Shown piece by piece: positions 1-64,000 of a DNA stretch of 64,000 bases. The notes beneath the pieces are model-generated. The model made no database searches. It saw nothing but the letters and a program-made list of their open reading frames with translations, and was not told the DNA's origin. Position numbers and translations under genes: made by a program. Numbering within the stretch: the stretch's first letter is position 1; each line of letters begins with the position of its first letter. The DNA comes from Ruminococcus sp. (GTDB lineage: Bacteria; Bacillota; Clostridia; Oscillospirales; Acutalibacteraceae), in assembly GCA_017457955.1 (NCBI GenBank), contig JAFTGL010000015.1, forward strand, positions 54,212 through 118,211, in the 5' to 3' direction.

Positions 1-98
1 AGCCTGCTGCCGCTAAGGGTCAGTATATCAAGAGCTGTGCGGTCACCTCTACCATGGGTCCGTCCGTTCGTATCAACCCGACCAAGTTCGGCGTCTGA
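1..98 (+). CDS. rplA: 50S ribosomal protein L1, C-terminal fragment
   Basis: Only the last 31 codons are in the window. They are read in frame from base 3 and end at TGA 96-98. The peptide contains the L1 C-terminal pattern ([20 protein letters not shown]). L1 binds 23S rRNA at the L1 stalk. The L10 leader, rplJ and rplL follow on the same strand, which is the usual rplKAJL order in bacteria. The upstream part of the gene lies outside the window. Confidence 0.9.
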
Positions 99-144
99 TA
101 AATCGTTATTAAGCCGAAAGGCTTGATATATAAAATCGCTGTTC

Positions 145-278
145 TAAAGACAACAGGTTCCTTTAGGTATAATGACTTCGGTCGCCTGTCGAGGGAAGCA
201 GAAGCGTTGCGTTATGCGCGACGTGAATCAACATGTTTGATGATTTCCGCCTCTCCTCGCAAGGGAGAGGTTTTTCTT
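145..278 (+). promoter_or_regulatory. Ribosomal protein L10 leader (autoregulatory mRNA structure)
   Basis: The rplA-rplJ gap holds the conserved elements of the Firmicute L10 leader: an AGACAACAGGT segment near 147, a GCCTGTCGAGG segment near 184, and an intrinsic terminator at 250-278. In this family the L10(L12)4 complex binds the leader and represses rplJL. The terminator inside the leader suggests control by premature termination. The boundaries are estimated by eye, not from a covariance model. Confidence 0.8.
250..278 (+). terminator. Intrinsic terminator/attenuator in the L10 leader
   Basis: CCTCTCC and GGAGAGG pair around a short CGCAAG-type loop and are followed by a run of T. The hairpin sits about 145 bases before the rplJ start. 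It therefore probably acts as an attenuator for rplJL and not as the end of rplA alone. Confidence 0.75.
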
Positions 279-420
279 TAAGAAATTGCTTCGTTCCGAA
301 ACCACCGTTGAAGATGGCTGTCAATATGAGAGCTTCGGATAGGTGGGATTGGATGCAACATCATGTTGCTGTTTTTTAGGAAAGCGACAAATTACTTTTT
401 TACCACGGAGGTGAAATAAT

Positions 421-1017
421 TTGCCAAGCGCTAAGGTTTTAGAACAGAAGAAGGCTATCGTAGCAGAGCTCGCAGACCGTCTGAAGAACTCCGTCACAGG
501 TGTTCTGGTCAGCTATGAGGGTATCAACGTTGCTGACGATACCGCCATGCGTAAGGAGCTGCGTGAAGCAGGCATCAAGTACAGCGTTGTCAAGAACACT
601 CTGCTGTCTCGTGCATGTGAGGAGGCTGAGCTGACAGGCTTACAGACTACTCTCGCCGGCACTACCGCTATCGCTACCAGCGACGAGGATTACGCTGCTG
701 CTGCCCGTATTCTGTCCAACTATGCCAAGAAGATCAAGACCTTTGAGGTCAAGGGCGGTTATCTCGACGGTGAAGTCGTCGATTTAGCTACCATCGACAG
801 CCTTGCGAAGCTGCCCACCAGAGAGGTACTCCTCGCAAACGTTCTGGGCGCATTCCAGGCTCCCATCGCATCCTTTGCACGCGCGATCCAGGCTATCGTC
901 GATGACGGCGGTATCGAGGCTTGCCTTGCCAAGAAAGCTCCTGCCGAGGAAGCTGCTGCTCCCGCTGACGACGCGTCGCCGGAAGCTGCTCCTGCTGAAG
1001 CTCCTGCTGCTGAATAA
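421..1017 (+). CDS. rplJ: 50S ribosomal protein L10
   Basis: L10 anchors L7/L12 dimers to 23S rRNA and forms the base of the ribosomal stalk. The start is TTG, chosen because GGAGGTG lies just upstream (406-412) and the N-terminus PSAKVLEQKKAIVAEL matches the family. At 198 residues it is longer than the typical 165-175. The excess is a C-terminal tail of about 25 residues made of Ala, Pro, Glu and Asp, which may extend the L12-binding region. It precedes rplL and lies downstream of the L10 leader, so it is probably autoregulated. Confidence 0.95.
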   Translation: MPSAKVLEQKKAIVAELADRLKNSVTGVLVSYEGINVADDTAMRKELREAGIKYSVVKNTLLSRACEEAELTGLQTTLAGTTAIATSDEDYAAAARILSNYAKKIKTFEVKGGYLDGEVVDLATIDSLAKLPTREVLLANVLGAFQAPIASFARAIQAIVDDGGIEACLAKKAPAEEAAAPADDASPEAAPAEAPAAE

Positions 1018-1193
1018 TCTGCAGGCAAGAAGATCGTTTAACATTTGTTGACGATCAGACGTGCGGTCATAAAAAAGTGACGCGCGCGTCCTGCTGAATC
1101 AAAGCAGTATTTGGATGTGGAATCCAAATACGGACACACGTGTCCACCACTATTATCTTATTAAAATTACTACTAAAATTGGAGGAAATTAAA

Positions 1194-1571
1194 ATGGCAT
1201 CTGAAAAGATCACTGCTATTATTGAAGAATTAAAGACCCTCACAGTTCTCGAGCTCGCAGATCTCGTACACGCTGTAGAGGATGAGTTCGGCGTATCCGC
1301 TGCTGCCGCTGTTGCAGTTGCAGGTCCTGCTGCAGGCGCTGCTGAAGAAGCTGCTGCTAAGACTGAGTTCGACGTTATCCTGAAGTCCCCGGGCAGCGGC
1401 AAGATCGCTGTTATCAAGGTTGTTCGTGAGATCACCGGTCTGGGTCTGAAGGAAGCTAAGGCTCTGGTTGACGGCGCTCCCAAGCCTGTTAAGGAAGCTG
1501 TTTCTGAGGATGAGGCTAACTCCATCAAGGCTAAGCTCGAAGAAGCCGGCGCTGAGGTTGAGGTTAAGTAA
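1194..1571 (+). CDS. rplL: 50S ribosomal protein L7/L12
   Basis: The acidic stalk protein that recruits translation GTPases. The ATG at 1194 is preceded by GGAGG (1181-1185). The product of 125 residues has the expected N-terminal dimerisation domain, an Ala/Gly-rich hinge (about 38-55) and the C-terminal domain with the EKTEFDV-like start and the [20 protein letters not shown] core. An in-frame upstream extension exists but has no ribosome binding site. A strong terminator follows. Confidence 0.97.
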
Positions 1572-1599
1572 TTTAACTCAAAACGAACTTTTCAACATC

Positions 1600-1630
1600 G
1601 CAGGTATCCGAAAGGGTACCTGCTTTTTTT
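1600..1630 (+). terminator. Intrinsic terminator after rplL
   Basis: GCAGGTATCC and GGGTACCTGC form a 10-bp stem with a GAAA loop, followed by seven T. It closes the ribosomal protein operon. Confidence 0.93.
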
Positions 1631-1632
1631 AA

Positions 1633-1709
1633 TTAGGAATTAGGAGTTAGGAATTAGGAGTTAGGAATTAGGAGTTAGGAATTAGGAGTTAGGAGTTAGG
1701 AGTTAGGAG
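1633..1709. repeat. Tandem heptamer repeat TTAGGAA/TTAGGAG, 11 units
   Basis: Eleven exact 7-base units begin directly after the rplL terminator. The first eight alternate strictly between TTAGGAA and TTAGGAG; the last three are all TTAGGAG. A degenerate unit (TTAAGGG) follows. The array is non-coding and lies between the terminator and the next gene. It looks like slippage-generated low-complexity DNA. Confidence 0.95.
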
Positions 1710-1796
1710 TTAAGGGATAGGATTGTTTTATTTGCTATTTTTTCCACTACATAGTCTGCGGAAAACTGTCAGATACTATCCTCGGGAGATGATGTT

Positions 1797-2171
1797 ATGA
1801 AGAAACAAGGAGACAATTTTTACCGCGGTACGCGTGTCAGCGATATCCGCAACGCGGATACAAACTATCCGTTTACAAACAGTACGCAGGCTGATGGTGC
1901 TAACATCGCGGGTGTTCCGATCGGCGAGCCTTACACATTGGGGAATGATATCCCCGTTTCTGACGGAAACGAGCCGTATATCCCGCGGCATTTGACACCC
2001 GACGAAGAAGATTCGCCTGACAAAAAAGGAAATTATATCGCTCAGCCGGACGGGACGCACATTGCGCCTAACGGAGATGTCATCGAAAATCCGTGGTCGG
2101 AACAGCCTGAGATCAAGCCGGATCATGAGTACACCTCTGAGAAAGAAGATCTGAATCTGATGATCATGTAA
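1797..2171 (+). CDS. Hypothetical hydrophilic protein
   Basis: An ORF of 124 residues with GGAG about 9 bases before its ATG. The product has no signal peptide or membrane segment. It is rich in Asp, Pro, Asn and Gly, with repeated short PDG/PNGD-like turns near its C-terminus. I do not recognise a family. An antisense ORF of similar size spans the same DNA, but the plus-strand frame has the better ribosome binding site and is followed by a terminator. It stands alone between rplL and the convergent hydrogenase operon. Confidence 0.5.
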   Translation: MKKQGDNFYRGTRVSDIRNADTNYPFTNSTQADGANIAGVPIGEPYTLGNDIPVSDGNEPYIPRHLTPDEEDSPDKKGNYIAQPDGTHIAPNGDVIENPWSEQPEIKPDHEYTSEKEDLNLMIM

Positions 2172-2236
2172 GAGAACAGGAAACTGTTTTCGTAGATTAC
2201 TCCACAATGAGTCTGCACAACAATTTTAAATAACAG

Positions 2237-2273
2237 AAACGGGACTATCGCGCTGAATGCGGTAGTCCCGTTT
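2237..2273. terminator. Terminator between convergent genes
   Basis: AAACGGGACTATCGC and GCGGTAGTCCCGTTT form a stem of about 15 bp around a 7-base loop. Flanking A and T stretches on both sides allow it to end both the plus-strand hypothetical gene and the minus-strand hydrogenase operon. Confidence 0.85.
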
Positions 2274-2297
2274 GTTATGAATCGCTACAATTCAATA

Positions 2298-4046
2298 TTA
2301 TTTGATGACGTTCTTCTTTCTCGCTACATAGGAGGTGTGCAGCAGCTCGTGAGCCTTGTGAGAACCGGGCTCGCCGAGGTACTCGTCATAGATCGCCTTG
2401 ATCTCGGGGTTGTCGTGAGACTTTCTGTAAGGCAGGTTGAGGTCGTCCTCATACAGCGCCTTAGCGCGCAGAGCCTTGAGATCGACGAAGTTGCGCACGT
2501 GACCGGGCTGGATGGGCTGACCGCCGCCGTTGACACAGCCGCCGGGGCAGCACATGATCTCGATGAACTGATAATCAGCTTCGCCCGCATGGATCTTGTC
2601 GAGGATGACAGCTGCGTTCTTCAGACCGGAGCATACGGCAACCTTGACGTTCATGCCCGCGACCTCATAGGTGGCTTCCTTGATACCGTCGGTACCGCGA
2701 ACCTCGTTGTAGTCGATCTGCTTGAGATCCTCGCCGGTGAGGACGTCGGCAACGGTTCTCAGCGCCGCTTCCATAACGCCGCCGGTCGCGCCGAAGATGG
2801 TGCCGGCGCCGGTGCCGATACCCATGATCGGGTCAAACTCGCCGTCGGGAAGATCGGTGAACTGGATACCCGCGGTCTTGATCATCTTCGCAAGCTCTCT
2901 GGTGGAGATGGAGATGTCGTTGTCCTGCATGCCGTCGTGACCCTGATCGTCACGGGTGATCTCGAACTTCTTCGCGACGCAAGGCATGACGGATACGACC
3001 ACGATGTCCTTCGGGTCGATGCCAGCCTTCTCGGCGTAGTAGCTCTTGATCATCGCGCCCTGCATCTGCTGCGGGGACTTGCAGGTGGAGAGGTGGGGGA
3101 GAAGGTCGGGATAGTAGTGCTCGCAGAACTTGACCCAACCGGGGGAGCAGGAAGTGATCATCGGCAGAACGCCGCCTTCCTTGACTCTCTGGATGAACTC
3201 GGTGCCCTCTTCCATGATGGTGAGGTCAGCGCCGAAGTTGGTATCAAATACCTTGTCAAAGCCCAGCATATGGAGCGCGGTCGCCATCTTGCCGGTGACG
3301 TTGGTGCCGATCGGCATGCCGAAGCACTCGCCGAGGGTCGCGCGGATAGACGGAGCGGTGTGAACGACAACGTGCTTGGTCGGGTCGGCAAGAGCCTTGA
3401 ATACCTCAGCGGTGTTGTCCTTCTCGACCAGAGCGCCGGTCGGGCAGACGACGGTACACTGACCGCAGCTGACGCAGCTGACGTCTGCCAGATCCTTATC
3501 GAACGCGCAGCCGATCGCGGTGTCGAAGCCGCGGTTGATCGCGCCGATAACGCCGACGTACTGCTCGTTACAAGCGGCTACGCAGCGGCGGCAGAGGATG
3601 CACTTGTTATTGTTGCGGACAAGATGCAGGGTGGAGACGTCCTCGTCATAGTGGGTCTCAGCGCCGACGAACTTCTGCTCGTCTACGCCGTACTCAAGAC
3701 ACAGGGTCTGCAGCTCGCAATTGTCGCTCCTCGGGCAGGACAGGCACTTCTTGTCGTGGTTGGAGAGCAGAAGCTCCAGAGTGGTCTTGCGGTTCTGACG
3801 AATTTCGGGGGTGTTGGTGAAGATCTCGGTGCCTTCACGGTCGATGGGGTATACGCAGGCGGCGACTAAGGAACGCGCGCCCTTTACCTCGCACAGACAC
3901 ATACGGCAAGCGCCGATCTCGTTGATATCTTTCAGATAGCACAGGGTCGGGATTTTGATACCGAACTGATGGCAGGCTTCAAGAATAGTGGTATTTTTCT
4001 CAACGGAATAATCCTTGCCGTTGATTTTGATGTTAAGCATTTCCAT
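2298..4046 (-). CDS. hndD: NAD(P)-linked [FeFe] hydrogenase catalytic subunit
   Basis: Reversibly reduces protons to H2 at the H-cluster in the cytoplasm. Domains in order: a [2Fe-2S] domain (1-80), a His-Cys ligated [4Fe-4S] motif (NHDKKCLSC, about 95-110), two [4Fe-4S] clusters (about 140-215), the H-cluster domain with TSCSPGW, MPCVAKKFE and CCPGGCVNGGGQP motifs, and a C-terminal small-subunit-like domain. The 582-residue length fits HndD. It is last in the order hndA-ATPase-hndB-hndC-hndD, matching the four-subunit NADP/NAD-reducing and electron-bifurcating enzymes. The L1 motif has Ser in place of the second Cys. Confidence 0.95.
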   Translation of the reverse strand: MEMLNIKINGKDYSVEKNTTILEACHQFGIKIPTLCYLKDINEIGACRMCLCEVKGARSLVAACVYPIDREGTEIFTNTPEIRQNRKTTLELLLSNHDKKCLSCPRSDNCELQTLCLEYGVDEQKFVGAETHYDEDVSTLHLVRNNNKCILCRRCVAACNEQYVGVIGAINRGFDTAIGCAFDKDLADVSCVSCGQCTVVCPTGALVEKDNTAEVFKALADPTKHVVVHTAPSIRATLGECFGMPIGTNVTGKMATALHMLGFDKVFDTNFGADLTIMEEGTEFIQRVKEGGVLPMITSCSPGWVKFCEHYYPDLLPHLSTCKSPQQMQGAMIKSYYAEKAGIDPKDIVVVSVMPCVAKKFEITRDDQGHDGMQDNDISISTRELAKMIKTAGIQFTDLPDGEFDPIMGIGTGAGTIFGATGGVMEAALRTVADVLTGEDLKQIDYNEVRGTDGIKEATYEVAGMNVKVAVCSGLKNAAVILDKIHAGEADYQFIEIMCCPGGCVNGGGQPIQPGHVRNFVDLKALRAKALYEDDLNLPYRKSHDNPEIKAIYDEYLGEPGSHKAHELLHTSYVARKKNVIK

Positions 4047-4064
4047 GAAAATATCTCCTTTCCC

Positions 4065-5873
4065 TTAGCCTTTGTAAATAGCCTTGAATTTGCAGGTGTC
4101 GAAGCAGGCGCCGCACTTGATACACTTACTGTGGTCGATCTCGTAAGCGGGCTTCTTCTTACCGGGAGCGACATAGTCGGTGACGGTGATCGCGCCGACC
4201 GGGCACTTGCGGGAGCACATGCCGCATCCGATACATTTCTCTCTGTCGATGGTGTACTCGAGCAGGTCTTTGCAGACGCCCGCGGGGCACTTCTTGTCGA
4301 CAACGTGGGCAATATACTCGTCCTTGAAGTAGCGAAGGGTAGAGAGAACCGGGTTCGGCGCTGTCTGACCCAGACCGCAGAGGGAATTTGCCTTGATGTA
4401 GTAGCAGAGCTGCTCCATCTCGTCGATCATCTCGAGGGTGCCCTGACCCTTGGTGATCTTCTCGAGCATTTCAAGCAGTCTCTTGGTGCCGATACGGCAG
4501 GGGGTACACTTACCGCAGCTCTCGTCGACGGTGAACTCTAGGAAGAACTTCGCGATGTCTACCATACAGTCGGTCTCGTCCATGACGATCAGACCGCCGG
4601 AGCCCATCATGGAGCCGATGGCGAGCAGGTTGTCGTAGTCGATCTCGATGTCGAGGTGCTCAGCCGGAATACAGCCGCCGGAGGGACCGCCTGTCTGGGC
4701 TGCCTTGAACTTCTTGCCGCCGGGGATGCCGCCGCCGATTTCTTCGATGATGGTGCGGAGCGTGGTGCCCATCGGGACTTCGACCAGACCGGTGTGGTTG
4801 ATCTTGCCGCCGAGCGCGAATACTTTGGTACCCTTGCTCTTCTCGGTACCCATGGAAGCGAACCAGTCAGCGCCCTTTAAGATGATCTGGGGGATGTTCG
4901 CGTAGGTCTCAACGTTGTTGAGGGTAGTGGGCTTCTGATACAGACCCTTGACCGCGGGGAACGGAGGACGGGGACGAGGCTCGCCGCGCTTGCCCTCGAT
5001 AGAGGTCATCAGAGCGGTCTCCTCACCGCAGACGAATGCGCCTGCGCCGAGGCGGATCTTGATGTCAAAGTTGAAGCCGGTGCCGAAGATATCTTCGCCC
5101 AACAGACCGTATTCATGCGCCTGATCGATCGCGATCTGGAGACGCTTGACGGCGATGGGGTACTCGGCACGGACGTAGATGTAACCCTGAGAAGCGCCGA
5201 TCGCGTAGCCTGCGATCGCCATTGCTTCCAGTACGACGTGGGGATCGCCCTCGAGTACGGAACGATCCATGAACGCGCCGGGGTCGCCTTCGTCGGCGTT
5301 ACAGCAGACGTACTTCTGATCAGCGTCATTGCCGCGGGCGAATTTCCATTTGAGGCCTGTGGGGAAGCCTGCGCCGCCGCGACCGCGTAAGCCGGAGTCG
5401 AGCATGGTCTGGATGACCTCTTCGGGGGTCATCTCGGTCAGGACCTTACCCAGAGCGGCATAACCGTCGTTGGCGATATAATCGTCGATCTTCTCGGGAT
5501 CGATAACGCCGCAGTTGCGAAGCGCGACGCGCTTCTGCTTCTCATAGAAAGCGGTTTTGTTCAGAGATTTGATGGTGTCTTCCTCGACTGTCTCCTGATA
5601 GAGCAGACGGGTGACGATACGGCCTTTGTTGAGGTGTTCCTCGACGATCTCGGGAACGTCCTCGACCTTGACCATAGAATAGAAGGAGCCTTCGGGATAA
5701 ACGACCATGATCGGACCCAGCGCGCACAGACCGAAACAGCCGGTGGTGATGACGTTGACTTCCTTATCCAGACCCTTCGCCTTGAGCTCTTCTTTGAGCT
5801 TTTCGGCAATCAGTAAGCTGTGTGACGAGGTACAGCCGGTACCGCCGCAAACAAGCACATTAGAACGATACAT
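4065..5873 (-). CDS. hndC: Hydrogenase NADH/flavin subunit (NuoF-like)
   Basis: Carries FMN and the pyridine nucleotide site of the hydrogenase complex. It has an N-terminal thioredoxin-like [2Fe-2S] domain with CGGTGC and TGCFGLC (1-95), the NuoF NADH/FMN domain with GRGGAGFPTGLKW (about 170), an SLBB segment, the NADH_4Fe-4S motif SCGKCTPCRIG, and a C-terminal two-[4Fe-4S] ferredoxin domain (CIGCGMCSRKCP, CIKCGACFDTC). The length of 602 is typical. It starts 12 bases after hndB and ends 19 bases before hndD. Confidence 0.95.
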   Translation of the reverse strand: MYRSNVLVCGGTGCTSSHSLLIAEKLKEELKAKGLDKEVNVITTGCFGLCALGPIMVVYPEGSFYSMVKVEDVPEIVEEHLNKGRIVTRLLYQETVEEDTIKSLNKTAFYEKQKRVALRNCGVIDPEKIDDYIANDGYAALGKVLTEMTPEEVIQTMLDSGLRGRGGAGFPTGLKWKFARGNDADQKYVCCNADEGDPGAFMDRSVLEGDPHVVLEAMAIAGYAIGASQGYIYVRAEYPIAVKRLQIAIDQAHEYGLLGEDIFGTGFNFDIKIRLGAGAFVCGEETALMTSIEGKRGEPRPRPPFPAVKGLYQKPTTLNNVETYANIPQIILKGADWFASMGTEKSKGTKVFALGGKINHTGLVEVPMGTTLRTIIEEIGGGIPGGKKFKAAQTGGPSGGCIPAEHLDIEIDYDNLLAIGSMMGSGGLIVMDETDCMVDIAKFFLEFTVDESCGKCTPCRIGTKRLLEMLEKITKGQGTLEMIDEMEQLCYYIKANSLCGLGQTAPNPVLSTLRYFKDEYIAHVVDKKCPAGVCKDLLEYTIDREKCIGCGMCSRKCPVGAITVTDYVAPGKKKPAYEIDHSKCIKCGACFDTCKFKAIYKG

Positions 5874-5884
5874 TTATGTCCTCC

Positions 5885-6259
5885 TTATTTTTTGATGGCG
5901 CCGATGGTGTACTCGGTGACGACATTGTGGTTGACAAGGTGATCGTTGACGATACGCGGTACCATCTCGGGAGCTACCTTTACGTAGGTGACCTTCTCCT
6001 CGCCGGGAACCTCGATCTCGACGACCGGCTCATACTGGCAGATACCGATGCAGCCTGTCTGGGTGACGGTGATGCTGTCGGTCATACCGCGCTTGGTGAT
6101 CTCTTCGGTAAAAGCGTTGAGAACGGGTCTCGCGCCCGCGGCGATACCGCAGGTAGCCATGCCGACCAGCACTCTGGCGGCGTTGGGGTTCTCTTTTCTG
6201 AGGTCGAGCTGAGCCTTCGCTCTGTCTCTGATAGCCTGTAATTCAGCTAATGATTTCAT
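5885..6259 (-). CDS. hndB: Hydrogenase thioredoxin-like [2Fe-2S] subunit
   Basis: A 124-residue small [2Fe-2S] protein with cysteines in GMATCGIAAGA and TQTGCIGICQYEP, the pattern of HndB. In four-subunit hydrogenases it adds an electron-transfer site between the NuoE-like and flavin subunits. It lies between the ATPase gene and hndC with gaps of only a few bases, so it is co-transcribed and probably translationally coupled. Confidence 0.9.
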   Translation of the reverse strand: MKSLAELQAIRDRAKAQLDLRKENPNAARVLVGMATCGIAAGARPVLNAFTEEITKRGMTDSITVTQTGCIGICQYEPVVEIEVPGEEKVTYVKVAPEMVPRIVNDHLVNHNVVTEYTIGAIKK

Positions 6260-6262
6260 TGC

Positions 6263-6811
6263 TTACGCACCTCCATATATATTTTGGGTATTTTCTTCTA
6301 AAAATGCGGCGATCCATTCCAGCACGTCGGGGGTGTCGAGACTTACGTCGCCGAGTATCTCTCTCAGCTCCCTTGTATCAAGGGTGAAGCTGTCGACGTC
6401 GGTACTGTGGGTAAAGACGAAGTCGATATCCGGATTGCACTGTATCAGGATCTTGATGGTGGAGTTGATATCTCCGAGGGGAGTCATGTCCATGTGCGAC
6501 GGCACGTAGGAGGCGGTGGTGGTGGTTCCTACGTTCTTTTCGCTCTGAATGTCGAAGCTGCCGCCCGTCTGCTCGGCGCTGAGCTTGAACAGCGGTACGC
6601 CTAAGCCGACCTTGCGCGTGGTGCGCGTGGTGAAGAACGGATCAATGACCTGCTGTACCTGCTCCTCAGTCATGCCGCAGCCGTTGTCGGCAATCTCGAT
6701 GGTCAGACTGTCATCCTTCTCGCTCTCTTTCACGGTGATCCGTACCAGCGTCGCTTCGGCGCGAACGGAGTTCTGCGCCACGTCCATGACGTTGAGGGAC
6801 AGCTCTCTCAT
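6263..6811 (-). CDS. GHKL-type ATP-binding protein within the hydrogenase operon
   Basis: A 182-residue histidine-kinase-like ATPase domain protein. The N and G1 boxes are visible (DVAQNSVRAEAT, then IADNGCGM near 48-53), as is a G2-like lid (TRKVGLGVPLFK). There is no phospho-acceptor His domain or sensor, so it is not a complete histidine kinase. It is inserted between hndA and hndB and overlaps hndA by one base (TAATG). The position suggests an activating, assembly or regulatory role for the hydrogenase; the function is inferred. Confidence 0.8.
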   Translation of the reverse strand: MRELSLNVMDVAQNSVRAEATLVRITVKESEKDDSLTIEIADNGCGMTEEQVQQVIDPFFTTRTTRKVGLGVPLFKLSAEQTGGSFDIQSEKNVGTTTTASYVPSHMDMTPLGDINSTIKILIQCNPDIDFVFTHSTDVDSFTLDTRELREILGDVSLDTPDVLEWIAAFLEENTQNIYGGA

Positions 6812-7311
6812 TATGCTCCCTTGTACTTCTTCAGGATACCGGGGATCTCATCAACGGTCAGTCTGCCGTAGACGTCGTCGTTGACCGTCATAACGGGAGC
6901 CAGACCGCAAGCGCCGATGCAGCGGCAGGCTGTCAGCGAGAACTTGCCGTCCTCGGTACATTCCTCAGCCTCGATGCCGAGCTCTTCAGAGAGCTTGTTG
7001 AGCACGTTGCCTGAGCCCTTGACGTAGCAGGCGGTACCGAGGCACACGGAGATGTTGTACTCGCCCTTGGGGGACAGCGCGAACTGGCTGTAGAAGGTCG
7101 CGACGCCGTACACCTCGTCGATCGGAACATCCAGACCCTCAGCAATCATGGTCTGAACCTCCAGCGGCAGATAACCGTAGATATCCTGCGCTTCCTGCAG
7201 TACGGGCATGACCGCACCGGGATCGTCCTTGTGCTTTGCGATGACTTCCTTCAGCTGTGCTTCCTGCTCGGGAGTACCCTTGAACGGCAGGCTGCTGATT
7301 TTCTTAAGCAT
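6811..7311 (-). CDS. hndA: Hydrogenase NuoE-like [2Fe-2S] subunit
   Basis: A 166-residue member of the 24-kDa NADH dehydrogenase subunit family, with the four-cysteine pattern in VCLGTACYVKG and TACRCIGACGLAPV. It transfers electrons between the flavin subunit and the rest of the complex. It is the first gene of the operon. AAGGAGGAATAA precedes the ATG, and a promoter lies about 90 bases upstream. Confidence 0.93.
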   Translation of the reverse strand: MLKKISSLPFKGTPEQEAQLKEVIAKHKDDPGAVMPVLQEAQDIYGYLPLEVQTMIAEGLDVPIDEVYGVATFYSQFALSPKGEYNISVCLGTACYVKGSGNVLNKLSEELGIEAEECTEDGKFSLTACRCIGACGLAPVMTVNDDVYGRLTVDEIPGILKKYKGA

Positions 7312-7404
7312 CTTTATTCCTCCTTGTTAGAAAAATGATGTAAGTGAATTGTAGCAGATAATTCATTATACTGAACAGAATTCAGCCACTATACATACAA
7401 ATAT

Positions 7405-7433
7405 AATATAACATATTTGTAACGGATTGTCTA
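7405..7433 (-). promoter_or_regulatory. Candidate sigma-A promoter for hndABCD
   Basis: On the minus strand TAGACA, a 17-base spacer and TATATT lie upstream of hndA and leave a leader of about 90 bases. I saw no clear Rex-type TTGTTAAn4TTAACAA site. An inverted repeat (AGTTAG...CTAACT, 7496-7513) about 65 bases further upstream could bind a regulator. Confidence 0.5.
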
Positions 7434-7583
7434 TAAATTAACGCAACTTTTTCGTGTAAAATACTGCAAAATGTGCGAAATTTTACAGGATTCTTAGTTA
7501 GCTTTGACTAACTTCCGAAGCAGGAAGAACAGTGAGGATTTGTTAGCTTAAGACAATCTTCTTAATATTCTGAAAAAGAATCA

Positions 7584-7617
7584 TTTCCTGCAAAAGTTCT
7601 TGTGCTTTGCAGGGAAA
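7584..7617. repeat. Hairpin upstream of the hydrogenase operon
   Basis: TTTCCTGCAAA and TTTGCAGGGAAA form an 11-12 bp stem around an 11-base loop in the 500-base gap between the two hydrogenase-related operons. No T run follows on the plus strand. On the minus strand a T-rich stretch follows only after several bases. Its role is unknown. Confidence 0.6.
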
Positions 7618-7635
7618 GAAACATTAGGGGTTTTA

Positions 7636-7791
7636 TACTAATATTCAATAAAAGACTTTAAACAGATATTAGCGGAAAATTTTGCAGAGCGCGGCGGAGG
7701 TCGCAGGCATACTGCCGTATGTCAAGACCGACAACAAAGCTATGCGAAATTTTACGCAATAGATGTTAAAGAGTTTTATGGAATATTAGTA
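7636..7791 (+). mobile_element. MITE-like 156-bp element, copy 1
   Basis: The ends are imperfect inverted repeats of about 25 bases: TACTAATATTCAATAAAA at the left and TTTTATGGAATATTAGTA at the right. The interior is GC-rich and includes GCAGAGCGCGGCGG and ACAAAGCTATGCG. An element of exactly the same length, in opposite orientation and clearly homologous throughout, lies at 33126-33281. It contains no ORF. It separates the hydrogenase operon from the sensor operon. I assigned plus orientation arbitrarily. Confidence 0.85.
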
Positions 7792-7802
7792 TTTTATAAA
7801 TC

Positions 7803-7829
7803 AAACCGCCTTGCGCTTCTGCAAGACGG
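7803..7829 (-). terminator. Terminator of the sensor-hydrogenase operon
   Basis: On the minus strand ACCGTCTTGC and GCAAGGCGGT pair around AGAAGC and are followed by TTTGATTT. It begins directly after the PHP gene stop codon. Confidence 0.85.
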
Positions 7830-8549
7830 TCATCTTTGGGTATCTAAGTATTCTATTACCGCTTCTCGGGTCAGCTCGGGAAGCTCCAATGTATTTACCG
7901 CGTCGCGCATGTTCTCGAGGTAGTGCGCGTCAGAGCAGGTGACAATATTCAGCGTGTTGAGGATGGGGTGCTTCTGCTTTAAGTCGTCAAGTTTTGAGAT
8001 GTCGGCAAGTTCTGCTGTTTTGAAGCCGCAGTAGGGGTCGATTTCGCCCAGTACGGCGAGGATCGACAGCGAGTCGCGGTCGATGTGGGCGGGGTAGCAG
8101 ATACCGCCGAACTCCTTCGCTTTCCTGTACGCGTCATACATGCCGATGAAGCTCGCGGGCAGGAGAAGGTCTTCGATCTCGCCGATCTCTTCGTCGTTCT
8201 CATTCATGATGACCTGCCGTCCGTAGATCTCTGCTTTGTTCTTGATATGGATGCGGTTCTCGTCCACATACTGCGAAAAAGCGAGGGCTTTTTCGAGCGT
8301 AGGGAAGAGGCATACCGCGTGGATATCTTCGGAGGTGGTCAGCTCCATGCCCGGGATGACGAGCAGTCCGATCTCCTCGCCGACCTTCATTGCCGCTTCA
8401 CAATTGAGCGAGGTGTTGTGGTCGGTCAGGGCGATGACGTCCAGTCCCAAGAGCTTCGCCATGTTCACGAGGTTGTTCGGGGTCATGTCCATGTCGCCGC
8501 AGGGGGAAAGACACGAGTGCAGGTGCAGATCGTAATAATACTCAGCCAT
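7830..8549 (-). CDS. PHP-domain metal-dependent phosphoesterase
   Basis: A 239-residue PHP-family hydrolase. The N-terminal DLHLHSCLSPCGD and the later LTDHNT, ELTT, PAHIDR and CSDAHY motifs supply the His/Asp metal ligands expected of a PHP phosphoesterase. The substrate is unknown. It is the last gene of an operon with two DRTGG proteins and an iron-hydrogenase-like protein, and it follows the second DRTGG gene by one base. The context suggests a role in signalling or repair linked to that sensor, which is inference. Confidence 0.85.
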   Translation of the reverse strand: MAEYYYDLHLHSCLSPCGDMDMTPNNLVNMAKLLGLDVIALTDHNTSLNCEAAMKVGEEIGLLVIPGMELTTSEDIHAVCLFPTLEKALAFSQYVDENRIHIKNKAEIYGRQVIMNENDEEIGEIEDLLLPASFIGMYDAYRKAKEFGGICYPAHIDRDSLSILAVLGEIDPYCGFKTAELADISKLDDLKQKHPILNTLNIVTCSDAHYLENMRDAVNTLELPELTREAVIEYLDTQR

Positions 8550-8550
8550 G

Positions 8551-8877
8551 TTAAATCAACTGACTCAGCTTGACGGCGAGGGCGTAGCTGTTCTCGTCGG
8601 TGGTGAGGATGTTTACGCCGTGCATTTCGGCTTTTTGGCGGGCGTTGTCGTCGAGGGCGGCGTTCTCCACAAGGATGATACAGCTTACGTCGGCGAGGGT
8701 TGCGACGGCGATGCTGTTGATGTTGCCCATGACGGTCAGCCACGCGCTGTCGGCAGGCGCTCTGCCCATGACCCAACTGAGCAGGTCGCCGATGTAGCAG
8801 TCCTCTACCTCGCGGTCAAGGTCGTCTTCTACCAGCACTTTTAAATTGAGTTTATCTTTCAGTTCGTTAACGGTCAT
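8551..8877 (-). CDS. DRTGG-domain protein
   Basis: A 108-residue protein resembling the stand-alone DRTGG domain (MTVNELKDKLNLKVL, then the YIGDLLSWVMGRAP region). DRTGG domains sit next to CBS domains or phosphotransacetylase and are thought to sense small ligands. It overlaps the upstream gene by 11 bases. It is a paralogue, by domain, of the first gene in this operon. Confidence 0.75.
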   Translation of the reverse strand: MTVNELKDKLNLKVLVEDDLDREVEDCYIGDLLSWVMGRAPADSAWLTVMGNINSIAVATLADVSCIILVENAALDDNARQKAEMHGVNILTTDENSYALAVKLSQLI

Positions 8878-9247
8878 ATTCTTGATCCCTTTCGTGGGTT
8901 CTCATGTATTCTTCGTATAATTCCTGTGCGTATTTATCCGCGTCGTAGGTATCGACTTCTAAGATAAAGGGCTTTTCGTTCAGCTTTTTCAGCGTTTTCT
9001 TATCTTTTTCGGTGCTCTCACCGCTTAGCTTGCGCAGCACCGCTTTTTTGTACCTGGTGTAGCGGATCTCGCGGATCGTTTTCATCAGACCGCGGTCGGC
9101 TTTGTCAACGGAGGGAGTGAACACAGTCTGCAGCATGGACGCGAAAACACCCATGGTGATACGCGCGGCGGCGGAGCCTGTTGATACCAACGGCACCTCG
9201 CAGTCAAGATATTCCTGTTCGCGGGCGGTCAATTCGATATCGCTCAT
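8867..9247 (-). CDS. Hypothetical protein in the hydrogenase-sensor operon
   Basis: A 126-residue soluble protein. It has an N-terminal segment (VPLVSTGSAAARITMGVF) and a C-terminal half rich in Lys, Glu and Tyr, likely helical. I do not recognise the family. It overlaps the upstream iron-hydrogenase-like gene by 4 bases (ATGA) and the downstream DRTGG gene by 11, so it is tightly coupled to both and is presumably a dedicated component. Confidence 0.7.
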   Translation of the reverse strand: MSDIELTAREQEYLDCEVPLVSTGSAAARITMGVFASMLQTVFTPSVDKADRGLMKTIREIRYTRYKKAVLRKLSGESTEKDKKTLKKLNEKPFILEVDTYDADKYAQELYEEYMRTHERDQEYDR

Positions 9248-10518
9248 TTCAAATTACCCAGCTGATCGTAGACCGACTGGATCCGCGCTTTGAGCTTATG
9301 GATGCAGTCCGTCTCTTTGGCATTGCCCTTGACGATGTCTTCGGCTAAAGCACGGCAGGTGGGAGCGCCGCAGGAGCCGCAGTCGAGACCGGGCAGGTTC
9401 TTGCAGATCTCTTCCATCTTCTCCATCATATCCATCGCCTCGATGATGTCTTCGGACAGGCGGAAGCTCTCGGCGTTGAAGGTCAGCTCGTTTTCCCACA
9501 TCATCAGGTCGAGGTCGTTCTCTTCAAGGTGATTCAGCGAGACGGGCATGTATTTGCGCAGGTTCTGGATACGCGCTTGGGCGACATAGGGGTTCTCGAC
9601 AGCCAGTACGCCGCCGACACAGCCGCCGGAGCAGGCGTTGAGTTCGATGAAGTCGACGCCGTGGATGTGCTCGTCCTCAAGCTCTTCAAGGACGCGGATG
9701 ACGTTTTCGATACCGTCCGCGGCGAGGTACTTTTCGCCCAGCATAGCGGCAGCTTCACCGCCCGAGGTTGCCCAGCCGACGCCGATGAGACCCGATTTCG
9801 CGATCGGCTCCACGACCTTGAGCTTATCCATCTTGGAGGTCAGCTCGGGGTAGATCTGCGAAATGGCGATCGCGCCCGAAACGGCGCTCTTTTCGGAGCT
9901 GTTGGGGGCGTTGATCTCAGTGACCTTCGCAGGGCAGGGGGTGATGAAGAACACACCGATATCGTCGTCGGAAAGCCCTGTCATGCTGATGACCTCTCTG
10001 CGAGCCATCTTGGCGGCGACCTCCATGGGCGCTAAGAGCGGCATGACGTTGTCGCACAGCTCGGGGAAACGGATCTTGATCAGGCGCACGACGGCAGGAC
10101 AGGCTGAGCTGATGATCGGAAGTTGGAGCTTCTTTTCCCGAATCAATTGACGTGTTGCTTCGGATACCAGCTCCGCGGCGCGGCTGACTTCATAAATGAA
10201 GTCGAAGCCCATGGCACGCAGACCCGTCAGCACGATGTCGATGTCGTTGAGGTTGTTGAACTGACCGAACAGCGCGGGGGCGGGGATGGCGATTTTGATT
10301 TTGTAGTTTTCGATCTCGTCGATCGAGTTGGAGCGGGCACGCTTGGCATGGTGCGGACAGATGCGGATACATTCGCCGCAGTCGATACATCTCTCGGAGA
10401 GGATGTGCGCCTTGCCGTCACGGATGCGGATGGCTTCCGTAGGACAGCGCTTGAGACAGTTGGTACAGCCGCAACACTTGTCCGCTTCCAGTTCGACGGA
10501 GTGGAAATATTTGTTCAT
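9244..10518 (-). CDS. [FeFe]-hydrogenase-like iron-sulfur protein, putative H2/redox sensor
   Basis: A 424-residue protein with an N-terminal two-[4Fe-4S] domain (CCGCTNCLKRCP, CIDCGECIRICP), a hydrogenase large-subunit C-terminal domain, and a C-terminal Fe-S domain (LDCGSCGAPTC...DC). The H-cluster ligand cysteines seem to be kept in SSACPAV, TPCPAKVTE and NACSGGCVGG. The proton-transfer Cys that precedes the L1 ligand is Ala, and the GGGxP part of L3 is changed. This is the pattern reported for sensory (group C) enzymes, so I infer a sensor and not a catalyst. Neighbours are an ATPase and DRTGG proteins. Confidence 0.85.
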   Translation of the reverse strand: MNKYFHSVELEADKCCGCTNCLKRCPTEAIRIRDGKAHILSERCIDCGECIRICPHHAKRARSNSIDEIENYKIKIAIPAPALFGQFNNLNDIDIVLTGLRAMGFDFIYEVSRAAELVSEATRQLIREKKLQLPIISSACPAVVRLIKIRFPELCDNVMPLLAPMEVAAKMARREVISMTGLSDDDIGVFFITPCPAKVTEINAPNSSEKSAVSGAIAISQIYPELTSKMDKLKVVEPIAKSGLIGVGWATSGGEAAAMLGEKYLAADGIENVIRVLEELEDEHIHGVDFIELNACSGGCVGGVLAVENPYVAQARIQNLRKYMPVSLNHLEENDLDLMMWENELTFNAESFRLSEDIIEAMDMMEKMEEICKNLPGLDCGSCGAPTCRALAEDIVKGNAKETDCIHKLKARIQSVYDQLGNLK

Positions 10519-10571
10519 GACAATTCCTTTATGCTTTTGCTGAGTCTCCCATGGATAAAGGGAGATTCAAG

Positions 10572-10997
10572 TCATTCTTTTACCCTTACGGTCAGGTACA
10601 GGTCTGTACCCTTGCCGATCTCGGTCTCGATGCGCATGTCGTCGGTGTACTTCTTGATGTTCGGCAGACCCATGCCCGCGCCGAAGCCTAAGTTGCGGAC
10701 GTTGTCGGGCGCGGTGGAAAAGCCCTCCTGCATCGCCTTTTCAACGTCGGGGATGCCGGGACCGTGGTCGGACAGGAGAACATCGACGTGGTCGGGGAAG
10801 ATGTCGACGTCGACAAAGCCGCCCTCGGCGTGGATGACCATGTTGATCTCCGCTTCGTACATCGCGATAGCGACTCTGCGGATGGCGTCGGTGTTGTAGC
10901 CGAGCGCTTTCAGACGCTTTTTGACGGAGCCTGAGGCTTCACCCGCGCGGGTGAAATCCTCGCCGCTGACGTCATAGTGCAGATGGATGTTGCTCAT
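10572..10997 (-). CDS. Anti-sigma-factor-type GHKL ATPase
   Basis: A 141-residue single-domain ATPase of the RsbW/SpoIIAB type. It has the N box (AMYEAEINMVIHA), the G1 box (LSDHGPGIPD) and the G2 box (GFGAGMGLPNIKKY). RsbW-like proteins bind ATP and phosphorylate or sequester partner proteins. It overlaps the DRTGG gene upstream by 4 bases and precedes the iron-hydrogenase-like sensor, so it is a likely signal-output component. Confidence 0.85.
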   Translation of the reverse strand: MSNIHLHYDVSGEDFTRAGEASGSVKKRLKALGYNTDAIRRVAIAMYEAEINMVIHAEGGFVDVDIFPDHVDVLLSDHGPGIPDVEKAMQEGFSTAPDNVRNLGFGAGMGLPNIKKYTDDMRIETEIGKGTDLYLTVRVKE

Positions 10998-11341
10998 ACA
11001 GCGGTACCTCCGGACAGTCCGTTCGCGTATAGCTTGCCGCAGGCGGTAAACATGCGGAAACGCGTCTTGATCAGGGTGATGTCACGGCTCTCGGCAAGGT
11101 CGATGATCCCCTGGTCGGGCATTTTGCCGCGGACAAAGACGATGCACGCCATGTCCATCATCTCGGCGGTGCGCACGACCTGCGGATTGACCAGCCCCGT
11201 CAGCAGGACGCTCTGATCTTTGACAAACGCCAGAACGTCGCTCATCATATCGGAGCCGCAGGCGGTCTTGATCTCGGTATCGAGGTCGCCTTCACATATG
11301 ACTTCGCCTTCTAAGATGTCAATAATATCCTTAACTACCAT
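10994..11341 (-). CDS. DRTGG-domain protein, first gene of the sensor operon
   Basis: A 115-residue DRTGG-type domain (VVKDIIDILEGEVICEGD, then the SDMMSDVLAF region). The ATG at 11341 is preferred over one six codons upstream because AAAGGATGG sits at the right distance before it. It begins an operon of six genes with overlaps or near-zero gaps. The ligand is unknown. Confidence 0.75.
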   Translation of the reverse strand: MVVKDIIDILEGEVICEGDLDTEIKTACGSDMMSDVLAFVKDQSVLLTGLVNPQVVRTAEMMDMACIVFVRGKMPDQGIIDLAESRDITLIKTRFRMFTACGKLYANGLSGGTAV

Positions 11342-11382
11342 GTATTTCCATCCTTTCAAGATGTATTATTACAGTTATATTC

Positions 11383-11411
11383 ATGATACCATAAATCCTG
11401 CTGTTTTACAA
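11383..11411 (-). promoter_or_regulatory. Promoter of the sensor-hydrogenase operon
   Basis: On the minus strand TTGTAA, a 17-base spacer and TATCAT lie about 40 bases upstream of the first DRTGG gene. Confidence 0.6.
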
Positions 11412-11520
11412 CAGGACAAATACGGCAAAAATTGCGGTAAGATGTTGTGGAAAACGCTGAAAGGCATAATGCGAAGGACGCTGAGATCTCTCTCAGCGCC
11501 CTTATCAAATGGCTTCTGTT

Positions 11521-12042
11521 TCAGTTGATATCAGACAGGACGGCTTTGCCCTGCAGGAGCGACTCTTTGACGTTCAATATCCGCTGGTTGCGGCTGCCGC
11601 GGAAGTGGAGCATGAGGCTCATTTCTTCTTCGACAAATCTGCCGTCCACCAGCCAGTCGCACTGTTCTAACAGCTCTCTGTACTCGGGATGCGCCTCAAA
11701 CTGCGCCCTTAGCTGTTCAAAGGTGTAGCCTGTGTAGCAGAACACGTTCAAGCCCATCGCATGCGCGCCCTTCGCCAGTACGGTCAGCGCCGCGGCTTGG
11801 GAGAACGGTTCGCCGCCCGAGAGTGTGACGCCGCGCAAAAGCTTGTCCTTTGCCGCTTCTTCAAGAATCCTTTCGACGGAGCTGACGTAGCCGCCGTCAA
11901 AGTCCCACGTGTGCTGATTGTGACAGCCCTTGCAGTGGTGCGGACAGCCCTGTACGAATACCGTCATGCGGATGCCGGGACCGTCTACGATACTCTCTCT
12001 GACGACCCCTGCCAGACGTAAAGGTGTTTTTGTGTCGGGCAT
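11521..12042 (-). CDS. nrdG: Anaerobic ribonucleotide reductase activating enzyme
   Basis: Radical SAM activase that installs the glycyl radical on NrdD. The CxxxCxxC cluster motif reads CPHHCKGC (about residue 31-38), and a GGEPF SAM-binding motif follows near 97. At 173 residues it is typical. Its ATG overlaps the nrdD stop by one base (TAATG), so the two are translated together. A stem-loop lies 3' of it at about 11474-11503, without a clear T run. Confidence 0.95.
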   Translation of the reverse strand: MPDTKTPLRLAGVVRESIVDGPGIRMTVFVQGCPHHCKGCHNQHTWDFDGGYVSSVERILEEAAKDKLLRGVTLSGGEPFSQAAALTVLAKGAHAMGLNVFCYTGYTFEQLRAQFEAHPEYRELLEQCDWLVDGRFVEEEMSLMLHFRGSRNQRILNVKESLLQGKAVLSDIN

Positions 12043-14390
12043 TATACCGCCTCGAGCTCACAGCCGCATTCGGAGACGACGCTGTGCTTCACTCTGTCCT
12101 GCACCTCAGCCTTCTTCGCGTTGTTGAAGCGGTCGAGGGTGCCGACGAGGTAGCCTGTGATGCGGCGGATACGCTCGACCTGCGCACCGTTCTTGGTGAT
12201 CTTTCTGCCACACTTCGGGCAGTAGTCGCCGATGATGCCGGTGTAGCCGCAGACGGGGTCGCGGTCGACAGGGTGGTTGATGGAACCGTAGCCGATGCCT
12301 TCTTCCTTCATGCAGCGTACCACCTGCTCGAAGGCTTCGAGGTTCTCGGAGGGATCGCCGTCAAGCTCAACGTAGGAGATATGACCCGCGTTGGTGAGGG
12401 CATGGTAGGGAGCTTCCAGCTTGATCTTGTCAAAGGCGCTGATGGGGTAGTAGACCGGGATATGGAAGGAGTTGGTGTAGTAGTCGCGGTCGGTCACGCC
12501 CTTGATGACGCCAAAGCGCTTTTTATCGATGCGGACAAAGCGTCCCGAAAGACCCTCTGCCGGGGTAGCTAAGCAGGTGAAGTTGAGGTTCATCTCTGCG
12601 CTCTTTTTGTCGAGCTTCTTGCGCATGAAGGTGACGATCTCGAGACCCAGTCTCTGGGCTTCCTCGCTCTCGCCGTGGTGCTTGCCGATCAGGGCGACCA
12701 GAGCCTCGGCAAGACCGATGAAGCCGACGGAAAGGGTGCCGTGCTTCAAGACCTCGCGTACTTCGTCGTCGATACTGAGCTTCTCGGAGTCGATCCATAC
12801 GCCCTGACCCATCAGGAACGGATAGTTGCGCACGCACTTCTGGCACTGGATCTCGAAGCGCTCTAAGAGCTGATCGCAGCACAGGTCGACCATGCGGTCG
12901 AGCTGATCGAAGAAGAAGTCGATGTTTTTGTTGGAAAGGATCGCGAGGCGGGGAAGGTTGATAGAGGTAAAGCTCAAATTGCCTCTGCCGTAGGTGATCT
13001 CGCGGCTCGGGTCAAAGCGGTTGCCGATGACGCGGGTACGGCAGCCCATGTATGCGACCTCGGTCTCGGGATGACCTTCCTTGTAGTAGGGCAGGTTGAA
13101 GGGGGAGTCGATGAATGCGTAGTTCGGGAACAGACGCTTTGCCGATACGCGGAAGGAGAGCTTGAACAGATCGTAGTTGGGGTCGCCGGGGTTGTAGTTG
13201 ACGCCCTCTTTGACCTTGAAGATGTGCACAGGGAAGATGGGAGTCTCACCGTTGCCCAGACCCTTTTCGGTCGCGAGGAGGATGTTCTTGATGACCATAC
13301 GGCCCTCGGGAGAGGTGTCGGTGCCGTAGTTGATGGACGAGAACGGTACCTGAGCGCCCGCGCGGGAATGCATGGTGTTGAGGTTGTGGACGACCGCTTC
13401 CATCGCCTGGAAGGTCGCGCGGTCGGTCTCGGTCAGCGCGTGCTTCTTCGCAAAGCGCTGTAATTTAGCGGCAATCTTGTCGCCGTATTTCTCGGTCAGA
13501 AGTTCGAGCTCCTTTGCTTCGTACTCGGGGGTGGACTCGAGCTTTGCCATGTCGCCCGTGGCGGCTTCCGCCGCAGCGCAGATGGCTTCGACGCTGTCCT
13601 TCGCGTTTTCGTCGTCGGCAAGGAGCTCGGCGCCTCTCGAAAGGTTCGCGCGGTAACGCTTGTTGTAGGTCTTTGCAACGCCGGGAGCCATGCTGTAGTC
13701 AAAGTTCGGCACAGACTGACCGCCGTGCTGGTCGTTCTGGTTGGACTGGATCGCGATGCAGGCGAGCGCCGCGTAGGTGGAGATATCGTTGGGCTCACGG
13801 ATGAAGCCGTGACCTGTACTAAAGCCGCCTTTGAACAGCTTTAAAAGGTCGATCTGGCAGCAGGTGGTGGTCAGGGTGAGAAAGTCGAGGTCGTGGATAT
13901 GGATGTCGCCCTCACGGTGCGCTTTGGAGAATTTGGGATCGAGGACGTACATCTGGTAGAATTCCTTCGCGCCCTCGGAGCCGTACTTGAGCATGGTGCC
14001 CATCGCAGTGTCGCCGTCGATGTTGGCGTTCTCGCGCTTGACGTCGTTATCCTTCGCGGACTTGAAGGTCAGATCCTCGTAGATCTTCATGAGCTTGGTG
14101 TTCATCTCACGGACTCTGGTACGCTCGGCACGGTAGAGGATGAACTCCTTTGCGGTTCTCGCGTGTCCGTTCTCGATCAGAATCTTTTCAACAGTGTCCT
14201 GTACGTGCTCTACGGTGGGGGAGGCGTTGTCCTCAGCCTCGAGGTATTCCAGTACCTTTGCCGCCAGCTTCTCAGCGCTCTCATAGTCGTTGCCGCCGAT
14301 GGCGTGAGCCGCCTTGTAGATGGCGTTCGTAATCTTGTCGATGTCAAACTCGACCGCGCGTCCGTCGCGCTTCACAATCTGGTTAATCAT
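12042..14390 (-). CDS. nrdD: Anaerobic (class III) ribonucleoside-triphosphate reductase
   Basis: Makes dNTPs under anaerobic conditions using a glycyl radical. It is 782 residues long, with an N-terminal ATP-cone (about 1-95), the ten-stranded barrel, a C-terminal zinc site (VCGYTGIIGDYCPKCG) and the radical segment RRITGYLVGTLDRFN near 745. AGGAGAAG precedes the ATG. nrdG follows. A candidate NrdR operator lies upstream. Confidence 0.97.
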   Translation of the reverse strand: MINQIVKRDGRAVEFDIDKITNAIYKAAHAIGGNDYESAEKLAAKVLEYLEAEDNASPTVEHVQDTVEKILIENGHARTAKEFILYRAERTRVREMNTKLMKIYEDLTFKSAKDNDVKRENANIDGDTAMGTMLKYGSEGAKEFYQMYVLDPKFSKAHREGDIHIHDLDFLTLTTTCCQIDLLKLFKGGFSTGHGFIREPNDISTYAALACIAIQSNQNDQHGGQSVPNFDYSMAPGVAKTYNKRYRANLSRGAELLADDENAKDSVEAICAAAEAATGDMAKLESTPEYEAKELELLTEKYGDKIAAKLQRFAKKHALTETDRATFQAMEAVVHNLNTMHSRAGAQVPFSSINYGTDTSPEGRMVIKNILLATEKGLGNGETPIFPVHIFKVKEGVNYNPGDPNYDLFKLSFRVSAKRLFPNYAFIDSPFNLPYYKEGHPETEVAYMGCRTRVIGNRFDPSREITYGRGNLSFTSINLPRLAILSNKNIDFFFDQLDRMVDLCCDQLLERFEIQCQKCVRNYPFLMGQGVWIDSEKLSIDDEVREVLKHGTLSVGFIGLAEALVALIGKHHGESEEAQRLGLEIVTFMRKKLDKKSAEMNLNFTCLATPAEGLSGRFVRIDKKRFGVIKGVTDRDYYTNSFHIPVYYPISAFDKIKLEAPYHALTNAGHISYVELDGDPSENLEAFEQVVRCMKEEGIGYGSINHPVDRDPVCGYTGIIGDYCPKCGRKITKNGAQVERIRRITGYLVGTLDRFNNAKKAEVQDRVKHSVVSECGCELEAV

Positions 14391-14458
14391 GTCACTTCTC
14401 CTCGGATAGTTTGATTTTGGTTCTGCTGTAACTCTTTTGTAACAAAAAGTCTGCCCCT

Positions 14459-14472
14459 CACTACATCTAGTG
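14459..14472. promoter_or_regulatory. Candidate NrdR box
   Basis: CACTACATCTAGTG is a near-palindrome close to the NrdR consensus (ACACwATATATwGTGT). It lies 68 bases upstream of nrdD, where NrdR represses ribonucleotide reductase genes. GCCCC/GGGGC arms extend the dyad on both sides. Only one box is seen; NrdR sites usually come in pairs. Confidence 0.6.
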
Positions 14473-14699
14473 CTGGGGGCGAAATCCTGTCATAATATAG
14501 CAGATTGGCAGGATGAAATCAATTGTTAAAATAGACGATAAAAAAATATTTCTTTGTTAAATTTGATAACAAATTTAAAAATGATATTCTTAAAAGAATT
14601 ATATCAATTTATTGTGAAGCGGATACCCCTGACCACAAGATATTGTGTTCAGTTTCAATCCTGTAACAATCGGTAAAAACCGTGTCATTGTTAATTTGA
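14473..14699. other. AT-rich intergenic region upstream of nrdD
   Basis: About 230 bases without a credible ORF. The sequence is AT-rich and holds several TTTGTTAAA-like stretches. It presumably carries the nrdD promoter, but I could not single out a convincing -35/-10 pair. Confidence 0.5.
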
Positions 14700-14731
14700 T
14701 AAAAGAAAAACCGCCCTCACGCGAGAGCGGA
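14700..14731 (-). terminator. Terminator after the small membrane protein gene
   Basis: On the minus strand CCGCTCTC and GAGGGCGG pair around GCGT and are followed by TTTTTCTTTT. Confidence 0.88.
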
Positions 14732-14757
14732 TCGTTAGCGAATTAAAATGAGACGCA

Positions 14758-15087
14758 TTACCAAGGATTGCTGGCGATAACGGAAAAGACGTCTGATATA
14801 CGGTAGAGTGCAATGCTTATCAACAGAATCGCCAGTAAAAAGAGTATCAGAGTGATGATGGAGAGGATCACTCCGGCGAGACCAAGTCGGTTGTTTTCCT
14901 TGAGCCTTTTGCGTGATATGATTCCAAGTATCAGTCCGGAAATGCCGGCGATCAGGGCGACCAATTCGAACCATAGCAAACGGTTCGTAAAGATTAACGC
15001 AAGCAGGTGCAGAAGTAATCCTGTTATCCCCAGAACGAAGGACTCTTTCCCTTGTTTGGAATATTTCTGATGCAGCATGTCGTTCAT
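14758..15087 (-). CDS. Small membrane protein (DUF4190-like)
   Basis: A 109-residue protein with three hydrophobic segments (about 17-35, 41-58 and 70-93). A basic turn (SRKRLKENNRLGLAGVIL) separates the second and third segments and resembles DUF4190 family proteins. The function is unknown. It is followed by its own terminator. The neighbouring gene encodes a similar protein with the same K-x-x-G-x-AG-x-I pattern, suggesting an old duplication. Confidence 0.7.
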   Translation of the reverse strand: MNDMLHQKYSKQGKESFVLGITGLLLHLLALIFTNRLLWFELVALIAGISGLILGIISRKRLKENNRLGLAGVILSIITLILFLLAILLISIALYRISDVFSVIASNPW

Positions 15088-15176
15088 GTTGATGCTCCTT
15101 GTTTTATTATAGCTTTATTATACAGATATCTGCTATAATTGCAAGAAAAATTGTGCCATTGTTGATTGGAATGAAG

Positions 15177-15204
15177 AAAAAACGCTCCCGACTCGGGGAG
15201 CGGA
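15177..15204 (-). terminator. Terminator after the second small membrane protein gene
   Basis: On the minus strand CCGCTCCCC and GGGAGCG pair around GAGTC and are followed by TTTTTTC. Confidence 0.88.
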
Positions 15205-15250
15205 ACATTTCCTTTGGTTCGTTATCGTATAAGTTCAGTTGGATTTCCGG

Positions 15251-15688
15251 TTATGTCCCCCATGTTAATGTTGTGTGGATTAAAATGCTTAGGAGCAGAA
15301 TAAAATATACCGCGATGATAGCAGTGGCGATGATGGATATGATCAAACCTGCTTTACCGATTCCATTTCTCGTGCGCATGGTTTTGCGGGATTTTGCACC
15401 GAGTACAATGCCGATTATCCCTATCACAAGAACAAATGGAAGTAACTGACACATTAAAAGCATAAATTCGAGTACGGTGCCGAAGAAGTAATCAAATAAC
15501 CTTGAAAAAGGTAAATAGAGTAAAATCTGACCGAAGGTTAGAAAGAACAGCAGGACTATTCCGATTTTCAAGGAGGCGAGCCCTTTCTTTTCCGCGCTTT
15601 CCCGCAATTTCGATGGAACAGTATTGTTGCGGGAATCGATCTCAGAGTTATTGGCAGGATGATTGGAATTTGTGCTGTAAGTATTCAT
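15251..15688 (-). CDS. Small membrane protein (DUF4190-like)
   Basis: A 145-residue protein with a polar, Asn/Ser-rich N-terminus of about 35 residues. Three hydrophobic segments follow: GIVLLFFLTFGQILLYL, MCQLLPFVLVIGIIGIVLG and IISIIATAIIAVYFILLL. A basic loop (AKSRKTMRTRNGIGKAG) lies between the last two, as in the adjacent gene. The function is unknown. A ribosome binding site (GGAGGTAA) is present. Confidence 0.7.
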   Translation of the reverse strand: MNTYSTNSNHPANNSEIDSRNNTVPSKLRESAEKKGLASLKIGIVLLFFLTFGQILLYLPFSRLFDYFFGTVLEFMLLMCQLLPFVLVIGIIGIVLGAKSRKTMRTRNGIGKAGLIISIIATAIIAVYFILLLSILIHTTLTWGT

Positions 15689-15754
15689 CGTATTACCTCC
15701 GATTGTATAGTTGTATCATATAACAATCTTTGATGAAAATCAATAGCGGTATAC

Positions 15755-15783
15755 AAAAACGCTCCCAAGAAGATCGGGAGCGT
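15755..15783 (-). terminator. Terminator after putP
   Basis: On the minus strand CGCTCCC and GGGAGCG pair around an 11-base loop (GATCTTCTT region) and are followed by TTTTTG. The stem sequence is nearly the same as in the terminator at 15177-15204. Confidence 0.85.
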
Positions 15784-15847
15784 AAATTGATGTAGTTATT
15801 TGGTTGAGATTGCCACGGCTTAACTGCCTCGTAATGACAATTGAATA

Positions 15848-17392
15848 TCAGATCTCTACGGTCTTGACCTTCTCGAACTCTGCTTCGATCTCGGCAGAGG
15901 GTTTCTTGGTGGCGAGGGTCACGATGACCGCGATCACCAGCGCGAGTCCGAAGCCTAATACCAGGCTGTACAGACCGGTCTTTGCGTACAGGGTCTCGCC
16001 TCCGAAGGGGATGTAGTCCCACAGGATAACGGTGGCAAAGCCTGTGATCATACCCGCGACCGCGCCGGGCAGGTTGAAGCGCTTCCAGAACAGGGAGAGC
16101 AGGATGATCGGACCGAATGCCGCGCCGAAGCCTGCCCATGCGTCGGATACCAGACCCATGACGGAGGAATCGGGATTCAGAGCGATAACGAAAGCGATGA
16201 CTGCGACTGCGACGACGGCGATCCTGCCGACGTTCAGCGCACTCTTCTCAGAAGCCTTCTTGTTGATAACGCCTTTGTACATATCCTCGGATACCGCGGA
16301 AGCGGTGACCAGAAGCTGGCTGTCAGCCGTGCTCATGATCGCGGCAAGGATACCGCAGAGGAAGATACCGCCGATGAATACGAGGATGAAGTTGCCGTCG
16401 AAGATCTGCTGGATGGTCTTGATAAAGACGACCTCAGACTTGCCGCTCGCGACGAGATCTTCACTCAGGAAGCCTCTTGCTACCAGACCGAGGAAGGACG
16501 CGGCGCCCAGTGACAGGATGACCCAAACGATAGCGATGATACGGCTCTTCTTGACCTCTTTATCGCTCTTGATCGCCATGAAGCGGACAAGGATGTGGGG
16601 CATACCGAAGTAGCCCAGCGCCCAGCCGAGGTTGCTGATGATGGATACAGCGGTGATGGAGTTGCCCTCGCCGTCCTTCATCAGGCTCAGGAAGCCCGCG
16701 GGATCGGTGACGCCCTTAGCGGACAGCGCGCCGGTCAGGTCGCCGCTGATGCCGATGTAAGCGATGATCGGGACAGCTAAGATCGCGACCAGCATCAGGA
16801 GTCCCTGAATGAAGTCGGTGTAGCAGACCGCCTTGAAGCCGCCCAAGAGGGTGTAGACGAGGATGACGACGCCCGCGACGATCAGACCGATCATGTAGGC
16901 AGTCTTGTCGTCAGCTCCTGTGCCGAATACGTTCGCAAAGAGCTTGGCGCCCGAGGCGAAGGCAGATGCGGTGTAGACGGCGAAGAACACGATGACGATG
17001 ATGGACGATACAAGCTTTAAGATACCCTTCTTGTCATGGAAGCGGTTCTCAAAGAAGCTCGGGATGGTCAGCGAGTTGTTCGCGACGATGGTGTACTTGC
17101 GCAGTCTGCGCGCGACGAGAAACCAGTTGAGGACGGTGCCGATCAAAAGACCGATCGCGATCCAGACCTCGCCTGTACCGGCGACATAGATCGCGCCCGG
17201 CAGACCCATCAGCAGCCAGCCGCTCATATCGGACGCCTGCGCAGAGAGCGCCGCTGTCCACGAGCCAAGTCCTCGACCGCCGAGGAAGTAGTCTTCGTTG
17301 TTGCTCTGCTTAGAGTTCAGCGCGCCGATGAGTATCATCATACCCATGTAGACGACAAATGCAACAAGAATAATGATTGTGTTTGTTGACAT
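15848..17392 (-). CDS. putP: Sodium/proline symporter
   Basis: Imports proline with Na+. A 514-residue SSS-family transporter with about 13 membrane segments. The N-terminus matches PutP (YFLGGRGLGSWTAALSAQASDMSGWLLMG), including the Na+-site region around the SAQASDMSGW motif. The rest of the core, such as YTLLGGFKAVCYTDFIQG, is also conserved. It is monocistronic with a terminator downstream. Proline uptake may serve nutrition or osmotic balance. Confidence 0.93.
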   Translation of the reverse strand: MSTNTIIILVAFVVYMGMMILIGALNSKQSNNEDYFLGGRGLGSWTAALSAQASDMSGWLLMGLPGAIYVAGTGEVWIAIGLLIGTVLNWFLVARRLRKYTIVANNSLTIPSFFENRFHDKKGILKLVSSIIVIVFFAVYTASAFASGAKLFANVFGTGADDKTAYMIGLIVAGVVILVYTLLGGFKAVCYTDFIQGLLMLVAILAVPIIAYIGISGDLTGALSAKGVTDPAGFLSLMKDGEGNSITAVSIISNLGWALGYFGMPHILVRFMAIKSDKEVKKSRIIAIVWVILSLGAASFLGLVARGFLSEDLVASGKSEVVFIKTIQQIFDGNFILVFIGGIFLCGILAAIMSTADSQLLVTASAVSEDMYKGVINKKASEKSALNVGRIAVVAVAVIAFVIALNPDSSVMGLVSDAWAGFGAAFGPIILLSLFWKRFNLPGAVAGMITGFATVILWDYIPFGGETLYAKTGLYSLVLGFGLALVIAVIVTLATKKPSAEIEAEFEKVKTVEI

Positions 17393-17646
17393 GAATTTCC
17401 CTCCAAATTTCTTTTTTGGAATTATCTATTGCATGTGATCCGCAATACCTATTTATATTAGCACAAGAAAAGTGGAAACGCAATACAGAACAAAGTATAG
17501 ACTAAAATAAATACATTTTTATAAAAATGTAGTAAAAACCCTGTTATATAGCCAAAAATTTAACAGACTTAATAATAGACTGAAAACTTGACGAAAAATT
17601 AAATTCAGGCGACATCCGACATTCTGCGGTTTCTCTGTGTCTTATC
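17393..17646. other. Divergent intergenic region putP / zinc-ribbon gene
   Basis: About 250 bases of AT-rich DNA upstream of putP on one side and of the zinc-ribbon gene on the other. No ORF or RNA gene is apparent. GGAGGG precedes the putP start at its left edge. Confidence 0.5.
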
Positions 17647-17675
17647 TTGCATTTGCCGTATCGCGATGGTATAAT
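17647..17675 (+). promoter_or_regulatory. Promoter of the zinc-ribbon gene
   Basis: TTGCAT, a 17-base spacer and TATAAT lie 33 bases before the ATG. GAAGGAGGAG provides the ribosome binding site. Confidence 0.75.
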
Positions 17676-17707
17676 AACAATATAATCCGATCGAAGGAGG
17701 AGTTTTT

Positions 17708-18139
17708 ATGTCGTATCAAAGAGTTACGTGGCACAGCGGACTGACATACCGCGCGGTTTGCCCCAACTGCCGTGCCTATACGACCTACACCGATTATCAC
17801 CTCGGTTTCAGGATGTGGTACCCCGACGGCTTTGTCTACTGTGCGCGGTGCAAGCATCCGATCAGACACCATGAAAACAACGCGATCAATCCCGACGGAA
17901 GTCCCTATTTTCCGTTCCCTATCCGTACGCCTCCGCCTCCCGGATATGTCGCTTATCCGATCGAATCACTCAGAGTCTATCCTGAGTATCCGAATCCTCA
18001 GCCGAACGGCGCTCAGCCTGCTTCTCCGAATCCGTCCGAGGGACAAGAAAAGCGGTTCTGCCATATCTGCGGGCGCGAGTATATCCGCGGTCAGGCGAAG
18101 TTTTGCGCGGGCTGCGGTACCCCTCTGACAGATGTTTAA
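17708..18139 (+). CDS. Double zinc-ribbon protein
   Basis: A 143-residue protein with two Cys4 zinc-binding units: CPNC...CARC (about 21-52) and CHIC...CAGC (about 117-138). They are joined by a Pro-rich linker (IRTPPPPGYVAYP and PNPQPNGAQP). The C-terminal unit is the common zinc-ribbon_2 form that ends many regulatory or membrane proteins. There is no membrane segment. It has its own promoter and terminator. Function not known. Confidence 0.75.
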   Translation: MSYQRVTWHSGLTYRAVCPNCRAYTTYTDYHLGFRMWYPDGFVYCARCKHPIRHHENNAINPDGSPYFPFPIRTPPPPGYVAYPIESLRVYPEYPNPQPNGAQPASPNPSEGQEKRFCHICGREYIRGQAKFCAGCGTPLTDV

Positions 18140-18153
18140 TATTCTTTAAAAGC

Positions 18154-18187
18154 AAAAAACGCTTCTTCACACGGAAGAAGCGTTTTC
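18154..18187 (+). terminator. Terminator between convergent genes
   Basis: AAAACGCTTCTTC and GAAGAAGCGTTTTCTTT form a 12-bp stem with A and T flanks. It can serve both the zinc-ribbon gene and the TetR gene. Confidence 0.9.
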
Positions 18188-18188
18188 T

Positions 18189-18770
18189 TTATATCTGTAA
18201 GCCGCTCAAAAACAGCGGCATGACTGTACCTGCGTATTCGGTAAGGGAGTACTCGCCGCCGTGCAGACACCAGTCGTAGAGCAGCGCTCTTTCGGCGATC
18301 GCGTACAGGCGCACGATCTCGGCGGCTGACTTTTGGCGGGTGATTTCGCCGCGCTCCTGTCCGAGCTGTACCAGCTTTTTGAGAAGGCGGTAGTACATGC
18401 GGCTGTGGTCGAGAAGCTCCTTTTCTCCGCGCTTACTCAGCTGCTGGGCGTAGAGGCGGGAGAGAAGCTCGATGTCGATGTTGTTCTCGATCATCATGCA
18501 CAGCTCGCGGGTGAGGAAAATCAGGTTATCGACCGCGTTCAGACTGTAGTCCAGTTCCCGTTCCAGCTCGGTGTACTTCTCGTCAAAGAGATAGGCGAGG
18601 GAGCCGATCAGGCTGTCCTTACTGTCAAAGTAGTGGTAAAAGGAGCCTTTGGAAGTGCCGGAAAGGCGGATGATCTCGTCGACGGTGGTGCTTTCAAAGC
18701 CTTGTTCATAGAAAAGCTGCCACGCGGCAGAGACGATCTTACTTTTGGTATTGTTCACGGATTTCTTCAT
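18189..18770 (-). CDS. TetR-family transcriptional regulator
   Basis: A 193-residue repressor. The HTH is clear at the N-terminus (KIVSAAWQLFYEQGFESTT, then SGTSKGSFYHYFDSKDSL). The C-terminal helical domain would bind an unknown ligand. The start is placed at MKKSVNNTKSK because the longer frame lacks a ribosome binding site and runs through the operator region. The gene is divergent from alr. A perfect inverted repeat just upstream suggests autoregulation. Confidence 0.9.
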   Translation of the reverse strand: MKKSVNNTKSKIVSAAWQLFYEQGFESTTVDEIIRLSGTSKGSFYHYFDSKDSLIGSLAYLFDEKYTELERELDYSLNAVDNLIFLTRELCMMIENNIDIELLSRLYAQQLSKRGEKELLDHSRMYYRLLKKLVQLGQERGEITRQKSAAEIVRLYAIAERALLYDWCLHGGEYSLTEYAGTVMPLFLSGLQI

Positions 18771-18787
18771 GATTAGCCGACCTTTTG

Positions 18788-18814
18788 ATAGAATGATTCT
18801 ATATTTCATTCTAT
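18788..18814. promoter_or_regulatory. Candidate TetR operator
   Basis: ATAGAATGATTCTAT is a perfect 7-bp inverted repeat around one G (18788-18802). A third half-site ATTCTAT follows at 18808-18814. It lies 18 bases upstream of the tetR ATG and 50 bases upstream of the alr promoter. Confidence 0.6.
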
Positions 18815-18865
18815 ACTTCGGTCTGATCTCTGTCAAGCTTTGGCACAAAAACTTTTGCAGTTATA

Positions 18866-18894
18866 TTGTAAAAGGATTCATTTTGTATTATAAT
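18866..18894 (+). promoter_or_regulatory. Promoter of alr
   Basis: TTGTAA, a 17-base spacer and TATAAT lie 34 bases before the alr start codon. Confidence 0.75.
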
Positions 18895-18927
18895 ACCTAT
18901 ATATATGCCAAAAATGAGGTGACTGAT

Positions 18928-20136
18928 TTGGAAGATAACCTGATTTTTACCCGCCGCTTATGGGCGGAGATCAATATGAACGCGATCCGTGAGAATTATG
19001 AAGCGATCCGCGATACGATCGGCGAAGGGGTCAAGCTCTGCTGTGTCGTCAAAGCGGACGGCTACGGTCACGGCGCTGTGGAGATCTGTAAGCTCTATCA
19101 TGAACTGGGCGTGGATTTCCTCGCGGTATCAAACCTCGATGAAGCGCTGGAATTACGCCGTGCCGATATCACGGAGCCGATTTTGATTCTCGGTTACACG
19201 CCTGCGAATCGCTGTCGCGATCTGTGCCGTATGAACATCAGCCAGGCGGTTTACAGCCTCGAATACGCACGTGCACTGTCGGAACAGTGTGAAGCGCTGG
19301 GCACTGAGGTCAAGGCGCATATCAAGGTGGATACCGGCATGAGCCGTATCGGCTTTTTGTGTCAGGAATTCCCGAGAGACAATCATTCTATTGAAGAAAT
19401 AAAAGAGGCGTGCAGGCTCCCGCATATCATCACTGAGGGTATCTTTACCCACTTCGCGGTCGCCGATGACGGAGAGAACGGCGAAGCCTATACCATGAAG
19501 CAGTATGAGAATTTCTCCCATACCGTTGATGAACTGGAAAAGGCGGGGATCCATTTCGATATCCGTCACTGCTCCAACTCGGGCGCGATCATGGATTACC
19601 CGAAAATGCGATTCGACATGGTGCGCGCGGGGATCATTCTCTACGGCTACGCGCCGTCGGGCAGTATGCGGAATCAGCTTGCTTTGAAGCCTGCTATGCG
19701 CCTGAAAACCCTGATCTCTCACGTCAAGACCATCCCCGCTGGAACGACGGTCAGCTACGGACGCACCTTTACTGCCGACCATGACATGCGTGTCGCGACC
19801 GTGCCTGTCGGTTACGCTGACGGCTACATACGCGCGTATGCCGAGGACGGTTATATGTTCGTATGGGACAAGACCAAAAAGTTCGGCAAGAACTGCAAGA
19901 TCATCGGGCGTATCTGCATGGATCAGACCATGCTGGACGTCACAGATTTCCCCGAAGCAGAGGTCGGCAATGTGGTCGTTGTATTCGGCAACGGCAAGGA
20001 CGGTGAGCCTACCGCCGAGGATATCGCGCGCTGGGGCGACACCATCAGCTATGAGGTGCTGTGCGCCGTCAGTAAGCGTGTGCCGAGGTTGTACCGCACC
20101 AACTGGATCACGGGAAACGTAGTGTATAAATTATAA
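18928..20136 (+). CDS. alr: Alanine racemase
   Basis: PLP enzyme that converts L- to D-alanine for peptidoglycan. The PLP-lysine motif VVKADGYGHG is at about residue 36-45, and the catalytic Tyr region is in a later loop. Substrate-binding motifs such as HIKVDTGMSRIGF and VATVPVGYADGY are present. The TTG start at 18928 is favoured by GAGGTGAC 6-12 bases upstream and gives 402 residues; the frame is open further 5' but passes through the promoter. polA follows 11 bases later. Confidence 0.93.
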   Translation: MEDNLIFTRRLWAEINMNAIRENYEAIRDTIGEGVKLCCVVKADGYGHGAVEICKLYHELGVDFLAVSNLDEALELRRADITEPILILGYTPANRCRDLCRMNISQAVYSLEYARALSEQCEALGTEVKAHIKVDTGMSRIGFLCQEFPRDNHSIEEIKEACRLPHIITEGIFTHFAVADDGENGEAYTMKQYENFSHTVDELEKAGIHFDIRHCSNSGAIMDYPKMRFDMVRAGIILYGYAPSGSMRNQLALKPAMRLKTLISHVKTIPAGTTVSYGRTFTADHDMRVATVPVGYADGYIRAYAEDGYMFVWDKTKKFGKNCKIIGRICMDQTMLDVTDFPEAEVGNVVVVFGNGKDGEPTAEDIARWGDTISYEVLCAVSKRVPRLYRTNWITGNVVYKL

Positions 20137-20147
20137 CGGGAGAACCA

Positions 20148-22700
20148 ATGAAACTTTTAGTAGTAGACGGAAACAGTATTTTGAACCGCGCCTTTTACGG
20201 TATCAAGCCGCTGACAACGAAGGATGGTCAGTTCACTAACGCCATTTACGGCTTTCTGACCATGTTTGAGCGCATGAAGGCGGACGTACAGCCCGATGCT
20301 GTCGCCATCGCCTTTGACCTCAAGACGAAAACCTTCCGCCATAAGGCGTATGATCTCTATAAAGCTAACCGCAAGGGCATGCCTGAGGAACTGCATATGC
20401 AGATGGCTCCGCTGAAGGAACTGCTGACGGACTTGGGCTACAAGCTCGTGACCTGCGAGGGCTATGAAGCGGACGATATCCTCGGCACGCTGTCAAAGAC
20501 CTGCGCCGATACGGGCAACACCTGCGTGATCGCGACAGGCGACCGCGACAGCTTACAGCTGGTAAACGACAGCGTTTCGGTGCGCCTTGCGAAGAACCTC
20601 AACGGCACGATGATGTATACGCCCGAGGTGGTCAAGGAGGAATACGGCGTAGAGCCGAAGAAGCTGATCGAGATCAAGGCGATACAGGGCGACTCGTCCG
20701 ACAACATCCCCGGCGTCGCGGGAATCGGTCCGAAGGGTGCGACGGAGCTGATTCAAAAGTACGACAACATCGACTATATCTATGAGCATCTGGACGAGCT
20801 GGACATCAAGCCGGGCATGAGGGCGAAGCTGGAGAAGTCAAAAGAAAACTGCTTCATGAGCCGCATGCTGGGCGAGATCTGCCTGACCGCGCCGATCGAC
20901 ACCGACCTCGACAGTTACAAGGCGGGTGAGGGTGATAAGGCTGCCGCCGCAAGGCTGATGGCGAAGCTGGAGCTGTTCTCGCTGATCAAGAAGTTCGATC
21001 TGGATCTGTCGGACGATAAGGTCGTGGAGCAGGACGAACAGCGTAGCTTCAAGGTCGTTGAAGCCGACGGTGAAACGCTGGACAAAATTCTCTCAGAGAA
21101 AAATATATATCTGCAAATTTCTTTTGAAGAAAATAAGCCTGCTGTTGCTTATATTTCTACAGAAGAAATATTATACAGGATTAATTCCACAGAAGAAATA
21201 AACAAGCTGTTAAAGAGCGGCAAACAGCTCTTTACCGATAACAGCAAGCCGATTTTTGCTTACTGTGACCGCGAGGGGATCGAGGTCGATATCGCCTTTG
21301 ATATCTCCCTTGCCGCCTACCTGCTCAGCCCCTCGTCGTCGAGCTATTCTCTCGACCGCTTGTGCGCCGAGTACAGCATCCCTGTCGCAAAGGCTGAGAG
21401 CGGGGAAGAGGGCTTAGGATATATCCACGCGATGCCCGCGCTGTGCAAGCGTCTTAAGGACGATATCCACGATATCGCAAACGACAAGCTGTTATATGAA
21501 ATCGAGATACCGCTCGCGCGCGTGCTGGCGCGTATGGAGAATCTGGGCTTTGCCGTCGATGTGGACGGAATCCGCGCCTACGGCGAACAGCTCAGCCGAG
21601 AGGTGGACGAGCTGCAGAAATCCATCTATGAGGACGTCGGCTATGAGTTCAACATCAATTCGCCGAAACAGTTGGCGACCGCCTTGTTTGAGGAACTGAA
21701 CCTGCCGACCCGCAAAAAGACCAAGAGCGGTTATTCGACCAACGCCGAGGTGCTGGAAAGTCTTTTGCCGTTCCATCCTGTTATCGCGAAGATCCTCGAG
21801 TACCGCACTGTGGCGAAGCTGAAATCCACCTACTGCGACTCGCTGATCGACAAGGTCGCCGCGGACGGACGAATCCACTCGTCATTCAACCAGACCGAGA
21901 CCCGAACGGGGCGTATCAGTTCCACCGAGCCGAATTTGCAGAACATCCCCGTGCGCACCGAACGCGGTCGGGAGTTCAGGCGTTTCTTCAAAGCGAAGGA
22001 CGGCTGTGTTCTGGTCGACGCCGACTACTCGCAGATCGAACTGCGTGTGCTGGCGCATATTTCCGGCGACAAAAATATGCAGCAGGCGTTCCGCGACAAT
22101 ATCGACATCCACACCGTCACTGCGTCCGAGGTGTTCGGTGTACCGATCAACGGGGTCACGCCGCTGATGCGCAGTCGTGCAAAAGCGGTCAACTTCGGTA
22201 TCGTTTACGGTATCGGCGCGTTTTCGCTGTCAAAGGATATCGGCGTTACCGTGCGCGAAGCAAAGAGGTATATCGAGAATTATCTCGCGCATTTTTCCGC
22301 GATCGACAGCTATATGAACGAGACCATCCAGCACGCGAAAGAGGACGGTTATGTCAGCACCCTCGAGGGCAGAAGGCGTTATCTGCCTGAGTTGTCCGCG
22401 TCCAACTTCAACACCCGCTCGTTCGGTGAACGCGTCGCGCGCAATGCGCCGATCCAGGGCACTGCCGCCGACATCATCAAGATCGCGATGGTGCGGGTCG
22501 ATGAACGGTTGAAGAAGGAAGGATTAGAGGCGCGGCTTATCTTACAGGTACACGACGAGCTGATCGTTGAAGCGCCTGTTTTTGAGAGCATGCAGGTCGC
22601 GATGCTCCTGCAGGAAGAGATGGAAAATGCCGTGAAGCTGGATATTCCCCTCACCGCGGAAGCCTCGATGGGCGAGACGTGGTATGAGGCGAAAGGTTAG
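20148..22700 (+). CDS. polA: DNA polymerase I
   Basis: An 850-residue repair and Okazaki-fragment polymerase. It has the N-terminal 5'-3' exonuclease (GDRDSLQLV, GDSSDNIPGV), a middle domain that lacks the DxE exonuclease signature I would expect (FDISLAAYLLSP remains), and a polymerase domain. Motif A is DYSQIELRVLAH, motif B RSRAKAVNFGIVYG and motif C VHDELIVE. The 3'-5' proofreading activity is probably lost, as in many Firmicute PolA proteins. GGGAGAAC precedes the ATG. It probably shares the alr transcript. Confidence 0.97.
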   Translation: MKLLVVDGNSILNRAFYGIKPLTTKDGQFTNAIYGFLTMFERMKADVQPDAVAIAFDLKTKTFRHKAYDLYKANRKGMPEELHMQMAPLKELLTDLGYKLVTCEGYEADDILGTLSKTCADTGNTCVIATGDRDSLQLVNDSVSVRLAKNLNGTMMYTPEVVKEEYGVEPKKLIEIKAIQGDSSDNIPGVAGIGPKGATELIQKYDNIDYIYEHLDELDIKPGMRAKLEKSKENCFMSRMLGEICLTAPIDTDLDSYKAGEGDKAAAARLMAKLELFSLIKKFDLDLSDDKVVEQDEQRSFKVVEADGETLDKILSEKNIYLQISFEENKPAVAYISTEEILYRINSTEEINKLLKSGKQLFTDNSKPIFAYCDREGIEVDIAFDISLAAYLLSPSSSSYSLDRLCAEYSIPVAKAESGEEGLGYIHAMPALCKRLKDDIHDIANDKLLYEIEIPLARVLARMENLGFAVDVDGIRAYGEQLSREVDELQKSIYEDVGYEFNINSPKQLATALFEELNLPTRKKTKSGYSTNAEVLESLLPFHPVIAKILEYRTVAKLKSTYCDSLIDKVAADGRIHSSFNQTETRTGRISSTEPNLQNIPVRTERGREFRRFFKAKDGCVLVDADYSQIELRVLAHISGDKNMQQAFRDNIDIHTVTASEVFGVPINGVTPLMRSRAKAVNFGIVYGIGAFSLSKDIGVTVREAKRYIENYLAHFSAIDSYMNETIQHAKEDGYVSTLEGRRRYLPELSASNFNTRSFGERVARNAPIQGTAADIIKIAMVRVDERLKKEGLEARLILQVHDELIVEAPVFESMQVAMLLQEEMENAVKLDIPLTAEASMGETWYEAKG

Positions 22701-22713
22701 TTTCGCTGCGTTC

Positions 22714-22765
22714 AAAAGAATAAAGAATAATGAATAAAGAATAATGAAGGGCGGGCTCAGCCCGC
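22714..22765 (+). repeat. Short tandem repeat and GC hairpin after polA
   Basis: An AATAAAGAATAATG unit is repeated twice, followed by GCGGGCTCAGCCCGC, a perfect hairpin. The block lies between polA and the phosphatase gene. It may attenuate or process the transcript; no T run follows. Confidence 0.6.
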
Positions 22766-22791
22766 ACCCGAATGATATATGTGGTGAAATC

Positions 22792-23247
22792 ATGAAGAAA
22801 TTGTTATTTGTTTGTACGGGAAATACCTGCCGCAGTCCGATGGCTGAGGTGATCTTCAACGCCCTCGCGAAGGAAAAGGGGCTTGACTGGCACGCCGAGA
22901 GCGCGGGAGTAGCGGCGGTCGGCGACCGTCCTGCTTCGCCGAACGCGATACAGGCTGTCGCGGAGATCGGGCTCGATCTTACCATGCACACTACCCGCTT
23001 TTTGCCCGCGATCGACCTCAACGAGTATTCGCTGTTTGTGGGCTTAGGTGAGGAACATGCGGATATCCTGCGCTCCATCGGTATCCCTGCCGACATGGTG
23101 CGGGTGCTGTACCGTGCGCCCAATGTGGACGACATCTACGATCTGCGTATGGACATCGTCGACCCCTACGGCGGCGATCTGAACGCCTACCGCAAGTGCC
23201 GCGACGATATCGTCGGCGCGGTCAAAGTGCTGATGACGACCTTATGA
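22792..23247 (+). CDS. Low-molecular-weight protein tyrosine phosphatase
   Basis: A 151-residue member of the LMW-PTP / arsenate-reductase-like family. The P-loop FVCTGNTCRSP (CX5R) is at residues 7-17. The ending VDPYGGDLNAYRKCRDDI supplies the general-acid DP motif. It likely dephosphorylates protein tyrosine or arginine. Its stop overlaps the next start by 4 bases (ATGA), tying it to rimI and tsaD. Confidence 0.9.
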   Translation: MKKLLFVCTGNTCRSPMAEVIFNALAKEKGLDWHAESAGVAAVGDRPASPNAIQAVAEIGLDLTMHTTRFLPAIDLNEYSLFVGLGEEHADILRSIGIPADMVRVLYRAPNVDDIYDLRMDIVDPYGGDLNAYRKCRDDIVGAVKVLMTTL

Positions 23248-23711
23248 TACTGACAGAAATGCTGCCCGAGCATATCGGCGGCGTGAAAGCGCTGTTGGAC
23301 GTTTGCTTCGGCGAAAGTGCGTGGTCGGTCGATATGATCCGCGCTCAGCTCGAGAAACCTGATTCCCGCTCAATGGCGGCATTGGATGAAGGAATGATCG
23401 TCGGCTATCTGGCGTTTGAACAGATCGTGGACGAGGGGAGTATCGTCGAAGTGGCAGTACATCCCGATCATCGCCGTCGGGGGATTGCGCAAAGGCTGAT
23501 AGAATCGGCAATCAGGAACGCGGGGGCTCTCAGCGTCGTGTTCCTCGAGGTGAGGGAGAGCAATGTGCCCGCGATCGCGCTCTATGAAAAGATAGGGTTT
23601 GAGCGGATCGGCATACGGAAGGATTATTATGATAACCCGAAGGAAAACGCGGTTATCATGAAATATAATGGAGTAACATATGAAAATACTGGCAATCGAA
23701 AGCAGCTGTGA
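23244..23711 (+). CDS. rimI: Ribosomal protein S18-alanine N-acetyltransferase
   Basis: A 155-residue GNAT acetyltransferase. The acetyl-CoA binding loop is VAVHPDHRRRGIAQRLI (about 72-88) and the C-terminal β-strand pattern reads NVPAIALYEKIGFERIG. RimI acetylates the N-terminal Ala of S18 and is commonly encoded next to tsaD, as here. The 5' end overlaps the phosphatase and the 3' end overlaps tsaD by 32 bases. Confidence 0.88.
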   Translation: MILTEMLPEHIGGVKALLDVCFGESAWSVDMIRAQLEKPDSRSMAALDEGMIVGYLAFEQIVDEGSIVEVAVHPDHRRRGIAQRLIESAIRNAGALSVVFLEVRESNVPAIALYEKIGFERIGIRKDYYDNPKENAVIMKYNGVTYENTGNRKQL

Positions 23712-24693
23712 CGAGACCGCCGCGGCTGTGGTGGAGGACGGCAGAACCGTCCTGTCCAATATCATTGCGTCGCAGGTCGAGGAACATAAGCTCTACGGCG
23801 GCGTGGTGCCCGAGATCGCGTCCCGCCGTCACGCGGAGGCGATCGTCGGCGTGGTGGATGAAGCGGTCAAAACAGCAAATTGTACGCTCGATGATATCGA
23901 CGCGGTCGCCGTGACCTACGCGCCCGGGTTGATCGGCGCGCTGCTGGTCGGCGTGAATTTCGCGAAGGGTCTGGCTCTGGCGACAAACAAGCCGCTGATA
24001 CCGACCCATCACCTGCGCTCGCATATCGCGGCAAATTATATTTCACATAAAGAATTAAAACCACCCTTTTTATGCTTAGTGGTCTCGGGCGGTCACAGCC
24101 ATATCGTCGAGGTGAAGGATTACACCGATATGAAGGTCATTGGCAGGACCCGCGACGACGCGGCGGGCGAGGCGTTCGACAAGGCTGCCCGCGCGATGGG
24201 GATTCCGTATCCCGGCGGGGTGGAGCTGGACAAGATCGCCGAGAACGGCGACGATACTGCCTTTTCTATGCCGAGACCGCGGGTGGACGGATCGCCGTAT
24301 GATTTCTCATTCTCGGGACTGAAAACGGCGGTCATCAACCTGATCCACAACCGTCATCAGAAGGGCGAGGACATCCCTGTTGCGGATGTCTGCGCCTCTT
24401 ACCGCAAAGCGGTAGTCGGCTGTCTGACGGACAACTTTTTGCAGGCGGCGGAGGACTTGGACTATACGACCTTAGTGACCGCGGGCGGCGTGTCGGCAAA
24501 TTCACTGCTGCGTCGCGAGCTGGAAGAAAAATGCAGGGGCAAATATCAGCTCTACATGCCCGAAAAAGCCTTGTGCGGCGACAACGGCGCGATGGTCGGG
24601 GCGCAGGGCTACTATGAATACCTTGCGGGTCATGTGGCAAAAAGCGACCTCAACGCGGTCGCGACCCTGCCGATCAACGAAAACAGGTTTTAA
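23680..24693 (+). CDS. tsaD: tRNA N6-threonylcarbamoyladenosine transferase
   Basis: Transfers the threonylcarbamoyl group to A37 of ANN-decoding tRNAs, with TsaB and TsaE, which are not in this window. The 337-residue ASKHA-fold protein begins MKILAIESSCDETAAAV. It carries the metal motif THHLRSHI (HxxxH) near 108, plus LVVSGGHSHIV. The ATG lies inside the end of rimI, with GGAGTAAC before it. Confidence 0.96.
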   Translation: MKILAIESSCDETAAAVVEDGRTVLSNIIASQVEEHKLYGGVVPEIASRRHAEAIVGVVDEAVKTANCTLDDIDAVAVTYAPGLIGALLVGVNFAKGLALATNKPLIPTHHLRSHIAANYISHKELKPPFLCLVVSGGHSHIVEVKDYTDMKVIGRTRDDAAGEAFDKAARAMGIPYPGGVELDKIAENGDDTAFSMPRPRVDGSPYDFSFSGLKTAVINLIHNRHQKGEDIPVADVCASYRKAVVGCLTDNFLQAAEDLDYTTLVTAGGVSANSLLRRELEEKCRGKYQLYMPEKALCGDNGAMVGAQGYYEYLAGHVAKSDLNAVATLPINENRF

Positions 24694-24694
24694 G

Positions 24695-26083
24695 ATGAAA
24701 CGGTTATTTGCTCTGATTCTGACAATACTGGTAACAGCGGCGCTGTGCTCGTGTGATTTGTTTTCTGTCGGCAATATTTTGCGGCGGTTTACGGGCGAGA
24801 CGCGTCCTGTCTATACCGATATGCCGCTTTCGGGAGGCGGTGTGGAGCCGGGGTATCATGAGGATGAAAACGGCTTTTTGATCCTCAACCGTCCTGAGTA
24901 TGTGAAGTCCGCGCAGTATGATCCGCTGACCACGCCTTATTCCTTTCAGCAGTTGCGTTCACAGCGTCAGAAGGCGTTATATGACGATATCTATGACGGC
25001 TGCTTCTGCCTGTCCGATCAGCCGAATGAGGAGTTTGAGGGCGAGTATAATCTGCGCCCGATCCTGCTCGACAGCATGGATTACTCCTACATGGAGGTCG
25101 AGGAGGTCTTAGCGGCAGTGCTTGCCGATCATCCCGAGATCTTCTGGATGTCGATGGATTTTGATATCTACGACTATAAGGCGGATAATGAGAGCGAGGT
25201 CGTTTTGCACACGGATTACAAGGCGGATGAAGTCATCGTGATGATGAATCAGCTGAATGATTCTTTCAAAGAATTTTACTCTCAGCTGCCGCCGGAGCTT
25301 TCGCCCTATGAGCGCGAGGTGTACGTGTATTCTTTTATCATCAATACCTGTGTCTATGATACTGCTGTCGAGGACTCCGACGAGTACAGCGACAGCCATC
25401 CGCACCTGTATAACCTGTGCGGCGTTTTGGTGGACAAGCTCGCCGTCTGCGAGGGATATGCCCGCGCGTTCGATTATCTGTGCAGTTCGATCGGTGTGGA
25501 GTCCGTCTGTATCACGGGTATCGAAGAGGATGACGAGGACGCGCTCCATATCTGGAACGCCGTTATGCTCGACGACGAATGGTATCTCTGCGATGCAACG
25601 TGGGATGACTGGGACGAGGAAGAGGACGTTACCGACGCTTATCTCTACCTCAATCTCGATGACGCGACCATGAGCCTCGATCATACCGTCGATAAGACCT
25701 ATGCGGAGCTCAGCGAGGATGAATACTGGGAACTGAGCTCTTATATCAACACCTTTGTTCCCGAGTCGTGTACGGCGACGACTTACAGCTATATCCTGCG
25801 CGAGAGCGTTTATCTCGACAGCATTTCTGTCGACAGGCTCTGTGAGGGCATGGTGAAAGCCGCAGAGAATCATCGGGATTCGCTGATGGTCTGCGTCGAT
25901 CCCGAGGTTTACACACCCGAACAGGCGGCTGAAAAGCTCTTTGCGGGAGATCAGCCGTATTATGAAGCAATGGATCTGGCGAACACAAAGCTTCTCGGTG
26001 TACAGCTTGACGCCGACAGCGACGCCTCATACTATGAAGAAGAGGATCGGAATTTGCTGGTTTTCGAATTGAATTACCGATAA
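24695..26083 (+). CDS. Transglutaminase-like lipoprotein
   Basis: A 462-residue exported lipoprotein. The signal peptide MKRLFALILTILVTAALCSC has a lipobox-like end with Cys20. The body has a transglutaminase-like Cys-His-Asp triad: VCEGYARAFDYL (Cys), HIWNAV (His) and CDATWDD (Asp). Such proteins act outside the membrane as proteases or cross-linkers; the substrate is unknown. A very similar gene follows 13 bases later. The start is placed at the signal peptide, just after the tsaD stop. Confidence 0.85.
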   Translation: MKRLFALILTILVTAALCSCDLFSVGNILRRFTGETRPVYTDMPLSGGGVEPGYHEDENGFLILNRPEYVKSAQYDPLTTPYSFQQLRSQRQKALYDDIYDGCFCLSDQPNEEFEGEYNLRPILLDSMDYSYMEVEEVLAAVLADHPEIFWMSMDFDIYDYKADNESEVVLHTDYKADEVIVMMNQLNDSFKEFYSQLPPELSPYEREVYVYSFIINTCVYDTAVEDSDEYSDSHPHLYNLCGVLVDKLAVCEGYARAFDYLCSSIGVESVCITGIEEDDEDALHIWNAVMLDDEWYLCDATWDDWDEEEDVTDAYLYLNLDDATMSLDHTVDKTYAELSEDEYWELSSYINTFVPESCTATTYSYILRESVYLDSISVDRLCEGMVKAAENHRDSLMVCVDPEVYTPEQAAEKLFAGDQPYYEAMDLANTKLLGVQLDADSDASYYEEEDRNLLVFELNYR

Positions 26084-26096
26084 AAAGGATGAAAGA

Positions 26097-27404
26097 ATGA
26101 AAAAATATTTCTTGCTGATACTTGCCGTGATCCTGACGGCGGCGCTCTGCGCGTGCAGTATCGCGGATTATCTGCCGCTTGCCGATACGCCGAAGGCGGT
26201 CGAGACGGTGAACCCGTATCTTGAGATCATCCCCGACAGCCTGACCTACAGCGAAGGGTATGAGCCTGTGGAGTCGTCCTATTCTTATGAGGTGCTCCCG
26301 CTTGAAGGGCAGAAAAAGTTGTATCAAAAGCTGCTTGAAGTGTGCTATGATATCGCTCCCGACGCGGATGAAGAGCTGGGGCGTTATCCGATGCCGCAGA
26401 TCGAGCTGGAGGGCTATTCACTCACGGAAGCTCAGGTACGCACGGCGGCGAAGGCGCTGACCGACGATCACCCCGAGATCTTCTGGACAACGGGGACGTT
26501 AGGATATTACAGCGACGACAGCACGACCATCATCCAGGTGTATTCGAGCTACTCGCCCGAGGAGGTCGACAGCCGTGTGAACGCCGTGAGGGCGGTGGCG
26601 AATGAGTTTTACGCGACGGTTCCCGACGGGCTGACGGAATATGAGCGCGAGAAGATGGTGCATGATTTTCTGCTTGAGCGCGTCGAGTACGACAGGGACG
26701 TCGACATGGTCAACTTCGACAACAACAATCCCGATATCTATACGACATACGGTGCGCTGGTCAATCAGGTTGCCGTGTGCGAGGGCTATGCGCGAGCGTT
26801 TCAAATGCTGATGAACGGTCTGGGCGTCGACTGTGTCGGCGTGATGGGGGAAAGCTCCGACCAGATGCATATATGGAACGCGGTGAAGCTGGGCGGCGAA
26901 TGGTATAACGCGGACGTCACCTGGGACGATCGCGAGGAGCCCTATGCCCGCTATATCTACTTCAACGTCAACGACGATTATCTGTATGAGGATCATACCC
27001 TGTCACCGCTGTACTCCGATCTGAGCGATGATGAGATCAACGGGGTAGAGGGCGATTACAGCGCGAGCGTCATGAATCTCTTTATCCCCTCCTGTACGAA
27101 TACGGATATGGGCTACTATTATAAAGAGTCGCCGCACCTAAATGATTATGACGGTGCGGATGTGAAGAGCGGACTGCTGGCGTGTGCCGAAAGACAGGAT
27201 GAATACTTCGTTTTTTATGTGGATGAAAGTCTCGATTTCGGCGAGACGGTATCCGTGCTGTTCTCTGTATATCCTCAGTATTTCTTTGATTATATGAACG
27301 CGGTCAACTACAGCCTGTATGACTACAGCATCGACAGCTCAAACGCCGCTTACTTCACGCTCGAGAAAAGCCGGATCATCGCGGTGGAGCTGCATTACTA
27401 CTGA
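26097..27404 (+). CDS. Transglutaminase-like lipoprotein, paralogue
   Basis: A 435-residue lipoprotein with the signal peptide MKKYFLLILAVILTAALCAC and the same triad context: VCEGYARAFQML, HIWNAVKL and NADVTWDD. It shares architecture with the preceding gene, including an AALTDDHPEIFW-type segment and the YEREKMVHDFLL segment, but is divergent. This points to an old tandem duplication. AAGGATGAAAG precedes the ATG. It is co-transcribed with the upstream gene. Confidence 0.85.
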   Translation: MKKYFLLILAVILTAALCACSIADYLPLADTPKAVETVNPYLEIIPDSLTYSEGYEPVESSYSYEVLPLEGQKKLYQKLLEVCYDIAPDADEELGRYPMPQIELEGYSLTEAQVRTAAKALTDDHPEIFWTTGTLGYYSDDSTTIIQVYSSYSPEEVDSRVNAVRAVANEFYATVPDGLTEYEREKMVHDFLLERVEYDRDVDMVNFDNNNPDIYTTYGALVNQVAVCEGYARAFQMLMNGLGVDCVGVMGESSDQMHIWNAVKLGGEWYNADVTWDDREEPYARYIYFNVNDDYLYEDHTLSPLYSDLSDDEINGVEGDYSASVMNLFIPSCTNTDMGYYYKESPHLNDYDGADVKSGLLACAERQDEYFVFYVDESLDFGETVSVLFSVYPQYFFDYMNAVNYSLYDYSIDSSNAAYFTLEKSRIIAVELHYY

Positions 27405-27414
27405 GAGGGATAAT

Positions 27415-27828
27415 ATGATAGCGATTTCTGTTGATCTCGGTCACGCAAGGACGGGACTTGCCGTCTCGGACAAGAGCGGATTTCTCGCTTCGTCTTTGTG
27501 TGTGATCACCGAGTATAATGATGAAAAGCTGATCGAAAAGATCGCTGAAAAGGTTGAGGAAACCAAGGCGGAAGTCATCGTCGTGGGACTGCCGCGCAAT
27601 ATGGATGGCAGCGAGGGAGAGAGTGCTCATCGCGCGCGTGCGATCGCCGAAAAGCTCAGCGAGCGTACCGGTATCAGGCATGTGATGCAGGATGAGCGCG
27701 GGACGACGATCACCGCCCACGCGTACTTAAATACTTCGAATGTGTACGGAAAGAAACGCAAACACAAAGTGGACGCCGTAGCGGCATCCATCATTTTACA
27801 GAACTATTTAGACAGTCAGAAAGGATAA
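27415..27828 (+). CDS. ruvX: Putative pre-16S rRNA nuclease / Holliday junction resolvase YqgF
   Basis: A 137-residue RNase H-fold YqgF protein. It begins IAISVDLGHARTGLAVSD and has VVGLPRNMDGSEG and QDERGTTITAH, the conserved acidic and loop motifs. The family matures the 16S rRNA 5' end and has also been called RuvX. GAGAGGGATAAT precedes the ATG. Its position between the transglutaminase lipoproteins and the UPF0291 gene suggests one transcript. Confidence 0.92.
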   Translation: MIAISVDLGHARTGLAVSDKSGFLASSLCVITEYNDEKLIEKIAEKVEETKAEVIVVGLPRNMDGSEGESAHRARAIAEKLSERTGIRHVMQDERGTTITAHAYLNTSNVYGKKRKHKVDAVAASIILQNYLDSQKG

Positions 27829-27832
27829 TGAT

Positions 27833-28048
27833 ATGGAAATGCATGAGCTGCTGGGCGAGATCAACGCCTTAGCGAAGAAGAAAAAGGAAGAAGGGCTCAC
27901 CGAAGAGGAGCAGAAGCGTCAGAAGGAGCTGTACGCGGTCTATCTGAAAGGCTTCCGCGAGCAGGTGAAGGAGCGGCTGGATAACGTGGACGTCACCTAT
28001 CCCGACGGCACGGTGAAAAGTCTGAAAGACGCGATGAAGAAGAAATAA
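27833..28048 (+). CDS. UPF0291 (DUF896) family protein
   Basis: A 71-residue basic and acidic helical protein whose core KKKEEGLTEEEQKRQKELY and FREQVKERLDNV is typical of the DUF896 family (B. subtilis YnzC type). The function is not established; family members are small cytoplasmic, SOS- or stationary-phase-linked proteins. It starts 4 bases after ruvX and ends at a strong terminator. Confidence 0.9.
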   Translation: MEMHELLGEINALAKKKKEEGLTEEEQKRQKELYAVYLKGFREQVKERLDNVDVTYPDGTVKSLKDAMKKK

Positions 28049-28083
28049 AAAATGCTCACGATGATTAAGTCGTGAGCATTTTT
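28049..28083. terminator. Bidirectional terminator
   Basis: AAATGCTCACGA and TCGTGAGCATTTTT form a 12-bp stem with A-rich and T-rich sides. It ends the alr-to-UPF0291 block and the convergent O-antigen-ligase-like gene. Confidence 0.9.
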
Positions 28084-28087
28084 GCTG

Positions 28088-29650
28088 TTATAAGGGGTTG
28101 GATTCTTTTCTGCTGATCGCTTCGGTCAGCGAGAGGAAGATAAACAGGAAGGGCGTGACGATGGGGTTGTAAAGGTTGACCGTCGATTGAGCGAGGTAGC
28201 AGATGATCGCGCCGATGAACGCCAGCACCATTGGGTTTCGTCTCGCGGCTTTCAGTCCGCGGACGATCACGGTAAGCATCACGCCGAGGTATGCCGTCAG
28301 TCCCAGTACGCCCTGCGTCAGCAGATAGTTGATGAACTCGTTGTGGGCACAGTCGGTGGAGGCGTCGCCGAAGCGCTCGGAAAGCTCGGCAAAGTGCGGC
28401 TGCAGGACATAGTAGGCGGTGTCGGGACCGTTGCCGAACAGGATCTGACGGACGTCGTACTTCGAGAATTCTTCAAAGCTGACGCGCCACATAAAGCCGC
28501 GATGGGTGCCCCAGTAGTCGTCAAAGCGCAGGAGTTTTTCAAAGTTGCCGATATCGGTCTCGCGGTCGATAAAGCTAAAATTGATAAAGAGTCCGATGAC
28601 TGTAATAATTCCCAAAGAGAATAATGCTATCAGGATGATCTGCACGGCTTTCGCGGGATAGCGTGGTTCGCCGTTCCTGCTGAGCAGAACCGTCAGAAGC
28701 CATAAGATACCAAATACCGCGATCGGCAGATAGGTCAGCGGATGATAGATCAGGAACTCCTGCATGAACTCGAAGCCTTTGTTATGGTCGCCAATCAGTG
28801 TCGCGAACAGGAACAGCAGTTTTCCCGCGATGAACAGGATCGTCATCGCCAGCAGCCAGCGTCTGAGATAGATGAACTTCCGCGCGGAGAAGATCGCCGT
28901 GATCGGCAGGATCACCAGCAGTCCGAGGATATCGGAGGTGGAGTCGGCGCATAAAAGTCCCATGTAGGCGAAGATGATCGCCACACCCGCGACAGCGCGG
29001 AGGGCTTTCTTTTCAGCTGTGACAAATGCCATGACTGCTACAGGCAGATAAACGCACATGAATGCCGCGATGATGTTCTTGTTGCCAAGGGTGGAGCCAA
29101 AGTCGGCTGCGGTGGCTTCATCATAGCCTTTGAGCATGCCTAAGGGGTCGATGTAAAAGAAATTCAGTACCGTCAGCAGGGCGATGATCGCCGATACCAG
29201 CAGATAGATGATGAACACATAGTCTTTATAAACATAGTTGCGGGTGATCGTAAAGTACATCAGCGTGTACATCAGCAGGAGCAGCAGACCGTTGTTGCGC
29301 CCGCCCGTGCCAAAGAGGGATTCGGTCGGGTAAGCAGAAAGCACCGTGGAGATCAGCGCGAGTCCCAAAAAACACAGCATGAGGATATCGGTGACGGACA
29401 GCGGCTTGAACAGCGGCTTTTCTTCGCCGATACGCTTTGCTTCACTGTTGCTCAGCGCCATGCAGATACCGACGGATACAACGAGGATACCTGTTGCGAT
29501 CAGATAGAACCAGTATTTGTCCGTGCGCGCATGGGCATATTGATCCGTCAGAAAAATTGGGAAGAAGCTGAACATGATCGCCAGATAATAGTTGACAAGT
29601 GAATTGGAGACGGTGTAATTGGATTTTGTTTCGGGTTGCGGTTGTTTCAT
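28088..29650 (-). CDS. O-antigen ligase-like membrane protein
   Basis: A 520-residue protein with about 12 membrane segments and a large outside loop (roughly 340-420) containing RGFMWRVSFEEF and GNGPDTAYYVLQ. This is the Wzy_C/WaaL pattern, including ECXNEFINYLLTQG-like text in CAHNEFINYLLTQG. In a Gram-positive cell it would ligate or polymerise surface glycans. It is monocistronic, between two terminators. Confidence 0.82.
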   Translation of the reverse strand: MKQPQPETKSNYTVSNSLVNYYLAIMFSFFPIFLTDQYAHARTDKYWFYLIATGILVVSVGICMALSNSEAKRIGEEKPLFKPLSVTDILMLCFLGLALISTVLSAYPTESLFGTGGRNNGLLLLLMYTLMYFTITRNYVYKDYVFIIYLLVSAIIALLTVLNFFYIDPLGMLKGYDEATAADFGSTLGNKNIIAAFMCVYLPVAVMAFVTAEKKALRAVAGVAIIFAYMGLLCADSTSDILGLLVILPITAIFSARKFIYLRRWLLAMTILFIAGKLLFLFATLIGDHNKGFEFMQEFLIYHPLTYLPIAVFGILWLLTVLLSRNGEPRYPAKAVQIILIALFSLGIITVIGLFINFSFIDRETDIGNFEKLLRFDDYWGTHRGFMWRVSFEEFSKYDVRQILFGNGPDTAYYVLQPHFAELSERFGDASTDCAHNEFINYLLTQGVLGLTAYLGVMLTVIVRGLKAARRNPMVLAFIGAIICYLAQSTVNLYNPIVTPFLFIFLSLTEAISRKESNPL

Positions 29651-29668
29651 TATAACTGTCCTTTAAAA

Positions 29669-29710
29669 AAAGAATTCCTACCCTTTATCGTAACGCAAAA
29701 GGGTAGGAAT
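29669..29710 (-). terminator. Terminator after cadA
   Basis: On the minus strand ATTCCTACCCTTT and AAAGGGTAGGAAT form a 13-bp stem, followed by TTCTTTTTTT. Confidence 0.92.
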
Positions 29711-29729
29711 GTCAATGCTTTTAGATTGC

Positions 29730-31865
29730 TTATATGCGGCTCTTGATCAGGCGTACTGCGTTGAGGACGCATAACAGACATACGCCGGTGTCGGAGAATA
29801 CCGCCAGCCACAGCGGCGTGATATTCAGTATCGCTAAAATGATGATGACCGCTTTGATGATCAGCGAGAAGGTGATGTTCGCTTTGACCGTGGTGAGAGT
29901 TTTGCGGGCAAGGCGTACCGCCTTCGGCAGGGAAGAGAGGTTCTCGGAGCTGAGCACCATATCGGCGGATTCGATCGCCGCGTCGGAGCCGAGCCCCATC
30001 GCTACGCCGCAGGTCGCGCGGCTGAGGACGGGAGCGTCGTTGATGCCGTCGCCGACAAAACAGCAGGAGCCGTTTTGCTGAATGAGCGCTTCAACGGTTT
30101 TTACCTTATCCTCGGGCAGCAGGGTGCTGTGAATGCTGTCGACGGGGAGACCCTCCGCGACGCGCTTGCAGGCGGCTTCTTTGTCGCCCGATAGCATGGC
30201 GACGGTTTTGACACCGAGCTTTTTGAGGGCGTTCAGCGCTTCGGGCGCTTCGGGACGGATGTGCTCGCTGACGGTGATGAGTCCGATCTCTTTGCCGTTC
30301 AGCTGTACCGAGATACCTTGTGCGCCGGAGGATTTGCAGACGGTGACGGTATCCGTGCCGCGCATGGCTTCTACGCCGTGACCGCTGAGCTCTTTATGTT
30401 CTTTTAATTCTCTTACGGAAATATCGTTCTCTTTGCAGTAATTGCGGATGGCATTCGCGATCGGGTGAGCGGAGTGAGCTTCCGCGGCAGCTGCAAGGGA
30501 AATGATTTCTTTTTCGGTGTAATTGGCAAACGTTTTTATTTCTGATACAGAAATTTGGTTGTCTGTGATCGTGCCTGTCTTATCGAAGGCAAAGGCGTCG
30601 GCTTTCGCGAGGGCTTCCACATATCTGCCGCCCTTGATCAGCACGCCTGCCTTGCTTGCCGCGCCGATGCCCGCGTAGTAGGAGAGGGGGACGGAGATGA
30701 CGATGGAGCAGGGGCAGGAGGCGACGAGGCATACGAGGGCTTTGTGAATCCAGCCTGCCCAGACGCCGGTGATGAGGGAGGGGATGACGGCGATCAATAC
30801 GGCTAAGCCGATCATCACGGGGGTGTAGACCGCGGCAAAGCGGGTAATCAGTTTTTCGTGGTTGCCTTTGTTCTTGGAGCTTTCCTCGACCAGCTTGACG
30901 ATACGGGTCGCCGCGCTGTCGGCATAGGCTTTTGTGGTGCGCATGTATACGGTGCTGTCGTTGTTCATCATACCGCTGAGCAGTTCTGTGCCGATTGTGG
31001 CATCTACGGGTGCTGATTCACCTGTCAGGGACGAGGTATCGAGGGTGGTTCTGCCTTCGGTGATGATACCGTCGAGCGGTACGCGCGTGTGGGGCGGGAT
31101 CTCTAATATCGTGCCGATTGCCACATCCTCGGCGTGGGTCTCACGGCTTTTGCCGTTTTCAAATATATAAGCGGTGTCGGGGCGGATATCGGCTAATTTG
31201 CGGATATCGCGGCGGGATTTTTCGACCGCCTTGTCCTCAAGCAATTCGCCGATACCGAACAGCACCATGACTGCTGCGCCTTCGACGAATTCACCTAAGA
31301 TCATCGCCGCGATGACCGCGACTGTCATGAGGGTGGTCTCATCGATGCGGCGTTTGAAAACGGATTTCACGCCTTCATAGATGACGTCGTAGCCTGCGAG
31401 AAGCGCCGACGCGATACTGAGGATGTTGCAGATAAGGTCGAGTCCGCCGATGATGTGCATGATGAATGCCGCGACAAACAGAACGGATGCGGCGATCAAT
31501 AGGATCAGTTTGAGCTTGCCGTCACCGTGTTCCTCGTGGTCGTGATGGTCGTGACCGCTGTTTTCTTGATGGCGTCCATGATGATGTTCATGATCGTGAG
31601 AACAGCAGTCGTCGTGACATTCGTGATGGTGGTCGTGGTGATGCTCATGGTGCTCATCTTTAGGAACAACGGTCACGCCATCCTCGATCGAGTCGACAAT
31701 GCTCTGTACTTCGTCGCGGATATCTTCCTGATCGGTATGTATCTCGAGCTCTAAGGTCGCGAAGGAGAACAGTACCTCGTCATAAGTTTTGCTGAGCTTT
31801 GTTTCGATTTTTGCCGCGCAGTTCGCGCAGTGCAAGCCTTCTAAGATAAATTCATGTTTCATCAT
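29730..31865 (-). CDS. cadA: Heavy-metal P1B-type ATPase (Cd/Zn/Pb exporter)
   Basis: Exports divalent soft metals using ATP. Domains: N-terminal HMA with HCANC (about 13-17), a very His/Asp/Cys-rich linker (about 85-130), membrane segments with the metal-site motif SCPCS, the phosphorylation motif DKTGTIT and the hinge GDGINDAP. At 711 residues it is typical. The His-rich linker probably buffers Zn or Cd. It follows an ArsR regulator by one base and is under its operator. Confidence 0.93.
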   Translation of the reverse strand: MMKHEFILEGLHCANCAAKIETKLSKTYDEVLFSFATLELEIHTDQEDIRDEVQSIVDSIEDGVTVVPKDEHHEHHHDHHHECHDDCCSHDHEHHHGRHQENSGHDHHDHEEHGDGKLKLILLIAASVLFVAAFIMHIIGGLDLICNILSIASALLAGYDVIYEGVKSVFKRRIDETTLMTVAVIAAMILGEFVEGAAVMVLFGIGELLEDKAVEKSRRDIRKLADIRPDTAYIFENGKSRETHAEDVAIGTILEIPPHTRVPLDGIITEGRTTLDTSSLTGESAPVDATIGTELLSGMMNNDSTVYMRTTKAYADSAATRIVKLVEESSKNKGNHEKLITRFAAVYTPVMIGLAVLIAVIPSLITGVWAGWIHKALVCLVASCPCSIVISVPLSYYAGIGAASKAGVLIKGGRYVEALAKADAFAFDKTGTITDNQISVSEIKTFANYTEKEIISLAAAAEAHSAHPIANAIRNYCKENDISVRELKEHKELSGHGVEAMRGTDTVTVCKSSGAQGISVQLNGKEIGLITVSEHIRPEAPEALNALKKLGVKTVAMLSGDKEAACKRVAEGLPVDSIHSTLLPEDKVKTVEALIQQNGSCCFVGDGINDAPVLSRATCGVAMGLGSDAAIESADMVLSSENLSSLPKAVRLARKTLTTVKANITFSLIIKAVIIILAILNITPLWLAVFSDTGVCLLCVLNAVRLIKSRI

Positions 31866-31866
31866 A

Positions 31867-32199
31867 TCACTCCATGATGTGCTCTAAGCCCATCTCAAAA
31901 ATCTTCTGGATGTGTTCGTCCTCGAGGGAATAGTAGCTCTGCTTGCCCTCGCGGCGCACCTTGACGAGGTTTTCCTGCCGCAGGACGCGAAGCTGGTGGG
32001 AGACAGTGCTCTGTTCCATGCCGACGATATCGGCGATACAGCAGACGCTCAGCTCCTTTTCAAACAGCGCGCACATGATGCGGATGCGGGTGGAGTCGCC
32101 GAATACCTTGAAAAAGTCCGCCAGCTCAAACAGCGTGTCGGCGTCGGGCATAGTGCCCTTGATTTCTTTGACAATATCTTTATGATCTTCGTGTGCCAT
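31867..32199 (-). CDS. ArsR/SmtB-family metal-responsive repressor
   Basis: A 110-residue winged-helix regulator. The HTH is IADIVGMEQSTVSHQLRVLR, and the metal-site candidates are Cys-Cys in ELSVCCIAD (α3N-like) and the C-terminal DEHIQKIFEMGLEHI (α5). It presumably derepresses cadA when Zn or Cd rises. The ATG at 32199 has AGGAG upstream; a longer frame runs into the operator. It is transcribed with cadA. Confidence 0.92.
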   Translation of the reverse strand: MAHEDHKDIVKEIKGTMPDADTLFELADFFKVFGDSTRIRIMCALFEKELSVCCIADIVGMEQSTVSHQLRVLRQENLVKVRREGKQSYYSLEDEHIQKIFEMGLEHIME

Positions 32200-32228
32200 A
32201 ACATTCTCCTGATAATTGTGGATAAATG

Positions 32229-32289
32229 AACATATGAACAATTATTCATATGTTATCATTATATTACACCTTCCTATGTGATATGTCAA
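32229..32289 (-). promoter_or_regulatory. arsR-cadA promoter with SmtB/ArsR-type operator
   Basis: Minus-strand TTGACA (32284-32289), a 17-base spacer and TAATAT (32261-32266) form a promoter. Directly downstream is a 12-2-12 dyad, AACATATGAACA-AT-TATTCATATGTT (32229-32254), very close to the known ArsR/SmtB operator type. Repressor binding there would block initiation. Confidence 0.8.
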
Positions 32290-32297
32290 GAGGAATA

Positions 32298-32326
32298 TTG
32301 AAATTCTTTTTATTTTGCGGTATACT
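32298..32326 (+). promoter_or_regulatory. Promoter of the HAD phosphatase gene
   Basis: TTGAAA, a 17-base spacer and TATACT lie 30 bases before the ATG. It is divergent from the arsR promoter, with the two -35 boxes only 8 bases apart. Confidence 0.7.
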
Positions 32327-32356
32327 GGTACAGAATTCTATTGGGGAAGTGTATAT

Positions 32357-33004
32357 ATGAATATGATTTTTGATATGGACGGCGTCATCTTTGACTCCGA
32401 GCGCGCGTATGTCAACGCGTATAAGAAGCTCGCCGAAAAATACGGTCTGGGCAATGTCGAGCAGGCGTGTATCGATTCGATCGGCGTGACACGTGAACTG
32501 ACGAAAAAGATTTTCTTTGAGCATGTGGGGTATGAGTTCGATTATGATAAGTACCGAGAAGAGGTCCAGCAGGAGCTGAACAGAACTTCTTTCGCGCTCA
32601 AGCCCGGGGTATATGAGATCTTTGGTTGGTTAAGTGAGATAGGCGCGCGTGTCGCGCTGGCGTCCTCTACCAGACGGGAGCATGTATATCCTATGCTGGA
32701 CGGCGCTGATCTGACAAAACACTTCCAGGCGATCGTCTGCGGCGATATGGTCGGTCACTCGAAGCCGAATCCCGAGATCTTCCTCACCGCTGCCGACAAG
32801 CTCGGCGTAAAGCCTGAGGACTGTTATATCATTGAGGACAGCTACAACGGTATCCGTGCCGCGCATGCCGCCGGAGCGCATTCGATCATGGTGCCGGATA
32901 TCGTACAGCCCGATGATGAGATCAACGGTTTGGCTGAGGTCGTACTGCCGTCGCTGTTGGGTGTAAAAGAGTATTTAGCGAAAAAACTATATTATCTAAG
33001 ATAA
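32357..33004 (+). CDS. HAD-superfamily hydrolase (β-phosphoglucomutase-like)
   Basis: A 215-residue subfamily-I HAD enzyme with a cap. The nucleophile motif is IFDMDGVIFDSE (residue 4-15), motif II ALASST, motif III SKPNPEIF and motif IV EDSYNGIRAAHAAG. It probably acts on a sugar phosphate; isomerase versus phosphatase activity cannot be decided. The start is MNMIFDMDG, since the upstream frame covers the promoter. Confidence 0.88.
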   Translation: MNMIFDMDGVIFDSERAYVNAYKKLAEKYGLGNVEQACIDSIGVTRELTKKIFFEHVGYEFDYDKYREEVQQELNRTSFALKPGVYEIFGWLSEIGARVALASSTRREHVYPMLDGADLTKHFQAIVCGDMVGHSKPNPEIFLTAADKLGVKPEDCYIIEDSYNGIRAAHAAGAHSIMVPDIVQPDDEINGLAEVVLPSLLGVKEYLAKKLYYLR

Positions 33005-33125
33005 CGGCGTGTCGGGATCGAAATAAAAATTTTTGAAAAGAATTAAAAAATGTCTTTTTCTGTCAGGATGTTGTCTTCTTTTGTCTGTTATACTTGTGTC
33101 AACAAAGAAAAACAAAACAAAATCA

Positions 33126-33281
33126 TACTAATCCTAAATAAAAACCTTTATCATCTATTGCGCTAAATTCCGCATAGCTTTGTTAGGCTCCTTGACAGGC
33201 GGCAGCCTGCCTGCGTCGCCCGCCGCGCTCTGCGAAATTTATCACTAATATCTGATTAAATCTTTTTATCAAGGATTAGCA
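33126..33281 (-). mobile_element. MITE-like 156-bp element, copy 2
   Basis: Homologous over its full length to 7636-7791 but in the opposite orientation, and exactly the same length. The ends TACTAATCCTAAATAAAA and the complement of AAGGATTAGCA form imperfect inverted repeats. The core shares GCAGAGCGCGGCGG, GCAGGC, TGTCAAG, ACAAAGCTATGCG and GCGCAATAGATG-type blocks on the minus strand. It has no ORF. It ends 16 bases before the lipoprotein ATG, so it lies within that gene's leader. Confidence 0.85.
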
Positions 33282-33297
33282 TTAGGAGGACAACATC

Positions 33298-33981
33298 ATG
33301 AAAAAATTCATCACCATCTTACTCATCGCGGCGATCGCCGCAACATCCGCTCTCACTCTTACCGCCTGCGGCTCTGCCGGTAAAACAGCTCCCACAACCG
33401 CTGCACCGACCGCTGCGCCCACTGTTGCGGCTACTGTCGCCGCAACACAGGCTGAGACGCAGAAGACGACTCCTGCGACGACGCAGAGCTATCGCAGCAG
33501 CGATGCCAGCGAGGATATCAACTACACCGACGCTTCAAGCGCAAATGACTACAGCGAAGCCGAGTATGCCGGCATCACCAGACAGAAAGCGATCGACAGC
33601 GTCATGGAATCCTATGACGACAGCGACGGCGTCATCATCCTCGAAGCATATCAGGGCACTTATCCCGCACAGGGCTGGGATGCATGGGTCGTCACCGCTC
33701 AGGATTCTAACGATGTGACCCGCACCTTCTACTGCGGCTTCGCGTTCTGTATTCCGCAGAGCCGTTATGACATGAACGACGGCACTGATACGATCGGCAT
33801 TTCTCAGCAGGAAGCTGTCGAGCATGTGGAGGAGCGGATCGGCGACTTCGATAAGATCACCAGCGTTGATAAGGGTGAGACTTCCGAAGGCTGGAGTTGC
33901 TGGGTCCTGACCGTTGAGCATATGGACGGCTCCACCACCGTCTACTACTGCGGCTACCTCTTCTGCTATCCCGCAGAGTAA
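33298..33981 (+). CDS. Lipoprotein with an internally repeated domain
   Basis: A 227-residue exported lipoprotein. The signal peptide ends in the lipobox LTAC, followed by a Thr/Ala/Pro-rich linker. Two related units of about 60 residues follow: ITRQKAIDSVMESY...FYCGFAFC and ISQQEAVEHVEERI...VYYCGYLFC, each with a Trp-containing strand and a CG-x3-C pair. The unit layout recalls PepSY-like repeats, but this is uncertain. It shares its N-terminus and promoter with the next gene. Confidence 0.8.
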   Translation: MKKFITILLIAAIAATSALTLTACGSAGKTAPTTAAPTAAPTVAATVAATQAETQKTTPATTQSYRSSDASEDINYTDASSANDYSEAEYAGITRQKAIDSVMESYDDSDGVIILEAYQGTYPAQGWDAWVVTAQDSNDVTRTFYCGFAFCIPQSRYDMNDGTDTIGISQQEAVEHVEERIGDFDKITSVDKGETSEGWSCWVLTVEHMDGSTTVYYCGYLFCYPAE

Positions 33982-33994
33982 TCATCAATCAAGT

Positions 33995-34022
33995 AAGGCT
34001 TCCGATTTTGGAAGCCTTTTTT
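33995..34022 (+). terminator. Terminator after the first lipoprotein gene
   Basis: AAGGCTTCC and GGAAGCCTT pair around GATTTT and are followed by TTTTTT. Confidence 0.9.
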
Positions 34023-34175
34023 GATGAATTAAACGCAATAAAAATTTGAAAAATTATAAAAAAGGTAGGAATTTGTCATGCTGTTGTCTTCTTCGATATG
34101 TTATCATAGCGTCAGCAAAGACAAACAAGAGATTTGCAAAACAAATAATAATGAAAACCTGAGGAGGAAACCATC

Positions 34176-34676
34176 ATGAAAAAAGTAATCACCATCGTAC
34201 TCATCGCGGCGATCGCCGCTACATCCGCCATCACTTTTACCGCCTGCGGCTCCGCCGGTAAAACAGCTCCCACGACCGCTGCCTCGACACAGGCTGTTGC
34301 CTCGACACAGGCTGTTGCCTCGACACAGGCTGTTGCCTCTGCTGTAGATAACGCACAGGCGCATGATAACGACTCTGCCGCTTCTCAGAACGAAGAAGAT
34401 GTTTACAGCTATGACGACGATGCTGTCGCCGATACCGAGTGGAGATCGGAAGAGGGCAACGCCATGAGCAAGGACGTTGCGACCCAGACATTAATGGCAT
34501 ATTCCAAGGAAGAGTATCCTGCCAGCACCGCGACCAGCAGGGGCTGCATGTCCTTCTATGACGAGGATAAGGGCATGTACGGTTACCGTGTTGTTCTGGA
34601 GATCACAACCGCTGAGGGCGACACCGTGGTACAGGGCTTCTTGATCTACGATGACGGCTCTATCGTAGTGGAATAA
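34176..34676 (+). CDS. Lipoprotein, paralogous N-terminus
   Basis: A 166-residue lipoprotein. The first 35 residues are almost identical to those of the preceding gene (MKKVITIVLIAAIAATSA, lipobox TAC). The linker contains three exact ASTQAV repeats. The C-terminal domain (about 75-166) ends in YGYRVVLEITTAEGDTVVQGF and differs from the upstream protein's repeats, though one unit may be distantly related. GGAGGAAACC precedes the ATG, preceded by an extended -10 (TGTTATCAT, 34099-34107). Confidence 0.8.
   Translation: MKKVITIVLIAAIAATSAITFTACGSAGKTAPTTAASTQAVASTQAVASTQAVASAVDNAQAHDNDSAASQNEEDVYSYDDDAVADTEWRSEEGNAMSKDVATQTLMAYSKEEYPASTATSRGCMSFYDEDKGMYGYRVVLEITTAEGDTVVQGFLIYDDGSIVVE
34281..34334 (+). 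repeat. Three exact 18-bp tandem repeats within the lipoprotein gene
   Basis: The unit GCCTCGACACAGGCTGTT occurs three times without a mismatch, in frame, and encodes ASTQAV in the linker behind the lipidated Cys. Identity at the DNA level shows recent expansion and possible length variation. Confidence 0.95.
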
Positions 34677-34695
34677 AAAAGTATAACATAACCAG

Positions 34696-34730
34696 AACGC
34701 CGCTTCGGGAGTACCGAAGCGGCGTTGTTT
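34696..34730 (+). terminator. Terminator after the second lipoprotein gene
   Basis: AACGCCGCTTCGG and CCGAAGCGGCGTT form a 13-bp stem around GAGTA, followed by GTTT. Confidence 0.85.
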
Positions 34731-34840
34731 CATATGAGACAAATGCTGTTTATGATGATTCAGTTATGCAAACGATTGACACGCCGTTGATGACGGCATT
34801 GCTGAATCATACTTTTTAAAAGGCGGGAAAAGAATGCGCG

Positions 34841-34854
34841 GGACACGCGTGTCC
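34841..34854. repeat. GGACACGCGTGTCC palindrome
   Basis: A perfect 14-base palindrome directly after the glgA stop codon. Near-identical sites (GGACACnnGTGTCC) are at 1132-1145 and 44925-44938. Confidence 0.7.
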
Positions 34855-36282
34855 TTACAGCCAGTGCATGGTGTCTTCGTAGACGTTGATATAATCCTGA
34901 GCGGAACGCTCCCAGCTGTTGTCGCTCATCATCGCGCGCCACATCAGCTGATGCCAGCCTTCGTTGTCGTAGATACCCGCCAGCGCACGCTTGACAGCGT
35001 TGCACATATCGGCGATATCATAGTTGCGGAAGGTGAAGCCGTTGCCGTAGTTGTCGGCGCTGTCGAATACGCTGTCCTTCAGACCGCCTACCTCGCGGAC
35101 GACAGGGATGGTGCCGTAGCGCAGAGCGATCATCTGGGACAGACCGCAGGGCTCCTGCTTAGAGGGCATCAGGAAGATATCGGCGCCGGAGTAGATCTTG
35201 CGGGCAAGCTCGGGAACGAATCCGTGGCAGGTAACGACGCGGCCCGGATAGAACCACTGCATGTCGCGGAAGAAGTTCTCGTACTCTTCGTCGCCGGAGC
35301 CGAGGATGACGAACTGCATATTGTTGTTGTTCAAAAGATCCGGCAGACCGCCGCGGACGAGGTCAAGACCCTTGTGGGCGACCATACGGGTGACCATCGC
35401 GACGATCGGGATAGACCAGTTCTGCTCGAGACCCAGACGCTCCTGCAGGCGGCGCTTACACTCGCCCTTGCCGGACATATCCTCTTTGGTGTAGTTGCAG
35501 TAGAGCTGATAGTCGGTAGCGGGATCGTAGCTTGCCTGATCGATACCGTTGAGGATACCACAGAGCTTGTAGTGGTTGGCGTTCAGCGCATGATGCAGAC
35601 CGTGGCTGTACCAGGGGTCTTTGATCTCCAGCGCGTAGGTGGGGGATACGGTGTTGACACGGGTGGAGCAGAAGATCGCGCCCTTCATCATGTTCAGCTT
35701 GCCGTCCATCTCGAGGATCTTGGTCTCTGTGGGCGGGATGCCGACGCACTCGGTGTTGACTTCCCAGCCGTACTTGCCCTGATACTGGATGTTGTGGATG
35801 GTGAACAGCGACTTGATGTTGTAGTACCACGGGTTCTTAGAGTAGAACAGGTAGTAGTATACGGGAACGAGGGCTGTCTGCCAGTCGTTGGTGTGGATGA
35901 GGTCGGGATGGAAGTCGATATAGGGGAGCATTTCGAGGATCGCTCTGGAGAAGAACGCAAAGCGCTCGGCGTCATCATAGAAGCCGTAGAGCTTATCTCT
36001 CTTGAAGTAATACTCGTTATCGATGAAATAGTAGGTGCAGTCGTTCCAGCGTGCCCAGAACAGACCGCAGTACTGGTGTCTCCATGCAACCGGTACGGTG
36101 AAGTTGGTGATGAAGTTCATCTGGCACTTCAGCTCGTAGGGGATCGTACCGTACAGCGGCATGACAATGCGGCAGTCATGACCCTTGCGGCATATGGTGT
36201 GGGGCAGAGAGCCTGCCACGTCGGCGAGACCGCCGCTTCCCGCAAACGGGTTGGCTTCACTCGCGCAGTAAAGGATTTTCAT
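34855..36282 (-). CDS. glgA: Glycogen synthase
   Basis: Extends α-1,4-glucan from ADP-glucose. A 475-residue GT5 enzyme with the N-terminal substrate motif (ASEANPFAGSGGLADVAGSLP; the usual KxGGL lysine is replaced by Ser-Gly here) and the C-terminal GT-B domain with PSKQEPCGLSQMIALRYGTIPVVR. The catalytic Glu lies in KQEPCGL. It is the last gene of glgB-C-D-A. The N-terminal variation should be noted. Confidence 0.92.
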   Translation of the reverse strand: MKILYCASEANPFAGSGGLADVAGSLPHTICRKGHDCRIVMPLYGTIPYELKCQMNFITNFTVPVAWRHQYCGLFWARWNDCTYYFIDNEYYFKRDKLYGFYDDAERFAFFSRAILEMLPYIDFHPDLIHTNDWQTALVPVYYYLFYSKNPWYYNIKSLFTIHNIQYQGKYGWEVNTECVGIPPTETKILEMDGKLNMMKGAIFCSTRVNTVSPTYALEIKDPWYSHGLHHALNANHYKLCGILNGIDQASYDPATDYQLYCNYTKEDMSGKGECKRRLQERLGLEQNWSIPIVAMVTRMVAHKGLDLVRGGLPDLLNNNNMQFVILGSGDEEYENFFRDMQWFYPGRVVTCHGFVPELARKIYSGADIFLMPSKQEPCGLSQMIALRYGTIPVVREVGGLKDSVFDSADNYGNGFTFRNYDIADMCNAVKRALAGIYDNEGWHQLMWRAMMSDNSWERSAQDYINVYEDTMHWL

Positions 36283-36302
36283 AATCTATATACCTCCTAT
36301 TA

Positions 36303-37415
36303 TTAAACAATGGAACGCTTCGCGATGTACATCGGATAGTTCTTGGTGCCCTGTAATTTGGAACCGCGGCTGACGTTGACGTCCTTGTCAACAACTAAGT
36401 TGGTCAGCTCAGCCTTATCGCCGATGATGCAGTCCTGCATGATGATACAGTTTTTGATCACCGCGTCGTGACCGATGTAAACGCCCTTCGAGATGATGGA
36501 ATTCTCGACAACACCGTTGATGACACAGCCCTGCGCGATCAGCGAATCCTTCACGTTACAGTTCAGACCGTAGCGGGAGGGGGCGTCGTCGCGTACCTTG
36601 GTGTAGATGGGTCTCTTATAATTAAAGAGCTTATAGCGGGTGTCGCGATCCATGATGCGCATGTTCGCGTCGTAATACTCCTTGACGGAACCGATGATCT
36701 CGCAGTAGCCTTCGAGCTCATATGCATAAACTCTGTGGCGGTCAAGGGACTTTTGCAGAACATCGCGGACAAAGCTGTATTTGGACTCAGACATTGCCTG
36801 ACGGACCAGCGCCATGAGAACGGTCTTCTTCATCAGCATGACGCCGATGTCGAGGTTGCAGACGCTGTCATCGACGGGGGACGCCATGATCTTGGTGACC
36901 TTGCCGTTTTCATCCACATCGAGGATGCAGCGGAAGTCGTCGGTGATTTCTTTGACGCCGCGCTTGGTATAGACAAAGGTGATATCGGCATAGTTCTTCT
37001 CGGCAAAACGGAGCAGCTTGCTGTAATCCATGTTGTGGACGCAGTCGGACGGGGAGATCAGGATATAATCCTCGTCGCCGTGCTCGATATAACCGTGCAG
37101 GTTGAAGATAGTCTCAACCATGGATGCAAAGCTGTGCTCGCCGTAGGGGGGCAGGATGCTCAGACCGCTTCTGCGGCGGGCAAGATCCCACGCGGAGCCG
37201 GAGCCGACATGATCCATCAGGGACATGAAGTTGCTTTTTGCTACGATACCGACGTTGTTGATACCGGAGTTGGACATGTTGGAAAGCGGGAAGTCGATCA
37301 GTCGGTACTTGCCGCCGAAAGGAACGGAGCCGGTGGTACGGTAAGCGGTCAGCTCAGGCAGGTTCTTTTCGTTGGTGTTCGCGAAGATCAGACCTAAAAT
37401 TCTGTTAGTAGCCAT
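36303..37415 (-). CDS. glgD: Glucose-1-phosphate adenylyltransferase subunit GlgD
   Basis: The 370-residue GlgD-type partner of GlgC. It has the nucleotidyltransferase N-terminus but lacks the full GGxGxRL signature, reading GLIFANTNEKNLPELTAYR, followed by GGKYRLIDFPLSNMSNSGI. The C-terminal part is a left-handed β-helix with hexapeptide repeats. In Firmicutes GlgD is thought to modulate GlgC. It starts 2 bases after the glgC stop. Confidence 0.92.
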   Translation of the reverse strand: MATNRILGLIFANTNEKNLPELTAYRTTGSVPFGGKYRLIDFPLSNMSNSGINNVGIVAKSNFMSLMDHVGSGSAWDLARRRSGLSILPPYGEHSFASMVETIFNLHGYIEHGDEDYILISPSDCVHNMDYSKLLRFAEKNYADITFVYTKRGVKEITDDFRCILDVDENGKVTKIMASPVDDSVCNLDIGVMLMKKTVLMALVRQAMSESKYSFVRDVLQKSLDRHRVYAYELEGYCEIIGSVKEYYDANMRIMDRDTRYKLFNYKRPIYTKVRDDAPSRYGLNCNVKDSLIAQGCVINGVVENSIISKGVYIGHDAVIKNCIIMQDCIIGDKAELTNLVVDKDVNVSRGSKLQGTKNYPMYIAKRSIV

Positions 37416-37417
37416 GC

Positions 37418-38614
37418 TTACACCTCCATATCCTTATCTACCATCGCCTTGCAGGGGACAGTCACGCCCTCGCCGATCTTGAGACCGTCGCCGATAACGG
37501 TGATGCCCCAGTCGTCACGGTTCTCAAGCTCTGTGGGAGCCGCGCCGATCTTTGCGTTTCTGCCGATGGTGGTATTCTCCGCGATGATGGAGAATTCGAT
37601 GTGAGCGCCGTCCTCAACGACAACGCCGGGGAAGAGGATGGACGAGTTGATGACAGCGTCCTTGCCGATGATAACGCCGGGGAAGATGATAGAGAACTCG
37701 AGCTTGCCGTCGATGTTGCAGCCGTCGGAAACCATGGAGTTCTGGATCTCGCCGGTCGGTCCGACATGATGCGGGGGCATCATCGGATTGCGGGAGTAGA
37801 TATTCTTGAGATCGAGCTGTACCTTGGGGTCGAGCAGATCCATGTTCGCTTCCCACAGGCTGTCGATGGTGCCGACGTCCTTCCAGTAGCCCTCGAAGGG
37901 ATAGGCGACCATCTTCTCGCCGGAGTTGAGCATCAAAGGCAGAACGTCTTTGCCGAAGTCGTTGTGCGAATCGGGATTCGCGGCGTCCTTGATCAGATAC
38001 TCGCGGACGGTCTTCCAGCTGAATACGTAAATGCCCATCGAAGCGTTGGTGCTCTTCGGATGCTCGGGCTTCTCTTCGAATTCATAGATAGTATTGTCTT
38101 CATTGGTGTTTAAAATACCGAAACGGGACGCTTCTTCCATAGGAACGTCCATTGCCGCGATGGTGCATGCGGCGTTCTTTTCTTTATGATAGTCTATCAT
38201 GGCGGCGTAATCCATCTTATAGATGTGGTCGCCTGATAAAACTACGATATAATCGGGGTCATAGCGGTCGACGAAGCCGATGTTCTGGTAGATGGCGTTC
38301 GCGGTGCCGGAGTACCAGTCGGAGCCTTCTTTGCTTTCATAAGGCTGCAGGCAGGTGACGCCGGAGTGGATGCCGTCCAGATCCCACGGCTGACCGTTGC
38401 CGACATATTCGTTCAGTTCGAGGGGCTGATACTGGGTCAGCACGCCGACTGCCTCGATACCGGAGTTGATACAGTTCGACAGGGGGAAGTCGATGATTCT
38501 GTATTTGCCTCCGAAGGGCACGGCGGGCTTCGCTATCTTCTTTGTCAGGACGCCGAGACGTGAGCCTTGACCGCCTGCAAGCAGCATCGCCACTACTTCT
38601 TTCTTAGGTATCAT
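37418..38614 (-). CDS. glgC: Glucose-1-phosphate adenylyltransferase
   Basis: Makes ADP-glucose from Glc-1-P and ATP, the committed step of glycogen synthesis. A 398-residue protein with [15 protein letters not shown] (nucleotide binding), [14 protein letters not shown], the catalytic-region [10 protein letters not shown], and EEKPEHPKS. The C-terminal β-helix has the usual regulatory repeats. GGAGGACACAC precedes the ATG. It lies second in the operon, after glgB and a stem-loop. Confidence 0.95.
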
Positions 38615-38637
38615 GTGTGTCCTCCATATTCAATGCC

Positions 38638-38664
38638 AAGCCCCGAGGGGGTCGGGGCTTGGTT
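38638..38664 (-). repeat. Stem-loop between glgB and glgC
   Basis: CCAAGCCCCGA and TCGGGGCTTGG form an 11-bp stem around a C/G loop. No T run follows on the minus strand, so it is more likely an mRNA-processing or stability element, or a weak attenuator, than a full terminator. Confidence 0.6.
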
Positions 38665-38697
38665 GCTGTTGATGTTTGCTGAACCGTTTAATCGGGA

Positions 38698-40812
38698 TCA
38701 GTCTTTTTTGTCAGCCTTTTTCGCGGGAGCTTTCTTAGCGGCAGGCTTCTTAGCAGCTGTCTTTTTGGCAGCGGGCTTCTTCTCTGCGGGCTTTTCAGCC
38801 TTCTTCGCTTCGGCTTCCTTAGCCGCTTTCTTTGCTGCGCGGGTAGCGGCGGCTTTCTTCGCGGCTTCCTTGCGCTTCGCGGCGGCGGCTTCCTCGGCGA
38901 GCTCCTTGGGGCTCTTTTCCTTAGCGACGCACTTGAGATACAGAGCGCTCATCGGGGGCAGGTTGAGGTGGATGGACTGCTCGAAGCCGTGCATCTCTTC
39001 CTCTACGGTGCGGATCTCGGTGCCGTTGGTCTTGCCGGTACCGCCGTACTGCTCGTCGTCGGAATTGAATACCTCTGCGTATACGCCGAAGTCCGGAACG
39101 CCGATCGCGTAGTTCTCACGATACATGGGCTGGAAGTTGCAGACGACGATGACGTTGTTGCCTTCCTTGTCGATACGGCGGAACGCGATAACGCTCTGCT
39201 GATAGTCGTCGTGGTGGATCCAGTTGAAGCCTTCCCAGGTGAAGTCAACCTGATGCATGCAGGTGTTCGCCTTGTAGAATTCGTTCAGGGCACGGAAGAA
39301 GTCGTTGAGCTTCTTGTGCTTCTCAAAGCCCAGCAGTCCCCACTGCAGCTCTTCGGTGGAATTCCACTCGTCGAACTGACCGAGCTCTGCGCCCATGAAG
39401 GTGAGCTTCTTGCCGGGGTGAGCCATCATGTAGGACATGAATACGCGTACGCCTGCGAACTTCATGTCATAGTCGCCGGGCATCTTATTGATCAGAGAAC
39501 CCTTGCCGTATACGACCTCATCGTGGGAGATGGGGAGCAGGAAGTTCTCGGAGAAGGCATAGAGGAAGGAGAAGGTGATAGAGTTGTGGTGATACGGTCT
39601 CCACAGCGGATCGAGGGACATGTAAGAGAGCATGTCGTTCATCCAGCCCATGTTCCACTTGTAGTCAAAGCCTAAGCCCCCGTCGGATACGGGGCGGGAT
39701 ACCATCGGCCAGGAGGTGGACTCCTCGGCGATCATCATAACGGTCGGATGATGCAGGTGAACGGCGGTGTTCAGTCTCTGGATGAACTCTACCGCCTCGA
39801 GGTGCTCATGACCGCCGTACTTGTTGGCTACCCACTCGCCGTCGCGGCGGTTGTAGTCGAGGTACAGCATGGAAGCGACCGCGTCGACACGGATGCCGTC
39901 TACGTGGTACTTGTCAAGCCAGAACATCGCACTGGATACGAGGAAGGAGATGACTTCGTAGCGGGCATAGTCAAAGACGTAGGTGCCCCATTCCTTGTGC
40001 TCGCCCTTGCGGGAATCTTCATACTCATAGCAGTGGATGCCGTCGAAGCGGCCGAGACCGTGAGCGTCCTTGGGGAAGTGGGCGGGTACCCAGTCGAGGA
40101 TAACGCCGATGCCCTGCTGGTGGCACTGGTCGATGAAGTGCATGAACATCTCAGGGCTGCCGTAGCGGGAGGTGGGAGCATAGTAGCCGGTTACCTGATA
40201 GCCCCAGGATCCGTCGAAGGGATACTCGGTCATGGGCATGAACTCGATGTGGGTGTAGCCCATTTCCTTGACGTAGGGGATCAGTTCTTCGGCGAGCTTG
40301 TCGTAGTCGAAGGTGTTGCCGTCGGCATACTTGCGCCATGAGCCCGCGTGGACCTCATAGATATTGATGGGGCTTTCAAAGTGGTTGTGCTCCATCTTAT
40401 ACTTGTACCACGCTTCGTCGTTCCACTGATACTTGTTGTAATTGTAGATGATGGAAGCGTTGTCGGGGCGGGTCTGGGTATGGAAAGCGAAGGGATCGGA
40501 CTTGAGGATCTTCTCAAACCAGGGGGTCTCTACGCAGTACTTGTAGATCGCCGTCTCGCCGAGGTTGGGGATCCAGCATTCCCAAACGCCGCCTTCGGAA
40601 ATTTTGTGCATGTGGTTTGCCATCTGATCCCATCCGTTGAAGTCGCCGACAACGGAAACGGTGAGAGCGTTGGGAGCCCATACGCGGAACATCGTGCCCT
40701 GCACGCCGTCCATCCAGTAGTCGTGGGCGCCCAGGAAATCATATGCGCGCACCGCGTCGCCGCCGTGGAACAAATCAAGAGGGAATCTTTCGTCGTTTAA
40801 TACATAATTCAT
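38698..40812 (-). CDS. glgB: 1,4-α-glucan branching enzyme with Ala/Lys-rich tail
   Basis: Introduces α-1,6 branches into glycogen. It has an N-terminal CBM48 (about 35-130), a GH13 catalytic domain with VDGIRVDAVASMLY (nucleophile Asp) and MMIAEESTSWP (acid/base Glu), and a C-terminal β domain to about 628. The last 75 residues are a low-complexity tail of Ala, Lys, Pro and Glu with PAAKK/AAKKPA repeats, resembling histone-H1-like bacterial proteins. Most GlgB proteins end before this. The tail is continuous in frame, with no sign of a frameshift. Confidence 0.95.
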   Translation of the reverse strand: MNYVLNDERFPLDLFHGGDAVRAYDFLGAHDYWMDGVQGTMFRVWAPNALTVSVVGDFNGWDQMANHMHKISEGGVWECWIPNLGETAIYKYCVETPWFEKILKSDPFAFHTQTRPDNASIIYNYNKYQWNDEAWYKYKMEHNHFESPINIYEVHAGSWRKYADGNTFDYDKLAEELIPYVKEMGYTHIEFMPMTEYPFDGSWGYQVTGYYAPTSRYGSPEMFMHFIDQCHQQGIGVILDWVPAHFPKDAHGLGRFDGIHCYEYEDSRKGEHKEWGTYVFDYARYEVISFLVSSAMFWLDKYHVDGIRVDAVASMLYLDYNRRDGEWVANKYGGHEHLEAVEFIQRLNTAVHLHHPTVMMIAEESTSWPMVSRPVSDGGLGFDYKWNMGWMNDMLSYMSLDPLWRPYHHNSITFSFLYAFSENFLLPISHDEVVYGKGSLINKMPGDYDMKFAGVRVFMSYMMAHPGKKLTFMGAELGQFDEWNSTEELQWGLLGFEKHKKLNDFFRALNEFYKANTCMHQVDFTWEGFNWIHHDDYQQSVIAFRRIDKEGNNVIVVCNFQPMYRENYAIGVPDFGVYAEVFNSDDEQYGGTGKTNGTEIRTVEEEMHGFEQSIHLNLPPMSALYLKCVAKEKSPKELAEEAAAAKRKEAAKKAAATRAAKKAAKEAEAKKAEKPAEKKPAAKKTAAKKPAAKKAPAKKADKKD

Positions 40813-40860
40813 AATCTGACTCTCCTTATAAAAAGAATTAGTACATAAATATACAACCTT

Positions 40861-40889
40861 ATAATAGCAGACATTTTTGACAATTTCAA
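40861..40889 (-). promoter_or_regulatory. Promoter of the glgBCDA operon
   Basis: On the minus strand TTGAAA, a 17-base spacer and TATTAT lie about 48 bases before the glgB ATG; AAGGAGAG is the ribosome binding site. Confidence 0.75.
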
Positions 40890-41413
40890 GTAAAAATGGA
40901 AAATCAACTCCAAATATTTAGTGCATTTTTTATAAATTATGACTATTCGGTGGTCATTATAGACAAGGAATTTTTTTATATTTATTATTTATGTACAAAT
41001 ATCGGACGGCTTTTTCGGCGATTCGCTTCTTTTTCTTGTAAACGTTTCGGCGATTTGTCAGATTCCGTTCAGCCGCTTGTTATCAGGATTGTCACTGATT
41101 TTTTTCTTGACAATTCTATAACGATATATTATTATAGTGTAAGGTGTGATAATAGTATCAGTATATCTGTTGTCAGCCATGGACCCGTGTACTCAGCACG
41201 GCGTTCAGTACTCTTTTATTAGACTCTCTTAGAGAGCCGTTATATATAGATATTTTTCCATTATTGCCATTCCTACCGCATTGATTTGCGCCGCAGTTTG
41301 CGGAATTACAGATTCATGTCTTTTGACATTTGGTGATACAAAACTGAATATCTGAGTAACGGCACCGTGAGTTGAGTTTGATCAGGAAGAATCAAATCAA
41401 GGAGGTGTCAATT
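40890..41413. promoter_or_regulatory. Divergent glgB / rny region with rny promoter and long leader
   Basis: About 520 bases without a credible gene. TTGACA (41107-41112), a 17-base spacer and TATTAT (41130-41135) form a strong plus-strand promoter, leaving a leader of about 270 bases before rny. The leader holds several small dyads (for example CTCTCTTAGAGAG near 41224). A second TTGACA at about 41326 lacks a good -10. I recognise no known riboswitch. The left part is very AT-rich. Confidence 0.55.
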
Positions 41414-42967
41414 ATGAGTCTTGCTTTGAGCATTATTCTCATCGTGGTCGCTCTGATCATCGGCGCGGGCGTGGGTGTTGCAGTCGGCAGCGCGTACCGC
41501 AAGAAGGTCGCCGAGGCGGAGATCGGCAGCGCCGAGCAGGAAGCGAAGCGCATCGTCACCGACGCGATGAAGACAGCCGAAGCAAAGAAGAAAGAAGCTA
41601 TCCTTGAGGGTAAGGACGAGATCCACCGCCTCAGAAATGAGAATGAAAAGGAGCTCTCCGACCGCCGCAAGGAGGTACAGCGCCAGGAGCGCCGTATCCA
41701 GCAAAAGGAAGAGACTCTTGACCGCAAGATCGACAACGTCGAGAAGAAGGAAGAAAGAGCCAACAAGAAGATCAAAGAAGCCGAGGGTCGACTCGCCGAG
41801 GCGGAAACCATCAAGAAGAGTCAGTTTGAAATGCTCGAAAGGATTTCGGGCTACACCGTAGATCAGGCGAAAGCCTATCTGCTCGACCAGCTGGAAAGTG
41901 AGCTGGGCAGAGAGAAATCTCTGAAGATCATGGAGTATGAGCAGCAGCTCAAGGATGAGTCCGACAAGCGTGCCCGCAACATCATTTCGTTAGCGATCCA
42001 GCGCTGCGCCGCCGATCAGGTCGCGGAAGCTACCGTATCGGTCGTACCGCTGCCGAACGACGAGATGAAGGGTCGTATCATCGGACGCGAGGGAAGAAAT
42101 ATCCGTGCGATCGAGACGATGACAGGCTGTGACCTGATCATCGACGATACGCCCGAGGCAATCACCCTCTCCTGCTTTGAGCCCGTTCGCCGCGAGATCG
42201 CGCGCGTTGCGCTCGAGAAGCTCATTTCCGACGGCCGTATCCATCCCGCAAGGGTTGAGGAGATGGTCGAGAAGGCTCGCAGAGAGGTCGAAGCGAGCAT
42301 CAAGCAGGCGGGTGAACGCGCCGTTTTAGACGCGGGCGTCCACGGTCTGCATCCCGAATTAGTCAAAATCTTAGGTCGTCTGAAATACCGTACCAGCTAC
42401 GGTCAGAACGTCCTCAATCACTCCCTCGAGGTCTGCTATATCTCCGGCATGATCGCCTCCGAGCTCGGTCTTGACCCGACCGTCGCAAAACGCGCGGGTC
42501 TGCTGCACGACATCGGCAAGGCGCTCGACCACGAGATCGAGGGCAGCCACGTGGAGATCGGCGTAGATATCGCCCGCAAGTACAAGGAGAGCGACGCGGT
42601 CGTTCACGCGATCCATGCTCACCACGGCGACGTTGAAGCCAAGACCGTCGTTGCCTGTATCGTTCAGGCGGCTGACGCGATCTCGGCAGCGCGTCCCGGC
42701 GCGCGCCGCGAGAACCTCGAAAATTATATCAAGCGCTTGCAGAAGCTCGAAGAGGTCGCGTCCTCCTTCAAGGGCGTCGAGACTTCTTACGCGATCCAGG
42801 CGGGTCGTGAGATCCGTATCATGGTCAAGCCCGAGCAGGTCAAGGACGACGCGATGGCGTCTCTTGCGCGCGATATCTGCAAGAAGATCGAAGAGGAACT
42901 CGAGTATCCGGGTCAGATCAAAGTCAACATCATCCGCGAATCCCGCGCTGTCGGCTTTGCAAAATAA
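41414..42967 (+). CDS. rny: Ribonuclease Y
   Basis: Membrane-anchored endoribonuclease that starts mRNA decay. The 517-residue product has an N-terminal membrane helix ([19 protein letters not shown]), a long coiled coil (about 30-190), a KH domain ([15 protein letters not shown]) and an HD domain ([12 protein letters not shown], then the HHGD region). The start at 41414 is supported by AAGGAGGTG; a longer frame adds 14 residues without a better site. A long leader precedes it. Confidence 0.96.
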
Positions 42968-42987
42968 AAGAACAATACGACTTTTTA

Positions 42988-43017
42988 CCGACGTGGCAGA
43001 TGTCATGTCGGTTTTTT
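42988..43017 (+). terminator. Terminator after rny
   Basis: CCGACGTG and CATGTCGG pair with a G-T tolerance around GCAGATGT and are followed by TTTTTT. Confidence 0.88.
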
Positions 43018-43077
43018 CATAACAACTGTAATTTTTCTTTATAAAATGGTACTTATAGGGTGAAAGGAGGCAAATGC

Positions 43078-43632
43078 ATGGAAGATCAACAGATCATCGC
43101 TCTGTTTTTTGAACGTTCACAGCGGGCGGTTGCAGAGCTCTCGGAGAAGTACGGTAAGCTGTGTCGATCTTTGTCACTTCGCATCGTCGGCGATGAACAG
43201 GACGCAGAGGAGTGCGTTAACGACGCGTACCTTGCGGTGTGGGATACTATCCCGCCGCAGAACCCGAGCTCGCTGTCCGCATATGTTTGCAAAATCACCC
43301 GCAACCTGTCCCTGAAACGGTATCGGCACAACAGCGCACAAAAGCGAAACGATCTATATGAGCGGTCGCTGGACGAGCTGTCCGAGTGTATAGCCGACGG
43401 CAGGGATGTGGAATACCGGCTCGACGAAAAGGAGCTGACGGCAAGTATTGACCGCTTTCTCGGAATGCTCAACCCCGTTGATAGGGTGATGTTTGTACAG
43501 AGGTATTGGCTTTGCTGTGAAATCACTGATATTGCGAGCAATCTGAAAAAGAGTAAAAACTATGTCAATGTTCATCTTTACCGAACAAGGACAAGGCTGA
43601 AAGAGCACCTAAGTAAGGAGGGGTACCTATGA
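43078..43632 (+). CDS. ECF-type sigma-70 factor
   Basis: A 184-residue alternative sigma factor with region 2 (LCRSLSLRIVGDEQDAEECVNDAYLAVW pattern) and region 4 (LNPVDRVMFVQRYWL and DIASNLKKSKNYVNVHLYRTRTRLKEHL). GAAAGGAGG precedes the ATG at 43078. It overlaps the following membrane protein gene by 4 bases, the usual sigma/anti-sigma arrangement. The signal it responds to is unknown. Confidence 0.88.
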   Translation: MEDQQIIALFFERSQRAVAELSEKYGKLCRSLSLRIVGDEQDAEECVNDAYLAVWDTIPPQNPSSLSAYVCKITRNLSLKRYRHNSAQKRNDLYERSLDELSECIADGRDVEYRLDEKELTASIDRFLGMLNPVDRVMFVQRYWLCCEITDIASNLKKSKNYVNVHLYRTRTRLKEHLSKEGYL

Positions 43633-44678
43633 GAGAAAATATAGAAAATGCCATTGCAAATATTGATGAAAAATATATCACGGAAGCGTTAGATCGGATG
43701 GACATAAAGCCCGCACAGCACAAGGCAAGAAGAATTGTGCTGAAAACAGCAGCGATAGCTGCCGCTGTACTGATAATTTTTTTCGGCAGTCTGACCGTTG
43801 CGGTAGGAGCGGGCAGTCTCCCCGCGTACAAGCTGATGCGCTCGATTGACCCGGCAGTAGCGGAAAAGCTTACCCCTGTCAACGAATCCTGCGTGGATAA
43901 CGGTATCTGCATGACCGTAGAGGGAATCAATGTTGATGGCGGCTCGGCAGAGATATGCGTGTCACTGACGGATTTGGAGGGTGACAGGATTGACGAAACC
44001 ACCGATCTGTTCGACAGCTACAGTATCCGTTCGACCGCCGAAGGCGCATACGGCTGTGCGTTCCTCGACTTTGACCAAGAAACCAAAACCGCGACCTATA
44101 TGATATATATCGATCAGGATACGCCCATCAATGGTGATAAGTTGAATTTCTCCGTCAGTCAGCTATTGACAGGGAAGAAGGACGGTCATTACCGTTTATC
44201 TGAGATCGGAAGCGATATTCCCACGGTACAGCCGACAAAGACCGCCGGAACCGTCAACACACGCGGCAGCAGTCTGGGCGAGAAGTACAGTGACTGGGAT
44301 TGGGACGAGTGGGATTGGTATGAAAAAGAAGTCAAGCTGCTCGATCCCGATCCTGAGCAGAGTTTCTCCCCAACTGACGGTGTGATAATCACGGCATGGG
44401 GCTGGGTGGACGGTCATCTGCATGTGCAGGCGCTTTATGACGATATCTTTCACCTTGATAATCATGGCTATGTCTATTTCGAAAGTGATGAAACGCTCAA
44501 TCCCGATTTCGACATTTCCTTCTGGGATGAGGAGCAGGTGAACAGTTACGAGGAATATGTTTTTGAGGACATTATGCCTCAGGATTTGGAGAGCGGCAGC
44601 TTTTGGGGGCGCTTCGTCACCACCCCGCCCGACGGACATATTTGCGGCGACTGGCATGTGTCGTGTGTTATAAAGTAA
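43629..44678 (+). CDS. Putative membrane-bound anti-sigma factor
   Basis: A 349-residue protein with a short cytoplasmic N-terminus (about 1-38, able to bind a sigma factor), one membrane segment (LKTAAIAAAVLIIFFGSLTVAVGAG) and a large extracytoplasmic domain. It resembles DUF4179-type anti-sigma proteins with an N-terminal YKLMRSIDPAVAEKL segment after the membrane. The outer part is acidic, with a WDWDEWDW stretch. It overlaps the ECF sigma gene, from which the role is inferred. Confidence 0.75.
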   Translation: MRENIENAIANIDEKYITEALDRMDIKPAQHKARRIVLKTAAIAAAVLIIFFGSLTVAVGAGSLPAYKLMRSIDPAVAEKLTPVNESCVDNGICMTVEGINVDGGSAEICVSLTDLEGDRIDETTDLFDSYSIRSTAEGAYGCAFLDFDQETKTATYMIYIDQDTPINGDKLNFSVSQLLTGKKDGHYRLSEIGSDIPTVQPTKTAGTVNTRGSSLGEKYSDWDWDEWDWYEKEVKLLDPDPEQSFSPTDGVIITAWGWVDGHLHVQALYDDIFHLDNHGYVYFESDETLNPDFDISFWDEEQVNSYEEYVFEDIMPQDLESGSFWGRFVTTPPDGHICGDWHVSCVIK

Positions 44679-44691
44679 AGATGGATATGAA

Positions 44692-44719
44692 AACTGCCGT
44701 CCGTAAGGGCGGCAGTTCT
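44692..44719. terminator. Terminator between convergent genes
   Basis: AACTGCCGTCC and GGGCGGCAGTT form a stem around GTAA. The T run is better on the minus strand (TTTTCAT), so it may serve the radical SAM gene as well. Confidence 0.75.
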
Positions 44720-44728
44720 GCTGTGTAT

Positions 44729-45598
44729 TTAATGGTCGTGATAGTCCCACTTTGTGACGTATTTTTTATCCGCTGAGGATAATTCTTGTGCGAAGCCGTC
44801 CAGCTCTAATTCATACAGCTTGTCGAGGACTTTCCGGTACTCGCGCTTGGTCAGGCTGCGGTTGATATCGGGATAATCCTCTGCTCTGCCTGCGGGCATA
44901 TACTGCGCCATCAGGCTGACGGGGACACGTGTGTCCCATTTCTTTTTGATGATCTCCAAAACCTCCGTACTGTTTTTGACATGGGAGGGGAGAACGAGGT
45001 GGCGGATAATGACGCCGCGTTTCATGACGCCGTTTTCGATGACGCAGTCAGGACACTGACGTATCATTTCGTCGATCGCCGCCGTCGCGGTCTCAACATA
45101 GTCGGGGCAATTCGACAGGCGTTTCGCGAGCGCGTCGTCGCTGTATTTGAAGTCGGGGAGATAGACGCTGATGATACCGTCGAGCTTTTTGAGCGTCTCT
45201 AAGGAATCGTAACCCGAGCTGTTCCAGACGAGAGGGACTTGCGGGCGATAATGTTCAAGGCTTTCGAGAATCGCGTCAACATAGTGGGACGGGGTGACAA
45301 ATTCGATGTTCTCCGCACCCATCGCTTCAAGGCGTTTATACTCCTCGCTCAGCTGATACGGTGTGATGACCTTGCCCGTGTCGAGCGTGGAAATGTCGTA
45401 ATTCTGGCAGAAAACACATCTGAGATTGCATCCGCAGAAAAAGACGGTTCCCGCGCCGCCCTTGCCGCTGATCGGCGGTTCTTCGTCAAAATGCAGCGCG
45501 GCTCTGGCAATCTTCGGCAGATTCCCGACGCCGCAGAAGCCGAAACGGTTCTCGCCTCTGTCAACACGGCAGTTGCGGGGACACTGCTGACAAATCAT
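44729..45598 (-). CDS. Radical SAM protein, PflX-like
   Basis: A 289-residue radical SAM enzyme of the COG1313 type (often labelled putative pyruvate formate-lyase activating enzyme). It begins with a Cys-rich segment (CQQCPRNC, GFCGVG), then the cluster motif CGCNLRCVFCQN. The substrate is unknown and it is not an ordinary PflA. The ATG at 45598 fits GGAGG 7 bases upstream; two more upstream residues are possible. It carries a GGACACGTGTGTCC palindrome in the coding region. Confidence 0.85.
   Translation of the reverse strand: MICQQCPRNCRVDRGENRFGFCGVGNLPKIARAALHFDEEPPISGKGGAGTVFFCGCNLRCVFCQNYDISTLDTGKVITPYQLSEEYKRLEAMGAENIEFVTPSHYVDAILESLEHYRPQVPLVWNSSGYDSLETLKKLDGIISVYLPDFKYSDDALAKRLSNCPDYVETATAAIDEMIRQCPDCVIENGVMKRGVIIRHLVLPSHVKNSTEVLEIIKKKWDTRVPVSLMAQYMPAGRAEDYPDINRSLTKREYRKVLDKLYELELDGFAQELSSADKKYVTKWDYHDH
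44925..44938. repeat. GGACACGTGTGTCC site inside the radical SAM gene
   Basis: It is the exact reverse complement of the site at 1132-1145 and is one of three such sites in the window. In the minus-strand reading it encodes part of KWDTRVPVS. Confidence 0.6.
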
Positions 45599-45651
45599 AA
45601 GCACACCTCCTTTTGAGCTGTGCTTATCTTACCATATTCTGTTTCAAAAAG

Positions 45652-45879
45652 CTATACCTCAAAATCGTACAAGAAATCTTCTATCATCTGTTCCATGTGG
45701 GACAGCTCCGGCTTTTCATTATTGAATTTCTCGATAAGCCATAGCATTTTTTCTTTGTCGGTTGAGATATCCTCGATTTGACTGATGATTTGGTTTTGTT
45801 CGGCTGCTTCGATACCGTAAGCCGTATATTCGCTGAATTCTTCTGCTGTTTTTCTTTGGGTGAGTAACCGAAAGTGCAC
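45652..45879 (-). CDS. Small conserved protein (DUF6514-like)
   Basis: A 75-residue protein starting with GTG. The C-terminal half DISTDKEKMLWLIEKFNN and ELSHMEQMIEDFL matches the small DUF6514 proteins of clostridia as I remember them; the function is unknown. The ribosome binding site (GGCGGTG) is weak. It lies alone between two minus/plus genes. Confidence 0.65.
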   Translation of the reverse strand: MHFRLLTQRKTAEEFSEYTAYGIEAAEQNQIISQIEDISTDKEKMLWLIEKFNNEKPELSHMEQMIEDFLYDFEV

Positions 45880-46201
45880 GATACACCGCCTGTTTTTGTG
45901 ATGTAAAATACCTTATATGTGAAATTATATCACCAAATTTGGGCATGTTCAAGTTTTTCTACAAAAGTGTAATGAACGTTACAGAAATCGACATTGTCAG
46001 CGCAAAAACGTAACAAAAAATGACATAAACCGCTTGCATATACGCGGAATATGTGATATGATGGGTTTCTTGAAACATTAAACGCCGCCGCGTGTTCCTT
46101 TTTTTGCGGCAATATAAAGTTCTGTTAAAAAAGAAAATGTATAGCAATTTTGTGCGCGGCGTGATATGATAATCTTATTAATATGATATAGGTATACATA
46201 T
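45880..46201. other. AT-rich intergenic region upstream of the ABC exporter
   Basis: About 320 bases with no convincing gene or RNA. It has TATAAT-like stretches near 46160-46190 (GATATGATAATC, TTAATATGATATAGG) that could drive the exporter operon, but no clear -35. Confidence 0.45.
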
Positions 46202-47218
46202 ATGGATAACATGATCTACGTAGAAAATCTGCGAAAAGAATTCAAAAAAATCATTAAGGAGCCGGGGATCAAAGGCTCTGTCAAAGCCCTGTTCAAGCCG
46301 AAGAAGGAGATCGTCAAGGCGGTCGACGGCATTTCGTTCGAGGTGCCGAGGGGGGAGATCCTCGGATTCATCGGGCCGAACGGCGCGGGAAAAAGCACGG
46401 TCATCAAAATGCTGACGGGTATTCTCATGCCGACCTCGGGAACTTGCCTGATCAACGGCAAAAATCCGCAGGCTGACCGCAAGAACTATGTGCGCGAGAT
46501 CGGCGTCGTGTTCGGACAGCGTACTCAGCTCTGGTGGGACTTGGCGCTTAGGGAGACTTACGCGGTTCTCAAGGAGATCTATCAGGTGCCGGATGAGCAG
46601 TACAAAAAGCGTATGGATTTCCTGAATGAAGTGCTGGAGCTGGACAGCTTTATCACCAGCCCTGTGCGTACCCTGTCGCTCGGACAGCGCATGCGCGCCG
46701 ATATCGCGGCGTCGCTCCTGCACTCGCCGAAGGTGCTGTTTTTAGACGAGCCGACCATCGGTCTTGACGTTGTGGTCAAGGAAAATATCCGCAACGCCAT
46801 CAAAAAGATCAATGAGGAAGAGGGGACGACCGTCATCCTCACGACCCACGACCTTGCCGACATTGAGCTGCTGTGCGAGCGGATCGTGATGATCGACAAG
46901 GGCAAAAAAGTCTTTGACGGCGGTCTCACGGAGCTCAAGCACAATTTCGGCGACATCCGTACGCTGGAATTTGAACTGGCCGGCGCGCCGGATTTTCAAT
47001 TACTTGACTTTGACCGTCATTTCAAGGCGGCGGAAAATGATATCAGAGCAGAGCTTGACGGCAATATGGTGCGCGTTCGCTTTGATACCGCAAAGGTCAG
47101 CGTAGAGGAGATCATTTCCTATACGCTTCAAACTGTCCACGTCAAGGATCTGAATATCAAGGATGTTGAGATCGAGGAGATCATCAAACAGCTTTACCGC
47201 CGTGAGGTGAGCTTATGA
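46202..47218 (+). CDS. ABC-2 type exporter, ATP-binding subunit
   Basis: A 338-residue ATPase. Walker A is GPNGAGKST (near 61), the signature is LSLGQRMRAD, Walker B LLHSPKVLFLDEP, and the H-loop TTHD. The N-terminal KKIIKEPGIKGSVKALF extension and a C-terminal domain of about 90 residues match the COG4586 class. It pairs with two COG4587/COG3694-like permeases that follow; substrates of this trio are not established. The last codons overlap the next gene. Confidence 0.9.
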   Translation: MDNMIYVENLRKEFKKIIKEPGIKGSVKALFKPKKEIVKAVDGISFEVPRGEILGFIGPNGAGKSTVIKMLTGILMPTSGTCLINGKNPQADRKNYVREIGVVFGQRTQLWWDLALRETYAVLKEIYQVPDEQYKKRMDFLNEVLELDSFITSPVRTLSLGQRMRADIAASLLHSPKVLFLDEPTIGLDVVVKENIRNAIKKINEEEGTTVILTTHDLADIELLCERIVMIDKGKKVFDGGLTELKHNFGDIRTLEFELAGAPDFQLLDFDRHFKAAENDIRAELDGNMVRVRFDTAKVSVEEIISYTLQTVHVKDLNIKDVEIEEIIKQLYRREVSL

Positions 47219-48042
47219 GCAGAGTGAAACGCTTTTTCCGCACCTACAAGCCGTTTACCCGCGCGGGCATGCAGGAGCTGATCGCCTACCGCGCGAATTT
47301 CATCTGCTTTCTGATCGGCGAGATCATGTCGGCATTTATCATGTATTTTGTCTGGAAAGCGGTATTCCTCAGCACCGACAGTGAGACCTTCATGGGCTTT
47401 ACGATGGAGGATATGGTGGTGTACCTGTTCATCACCTTTCTGACGGGCTATCTGACCTACTCCGACGGCGCGTTCTCGGTCGGCGAAGAGATCGTCGACG
47501 GCTCGATCGCCATGCGCATGATAAAGCCCTGTTCCTTTGAGATGTGCTTTCTCTTTCAAGAGCTCGGCAACCGTATCATTTCTGTAGCGATGATATTTGT
47601 GCCGATCGTAGCGGGCGTGGAGATCTACCGCTATGCCGTCAGCGGCATGTTCCGTCTGCAGATCGGTTTTTTCCTATTATATATTGTCAGCCTTTTGATC
47701 GCGTATATGATCTCGTTCTATTTTAACGTATGCTACGGCTTTATGGCGTTCTTCTTCAAGAATCTGTGGGGAACGACGCTGATCAAGGAGACGGTCGTCG
47801 GCTTTTTGTCAGGCGCGGTTATCCCGCTGGCGTTCCTGCCGTCGGGTCTGGCGGCTGTGCTGAACTTTTTGCCGTTCGCGTCGCTGTCGTATACGCCTGT
47901 GATGATCTATATGGGGATGTACAGCTACGGCGAGATCGCGTGGCGGATCGGCCTGCAGCTGTTCTGGCTTTTGGTGATGTACGGCGTGTCGAAGCTCGTG
48001 TGGCGCAGCGCCGTGAAGCACCTTGCCGTGCAGGGAGGTTAG
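47215..48042 (+). CDS. ABC-2 family permease subunit
   Basis: A 275-residue membrane protein with six predicted segments. The first is FICFLIGEIMSAFIMYFVWKA and a late one is LIKETVVGFLSGAVIPLAFLP, the pattern of the uncharacterised ABC-2 permeases that accompany COG4586 ATPases. It overlaps the ATPase gene by 4 bases (ATGA). Confidence 0.85.
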   Translation: MSRVKRFFRTYKPFTRAGMQELIAYRANFICFLIGEIMSAFIMYFVWKAVFLSTDSETFMGFTMEDMVVYLFITFLTGYLTYSDGAFSVGEEIVDGSIAMRMIKPCSFEMCFLFQELGNRIISVAMIFVPIVAGVEIYRYAVSGMFRLQIGFFLLYIVSLLIAYMISFYFNVCYGFMAFFFKNLWGTTLIKETVVGFLSGAVIPLAFLPSGLAAVLNFLPFASLSYTPVMIYMGMYSYGEIAWRIGLQLFWLLVMYGVSKLVWRSAVKHLAVQGG

Positions 48043-48045
48043 GAT

Positions 48046-48837
48046 ATGATGAGATATATTCGGCTCCACCGCATTTTCATCGCCCAGTATCTGAAAAAGC
48101 TGATGGAGTATAAGACCGATTTCCTGCTCGGGGCGATAGGGCTTTTGCTGACGCAGATTTTGCAGATCGCGTTTTTGGGGATCGTTTTCAGTCAGATCCC
48201 CGCGCTGATCGGCTGGAGCTTTGCGGAGGTATTATTCATCTACGGCTTCTCGCTGATCGCGAAGTTCCTCGACCACCTCTTTACCGATAACCTGTGGATG
48301 GTCGGATACCGTATCATCCGCAAGGGCGAGTTCGACAAATATCTGACCCGCCCGATCAACACGCTGTACCATGTGATCGCGGAGAACTTCTGCGTGGACG
48401 CTTTCGGCGAGGCGCTGACTTGTATTCTGTTGCTCCTTTATTCGATTCCTCAGCTGAATATGCCGTTTCACTGGTATACGATACCGCTGCTGCTGGTGGT
48501 CATCGTGTTCGCGACGCTGATCTACAGCTCGCTGAAGATCATTACCGCGGCGATCTCCTTCTGGACGAAGGCGAGCGGTCACATCACGCACATGCTGTAT
48601 ATGACCAACGACTTTTCGAAATATCCCGTATCTATTTACAATAAGGCGGTGCAGACGGTGATCACTTACGTGATACCCTTCGCCTTCACCGCGTATTATC
48701 CCGCGAGCTACTTCCTCACGGGCAAAGATCCGCTGTTCTGCATCGGCGGCACGGTGATCGCGGGCACGGTGCTGTTCGCGCTGGCGCTGTTTGTGTGGAA
48801 CCGCGGGCTGAAAGCCTATGAGTCGGCGGGGTCTTAA
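48046..48837 (+). CDS. ABC-2 family permease subunit
   Basis: A 263-residue membrane protein with about six segments (LLGAIGLLLTQILQIAFLGIVFSQ, ILLLLYSIPQ, and a C-terminal VIAGTVLFALALFVWNRGLKAYES). It forms a heterodimeric permease with the preceding protein. It starts 3 bases after it, preceded by GGAGG. Confidence 0.85.
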   Translation: MMRYIRLHRIFIAQYLKKLMEYKTDFLLGAIGLLLTQILQIAFLGIVFSQIPALIGWSFAEVLFIYGFSLIAKFLDHLFTDNLWMVGYRIIRKGEFDKYLTRPINTLYHVIAENFCVDAFGEALTCILLLLYSIPQLNMPFHWYTIPLLLVVIVFATLIYSSLKIITAAISFWTKASGHITHMLYMTNDFSKYPVSIYNKAVQTVITYVIPFAFTAYYPASYFLTGKDPLFCIGGTVIAGTVLFALALFVWNRGLKAYESAGS

Positions 48838-48858
48838 GACGTTGATGGGAGGATTCAT

Positions 48859-49950
48859 ATGAAGAATCCGTTTTTGTCCGTATCGGACATTGATAAAACC
48901 GAATACCTGAGCGCGAGATGTTCGCTGAACCGCGCGGTTCTCGCGAAACTCCCTTTGTACGGGATCGAGGACGGGATCGAGGGGATGACCTTCAAGGATA
49001 TCTTTTCGACGCCGGCGATCGTCGCGGATATCCGCAGGGCGGCAAAGCGCTTCAATATCGACCTGTCCCGCATGCCCGACGGCGATCTGCCGAAGATTTT
49101 GTCACAGGGGCTTGTATCAAATGACGCACGTCTCAGACAGATGGCTGAGCGGGTCGCGAAGAAGTTCGGCTATCGTCTCGGTCTGCTGTTCCTGACGCTT
49201 AAAACCGCTTTGCTCGAGAACAGGGCGGCGCGCGACGACTGGGACGATTTCTGCTGGCAGTACTGGCAGGAGCTGAATACGGTCATCCTGACGGGAGGAT
49301 TGGCGAGCTCCATGCTCGGTAGACGCTTCAAGGAGTATATCCATTCCGTATTTGATCTGGCAGGGGTGAAGCCCTATGATATCAGACTGTTTGAAAACGG
49401 CAGATACCTCGGCGTGATGGGGCTTGCGCAAAGACTGATGGAAGATGACACCTCGGCACTGGTGCTGGATATGGGGCATACGGGCACCAAACGCGCTCTC
49501 GTCCGCAAGGGAACGGGGGAGATAGCGGGCTTTACGCCGATGGACAGCCTGCCCTCGCTGTATATGCAAAGCAGATTTGACAGCGAGGACGACAAGCGCA
49601 GGATGGCGTTCGCTCTGCACAAATATATGGTGAATGTGATCGTATCATCCTACAGAGAGCTTTCTCAGAGCGAGGAGCTCAGCGACGTTATCCCCATCAG
49701 TATCGCCAATTATACGCACAACGGAATCCTGAACAGCGTACGCGGCGGCTATGCAAAGCTCTGCTGTATCGGCGCGGATTACGCACGGGTGCTGGAGGAT
49801 GATCTCTCGGGCGAGCTGCACAGGGATATCAAGGTGAGGCTGGTGCACGACAGCACCGCGTCGGCGCTGTATTTCTCCGATATGGACAGCGCGGTGTGCA
49901 TCACGCTGGGCACCGGCTTCGGAGTTGGCTTCCCCGAGATACATATATAA
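48859..49950 (+). CDS. Orphan ASKHA-like protein
   Basis: A 363-residue protein with signs of an actin/hexokinase-fold ATPase: a phosphate-1-like motif VLDMGHTGTKRALV (about 201-214) and a phosphate-2/adenosine-like ITLGTGFGVGFPE near the C-terminus, with VHDSTASALY before it. An N-terminal helical region of about 120 residues is of unknown family. It has features of ROK-like sugar kinases but lacks their zinc-binding motif. It starts 22 bases after the ABC operon and may belong to it. Confidence 0.65.
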   Translation: MKNPFLSVSDIDKTEYLSARCSLNRAVLAKLPLYGIEDGIEGMTFKDIFSTPAIVADIRRAAKRFNIDLSRMPDGDLPKILSQGLVSNDARLRQMAERVAKKFGYRLGLLFLTLKTALLENRAARDDWDDFCWQYWQELNTVILTGGLASSMLGRRFKEYIHSVFDLAGVKPYDIRLFENGRYLGVMGLAQRLMEDDTSALVLDMGHTGTKRALVRKGTGEIAGFTPMDSLPSLYMQSRFDSEDDKRRMAFALHKYMVNVIVSSYRELSQSEELSDVIPISIANYTHNGILNSVRGGYAKLCCIGADYARVLEDDLSGELHRDIKVRLVHDSTASALYFSDMDSAVCITLGTGFGVGFPEIHI

Positions 49951-49969
49951 ATGAAGAAATTTTACCGTT

Positions 49970-50006
49970 AACAGGCCGTCGGAAAATGACGGTCTGTTAT
50001 TTTTTG
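49970..50006 (+). terminator. Terminator after the ASKHA-like gene
   Basis: AACAGGCCGTC and GACGGTCTGTT form an 11-bp stem around GGAAAAT, followed by ATTTTTTG. Confidence 0.9.
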
Positions 50007-50113
50007 TGCAAAAAAATTATTGCATTGTCAATATCAACAAATTATCGACAAAAAGATTGTGCAAAACAGCATCGTGAAATCGTGACTTTTTCATTTATTT
50101 ATTTTTGAGGTTA

Positions 50114-50122
50114 TGATATAAT
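50114..50122 (+). promoter_or_regulatory. Extended -10 promoter for the pullulanase gene
   Basis: TGATATAAT (extended -10) lies about 74 bases upstream of the ATG. No good -35 is seen. A sequence loosely like a CcpA cre site (TGTATACCGTTTCA, 50149-50162) is downstream, with two mismatches to the consensus. Confidence 0.5.
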
Positions 50123-50195
50123 GAATTTAATTGGAATAGTATGCGCATTGTATACCGTTTCATAAGTACGTATTTCTTTATAAGGAGAGGATTAC

Positions 50196-53100
50196 ATGAA
50201 AATTCGTAGGATTATCTCCGTAGTTCTGGCAGTACTGATGCTGTCTTCGCTGTTCACCGTAGCGGCTTCCGCCGCTGACGCTGATCTCGCAGGCACCGGC
50301 TACGCTAACCAGAGCTATCTTGAGACCTATGCCGCACAGGCGGCTAAGGAGTCCGGACTCGGCTATACCTATACGCCGACCGCCACTACCTTCAAGGTGT
50401 GGGCTCCCGAAGCTACCTCTGTGATGGTAAAGATGTTTACCACCGGTACTGACGCTGAGTCGGGCGCTGCCGTTCTCGGCACCTATGCTATGACCTACAA
50501 CAGCACCACCGGCATCTGGTCGCTCACCAAATCCGGCGACCTCAAGAACACCTATTACACCTATCTCGTAACGCGCAACGGCGTTGTCAGCGAGACTGTT
50601 GACCCGTATGCCAAGGCTGTCGGCGCGAACGGCAACCGTTCCATGGTCTGCGACCTTGACTCCACCGACCCCGCAGGCTGGGACAGTGACGAACATGTGC
50701 TGTTCGACAACCCCGGCGAAGCGGTCGTATGGGAGATCCACGTCCGTGATTTCTCCATCGACGTTTCTTCCGGCGTCAGCGAAGCGAACCGCGGTAAATA
50801 CCTTGCGTTCACCGAGGGCAACACCACCGTGAACGGCGAAGGCAAGATCGCTACCTGCGTTGACTATCTGGTCGAGCACAACGTAAACTGCGTACAGCTG
50901 ATGCCTGTCGAGGACTTCGCGTCCATCGATGAGACCGATGACGCTGTCAGACGCAACTGGGGTTATGATCCCAAGAACTACAACGTTCCCGACGGCTCCT
51001 ATTCCTCCGATCCTTATGACGGCAACACCCGTATCAAGGAATTCAAGATGCTGGTTCAGGCGCTGCATGACCGCGGTATCGCCGTTGTGATGGACGTCGT
51101 TTACAACCACACCTTCGTCCGCGAGGGTTCTCCGTTCTCCAAGACCGTTCCGAAGTATTTCTATCGTATGTCCAATATGAACAACAATACTTATTACAAC
51201 GGCTCGGGTCTGGGTAACGTTCTGTCCACCGAAAAGGCGATGACCCGTCAGTACATCCAGGATTCTCTGCTGTACTGGGTCAACGAGTATCACGTCGATG
51301 GTTTCCGTTTCGACCTGATGGGCTGCTTCGATACCGCCTCTGTCAAGGCGTGGAGAACTGCTCTGAATGCTGTTGACTCCCGTATCATGATGTACGGCGA
51401 GCCCTGGGCAGGCAGCTCCGACGTCGGTATCTCCAATGCGGTTTCCAAGTCCAACATCGCTTCTCTCACCGGCGTAGGCGCTTTCAACGAGGGCTACTCC
51501 GACGCTTTGAAGGGCAGCCATGAGACCGCTACCGGTACAGGCTTCCTCAACGGCGGCTCCAACACCGAGATCCTGAAGGCTGCCGGCGGCACCGCTTCCG
51601 ATTTCAGCGGCGCTAAGCCCGGTCAGATGATCCAGTATACCGACAACCACGACAACTGGACGCTCTTCGATAAGATTCTTGCCGCGAACAAGACCTCCGG
51701 CTTCAAGACCGCGAAGGACGACGAAACTCTTTATAACACAAACAAGACTATTGTCAATAATCCCAGCGCTCAGGTGCTCGGTCAGATGAAGGTCGCTCTG
51801 ACTTCCTCCCTGACCTCTCAGGGTATCCCGTTCACCGTTGCGGGTACAGAATTCTGCCGCACTAAATACGGCGATCAGAACTCCTACCGTACACCCGACA
51901 GCATCAACGCGATCGACTGGAGCCGTGCTTCCACCTATTCCGCGATCGCCGATTACTATGCGGGTCTTGTTGCGATCCGCAAGGCTGTTTCCGCTTTCGG
52001 CGACAATACCGCTAACAGCGTTTCGACCATTTCCTCCAGCCCGACAGCTTGGCAGATCACCAATAGTAAGTCCGGCGAGTGGAACAAGGTCATCGTCGCG
52101 CTGAACAACTCCGCTTCCGCGAAGTCCATCAGCCTGTCCGGCTCATGGGTAGTTGTCGCGAACGGCACCAAGGCAGGCACCGCTTCTCTGGGCACCGCTT
52201 CCGGTTCTTACAATGTTCCGGCTTGGAGCAGCGTCGTTCTTGTCGACTCTTCCTCCTTCGGTAACTATACACAGCCCGCTTTAGGTACCGCCGCTCTGAC
52301 CGTTGAGCATTACACCCGCGACAGCGCTTCCGGCTCTTACACCAAGGCGCTGACCGAGACCGCGAAGTATAAGGAAGGTCAGACATGGCGCGCTTCGCAG
52401 AATCTTGCGATCCTGTTTGACCACACCCTTGACAAGACCGAGTCTACCGCTGCAGGCAACGCTGTCTTTGGTACCGCGACTGCAGGTCAGGACATCACTG
52501 TCAAGTATTATTACACCAGAAACATCGGTTCCGGTTACCTGACCGTTAATTTCCTCAACACCTCTACAAACGCGGCAGTCAAGACCCCGATGAAGTACCG
52601 TCTGAAGGACGGCGATAAGTTCTCTATCCCCGCTACCCGCGTACAGGGCTATGAGATCGATACCGCGAGGATCCCCGGCAAAACCATCGACACGTTTGAC
52701 GCTTCGAATCCCGCTACCTTCAACTTCTATTACAAGCCTCTGACCAACACCACCACCAAGGTCCACTACTACAATTCCAAGGGCTGGTCCTGGGTCAACT
52801 GCTACGCTTATGACGATCAGGGCAACGAGGCTCTCGGCGCATGGGCTAACCAGGGTAAGAGAGACGCTTCCAAGATGAACGACGATCCCGATGAGGCTGA
52901 CTCCAAGTGGCTGGTCGTTGACGTTCCCACCTCTGCTTGCTACGTCATGTTCCACAACACCAACGCAAACGCGCAGGTTCCCGATCAGGGCGAGCCCGGC
53001 TATGAGGTTGCAGGCGAGGCTTGGATCAAGGATAACGTCACCACCTTCAACTGCACGATCGTTACCTCTCATATCGACCTTGTGACCGGCGAGAAGCTCT

Positions 53101-54422
53101 CTCCCGACGTCACCAAGGCTTACACCAACGTCGGTTCCAATCAGGTTTATGCTACCTCTCCCGACACCACCCTCAACCGCAACTACATCGCTCCCGCGCT
53201 GGCTTCCGGCTTCTATCAGCCCGGCGTTCTGAACGTTGTTTATCTCTACACCGATGAAGTTCATCATGAAGATAAACTCACCTACGGCGACGTTGACCTC
53301 GATACCTATGTCACCGTTATGGACGTTACCGTTCTGCAGAGAGCGCTTGCGAAGCAGATCACTCTGACAACTGATCAGAATACCGTTGCCGACGTAGACA
53401 ACAACAGTGAGGTCGGTTCTACCGACGTTACCTACATCCAGCGTTACCTTTCTGAGATGAAGGTCAAGGGCAACCGCACCGGCAAGGTCGTCGGCGAGGC
53501 AATCGGCGAGTACACCTACGACGAGTTCCTCACCGCTTACAACGCGCTGAATACTCTGATCGCGCAGTATCCTGCTGCAACCTACGGCACCTATCCTCAG
53601 TATGTCAGCGCACAGGCTGCTCTGAGCACCTATTCCACCACCAGCATGAATCCCAATGCGGACGTTGACGAGATCGATGCAGGTTATCTTGCATGTACTG
53701 CCGCTTACAGCGCGCTGAGCGCTATTCCGATCAGCGGCGGTGGCGGCGGTGGCGGTGACGACACCAGCGGCCGCACCATCATCTTCTCCAACAACAAGGG
53801 CTTCAGCACCGTCAACATCTATTACTGGTCTGACGGCGGCGACGGTCCTGTAGCATGGCCCGGCGTAGCGATGACCTATCTCGATACCAATGATTACGGC
53901 GAGACCCGCTACACCTTCGAGTTGCCCGAGGGCATGACCAACTACATCATCAACGACGGCTCTCAGCAGACTGTCGACATTCCGTTCACCGGTTCCACGG
54001 GCGTTTACATGACCGATCTCGATGGCGAGGGTCATTATGAAGTAGACTTCTATGACATCTCCGGTGAGTCCGGCGGCGGTTCCTCCGGTGGCGGCGGCGA
54101 GTCCGGTGGTGGCGGCAACACCACAGGTTCCTTCCTGCTGACCGATAACTTCAATTGGGGTACCGCATATGTTTACGCATGGGACGCTGACGGCAACGCG
54201 CTCTGCGGCGAGTGGCCCGGCTCCTCTCAGGCTGAGACCGTCACCAACGATTACGGCGAGACCCAGTTCAAGTGCTACATTCCCGAGGGCGCTGTAGGCG
54301 TCATCCTGAACAACGGCAACGGCGCTCAGACCGAGGATATCACGGACTTCAGCTATACAGGCTACTGGATGGACGGCTCTCAGAATGATCTCGGCCACTA
54401 CATCGTAACCGGCTGGAATTGA
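50196..54422 (+). CDS. Secreted dockerin-bearing pullulanase with starch-binding modules
   Basis: A 1408-residue exported GH13 enzyme that should cleave α-1,6 bonds in starch or pullulan. It has a signal peptide (1-about 27), a CBM48-like domain (about 50-160), and a type I pullulanase catalytic domain with NWGYDP (about 253), DVVYNHT (about 300), nucleophile D373 in DGFRFD, acid/base E402 in YGEPW and D486 in TDNHDN. Then come a CBM26-like module (about 852-945), a dockerin (about 1030-1090) with two duplicated Ca-binding segments, a helical linker, and two more CBM26-like modules (about 1190-1285, 1310-1408) joined by Gly/Ser linkers. AAGGAGAGG precedes the ATG. The dockerin is internal, not terminal. 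Confidence 0.93.
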   Translation: MKIRRIISVVLAVLMLSSLFTVAASAADADLAGTGYANQSYLETYAAQAAKESGLGYTYTPTATTFKVWAPEATSVMVKMFTTGTDAESGAAVLGTYAMTYNSTTGIWSLTKSGDLKNTYYTYLVTRNGVVSETVDPYAKAVGANGNRSMVCDLDSTDPAGWDSDEHVLFDNPGEAVVWEIHVRDFSIDVSSGVSEANRGKYLAFTEGNTTVNGEGKIATCVDYLVEHNVNCVQLMPVEDFASIDETDDAVRRNWGYDPKNYNVPDGSYSSDPYDGNTRIKEFKMLVQALHDRGIAVVMDVVYNHTFVREGSPFSKTVPKYFYRMSNMNNNTYYNGSGLGNVLSTEKAMTRQYIQDSLLYWVNEYHVDGFRFDLMGCFDTASVKAWRTALNAVDSRIMMYGEPWAGSSDVGISNAVSKSNIASLTGVGAFNEGYSDALKGSHETATGTGFLNGGSNTEILKAAGGTASDFSGAKPGQMIQYTDNHDNWTLFDKILAANKTSGFKTAKDDETLYNTNKTIVNNPSAQVLGQMKVALTSSLTSQGIPFTVAGTEFCRTKYGDQNSYRTPDSINAIDWSRASTYSAIADYYAGLVAIRKAVSAFGDNTANSVSTISSSPTAWQITNSKSGEWNKVIVALNNSASAKSISLSGSWVVVANGTKAGTASLGTASGSYNVPAWSSVVLVDSSSFGNYTQPALGTAALTVEHYTRDSASGSYTKALTETAKYKEGQTWRASQNLAILFDHTLDKTESTAAGNAVFGTATAGQDITVKYYYTRNIGSGYLTVNFLNTSTNAAVKTPMKYRLKDGDKFSIPATRVQGYEIDTARIPGKTIDTFDASNPATFNFYYKPLTNTTTKVHYYNSKGWSWVNCYAYDDQGNEALGAWANQGKRDASKMNDDPDEADSKWLVVDVPTSACYVMFHNTNANAQVPDQGEPGYEVAGEAWIKDNVTTFNCTIVTSHIDLVTGEKLSPDVTKAYTNVGSNQVYATSPDTTLNRNYIAPALASGFYQPGVLNVVYLYTDEVHHEDKLTYGDVDLDTYVTVMDVTVLQRALAKQITLTTDQNTVADVDNNSEVGSTDVTYIQRYLSEMKVKGNRTGKVVGEAIGEYTYDEFLTAYNALNTLIAQYPAATYGTYPQYVSAQAALSTYSTTSMNPNADVDEIDAGYLACTAAYSALSAIPISGGGGGGGDDTSGRTIIFSNNKGFSTVNIYYWSDGGDGPVAWPGVAMTYLDTNDYGETRYTFELPEGMTNYIINDGSQQTVDIPFTGSTGVYMTDLDGEGHYEVDFYDISGESGGGSSGGGGESGGGGNTTGSFLLTDNFNWGTAYVYAWDADGNALCGEWPGSSQAETVTNDYGETQFKCYIPEGAVGVILNNGNGAQTEDITDFSYTGYWMDGSQNDLGHYIVTGWN

Positions 54423-54480
54423 TTTGTGATCGTAAAAACGTCAGATAAGTTTCAACTTATTTGTATCATATGAATAAACT

Positions 54481-54509
54481 AAGGGGGCAGACTTCGGTCT
54501 GCTCCCTTT
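54481..54509 (+). terminator. Terminator after the pullulanase gene
   Basis: GGGGGCAGAC and GTCTGCTCCC pair around TTCG and are followed by TTTC. Confidence 0.85.
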
Positions 54510-54668
54510 CTGCTGCGGCAAAAGAACAATCATCTTCTATCCATTCGATCCTTTTACTTCACTGTTTGAAATGAAAACGGCAGTTATATTTTGATAAAGT
54601 TTGATTGCTTTTATAGGGGATAGTTGTTATAATAGAATCAATATATTTGAGAACAGGGATGAGTAAAT

Positions 54669-55460
54669 ATGAAGAAAAGAATCATGGCTGTGATCGGAGC
54701 ATTGGCGATCTTTTCAAGTGTTTTGCTTGTTGGATGCGCCACAAGTGAAGCTGAAAAAGCAAAAGAAACAATCGGTATCATCGGCGCGATGGACGTTGAG
54801 GTCACTTCCTTGAAGGAAGCGGCTCAGATCACGAAAACGACGAAGATTGCGGACATGGAGTTCTGCGAGGGTACGCTCAAAGGAAAGAACGTTGTCATCG
54901 TTAAATGCGGAATGGGTAAGGTGAATGCCGGAATTTGCGCGCATACACTGATCAATGAGTTTGACTGTACGCGGATCATCAATACCGGCGTCGCGGGTTC
55001 TCTCGATAATCAAATCGACATCGGTGATATCGTTGTATCGACCGACGCGGTCCAGCACGATTATGACGTTGAGGCGATCGGCTTTAAGAAGGGTGAGATC
55101 CCTTATACCGGCATGTATGCGTTCCCTGCGGATGAAGCTCTGCGAGCCGCGGCGGTAAAAGCCGTACAGGAATCCGCTCCCGACGTCCATGTATTTGAAG
55201 GCAGGGTTTGCTCCGGTGACCAGTTTATTTCTAAAAAAGAACAAAAAGATAAGATCATCTCCGATTTCGGCGGTATGTGCTGTGAGATGGAAGGCGCCGC
55301 GATCGCGCAGGCTTGTTATCTGAACAACACGCCCTTTGTCGTTATCCGAGCTATCTCGGACAAGCCGGATGAGACTGAGATCGTGGAATATCAGACCTTT
55401 GAAGCTCAGGCTGCCGCAATGTGTGCGAAGATCGTTGAGTACATGGTAGAGAGTTTATAG
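54669..55460 (+). CDS. 5'-methylthioadenosine/S-adenosylhomocysteine nucleosidase as a lipoprotein
   Basis: A 263-residue MTAN-fold protein. The N-terminus is a lipoprotein signal (MKKRIMAVIGALAIFSS, lipobox LLVGC, Cys22). The nucleosidase body starts IGIIGAMDVEVTSL and has the active-site Glu region (CEMEGAAIAQACYL) and the catalytic-Asp region RAISDKPDETE. It would hydrolyse MTA or SAH outside the membrane. Cytoplasmic MTANs have no such signal. It may form an operon with the prsW-like gene 19 bases later. Confidence 0.87.
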   Translation: MKKRIMAVIGALAIFSSVLLVGCATSEAEKAKETIGIIGAMDVEVTSLKEAAQITKTTKIADMEFCEGTLKGKNVVIVKCGMGKVNAGICAHTLINEFDCTRIINTGVAGSLDNQIDIGDIVVSTDAVQHDYDVEAIGFKKGEIPYTGMYAFPADEALRAAAVKAVQESAPDVHVFEGRVCSGDQFISKKEQKDKIISDFGGMCCEMEGAAIAQACYLNNTPFVVIRAISDKPDETEIVEYQTFEAQAAAMCAKIVEYMVESL

Positions 55461-55479
55461 TCATGAAGGAGAAAGAAAA

Positions 55480-56214
55480 ATGCTGTTGTCCATCTTGATC
55501 TTCTTACTCAGTATCGTTCCGTCTGTACTGATCTTTATTTGGCTTCGCAGCAGGCACAAGGACGATACGCTCTACAAAAAGAACTGTAACTCCGCGTTTA
55601 TCCGAGGACTTATCAGCGCGCTGCCGGTCGTGGTGTTATCCGCCGTGTTATTCTTTTTGAACGCAATCATAAGACTTTCGCTGTTCCCATATATGGATAA
55701 TCTGCTATATAAAGCGATCTATACTTTTGTTGTTCTCGCATTTGTGGAGGAGATCGTCAAGTACACTGTTTTCCGTCTTTTGCTGAAAAAGAAGAATTAC
55801 GCGTACACATGGGCGGACGTTGCCGCCGTGATGGTCATTGTCGGCGTGGCGTTCGGTCTGATTGAGGATATTCCTTACGCGATCGGTTCGAATCCGATCG
55901 AGATGCTGGTGCGCGGCTTTACGATGGGACACGTCGGATACGGCTTCATCATGGGTTGGTTTTACGGCAAGAGGCTGTATACGGGCAAGAAGGGTTACGG
56001 CGTGATCGCTGTCCTGCTGCCGTGGCTGATCCATGGGCTGTATGATTTCTCGTTAACGCCCGAGCTGATCGAGCTGAACGATAATTTTGCGGTCTTAGGT
56101 GTGTCGCTGGCACTGGCGGATATCGTATTGCTTATACTGATGATCCGCTTTTTTGTCCGCTCGAAGAAGAAAGAACGCTATCAACAGCCTGTCTTGGCGA
56201 TCGAACAGGTATAG
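55480..56214 (+). CDS. PrsW-family intramembrane protease
   Basis: A 244-residue membrane protein with about seven segments. The PrsW motifs are seen: FVEEIVKYTVF (about 89-99), FGLIEDIPYA (about 126), MGHVGYGF (about 149) and PWLIHGLYDFS (about 188). The paired Glu and His residues are the expected active site. In B. subtilis PrsW cleaves an anti-sigma factor; the partner here is unknown, but an ECF/anti-sigma pair lies elsewhere in the window. AAGGAGAAAG precedes the ATG. Confidence 0.88.
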   Translation: MLLSILIFLLSIVPSVLIFIWLRSRHKDDTLYKKNCNSAFIRGLISALPVVVLSAVLFFLNAIIRLSLFPYMDNLLYKAIYTFVVLAFVEEIVKYTVFRLLLKKKNYAYTWADVAAVMVIVGVAFGLIEDIPYAIGSNPIEMLVRGFTMGHVGYGFIMGWFYGKRLYTGKKGYGVIAVLLPWLIHGLYDFSLTPELIELNDNFAVLGVSLALADIVLLILMIRFFVRSKKKERYQQPVLAIEQV

Positions 56215-56267
56215 TGCGGGTCTATTCATGTGTTTGCTGAAACTATATATATTGCGCCAATTGATAG

Positions 56268-56318
56268 AGCAAACGCGGGACAAGCTCTCTGATATCAGGA
56301 GCTTATCCCGCGTTTGCT
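56268..56318. terminator. Long bidirectional terminator
   Basis: AGCAAACGCGGGACAAGCTC pairs with an almost perfect complement ending CCCGCGTTTGCT, about 20 bp, between the convergent prsW-like and yolD-like genes. Confidence 0.88.
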
Positions 56319-56362
56319 GCTGTCTGTAAACATTCGTTTTGACAGCAGGTTGTCTCCGTATT

Positions 56363-56827
56363 TTAACTCCTGACTTGCATGGATAATTCGATAACGCTTT
56401 CGATCGGAATATCTATCGCAGGGACCCGCTTATCTTCGATGTCCTCCGCACCGTAGAAAATCAGCTTTTTCTCCAAAGGGTCGACCCGCTTCAGGACGCC
56501 TGTCAACCGCTCGTATTTGCCGCCGTCCTTATACAAATCGGGCTTGAAGTATACGGCTGTTACGGCGGGATGACCGCCGTTTTCGATGATAGCGCTGATC
56601 TCGGTGATCACGCCGTTGATCATGTCGATCTCACTTTCCGACAATTCGATCCTGCTGTCGGTCAGCCGCGCTTCTTCGTTTACCATAGCATCAAATCCGG
56701 ACAGTGCCGCGAACGGGGCGAACTGCGCCGCGCGATCATATAACGACATGTGCTTTCGCGTCGCGGACTGATGATGCGGCAGGTCAATGATATCCGCGTA
56801 TATTTCCCTTGCTCTTTTTGTATCCAT
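56363..56827 (-). CDS. YolD-like protein
   Basis: A 154-residue protein with the YolD-like signature IIDLPHHQSATRKHMSLYDRAAQFAPFAAL-type start (about 13-42) and a C-terminal β-rich part. YolD proteins accompany Y-family polymerases in Firmicutes and may modulate them. It overlaps the polymerase gene by one base, so the two are translated together. Confidence 0.85.
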   Translation of the reverse strand: MDTKRAREIYADIIDLPHHQSATRKHMSLYDRAAQFAPFAALSGFDAMVNEEARLTDSRIELSESEIDMINGVITEISAIIENGGHPAVTAVYFKPDLYKDGGKYERLTGVLKRVDPLEKKLIFYGAEDIEDKRVPAIDIPIESVIELSMQVRS

Positions 56828-58410
56828 CAGTCTGCTTTGTGCCCTCCGATCTGTGCGTTTCTTTCTATCGTTGTAGCGCCCTCGGAAAGATTCATCCCTT
56901 TGATGACGGCGTTCTTGCCGTAACGGCGCTGTAAGCTGAGCACGGCGGTCTGGATCTTTCTTTCCTTTTCATCGGCAGCCTTCTCCCTTGCGCGTTCTTT
57001 TTGGAGCTGCTCATAATCGGTAAATAAGCTGAGCTGTTCCGAGGTCTGAACAGGGATATCCGCCTCGGATATCAGATGATTGGCGGAAATATTCAGCCTG
57101 CGGATCAGCAGATCGGGATCGACGATTTTGGTATAAACGTCCATCACGACGGCCATGATCCTGCGCGTGGAGTTTGTGTACCGTTCAAGATTGCCGGTGC
57201 CGTGGGCGTGCTTGGGGATGACCCTGCCGTAATGATCGACGGTGATCCTGCCGGTATATGGCTGACCGGTCTTTCTCACGGCATAGACGGTATCTTTGAC
57301 CGTTTTGCCCGCGCTTTTCACCATGAGGCTCTCGCGGTCATAGCCGATCGTCAGAACGATCTGTTTGGTGATAAGTCCCTTCTGAACGAGATCGAGCACT
57401 AATAGCTCGGTCATTTCACGGATGATCAGGCGGCCTTTATCATAGTCGTACGGTTCTTTGAGAACTTGTCCCGATGAAAGGGAGTTGGTGGACGGGCGGT
57501 AACTTTTGATATACTCTATTGTTGTCGGCTCCCATCCCCACGCGTGGTCGATCAGCAGCTCGGCGTTGATACCGAAGATTTTATAGAGGGTATTCTCACA
57601 AACAGGGGATAGGGAATACCGCGCGACGTCTCCCATCGTGTATAATCCCAGCGCTTCGAGCTTTTTGCTGTAGCCATGTCCGACGCGCCAGAAATCTGTC
57701 AGCGGTCGGTGACACCACAGCTTTTCTCTGTAGGTGATCTCGTTCAGCTCGGCAACACGCACGCCGTCCTGATCGGCGGGAACGTGCTTTGCTTCGATAT
57801 CCATCGCGATCTTTGCGAGATAGAGATTTGTCCCGATCCCCGCGGTCGCCGTGATGCCCGTCGTGTAAAGCACTTCACGGATCATCGTCATCGCAAGCTC
57901 GTGCGCCGTCATCCGGTAAAGCGGCAGATAGTGGGTCGCGTCGATGAATACCTCGTCGACGGAATAGACATGGATATCTTCGGGCGCGATGTATTTCAGA
58001 TAGATGGCATATATCCGCGTACTGTACTGTTCGTACAGCCGCATACGCGGCAGTGCGATCAGATAGGAGAGCTCCAGCGAGGGGTCGCTCAGCAAATCGC
58101 TCGCAATATATGATGACGAGGCAAAATGATACTGATTGTCCCCGCCCTTGCGGATGTGACCGCTTCTGATACCGTCGCACAGTCTTTGGGTGTTGACCTC
58201 TCTGACGCGCCTAACGACCTCAAAGAGTCTGGCTCTGCTCGAGATACCGTGTGCTTTCAGTGACGGCGAGACGGCGAGACAGATCGTTTTCTCGGTCCTC
58301 GAAGGATCGGCGACTACCAGATTGGTGTTTAGAGGATCGAGCTTTCGCTCGGAGCACTCGACGCTTGCGTAAAAGCTCTTCAAATCTATGGCGATATACG
58401 TGCGCTCCAA
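56827..58410 (-). CDS. Y-family DNA polymerase (UmuC/DinB-like)
   Basis: A 527-residue translesion polymerase. The active-site motifs are AIDLKSFYASVEC (first Asp) and YSVDEVFIDAT (SxDE), with the helix-hairpin TDFWRVGHGYSKKLEALGL and a little-finger domain. It is longer than DinB and is like the clostridial UmuC class. The C-terminal tail includes EQLSLF, a likely β-clamp-binding motif (QLSLF). It is in an operon with a YolD gene and a small conserved gene, behind a LexA-like site. Confidence 0.92.
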   Translation of the reverse strand: MERTYIAIDLKSFYASVECSERKLDPLNTNLVVADPSRTEKTICLAVSPSLKAHGISSRARLFEVVRRVREVNTQRLCDGIRSGHIRKGGDNQYHFASSSYIASDLLSDPSLELSYLIALPRMRLYEQYSTRIYAIYLKYIAPEDIHVYSVDEVFIDATHYLPLYRMTAHELAMTMIREVLYTTGITATAGIGTNLYLAKIAMDIEAKHVPADQDGVRVAELNEITYREKLWCHRPLTDFWRVGHGYSKKLEALGLYTMGDVARYSLSPVCENTLYKIFGINAELLIDHAWGWEPTTIEYIKSYRPSTNSLSSGQVLKEPYDYDKGRLIIREMTELLVLDLVQKGLITKQIVLTIGYDRESLMVKSAGKTVKDTVYAVRKTGQPYTGRITVDHYGRVIPKHAHGTGNLERYTNSTRRIMAVVMDVYTKIVDPDLLIRRLNISANHLISEADIPVQTSEQLSLFTDYEQLQKERAREKAADEKERKIQTAVLSLQRRYGKNAVIKGMNLSEGATTIERNAQIGGHKAD

Positions 58411-58437
58411 AATGAATCCTCCCTATGCGGTGTTGCC

Positions 58438-58719
58438 TTAACTTGCCCTCGGGCGTTCGATAAACCACCGTCCGATGCGGGCGGTAAAAAGATCGCCTGT
58501 CTTTTCAAAGAAAAGATGTTTTTCTTTACCGCGGATAACAACGGTATAACAATCGCCGCTGTGTCCTTTGATCAGCGTGGAAGCGGGGCGAAAGTCCTTG
58601 ACCGCTTCGATCTCGAAGGTTCTGCCGTCGGTCCATGTGATCGTCTTGGGCACCATGTAGCCGGTGGAATCAAAATCGGAATTTACCTTCACATATATTT
58701 TTTCATATTGTCGGATCAT
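58438..58719 (-). CDS. Small conserved protein of the polymerase operon
   Basis: A 93-residue soluble β-rich protein (FDSTGYMVPKTITWTDGR, FRPAST, GDCYTVVIRGKEKHLFFE). Homologues with this pattern sit upstream of Y-family polymerases in clostridia, as I recall; the function is unknown. The start at 58719 has AGAGGTAGAG before it. It is the first gene of the cassette. Confidence 0.75.
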   Translation of the reverse strand: MIRQYEKIYVKVNSDFDSTGYMVPKTITWTDGRTFEIEAVKDFRPASTLIKGHSGDCYTVVIRGKEKHLFFEKTGDLFTARIGRWFIERPRAS

Positions 58720-58759
58720 TTCTCTACCTCTGTACGCGAATTCAAACATATATTCTATA

Positions 58760-58771
58760 GAACAAATGTAC
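58760..58771. promoter_or_regulatory. Candidate LexA (SOS) box
   Basis: GAACAAATGTAC differs by one base from the Firmicute LexA consensus GAACnnnnGTTC. It is about 41 bases upstream of the first gene of the Y-family polymerase cassette. A weaker second site (GAATATATGTTT on the minus strand) lies beside it. Confidence 0.55.
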
Positions 58772-58832
58772 TACAAAAATTCAAAAAAGTCAAGGGGTTT
58801 CGAGAGGATTGTAAATAATTCCGTTATTGTAA

Positions 58833-58865
58833 ATCATAACCACCCGCTGAACGGATGGTTATGAT
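58833..58865 (-). terminator. Stem-loop after the cotJC fragment
   Basis: ATCATAACCA and TGGTTATGAT form a 10-bp stem with a GC-rich loop. The downstream minus-strand sequence (TTACAATAACGG) is only weakly T-rich, so the terminator strength is uncertain. Confidence 0.55.
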
Positions 58866-58881
58866 CCTTTGTGCGATAATG

Positions 58882-59103
58882 CTATTTTGCTTTCTTTTTC
58901 TTGTTGAAGCAGTGTTTGTCAAAACTTGGATTGAAGGCATAGAAATTCTTGCTGTCGAGCTTGTCGGTCAGCAGACGCAGGTTTTCACCGAAGCGCTGAT
59001 AGTGCACGACCTCTCTGGCTCTGAGGAAGCGGATCGGGTCGATGACGTCTGGATCGTCGCAGAAGCGCAGGATGTTGTCATAGGTGGTTCTCGCTTTCTG
59101 CTC
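58882..59103 (-). pseudogene. cotJC: cotJC C-terminal fragment (spore coat / Mn-catalase family)
   Basis: In frame from GAG at 59103 to TAG, 73 residues. They read EQKARTTYDNILRF, DDPDVIDPIRFLRAREVVHYQRFGE and DKLDSKNFYAFNPSFD in order, which I recognise as the C-terminal third of CotJC/manganese catalase proteins, including a Glu/His metal-ligand helix. The 5' two thirds are absent. The reading frame meets a stop (TGA 59106-59104) directly at the junction, and the serine recombinase gene ends 47 bases further. The rest of the gene was not found in the window. Confidence 0.8.
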
Positions 59104-59149
59104 TCAAAAGGCTATCAATGCACTACATAGATCACACGCTCATCGTTTT

Positions 59150-60724
59150 TTATAAATTCCAATGAATGTTGATGATACGGCGGTTTTTACTGCCGCCGAC
59201 TTCTATGTAATCAATTAAAGTGTTGACCGTCAAGCTATCTAATTCCTTTATATCCTTGAATTGCCGTATAACATCAAGCTGATTGTTTGAATCGGCTCTT
59301 TGTGCGGTGATATAGTCTATCTCTTTTTGATAGTCCGCTATATTCTGTTCCAACGCTTGCTTGCTTGTTTTACAATCCTCGGATAATAGTAAGAATTCTT
59401 CTTTTGAGATTACATCGTCGAGCTTATCAAGATAGAGATTTTTAAACCGTTTATTCAGCTTCTCAATCGACTGCTCGGCTGTCTTTATCTTTGATTTCAG
59501 CGTCTTTATTTTATCCTCATATCCGCTTTTGATACTCAGATTTTCGGATATGTACGCTTCATCAACAAACTGCTGATACAATAGCTGAATCTGTTTGAGA
59601 ACTTCCCTTTGCAAGACCTTTTCGGAAACGAATGCACCTGAACATCTTCCGCGTGCGTAATAGTTAGTCAGGCAGCGAAAATACCTTTCATGATGCGTGT
59701 AGTATATTCGCATAGAACTACCGCAATTAAGACATCTTACTTTTCCTGCGAAGATGTTAGGTGTGCCGAAGTTACCGGGTTTTGGCTTACCGGCTCTCAG
59801 CCGTTGTACCCTGTCCCAAGTATCTTGGTCGATGATCGGCTCGTGCATGCCCTCGACAATGTCCCATTCATCCTGTGGCTTCTTGCGTTTCTTAGTGGAT
59901 TTATAGGATATATTCTCTGTCATACCTTGTACGACACAGCCGCGATAGACTAAATTCGACAGCATTCTTCCGATAGAATAAGTGTGCCAGATATCGGAAC
60001 AATCCTTGTGTGAATTCTGAAACGGTTGACCATGCTGCTGCTTGTAGGTTGCAGGGTTCGGTATACCTTGTTCATTCAGTTTTCGGGCGATAGGGGTAAT
60101 GCCGTAGCCTTGTAAATACAAATTAAAAATGTATCTGACGACTTCGGCAGCCTCTTCATCAACGATCAAATGATTCTTGTTATCGGGATCTTTGATATAG
60201 CCATACGGTGCAAATGCACCTACCCATAAGCCTTGTCTGCGTTTTGAAGCCATTGTAGCCTTGATGTTATCAGATAAATCTTCTAAATACCATTGATCGA
60301 CAAGCGAATTGATTTGTCGCTGCTTGCGGTTAAATTTATTGGTCGAATCCGCATGATCGACAAGTCCGACAAACCGAATACCCCAAATAAGGAATAAACC
60401 GTTTATATACTTTTCTACAAGCTCCATATCACGCGCAAATCTTGATTGCGTTTTGCAAAGCACCATATTAAACTTACGGCTTTCCGCGTCTTGTATCAAA
60501 CGTTTGAATGCGGGGCGGTCTCGGTCTGAGCCTTTGAAATCTTCGTCGTTATAGATGTTATAAATCTCTATTTGATTATCCTTACAATAGTTGATCAGCA
60601 TTGTCTGCTGATTAATGATGCTTTCCGAATCATCTTCCTTTCGTATTTTATCTCTGTCCTCCCTCGAAAGACGAACATATAAAGCTGCTTTCAAAGGAGA
60701 AAGGTTGTTATTCTGTTGTAACAT
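59150..60724 (-). CDS. Large serine recombinase
   Basis: A 524-residue site-specific integrase. It has an N-terminal resolvase domain with the catalytic Ser region (YVRLSREDRD, then the QSRFARDMELVE arginines), a recombinase domain (APYGYIKDPDNKN...), a zinc-ribbon domain (RCLNCGSSMR, RCSGAF) and a coiled-coil domain (about 400-480). Such enzymes integrate and excise phages, conjugative elements and skin-type elements. The 3' end lies 47 bases from a truncated cotJC gene. Confidence 0.95.
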   Translation of the reverse strand: MLQQNNNLSPLKAALYVRLSREDRDKIRKEDDSESIINQQTMLINYCKDNQIEIYNIYNDEDFKGSDRDRPAFKRLIQDAESRKFNMVLCKTQSRFARDMELVEKYINGLFLIWGIRFVGLVDHADSTNKFNRKQRQINSLVDQWYLEDLSDNIKATMASKRRQGLWVGAFAPYGYIKDPDNKNHLIVDEEAAEVVRYIFNLYLQGYGITPIARKLNEQGIPNPATYKQQHGQPFQNSHKDCSDIWHTYSIGRMLSNLVYRGCVVQGMTENISYKSTKKRKKPQDEWDIVEGMHEPIIDQDTWDRVQRLRAGKPKPGNFGTPNIFAGKVRCLNCGSSMRIYYTHHERYFRCLTNYYARGRCSGAFVSEKVLQREVLKQIQLLYQQFVDEAYISENLSIKSGYEDKIKTLKSKIKTAEQSIEKLNKRFKNLYLDKLDDVISKEEFLLLSEDCKTSKQALEQNIADYQKEIDYITAQRADSNNQLDVIRQFKDIKELDSLTVNTLIDYIEVGGSKNRRIINIHWNL

Positions 60725-60806
60725 ATAAACCGTACCCTTTCCTAAGAAAGCGTGTATCTATATGTGATATAAACCGATATCGGTATAACATATAGACTGT
60801 CTTTCT

Positions 60807-60911
60807 TCAATGCTTAATATTCCTTAGAATAATCTGTAACAGTGCGTCATTAACACTGCTTTTGAGTTCTTTTTGATTATCTGTCTTAAACTGATTATTG
60901 ACTTCAATCAT
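60807..60911 (-). CDS. Small ORF upstream of the serine recombinase
   Basis: A 34-residue ORF with a good ribosome binding site (AGAGGTGATCG) before its ATG. The product MIEVNNQFKTDNQKELKSSV... is helical with a basic C-terminus. Small proteins of this kind precede recombinase genes in clostridial mobile elements, but I cannot assign a family. It is too short to be certain. Confidence 0.5.
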   Translation of the reverse strand: MIEVNNQFKTDNQKELKSSVNDALLQIILRNIKH

Positions 60912-60982
60912 TCGATCACCTCTGTAAAAACTTATGAGATTTTTGATTTTAAAATACCAGGCGGCAACATTACAAAAATTCA

Positions 60983-61246
60983 TTATTTTAGGTTTCTATT
61001 CAGTTGAGAAGGTGCGATTTGAGCAGTTGTTCTGATATTGAACAAAGCCGCTATAATCATATATTGATTGTCTTGATCATATCCTGCATCATAATCATAT
61101 CTGAAAGCTTTAAACAACTGTTTTACAGCTAATTCAGTTAGTTCTAAAGCAATGCAGATTCTTGCTAATTCCAATCTGGAAGGAATGACTTTTCCTTGCC
61201 TGAATTTGTAAATAGTATCTTTTGGAAAGCTCAAAAGACGATCTAA
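60983..61246 (-). pseudogene. 5'-truncated helix-turn-helix protein
   Basis: The last roughly 88 codons encode LLSFPKDTIYKFRQGKVIPSRLELARI and KQLFKAFRYDYDAG, which look like a DNA-binding HTH domain. The frame continues upstream, but only as the antisense of the adjacent resolvase fragment, so the true 5' end is missing. The junction is near 61247, where a resolvase fragment begins on the other strand. Confidence 0.55.
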
Positions 61247-61510
61247 CAGTCTCAAAAAGAGGTCGATGATCTTCACAAGCGCACGGCAGAGGGGATAGAG
61301 ACTGCCAGGCGCAAAGGCAAGCAGATCGGGCAAAAAGCCGGTGCAACTCTCAACATAAAAAAGAAAGCGCCCGCAAAGGCGCTTATCGAGAAACATAGTA
61401 AGGATTTCAGAGGTACGCTGAACGACGGTGAAGTCATAAAGCTGACCGGTTTGAGCCGCAACACTTACTATAAGTACAAGAAAGAGTTAGCGAGCGAGCT
61501 GAATCGTTAG
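61247..61510 (+). pseudogene. 5'-truncated small serine resolvase/invertase
   Basis: Open from a TAA at 61244-61246 to TAG at 61508-61510. The 87 codons match the C-terminal part of resolvase-like recombinases: EVDDLHKRTAEGIETARRKGKQIGQ (end of the catalytic domain and linker) and an HTH ending (GEVIKLTGLSRNTYYKYKKELASEL). The catalytic Ser domain is gone. It points to decay or rearrangement of a mobile element. Confidence 0.75.
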
Positions 61511-61549
61511 AGAGTATTTCCTGTGTGACCCAACAGTTGCGGCAGTCTT

Positions 61550-62314
61550 TTAATACCAGCCGGCTTCTTTGACCAGCTTCTTTTCGTAATGTCCCTCTTC
61601 GGGAACGTTGACGGTTTTGGTACCGGTCTGAATCTTGCGGACATCACTATGATAACCACTTCCTTCACCTGCAAGCTCGTGATTAATGATGTGGTCATAA
61701 AATGTGCTCGTATCATATGAAGTATCAAACTCTGCGCCGCAAACGTGACATACAGTGATTTGTCTTTCTTCATATACCGGCTCTTCATAAGAGCAAGCTG
61801 CCTGATCTACAACCCAAACGTTCTCGTATACCGCTTCATGGTAGGTCTTGCCTGCGTGGGGATCAGCCGCGCTGCTCGAACTCTTGGAGCTGGTCGACGA
61901 ACCGCCGCCGGACGATTTGCTTGAAGAGCCGCCGCCCGATGAACCGCTACCGGAGTTAGAAGAAGAACCGCCGGAGCCGCCACTTGACTTGGAAGAAGAG
62001 GAAGAGCTGTCGGACTTACTGCTCGAACTGCTCGACGATTTCGCTTCGGTCGCCTTTTCGGGAGCGGTTGTCTCAGCCTTTGCGGTAGTGGGATCTGTAC
62101 CTTTTACAGTCTCAGTAGCGGTGATCCCGGTGGCTGTGGTTTCGTTCTTATTGATAGTGGCAGTAGTTGCCTGCGCGGACTGAGTTGCTTCTGTGGCGTT
62201 GGTGTTTTTGGTATCCTCTCCGCAGCCTGTCAGGAGCAGGGAAGTAGAGAATACGAGAGTCGCTACGGTCACAGCGACTGCGGTTTTCATGGTGTGCTTA
62301 TTTGTGTGTTTCAT
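61550..62314 (-). CDS. Serine-rich lipoprotein with a C-terminal zinc-finger-like domain
   Basis: A 254-residue exported lipoprotein. The signal peptide ends in LLLTGC, then a Thr/Ala-rich stretch and a long Ser/Gly/Lys linker (about 85-150). The C-terminal domain has a C-x2-C and H-x3-H arrangement (VCHVCGAEFD...YDHIINH) and a paired WVVDQAACSYEE segment. The domain may bind zinc and attach to a surface ligand; I do not recognise its family. AAAGGAACACC precedes the ATG. Confidence 0.8.
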   Translation of the reverse strand: MKHTNKHTMKTAVAVTVATLVFSTSLLLTGCGEDTKNTNATEATQSAQATTATINKNETTATGITATETVKGTDPTTAKAETTAPEKATEAKSSSSSSSKSDSSSSSSKSSGGSGGSSSNSGSGSSGGGSSSKSSGGGSSTSSKSSSSAADPHAGKTYHEAVYENVWVVDQAACSYEEPVYEERQITVCHVCGAEFDTSYDTSTFYDHIINHELAGEGSGYHSDVRKIQTGTKTVNVPEEGHYEKKLVKEAGWY

Positions 62315-62405
62315 GTTCGGTGTTCCTTTCTGTATCTTGGATATTGTCTTTATACTGTAAGTCTTACACTTGACCCGGAAGGAAAGTGTGGGATCGTGCA
62401 TAACT

Positions 62406-62850
62406 TCATAACAAACTGATGATTTTTAAGCCGGTTCTCTTTGCGTATTTCAACGTTTTTTCCGCTCCGCCTGCCCGATAAACATAACTGACAGCGACGC
62501 TTGCGTGATCGACCATCCAGCGATTGCGCTTTGGAATCCCGCCTTTATAGGTGTAGTAAGAAAAGGAATGTGCTTCAAAGGGATAGATGATCTCGTCAAA
62601 TAATAAATCGTTGAAAACCTTGAAATCACGGTAGGGGATAACAAGTATATTTTTGAGTTGGGGGGTAATTCTTCTTCAATCTATGGACAATAGCGGCACA
62701 GGTCTTATCAAAATATCCCTGACCTCCGTTCAGAAATATTTCGATACCGTTTTCTATCGCTTGCATGATAGCCTGTTCGATATCCGCTTCTTTCACCTGG
62801 TAACAATCGCGGTTGCCGATGAAAAGAGCGGTTTTTTCTTTATCTGTCAT
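62406..62850 (-). pseudogene. SLOG-family protein gene with a frameshift in a G6 run
   Basis: The 5' frame encodes MTDKEKTALFIGNRDCY to NYPPTQ, and then stops early. Another frame continues KNILVIPYRDFKVFN, YPFEAHSF and NRWMVDHASVAVSYVYR, AGGAEKTLKYAK, ending in TGA. Together they make a typical SLOG (Rossmann-fold, DprA-related) protein of about 147 residues. Removing one base from the C6/G6 run at 62660-62665 would join the frames. It could be a sequencing error, a true pseudogene or a phase switch. Confidence 0.8.
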
Positions 62851-62868
62851 GGTTCAGCAGTGAAATAA

Positions 62869-62968
62869 AAAAAGCGCAGCAACATACAAGATGAAGCTAC
62901 GCCGAAAAACACATAGCTCATTGCTGCTACACAATTTACAATCAACCATATCTAAGCAAAGCTTTATA
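62869..62968. other. Intergenic region, no gene
   Basis: About 100 bases between the SLOG gene start and the hairpin. I see no ORF with a ribosome binding site and no recognisable RNA. Confidence 0.4.
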
Positions 62969-63014
62969 TGTGACCATTTGAGCTTGTGTTTTTTACAAGT
63001 TTAAGATGGTCACA
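62969..63014. repeat. Long imperfect hairpin
   Basis: TGTGACCAT and ATGGTCACA pair perfectly, and inside them CTTGT pairs with ACAAG across a T-rich loop of seven bases. The stem is 46 bases in total with a few unpaired positions. It could be an end of a mobile element or a transcription terminator; no T run follows. Confidence 0.6.
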
Positions 63015-63227
63015 AATAAGATAAATATAACTATGCAATAGCTATATTTACTCATACTAAGATATGATTATTTAATTGTAAATTATGTAGCATAATTATG
63101 ATACCACACAGATCAAAGAAATGCAATAAGGAGTAAGAAAACATATGCAGAATTCCTCCTGATACATTTGTATTTCTGGTATATTATAGGTTCTTTCAGT
63201 TTGATTTTCATAATCATCAAGAGGATA

Positions 63228-63256
63228 TTGAGTTTTTTAGTGGGTTGTGTTATAAT
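63228..63256 (+). promoter_or_regulatory. Promoter of the methyltransferase gene
   Basis: TTGAGT, a 17-base spacer and TATAAT lie 36 bases before the ATG. Confidence 0.75.
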
Positions 63257-63292
63257 GCGGTTAGCGATAACTAACTTCACGGAGTGATGCGG

Positions 63293-63784
63293 ATGAAAAA
63301 CAGAAAAGATCATCTGCCGATCTACGGACCGGGACCTGTATTCGGCGTCGTTGTGATCGCGCTTACGGTTGCGGCGATGTTTTGCGGGAACCTGCCGCCG
63401 CTTCGATTCGGCTATATAACGATCTTGAGGATCCCGCTGATCGCAGTCGGGATCATATTGATCCTCTTTGCGATATTCCTGTGGGTATACGCGGTCATCA
63501 TCACAAAGATCGATGACGGGATACGCCATAATCATTTGGTGACAACAGGAGCATATGCGCTGGTGCGCAATCCGATCTACTCGGCTATCCTCATCCTTTG
63601 CACAGGCGTGCTGATGATCGGAGGAAATGTGCTGTTTCTGATCCTGCCGTTCCTTTACCGGGCGTTTCTTACCATCCTGTTGAAGCAAACGGAAGAGAAG
63701 TGGCTCCGGGAACTTTACGGCGAAGCGTACGTGGAGTATTGCAGAATGGTGAACCGCTGTATCCCGTGGTTTCCGAAGCGGTAG
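63293..63784 (+). CDS. Isoprenylcysteine methyltransferase-like membrane protein
   Basis: A 163-residue membrane protein with four or five segments. The motif LVTTGAYALVRNPIYSAILI (about 79-98) and the C-terminal EEKWLRELYGEAYVEYC-type segment are the SAM-binding and active-site features of the ICMT/PEMT methyltransferase family. The substrate is unknown, probably a lipid or small thiol. ATG 63293 is chosen for GGAG 8 bases upstream; two upstream starts are possible. Confidence 0.82.
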   Translation: MKNRKDHLPIYGPGPVFGVVVIALTVAAMFCGNLPPLRFGYITILRIPLIAVGIILILFAIFLWVYAVIITKIDDGIRHNHLVTTGAYALVRNPIYSAILILCTGVLMIGGNVLFLILPFLYRAFLTILLKQTEEKWLRELYGEAYVEYCRMVNRCIPWFPKR

Positions 63785-63809
63785 ACGGATCATGATAAGG
63801 AGTATATCT

Positions 63810-63857
63810 ATGTCAAAGAAAGCGTTTATCATTCAGCACAGGAAGGTGAGCTTATGA
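63810..63857 (+). CDS. 15-residue leader peptide overlapping the ZIP gene
   Basis: MSKKAFIIQHRKVSL, 15 codons and TGA. AAGGAG sits 8 bases before the ATG. The stop TGA overlaps the start of the next gene (ATGA), so translation of the short peptide could couple to the transporter. The product is too short to identify. Confidence 0.5.
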   Translation: MSKKAFIIQHRKVSL

Positions 63858-64000
63858 CCGCATCTGTGATATCAGGGTTAATGATCCCGTTTATCGGTAC
63901 GACGCTCGGTTCTGCTGTTGTTTTCTTTATGAAACGATCGCTGAGTGTGAATGTTTCGAGGGCGTTGACAGGCTTTGCGGCGGGAGTGATGACAGCGGCA
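63854..64000 (+). CDS. ZIP-family metal transporter, N-terminal part
   Basis: Open to the edge of the window, 49 codons. The product MTASVISGLMIPFIGTTLGS and SRALTGFAAGVMTAA matches the first two membrane segments of bacterial ZIP (ZupT/GufA-type) transporters, which take up zinc or other divalent metals. GGAAGGTGAG precedes the ATG at a suitable distance. The rest is outside the window. Confidence 0.78.
   Translation, partial: MTASVISGLMIPFIGTTLGSAVVFFMKRSLSVNVSRALTGFAAGVMTAA

Follow-up and report, generated by a model that had tools for sequence, protein, structure and literature searches.

Elements within sporulation genes

C. difficile reportedly carries a skin element in sigK, a large serine recombinase (LSR) element lodged in a mother-cell sporulation gene. 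SP-beta, which resides in spsM, is excised in sporulation; its LSR is vegetative, and a small factor sets the time (PMC4191935). The gin element in gerE of B. cereus ATCC10987 is likewise excised in sporulation (PMC5595907), and excision of yin is temporally controlled, yet excised circles are described at all time points (PMC10747680). In the parts of the literature that we found, rearrangement of sporulation genes is treated one element and one gene at a time. The gene considered here is cotJC, a sigma-E inner-coat gene (PMC3416734). Literature naming cotJC yielded no description of a split gene; most subscription journals and supplements fall outside that search, and this is weak evidence of absence.

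The window, a 64,000-nucleotide stretch of a Ruminococcus sp. (contig JAFTGL010000015.1), bears the abrupt end of a cotJC gene next to an LSR gene. An earlier note on this DNA proposed that a skin-like element had cut cotJC and that its excision could restore the gene; the structure it described is right, and the restoration it envisaged is plausible. In relatives, cotJC is interrupted at a small number of fixed positions, a pattern suggesting that its pieces may be rejoined when spores form, and the phenomenon of interrupted cotJC is wider than one element.

The cotJC junction in the window

On the minus strand, cotJC is reduced to its last 73 codons (59103–58882), whose frame opens GAG CAG AAA GCG and runs to a TAG stop (Table 1). 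The opening GAG is the codon of Glu135, a predicted metal ligand (numbered as in CotJC alignment A1), and is immediately preceded by an in-frame TGA at 59106–59104; that is, the insertion falls inside the reading frame of a sporulation gene. The abrupt beginning at 59103 that caught the eye in the earlier note is real. The remnant matches PF05067 (window 58954–59109, minus strand, E = 2.5e-8, profile positions 148–199) and is 57–95% identical to the C-termini of CotJC from relatives, cut and intact alike; comparison with uninterrupted genes, which the note had proposed, aligns it to their C-termini. A single long paralogue (L009) is 32% identical to it. On the chromosomal flank downstream of cotJC, gene order is as in G130. 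Elsewhere in the window, positions 50196–54422 (plus strand) encode a 1408-aa amylase- or pullulanase-like protein with a dockerin-like repeat, recognized by eye, which we take to be reminiscent of the Ruminococcus bromii amylosome.

Table 1. Coordinates of features in the window and cut positions along cotJC
Feature	Position	Strand	Basis or remark
154-aa protein, chromosomal flank downstream of cotJC	56363–56827	−	Same order in G130 (L106), 45% identity
UmuC-like protein, chromosomal flank downstream of cotJC	56827–58410	−	60% identity in G130 (L106); IMS domains
cotJC 3′ part, 73 codons and TAG, site C	58882–59103	−	PF05067, identity, low pN and high pS
Likely crossover dinucleotide GA, bases 1–2 of Glu135 codon	59102–59103	−	Half pairs of relatives; window offers one half
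Element-side half of attachment site	59104–59149	−	By-eye comparison with junctions of relatives
Large serine recombinase (LSR), 524 aa	60724–59150	−	PF00239, PF07508, PF13408, PF14287
34-codon ORF just upstream of LSR	60807–60911	−	33-codon counterparts in relatives
Presumed element interior to contig end	60912–64000		DNA similarity to relatives stops at 60919–60921
Site A	Gly29–Gly30		cotJC cut position
Site B	Gly61–Thr62		cotJC cut position
Site C	Glu135		cotJC cut position, the site in the window
Site D, less sure	After HYQRFGE		LSR there in L024 and L220

The LSR carries Resolvase, Recombinase, Zn_ribbon_recom, and DUF4368 domains (Pfam) in one protein, the last of these (PF14287) barely over threshold at 25.9 bits against a cut-off of 25. 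From its stop codon to the GAG codon of the remnant there are 46 bases (59104–59149), not the 47 given in the earlier note. A recombinase of the element's own thus stands at the element end, and it is probably the integrase/excisionase. Within the intervening bases, 59110–59126 (GTAGTGCATTGATAGCC, minus strand) resembles one arm of an inverted repeat, as judged by eye against the junctions of G099, G133, and G096 and the intact site of phage contig L213. Ahead of the LSR, the short ORF has 33-codon counterparts in all five relatives examined, two of them near-identical, and is a candidate accessory or directionality factor.

DNA similarity to G099, G133, and G134 is continuous across the junction, from cotJC into the LSR, which argues against an assembly chimera or chance neighbors. 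The source is indeed a metagenome-assembled genome (MAG), and the junction is seen in one assembly of the species; however, the same type of junction recurs in many independent assemblies, isolates included, making an artifact exceedingly improbable.

The stretch from 60912 onward, presumably element and not chromosome, contains a truncated resolvase and a SLOG/YpsA-like gene, and the far junction lies beyond the contig end. A potential far end at 61229 (CTCAAAAG), which resembles the junction at 59102, was rejected: what follows it is not cotJC but the 3′ portion of a small serine resolvase gene in plus orientation. That portion (61247–61513, plus strand) matches a 179-aa frame on contig C6 at 88% identity over 86 residues, and is fused back to back with a truncated HTH-like ORF (60983–61230, minus strand; by eye). 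The two are remains of another mobile module. The SLOG/YpsA-like region (62696–63132) is 69% identical to DNA beside another LSR of the genome (L037, contig C7), and this adjacency makes it probable mobile cargo. Four further LSRs are encoded in the genome, at C1:3001, C3:82654, C6:61233, and C7:91003.

Association of the recombinase with cotJC in relatives

When the window LSR was searched against 100 same-genus genomes (E ≤ 1e-60), all 10 full-length matches (45–88% identity) adjoined a cotJC piece cut at site C. The other matches at this threshold were a 198-aa fragment in G061 (69% identity), situated on a different contig from the full-length PF05067 match of that genome, and proteins of at most 35% identity. 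In a second scan, of genome_contigs, the LSR alignment alone was used, cotJC playing no part, and the best 80 loci were kept; a site-C piece lay at most 300 bases from the LSR in 69 of these, lay farther off in 4, and was lacking on the stretch examined in 7. The 69 span Clostridia and Erysipelotrichia, with isolates among the carriers, and include Diplocloster, Clostridium fessum, Roseburia, Anaerotignum, Blautia, Longicatena, Faecalicatena, Anaerotruncus, Agathobaculum, and Sporofaciens. Because the 10 genus matches and 69 of the best 80 loci adjoin cotJC cut at this very codon, the arrangement is not chance; the interruption that the earlier note deduced from one junction recurs repeatedly at the same codon in relatives, and insertion of an LSR element in cotJC is nearly certain.

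Among viral loci with the LSR, a cotJC piece was present in 5 of 18. Against the phages and plasmids collections, the best full-length identities of the LSR were 31% and 41%, respectively, and CotJC was found in 12 records of the phages collection, some of them human-fecal contigs with cut pieces.

On the stretches around cut ends in same-family genomes, an LSR of at least 380 aa stood within 400 bases of the junction in 12 of 16 genomes for site A, 7 of 12 for site B, and 11 of 18 for site C, the two misses of G068 being due to a stretch boundary and an overlap. Relatives with the fragment and no recombinase beside it, which the earlier note would have held against its proposal, do occur: in 5 of the 18 site-C genomes (G062, G077, G092, G103, and G112), set against the 11 with a full LSR, the 3′ piece had no adjoining LSR on the stretch examined, and the far element ends of these five were not found. 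As relatives show, the LSR may be located at the opposite element end. In two more genomes (G001 and G130), a partial LSR at the contig edge lies beside the site-C cut end.

Anatomy of the junctions

Relatives that retain both halves of cotJC reveal how the two ends are related. In all 13 loci of the genome_contigs and viral sets that contain both site-C halves, these lie on the same strand and in the right order, 3.0–10.7 kb apart, in agreement with the single orientation expected in the earlier note. The halves in G074 and G099 are likewise ordered on one strand, about 12 and 11 kb apart. In G099, the order is cotJA, cotJB, the cotJC 5′ half, Rep and FtsK-like genes, the 33-codon ORF, the LSR, and the cotJC 3′ half. 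An LSR of the window clade adjoins either the 3′ half, as in the window and G099, or, in reversed orientation, the 5′ half, as in G096 and G124. Among 115 LSR–junction pairs, which represent 106 distinct LSRs, some loci having been fetched twice, 113 are oriented with the stop codon of the LSR toward the junction.

A genome or locus contributed a half pair only if it yielded a single 5′ piece and a single 3′ piece at a site. None of the 45 so obtained (24 at site C, 14 at A, 7 at B; 27 of them on one fetched stretch) misses a model position, although the piece-picking windows favor small overlaps between halves. An in-register run of at least five bases is common to both halves in 29 of the 45, compared to 0–8 at 14 shifted registers; for runs of at least eight bases, the figures are 15 and none at any shifted register. 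The short repeat at both junctions that the earlier note anticipated thus exists in the half pairs of relatives as a shared in-register core, of which the window has one half. Bases 1 and 2 of the Glu135 codon are common to 23 of the 24 site-C pairs, and any other offset to at most 13, making this GA the likely crossover at site C.

Mobility and the phage form

Several lines of evidence show the elements on the move. Between L143 (Diplocloster modestus) and L144 (Clostridium fessum), pS is 0.00 for the LSR and 0.81 for cotJC; the element therefore moved recently between hosts. The IMG/VR contig L213, which carries tail, Dit, and endolysin genes, is 99.2% identical over 3242 bases to the cotJC-inserted L140 (MAG RUG080), up to the core. 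Past the core, L140 enters cotJC, while L213 enters the mirror arm of the inverted repeat and then further phage-family genes. L213 is phage DNA with an intact attachment site, and the same element also exists inserted in L140. Two additional IMG/VR contigs, L211 and L212, encode LSRs 64% and 60% identical to that of the window followed by inverted-repeat arms, which by eye look like intact attachment sites. The G099 element, with its Rep and FtsK-like genes, is non-phage-like. Cargo differs among four small elements that were read (L162, L175, L176, and L191), save for genes common to L162 and L176, and no common directionality factor was found in the four.

Both the phage contig and the recent transfer between hosts lend weight to another account, in which ordinary temperate phages and integrative elements land on conserved codons of cotJC, excision serves their spread alone and not sporulation, and the carrier cell goes without CotJC. 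Other conserved genes are also LSR targets (PMC10083194), in keeping with such an account, which we consider unlikely though clearly the strongest competitor; evidence that weighs against it is given in the sections below.

The missing 5′ half and selection on the halves

The source genome is 74% complete, in 15 contigs, and has Spo0A_C and SpoIVA matches. A PF05067 search of the whole assembly returned the 3′ remnant as its sole match (contig position C15:113165–113320), so the 5′ half of cotJC is absent from it; CotJB had no match anywhere in the assembly, and the partner arm of the inverted repeat did not occur in it with up to three mismatches allowed. One might conclude that the fragment is a decaying relic, its 5′ half lost or never kept in this lineage and cotJC dead here; local rearrangement, attested by the truncated resolvase and HTH-like ORF nearby, would suit that conclusion. 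However, since the contig ends at window position 64000, the MAG is incomplete, and CotJB is missing too, the absent half, which the earlier note would have counted against its proposal, is not decisive against an element. In G099, cotJA and cotJB stand directly before the 5′ half, which makes it probable that the missing half and its cotJ operon went unassembled together.

The coding sequence itself also argues against decay. The 73 codons form an open frame, that of the LSR is intact, and over 48 codons the remnant shows pN of 0.03–0.24 against pS of 0.48–1.14 in comparison with relatives, for cut and intact genes alike. Here only pN and pS were used, as dN/dS values of 0.000 mostly reflect saturated synonymous sites, and L104 (a cut 5′ half) and L027 (a register shift) were left out. 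A relic is accordingly an improbable explanation.

Because the elements spread horizontally, as between L143 and L144, most of the constraint seen in between-genome comparisons is older than the insertion, and selection after that event can be tested in few pairs only. Similar divergence of LSR and cotJC suggests that L162, L176, and L173, on the one hand, and L180 and L187, on the other, each share an insertion; L162 and L176 share cargo as well. The 5′ halves of L162 and L176 differ by 2.5 nonsynonymous and 25.5 synonymous changes over 95 codons (pN/pS 0.03), pN/pS is 0.09–0.13 for the 3′ halves of L162, L176, and L173, and L180 and L187 differ by no nonsynonymous and five synonymous changes. 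Overall, cotJC pN/pS in these sets is 0.00–0.13; rows with L190 and L191/L208 were ignored, the motif match there lying outside cotJC. In the horizontal-movement comparison, whose cotJC rows include some element-coded codons, L146 gives 0.47–0.48 against L162, L173, and L176, and L162/L146 gives 0.14 in the pair-selection test. Low pN/pS in the few pairs that seemingly share an insertion is at odds with elements for which cotJC is a landing site only.

Recurrent cut sites and recombinase clades

PF05067 matches break at three recurrent positions in the 100 same-genus genomes (Table 1, sites A–C). By hand count, 42 of the 100 have at least one cut piece, including G064, near a contig edge, and leaving out G092 (an intact gene with an extra 3′ piece) and G109 (a piece at a contig edge); in 8 of these 42, a full-length match is present as well. 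In other genera of the family, a cut piece was counted by hand in 19 of 60 genomes, leaving out G019 (contig edge). At the less certain site D, L178 has parts to either side, and in several further genes the sequence ends or changes at this point with no LSR in view. Aligned with the Mn catalase 1jku, the cut sites fall near Glu35, Glu66/His69, Glu148, and His181, presumably the metal ligands of that enzyme.

A FastTree tree of the 106 LSRs requires three changes of site label, the minimum, compared to 24.9 with shuffled labels. Sites A, C, and D each occupy one side of a branch, while B needs two changes; most site-C LSRs in this tree come from the LSR search, branches are long, and site D is represented by two rows. 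In sum, the cuts in cotJC fall at three positions, probably four, that adjoin metal-ligand motifs, and its LSRs group by site. The single interrupting element pictured in the earlier note thus holds for the window; elsewhere, the same gene is hit at several sites by site-specific LSR groups.

Individual genes can be cut twice: at A and B in G068, G021, and G141, at A and C in G138 and L199, and at B and C in G024. No gene cut three times was found among the cut genes examined. In G068, cotJC lies in three pieces on one strand of one contig (C1 14546–64903; L114–L116), with about 38 kb between the first two pieces and 12 kb between the last two, and two LSRs read toward the short middle piece. 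Other layouts were also encountered. G092 (L093) has an intact cotJC and a second copy of the 3′ part about 3 kb downstream (6937–7173 and 10008–10643), as though an incoming element had supplied a 3′ end of its own and displaced the resident one, and G077 (L092) has two tandem 3′ parts 4.9 kb apart with similar upstream junctions (1603–1833 and 6511–6741), possibly stacked elements.

A PF05067 gene cut in 42 of 100 genomes of a genus, and in some twice, would be a heavy load if each cut meant permanent loss, which again disfavors phages and elements that excise for their own spread alone. A more ambitious interpretation is that, in gut Clostridia and Erysipelotrichia, cotJC serves as a multisite developmental dock: phages and other elements would bring LSRs of different clades, each targeting one metal-ligand motif, and the coat-catalase gene would lie in the germ line in two to three pieces, to be assembled in the mother cell by one to two programmed excisions. 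Since genes cut twice are in evidence and none cut three times, we hold this interpretation tentatively, at somewhat below even odds.

Proposed mechanism of cotJC restoration

We propose that the element entered cotJC through its own LSR, recombining at the GA of the Glu135 codon. The window would then contain one junction, and the cotJC 5′ half, following cotJA and cotJB, would lie at the element's other junction, past the end of the contig. Together with a directionality factor, the LSR would excise the element precisely and restore the cotJC frame, most likely in the sporulating mother cell, the cell that uses cotJC. Loss of the element there would carry no cost, as the mother cell dies and the element is retained in the spore.

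The attachment-site anatomy and the phage form L213 support LSR-mediated integration and, by implication, excision. The 5′ half and excision in this organism, along with timing, cell type, and directionality factor, are what we infer, the mother-cell timing from known cases and the selection on the halves. The likeness to skin that the earlier note drew is therefore borne out in its anatomy, that is, an LSR element inside cotJC, halves in one orientation, and a shared core; its mother-cell excision belongs with these extrapolated steps. We assign a probability of roughly 0.6 to an element in cotJC whose precise excision restores the gene, most likely in the sporulating mother cell, and regard sporulation-linked restoration of cotJC as about equally probable.

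Regulatory sequences were compared by eye with promoter consensus sequences. A conserved block precedes the LSR, no recognizable sigma-E or sigma-K site was seen before the LSR, and a sigma-A-like promoter lies ahead of the LSR of G099. The last of these would suit elements that excise for spread alone; against them, excision is tied to sporulation in SP-beta, in gin, and, leakily, in yin (PMC4191935, PMC5595907, PMC10747680). Two observations suggest that failure to excise may be tolerated. A full-length PF05067 match accompanies the cut piece in 8 of the 42 genomes, and in C. difficile, mutation of two cotJC homologues is described as lowering catalase activity while leaving the coat without significant defect (PMC11222575).

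Programmed excision, if it occurs, would mean that CotJC is still made by many gut spore formers whose cotJC is annotated as broken. One gene is targeted here at three, probably four, sites, across several families and two classes, and culturable isolates, among them the carriers Anaerotignum lactatifermentans DSM 14214 (L150), Longicatena caecimuris DSM 29481 (L168), and Agathobaculum butyriciproducens DSM 100391 (L174), make it possible to test why elements insert in genes of the mother cell. The cotJC set also yields LSRs with defined attachment sites. Should the dock interpretation be true, cotJC would be a bacterial example of gene assembly through serial DNA elimination.

Comparison with known systems

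Like skin in sigK of B. subtilis, the element proposed here is an LSR element inside a mother-cell sporulation gene that its excision would restore (PMC3416734). In contrast to skin, the gene encodes a coat protein and is cut at several sites, excision is our deduction, and the directionality factor is a candidate only. With SP-beta, a phage with an LSR in the spore-envelope gene spsM, the cotJC system has in common that phages use the site too, as L213 illustrates; it differs in the gene, and in that SprB of SP-beta, as described, is a 58-aa protein with a mother-cell promoter, for which no corresponding gene was identified here (PMC4191935). The gin element is, as G099 appears to be, a non-phage element with a short overlap at the halves; unlike the cotJC junction with its one LSR, the 28.6-kb gin carries three serine recombinases (PMC5595907). 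The yin element likewise encodes an LSR-type recombinase and intervenes in a gene for coat assembly, yabG, yet it is reported from one strain and one site, with circles at all time points (PMC10747680).

The phi027 prophage of C. difficile R20291 resembles these elements in that a phage attachment site lies by a CotJC-like gene. As an earlier case of cotJC splitting it was rejected: the portions of the accounts cited here place it adjacent to a cotJC homologue, not inside (PMC11222575, PMC12122855). Finally, with its marginal C-terminal DUF4368, the window LSR recalls the DUF4368 clade of multitargeting LSRs (PMC10083194). Unlike that clade, as its source characterizes it, relatives of the window LSR sit at one cotJC codon, in 69 of the best 80 loci.
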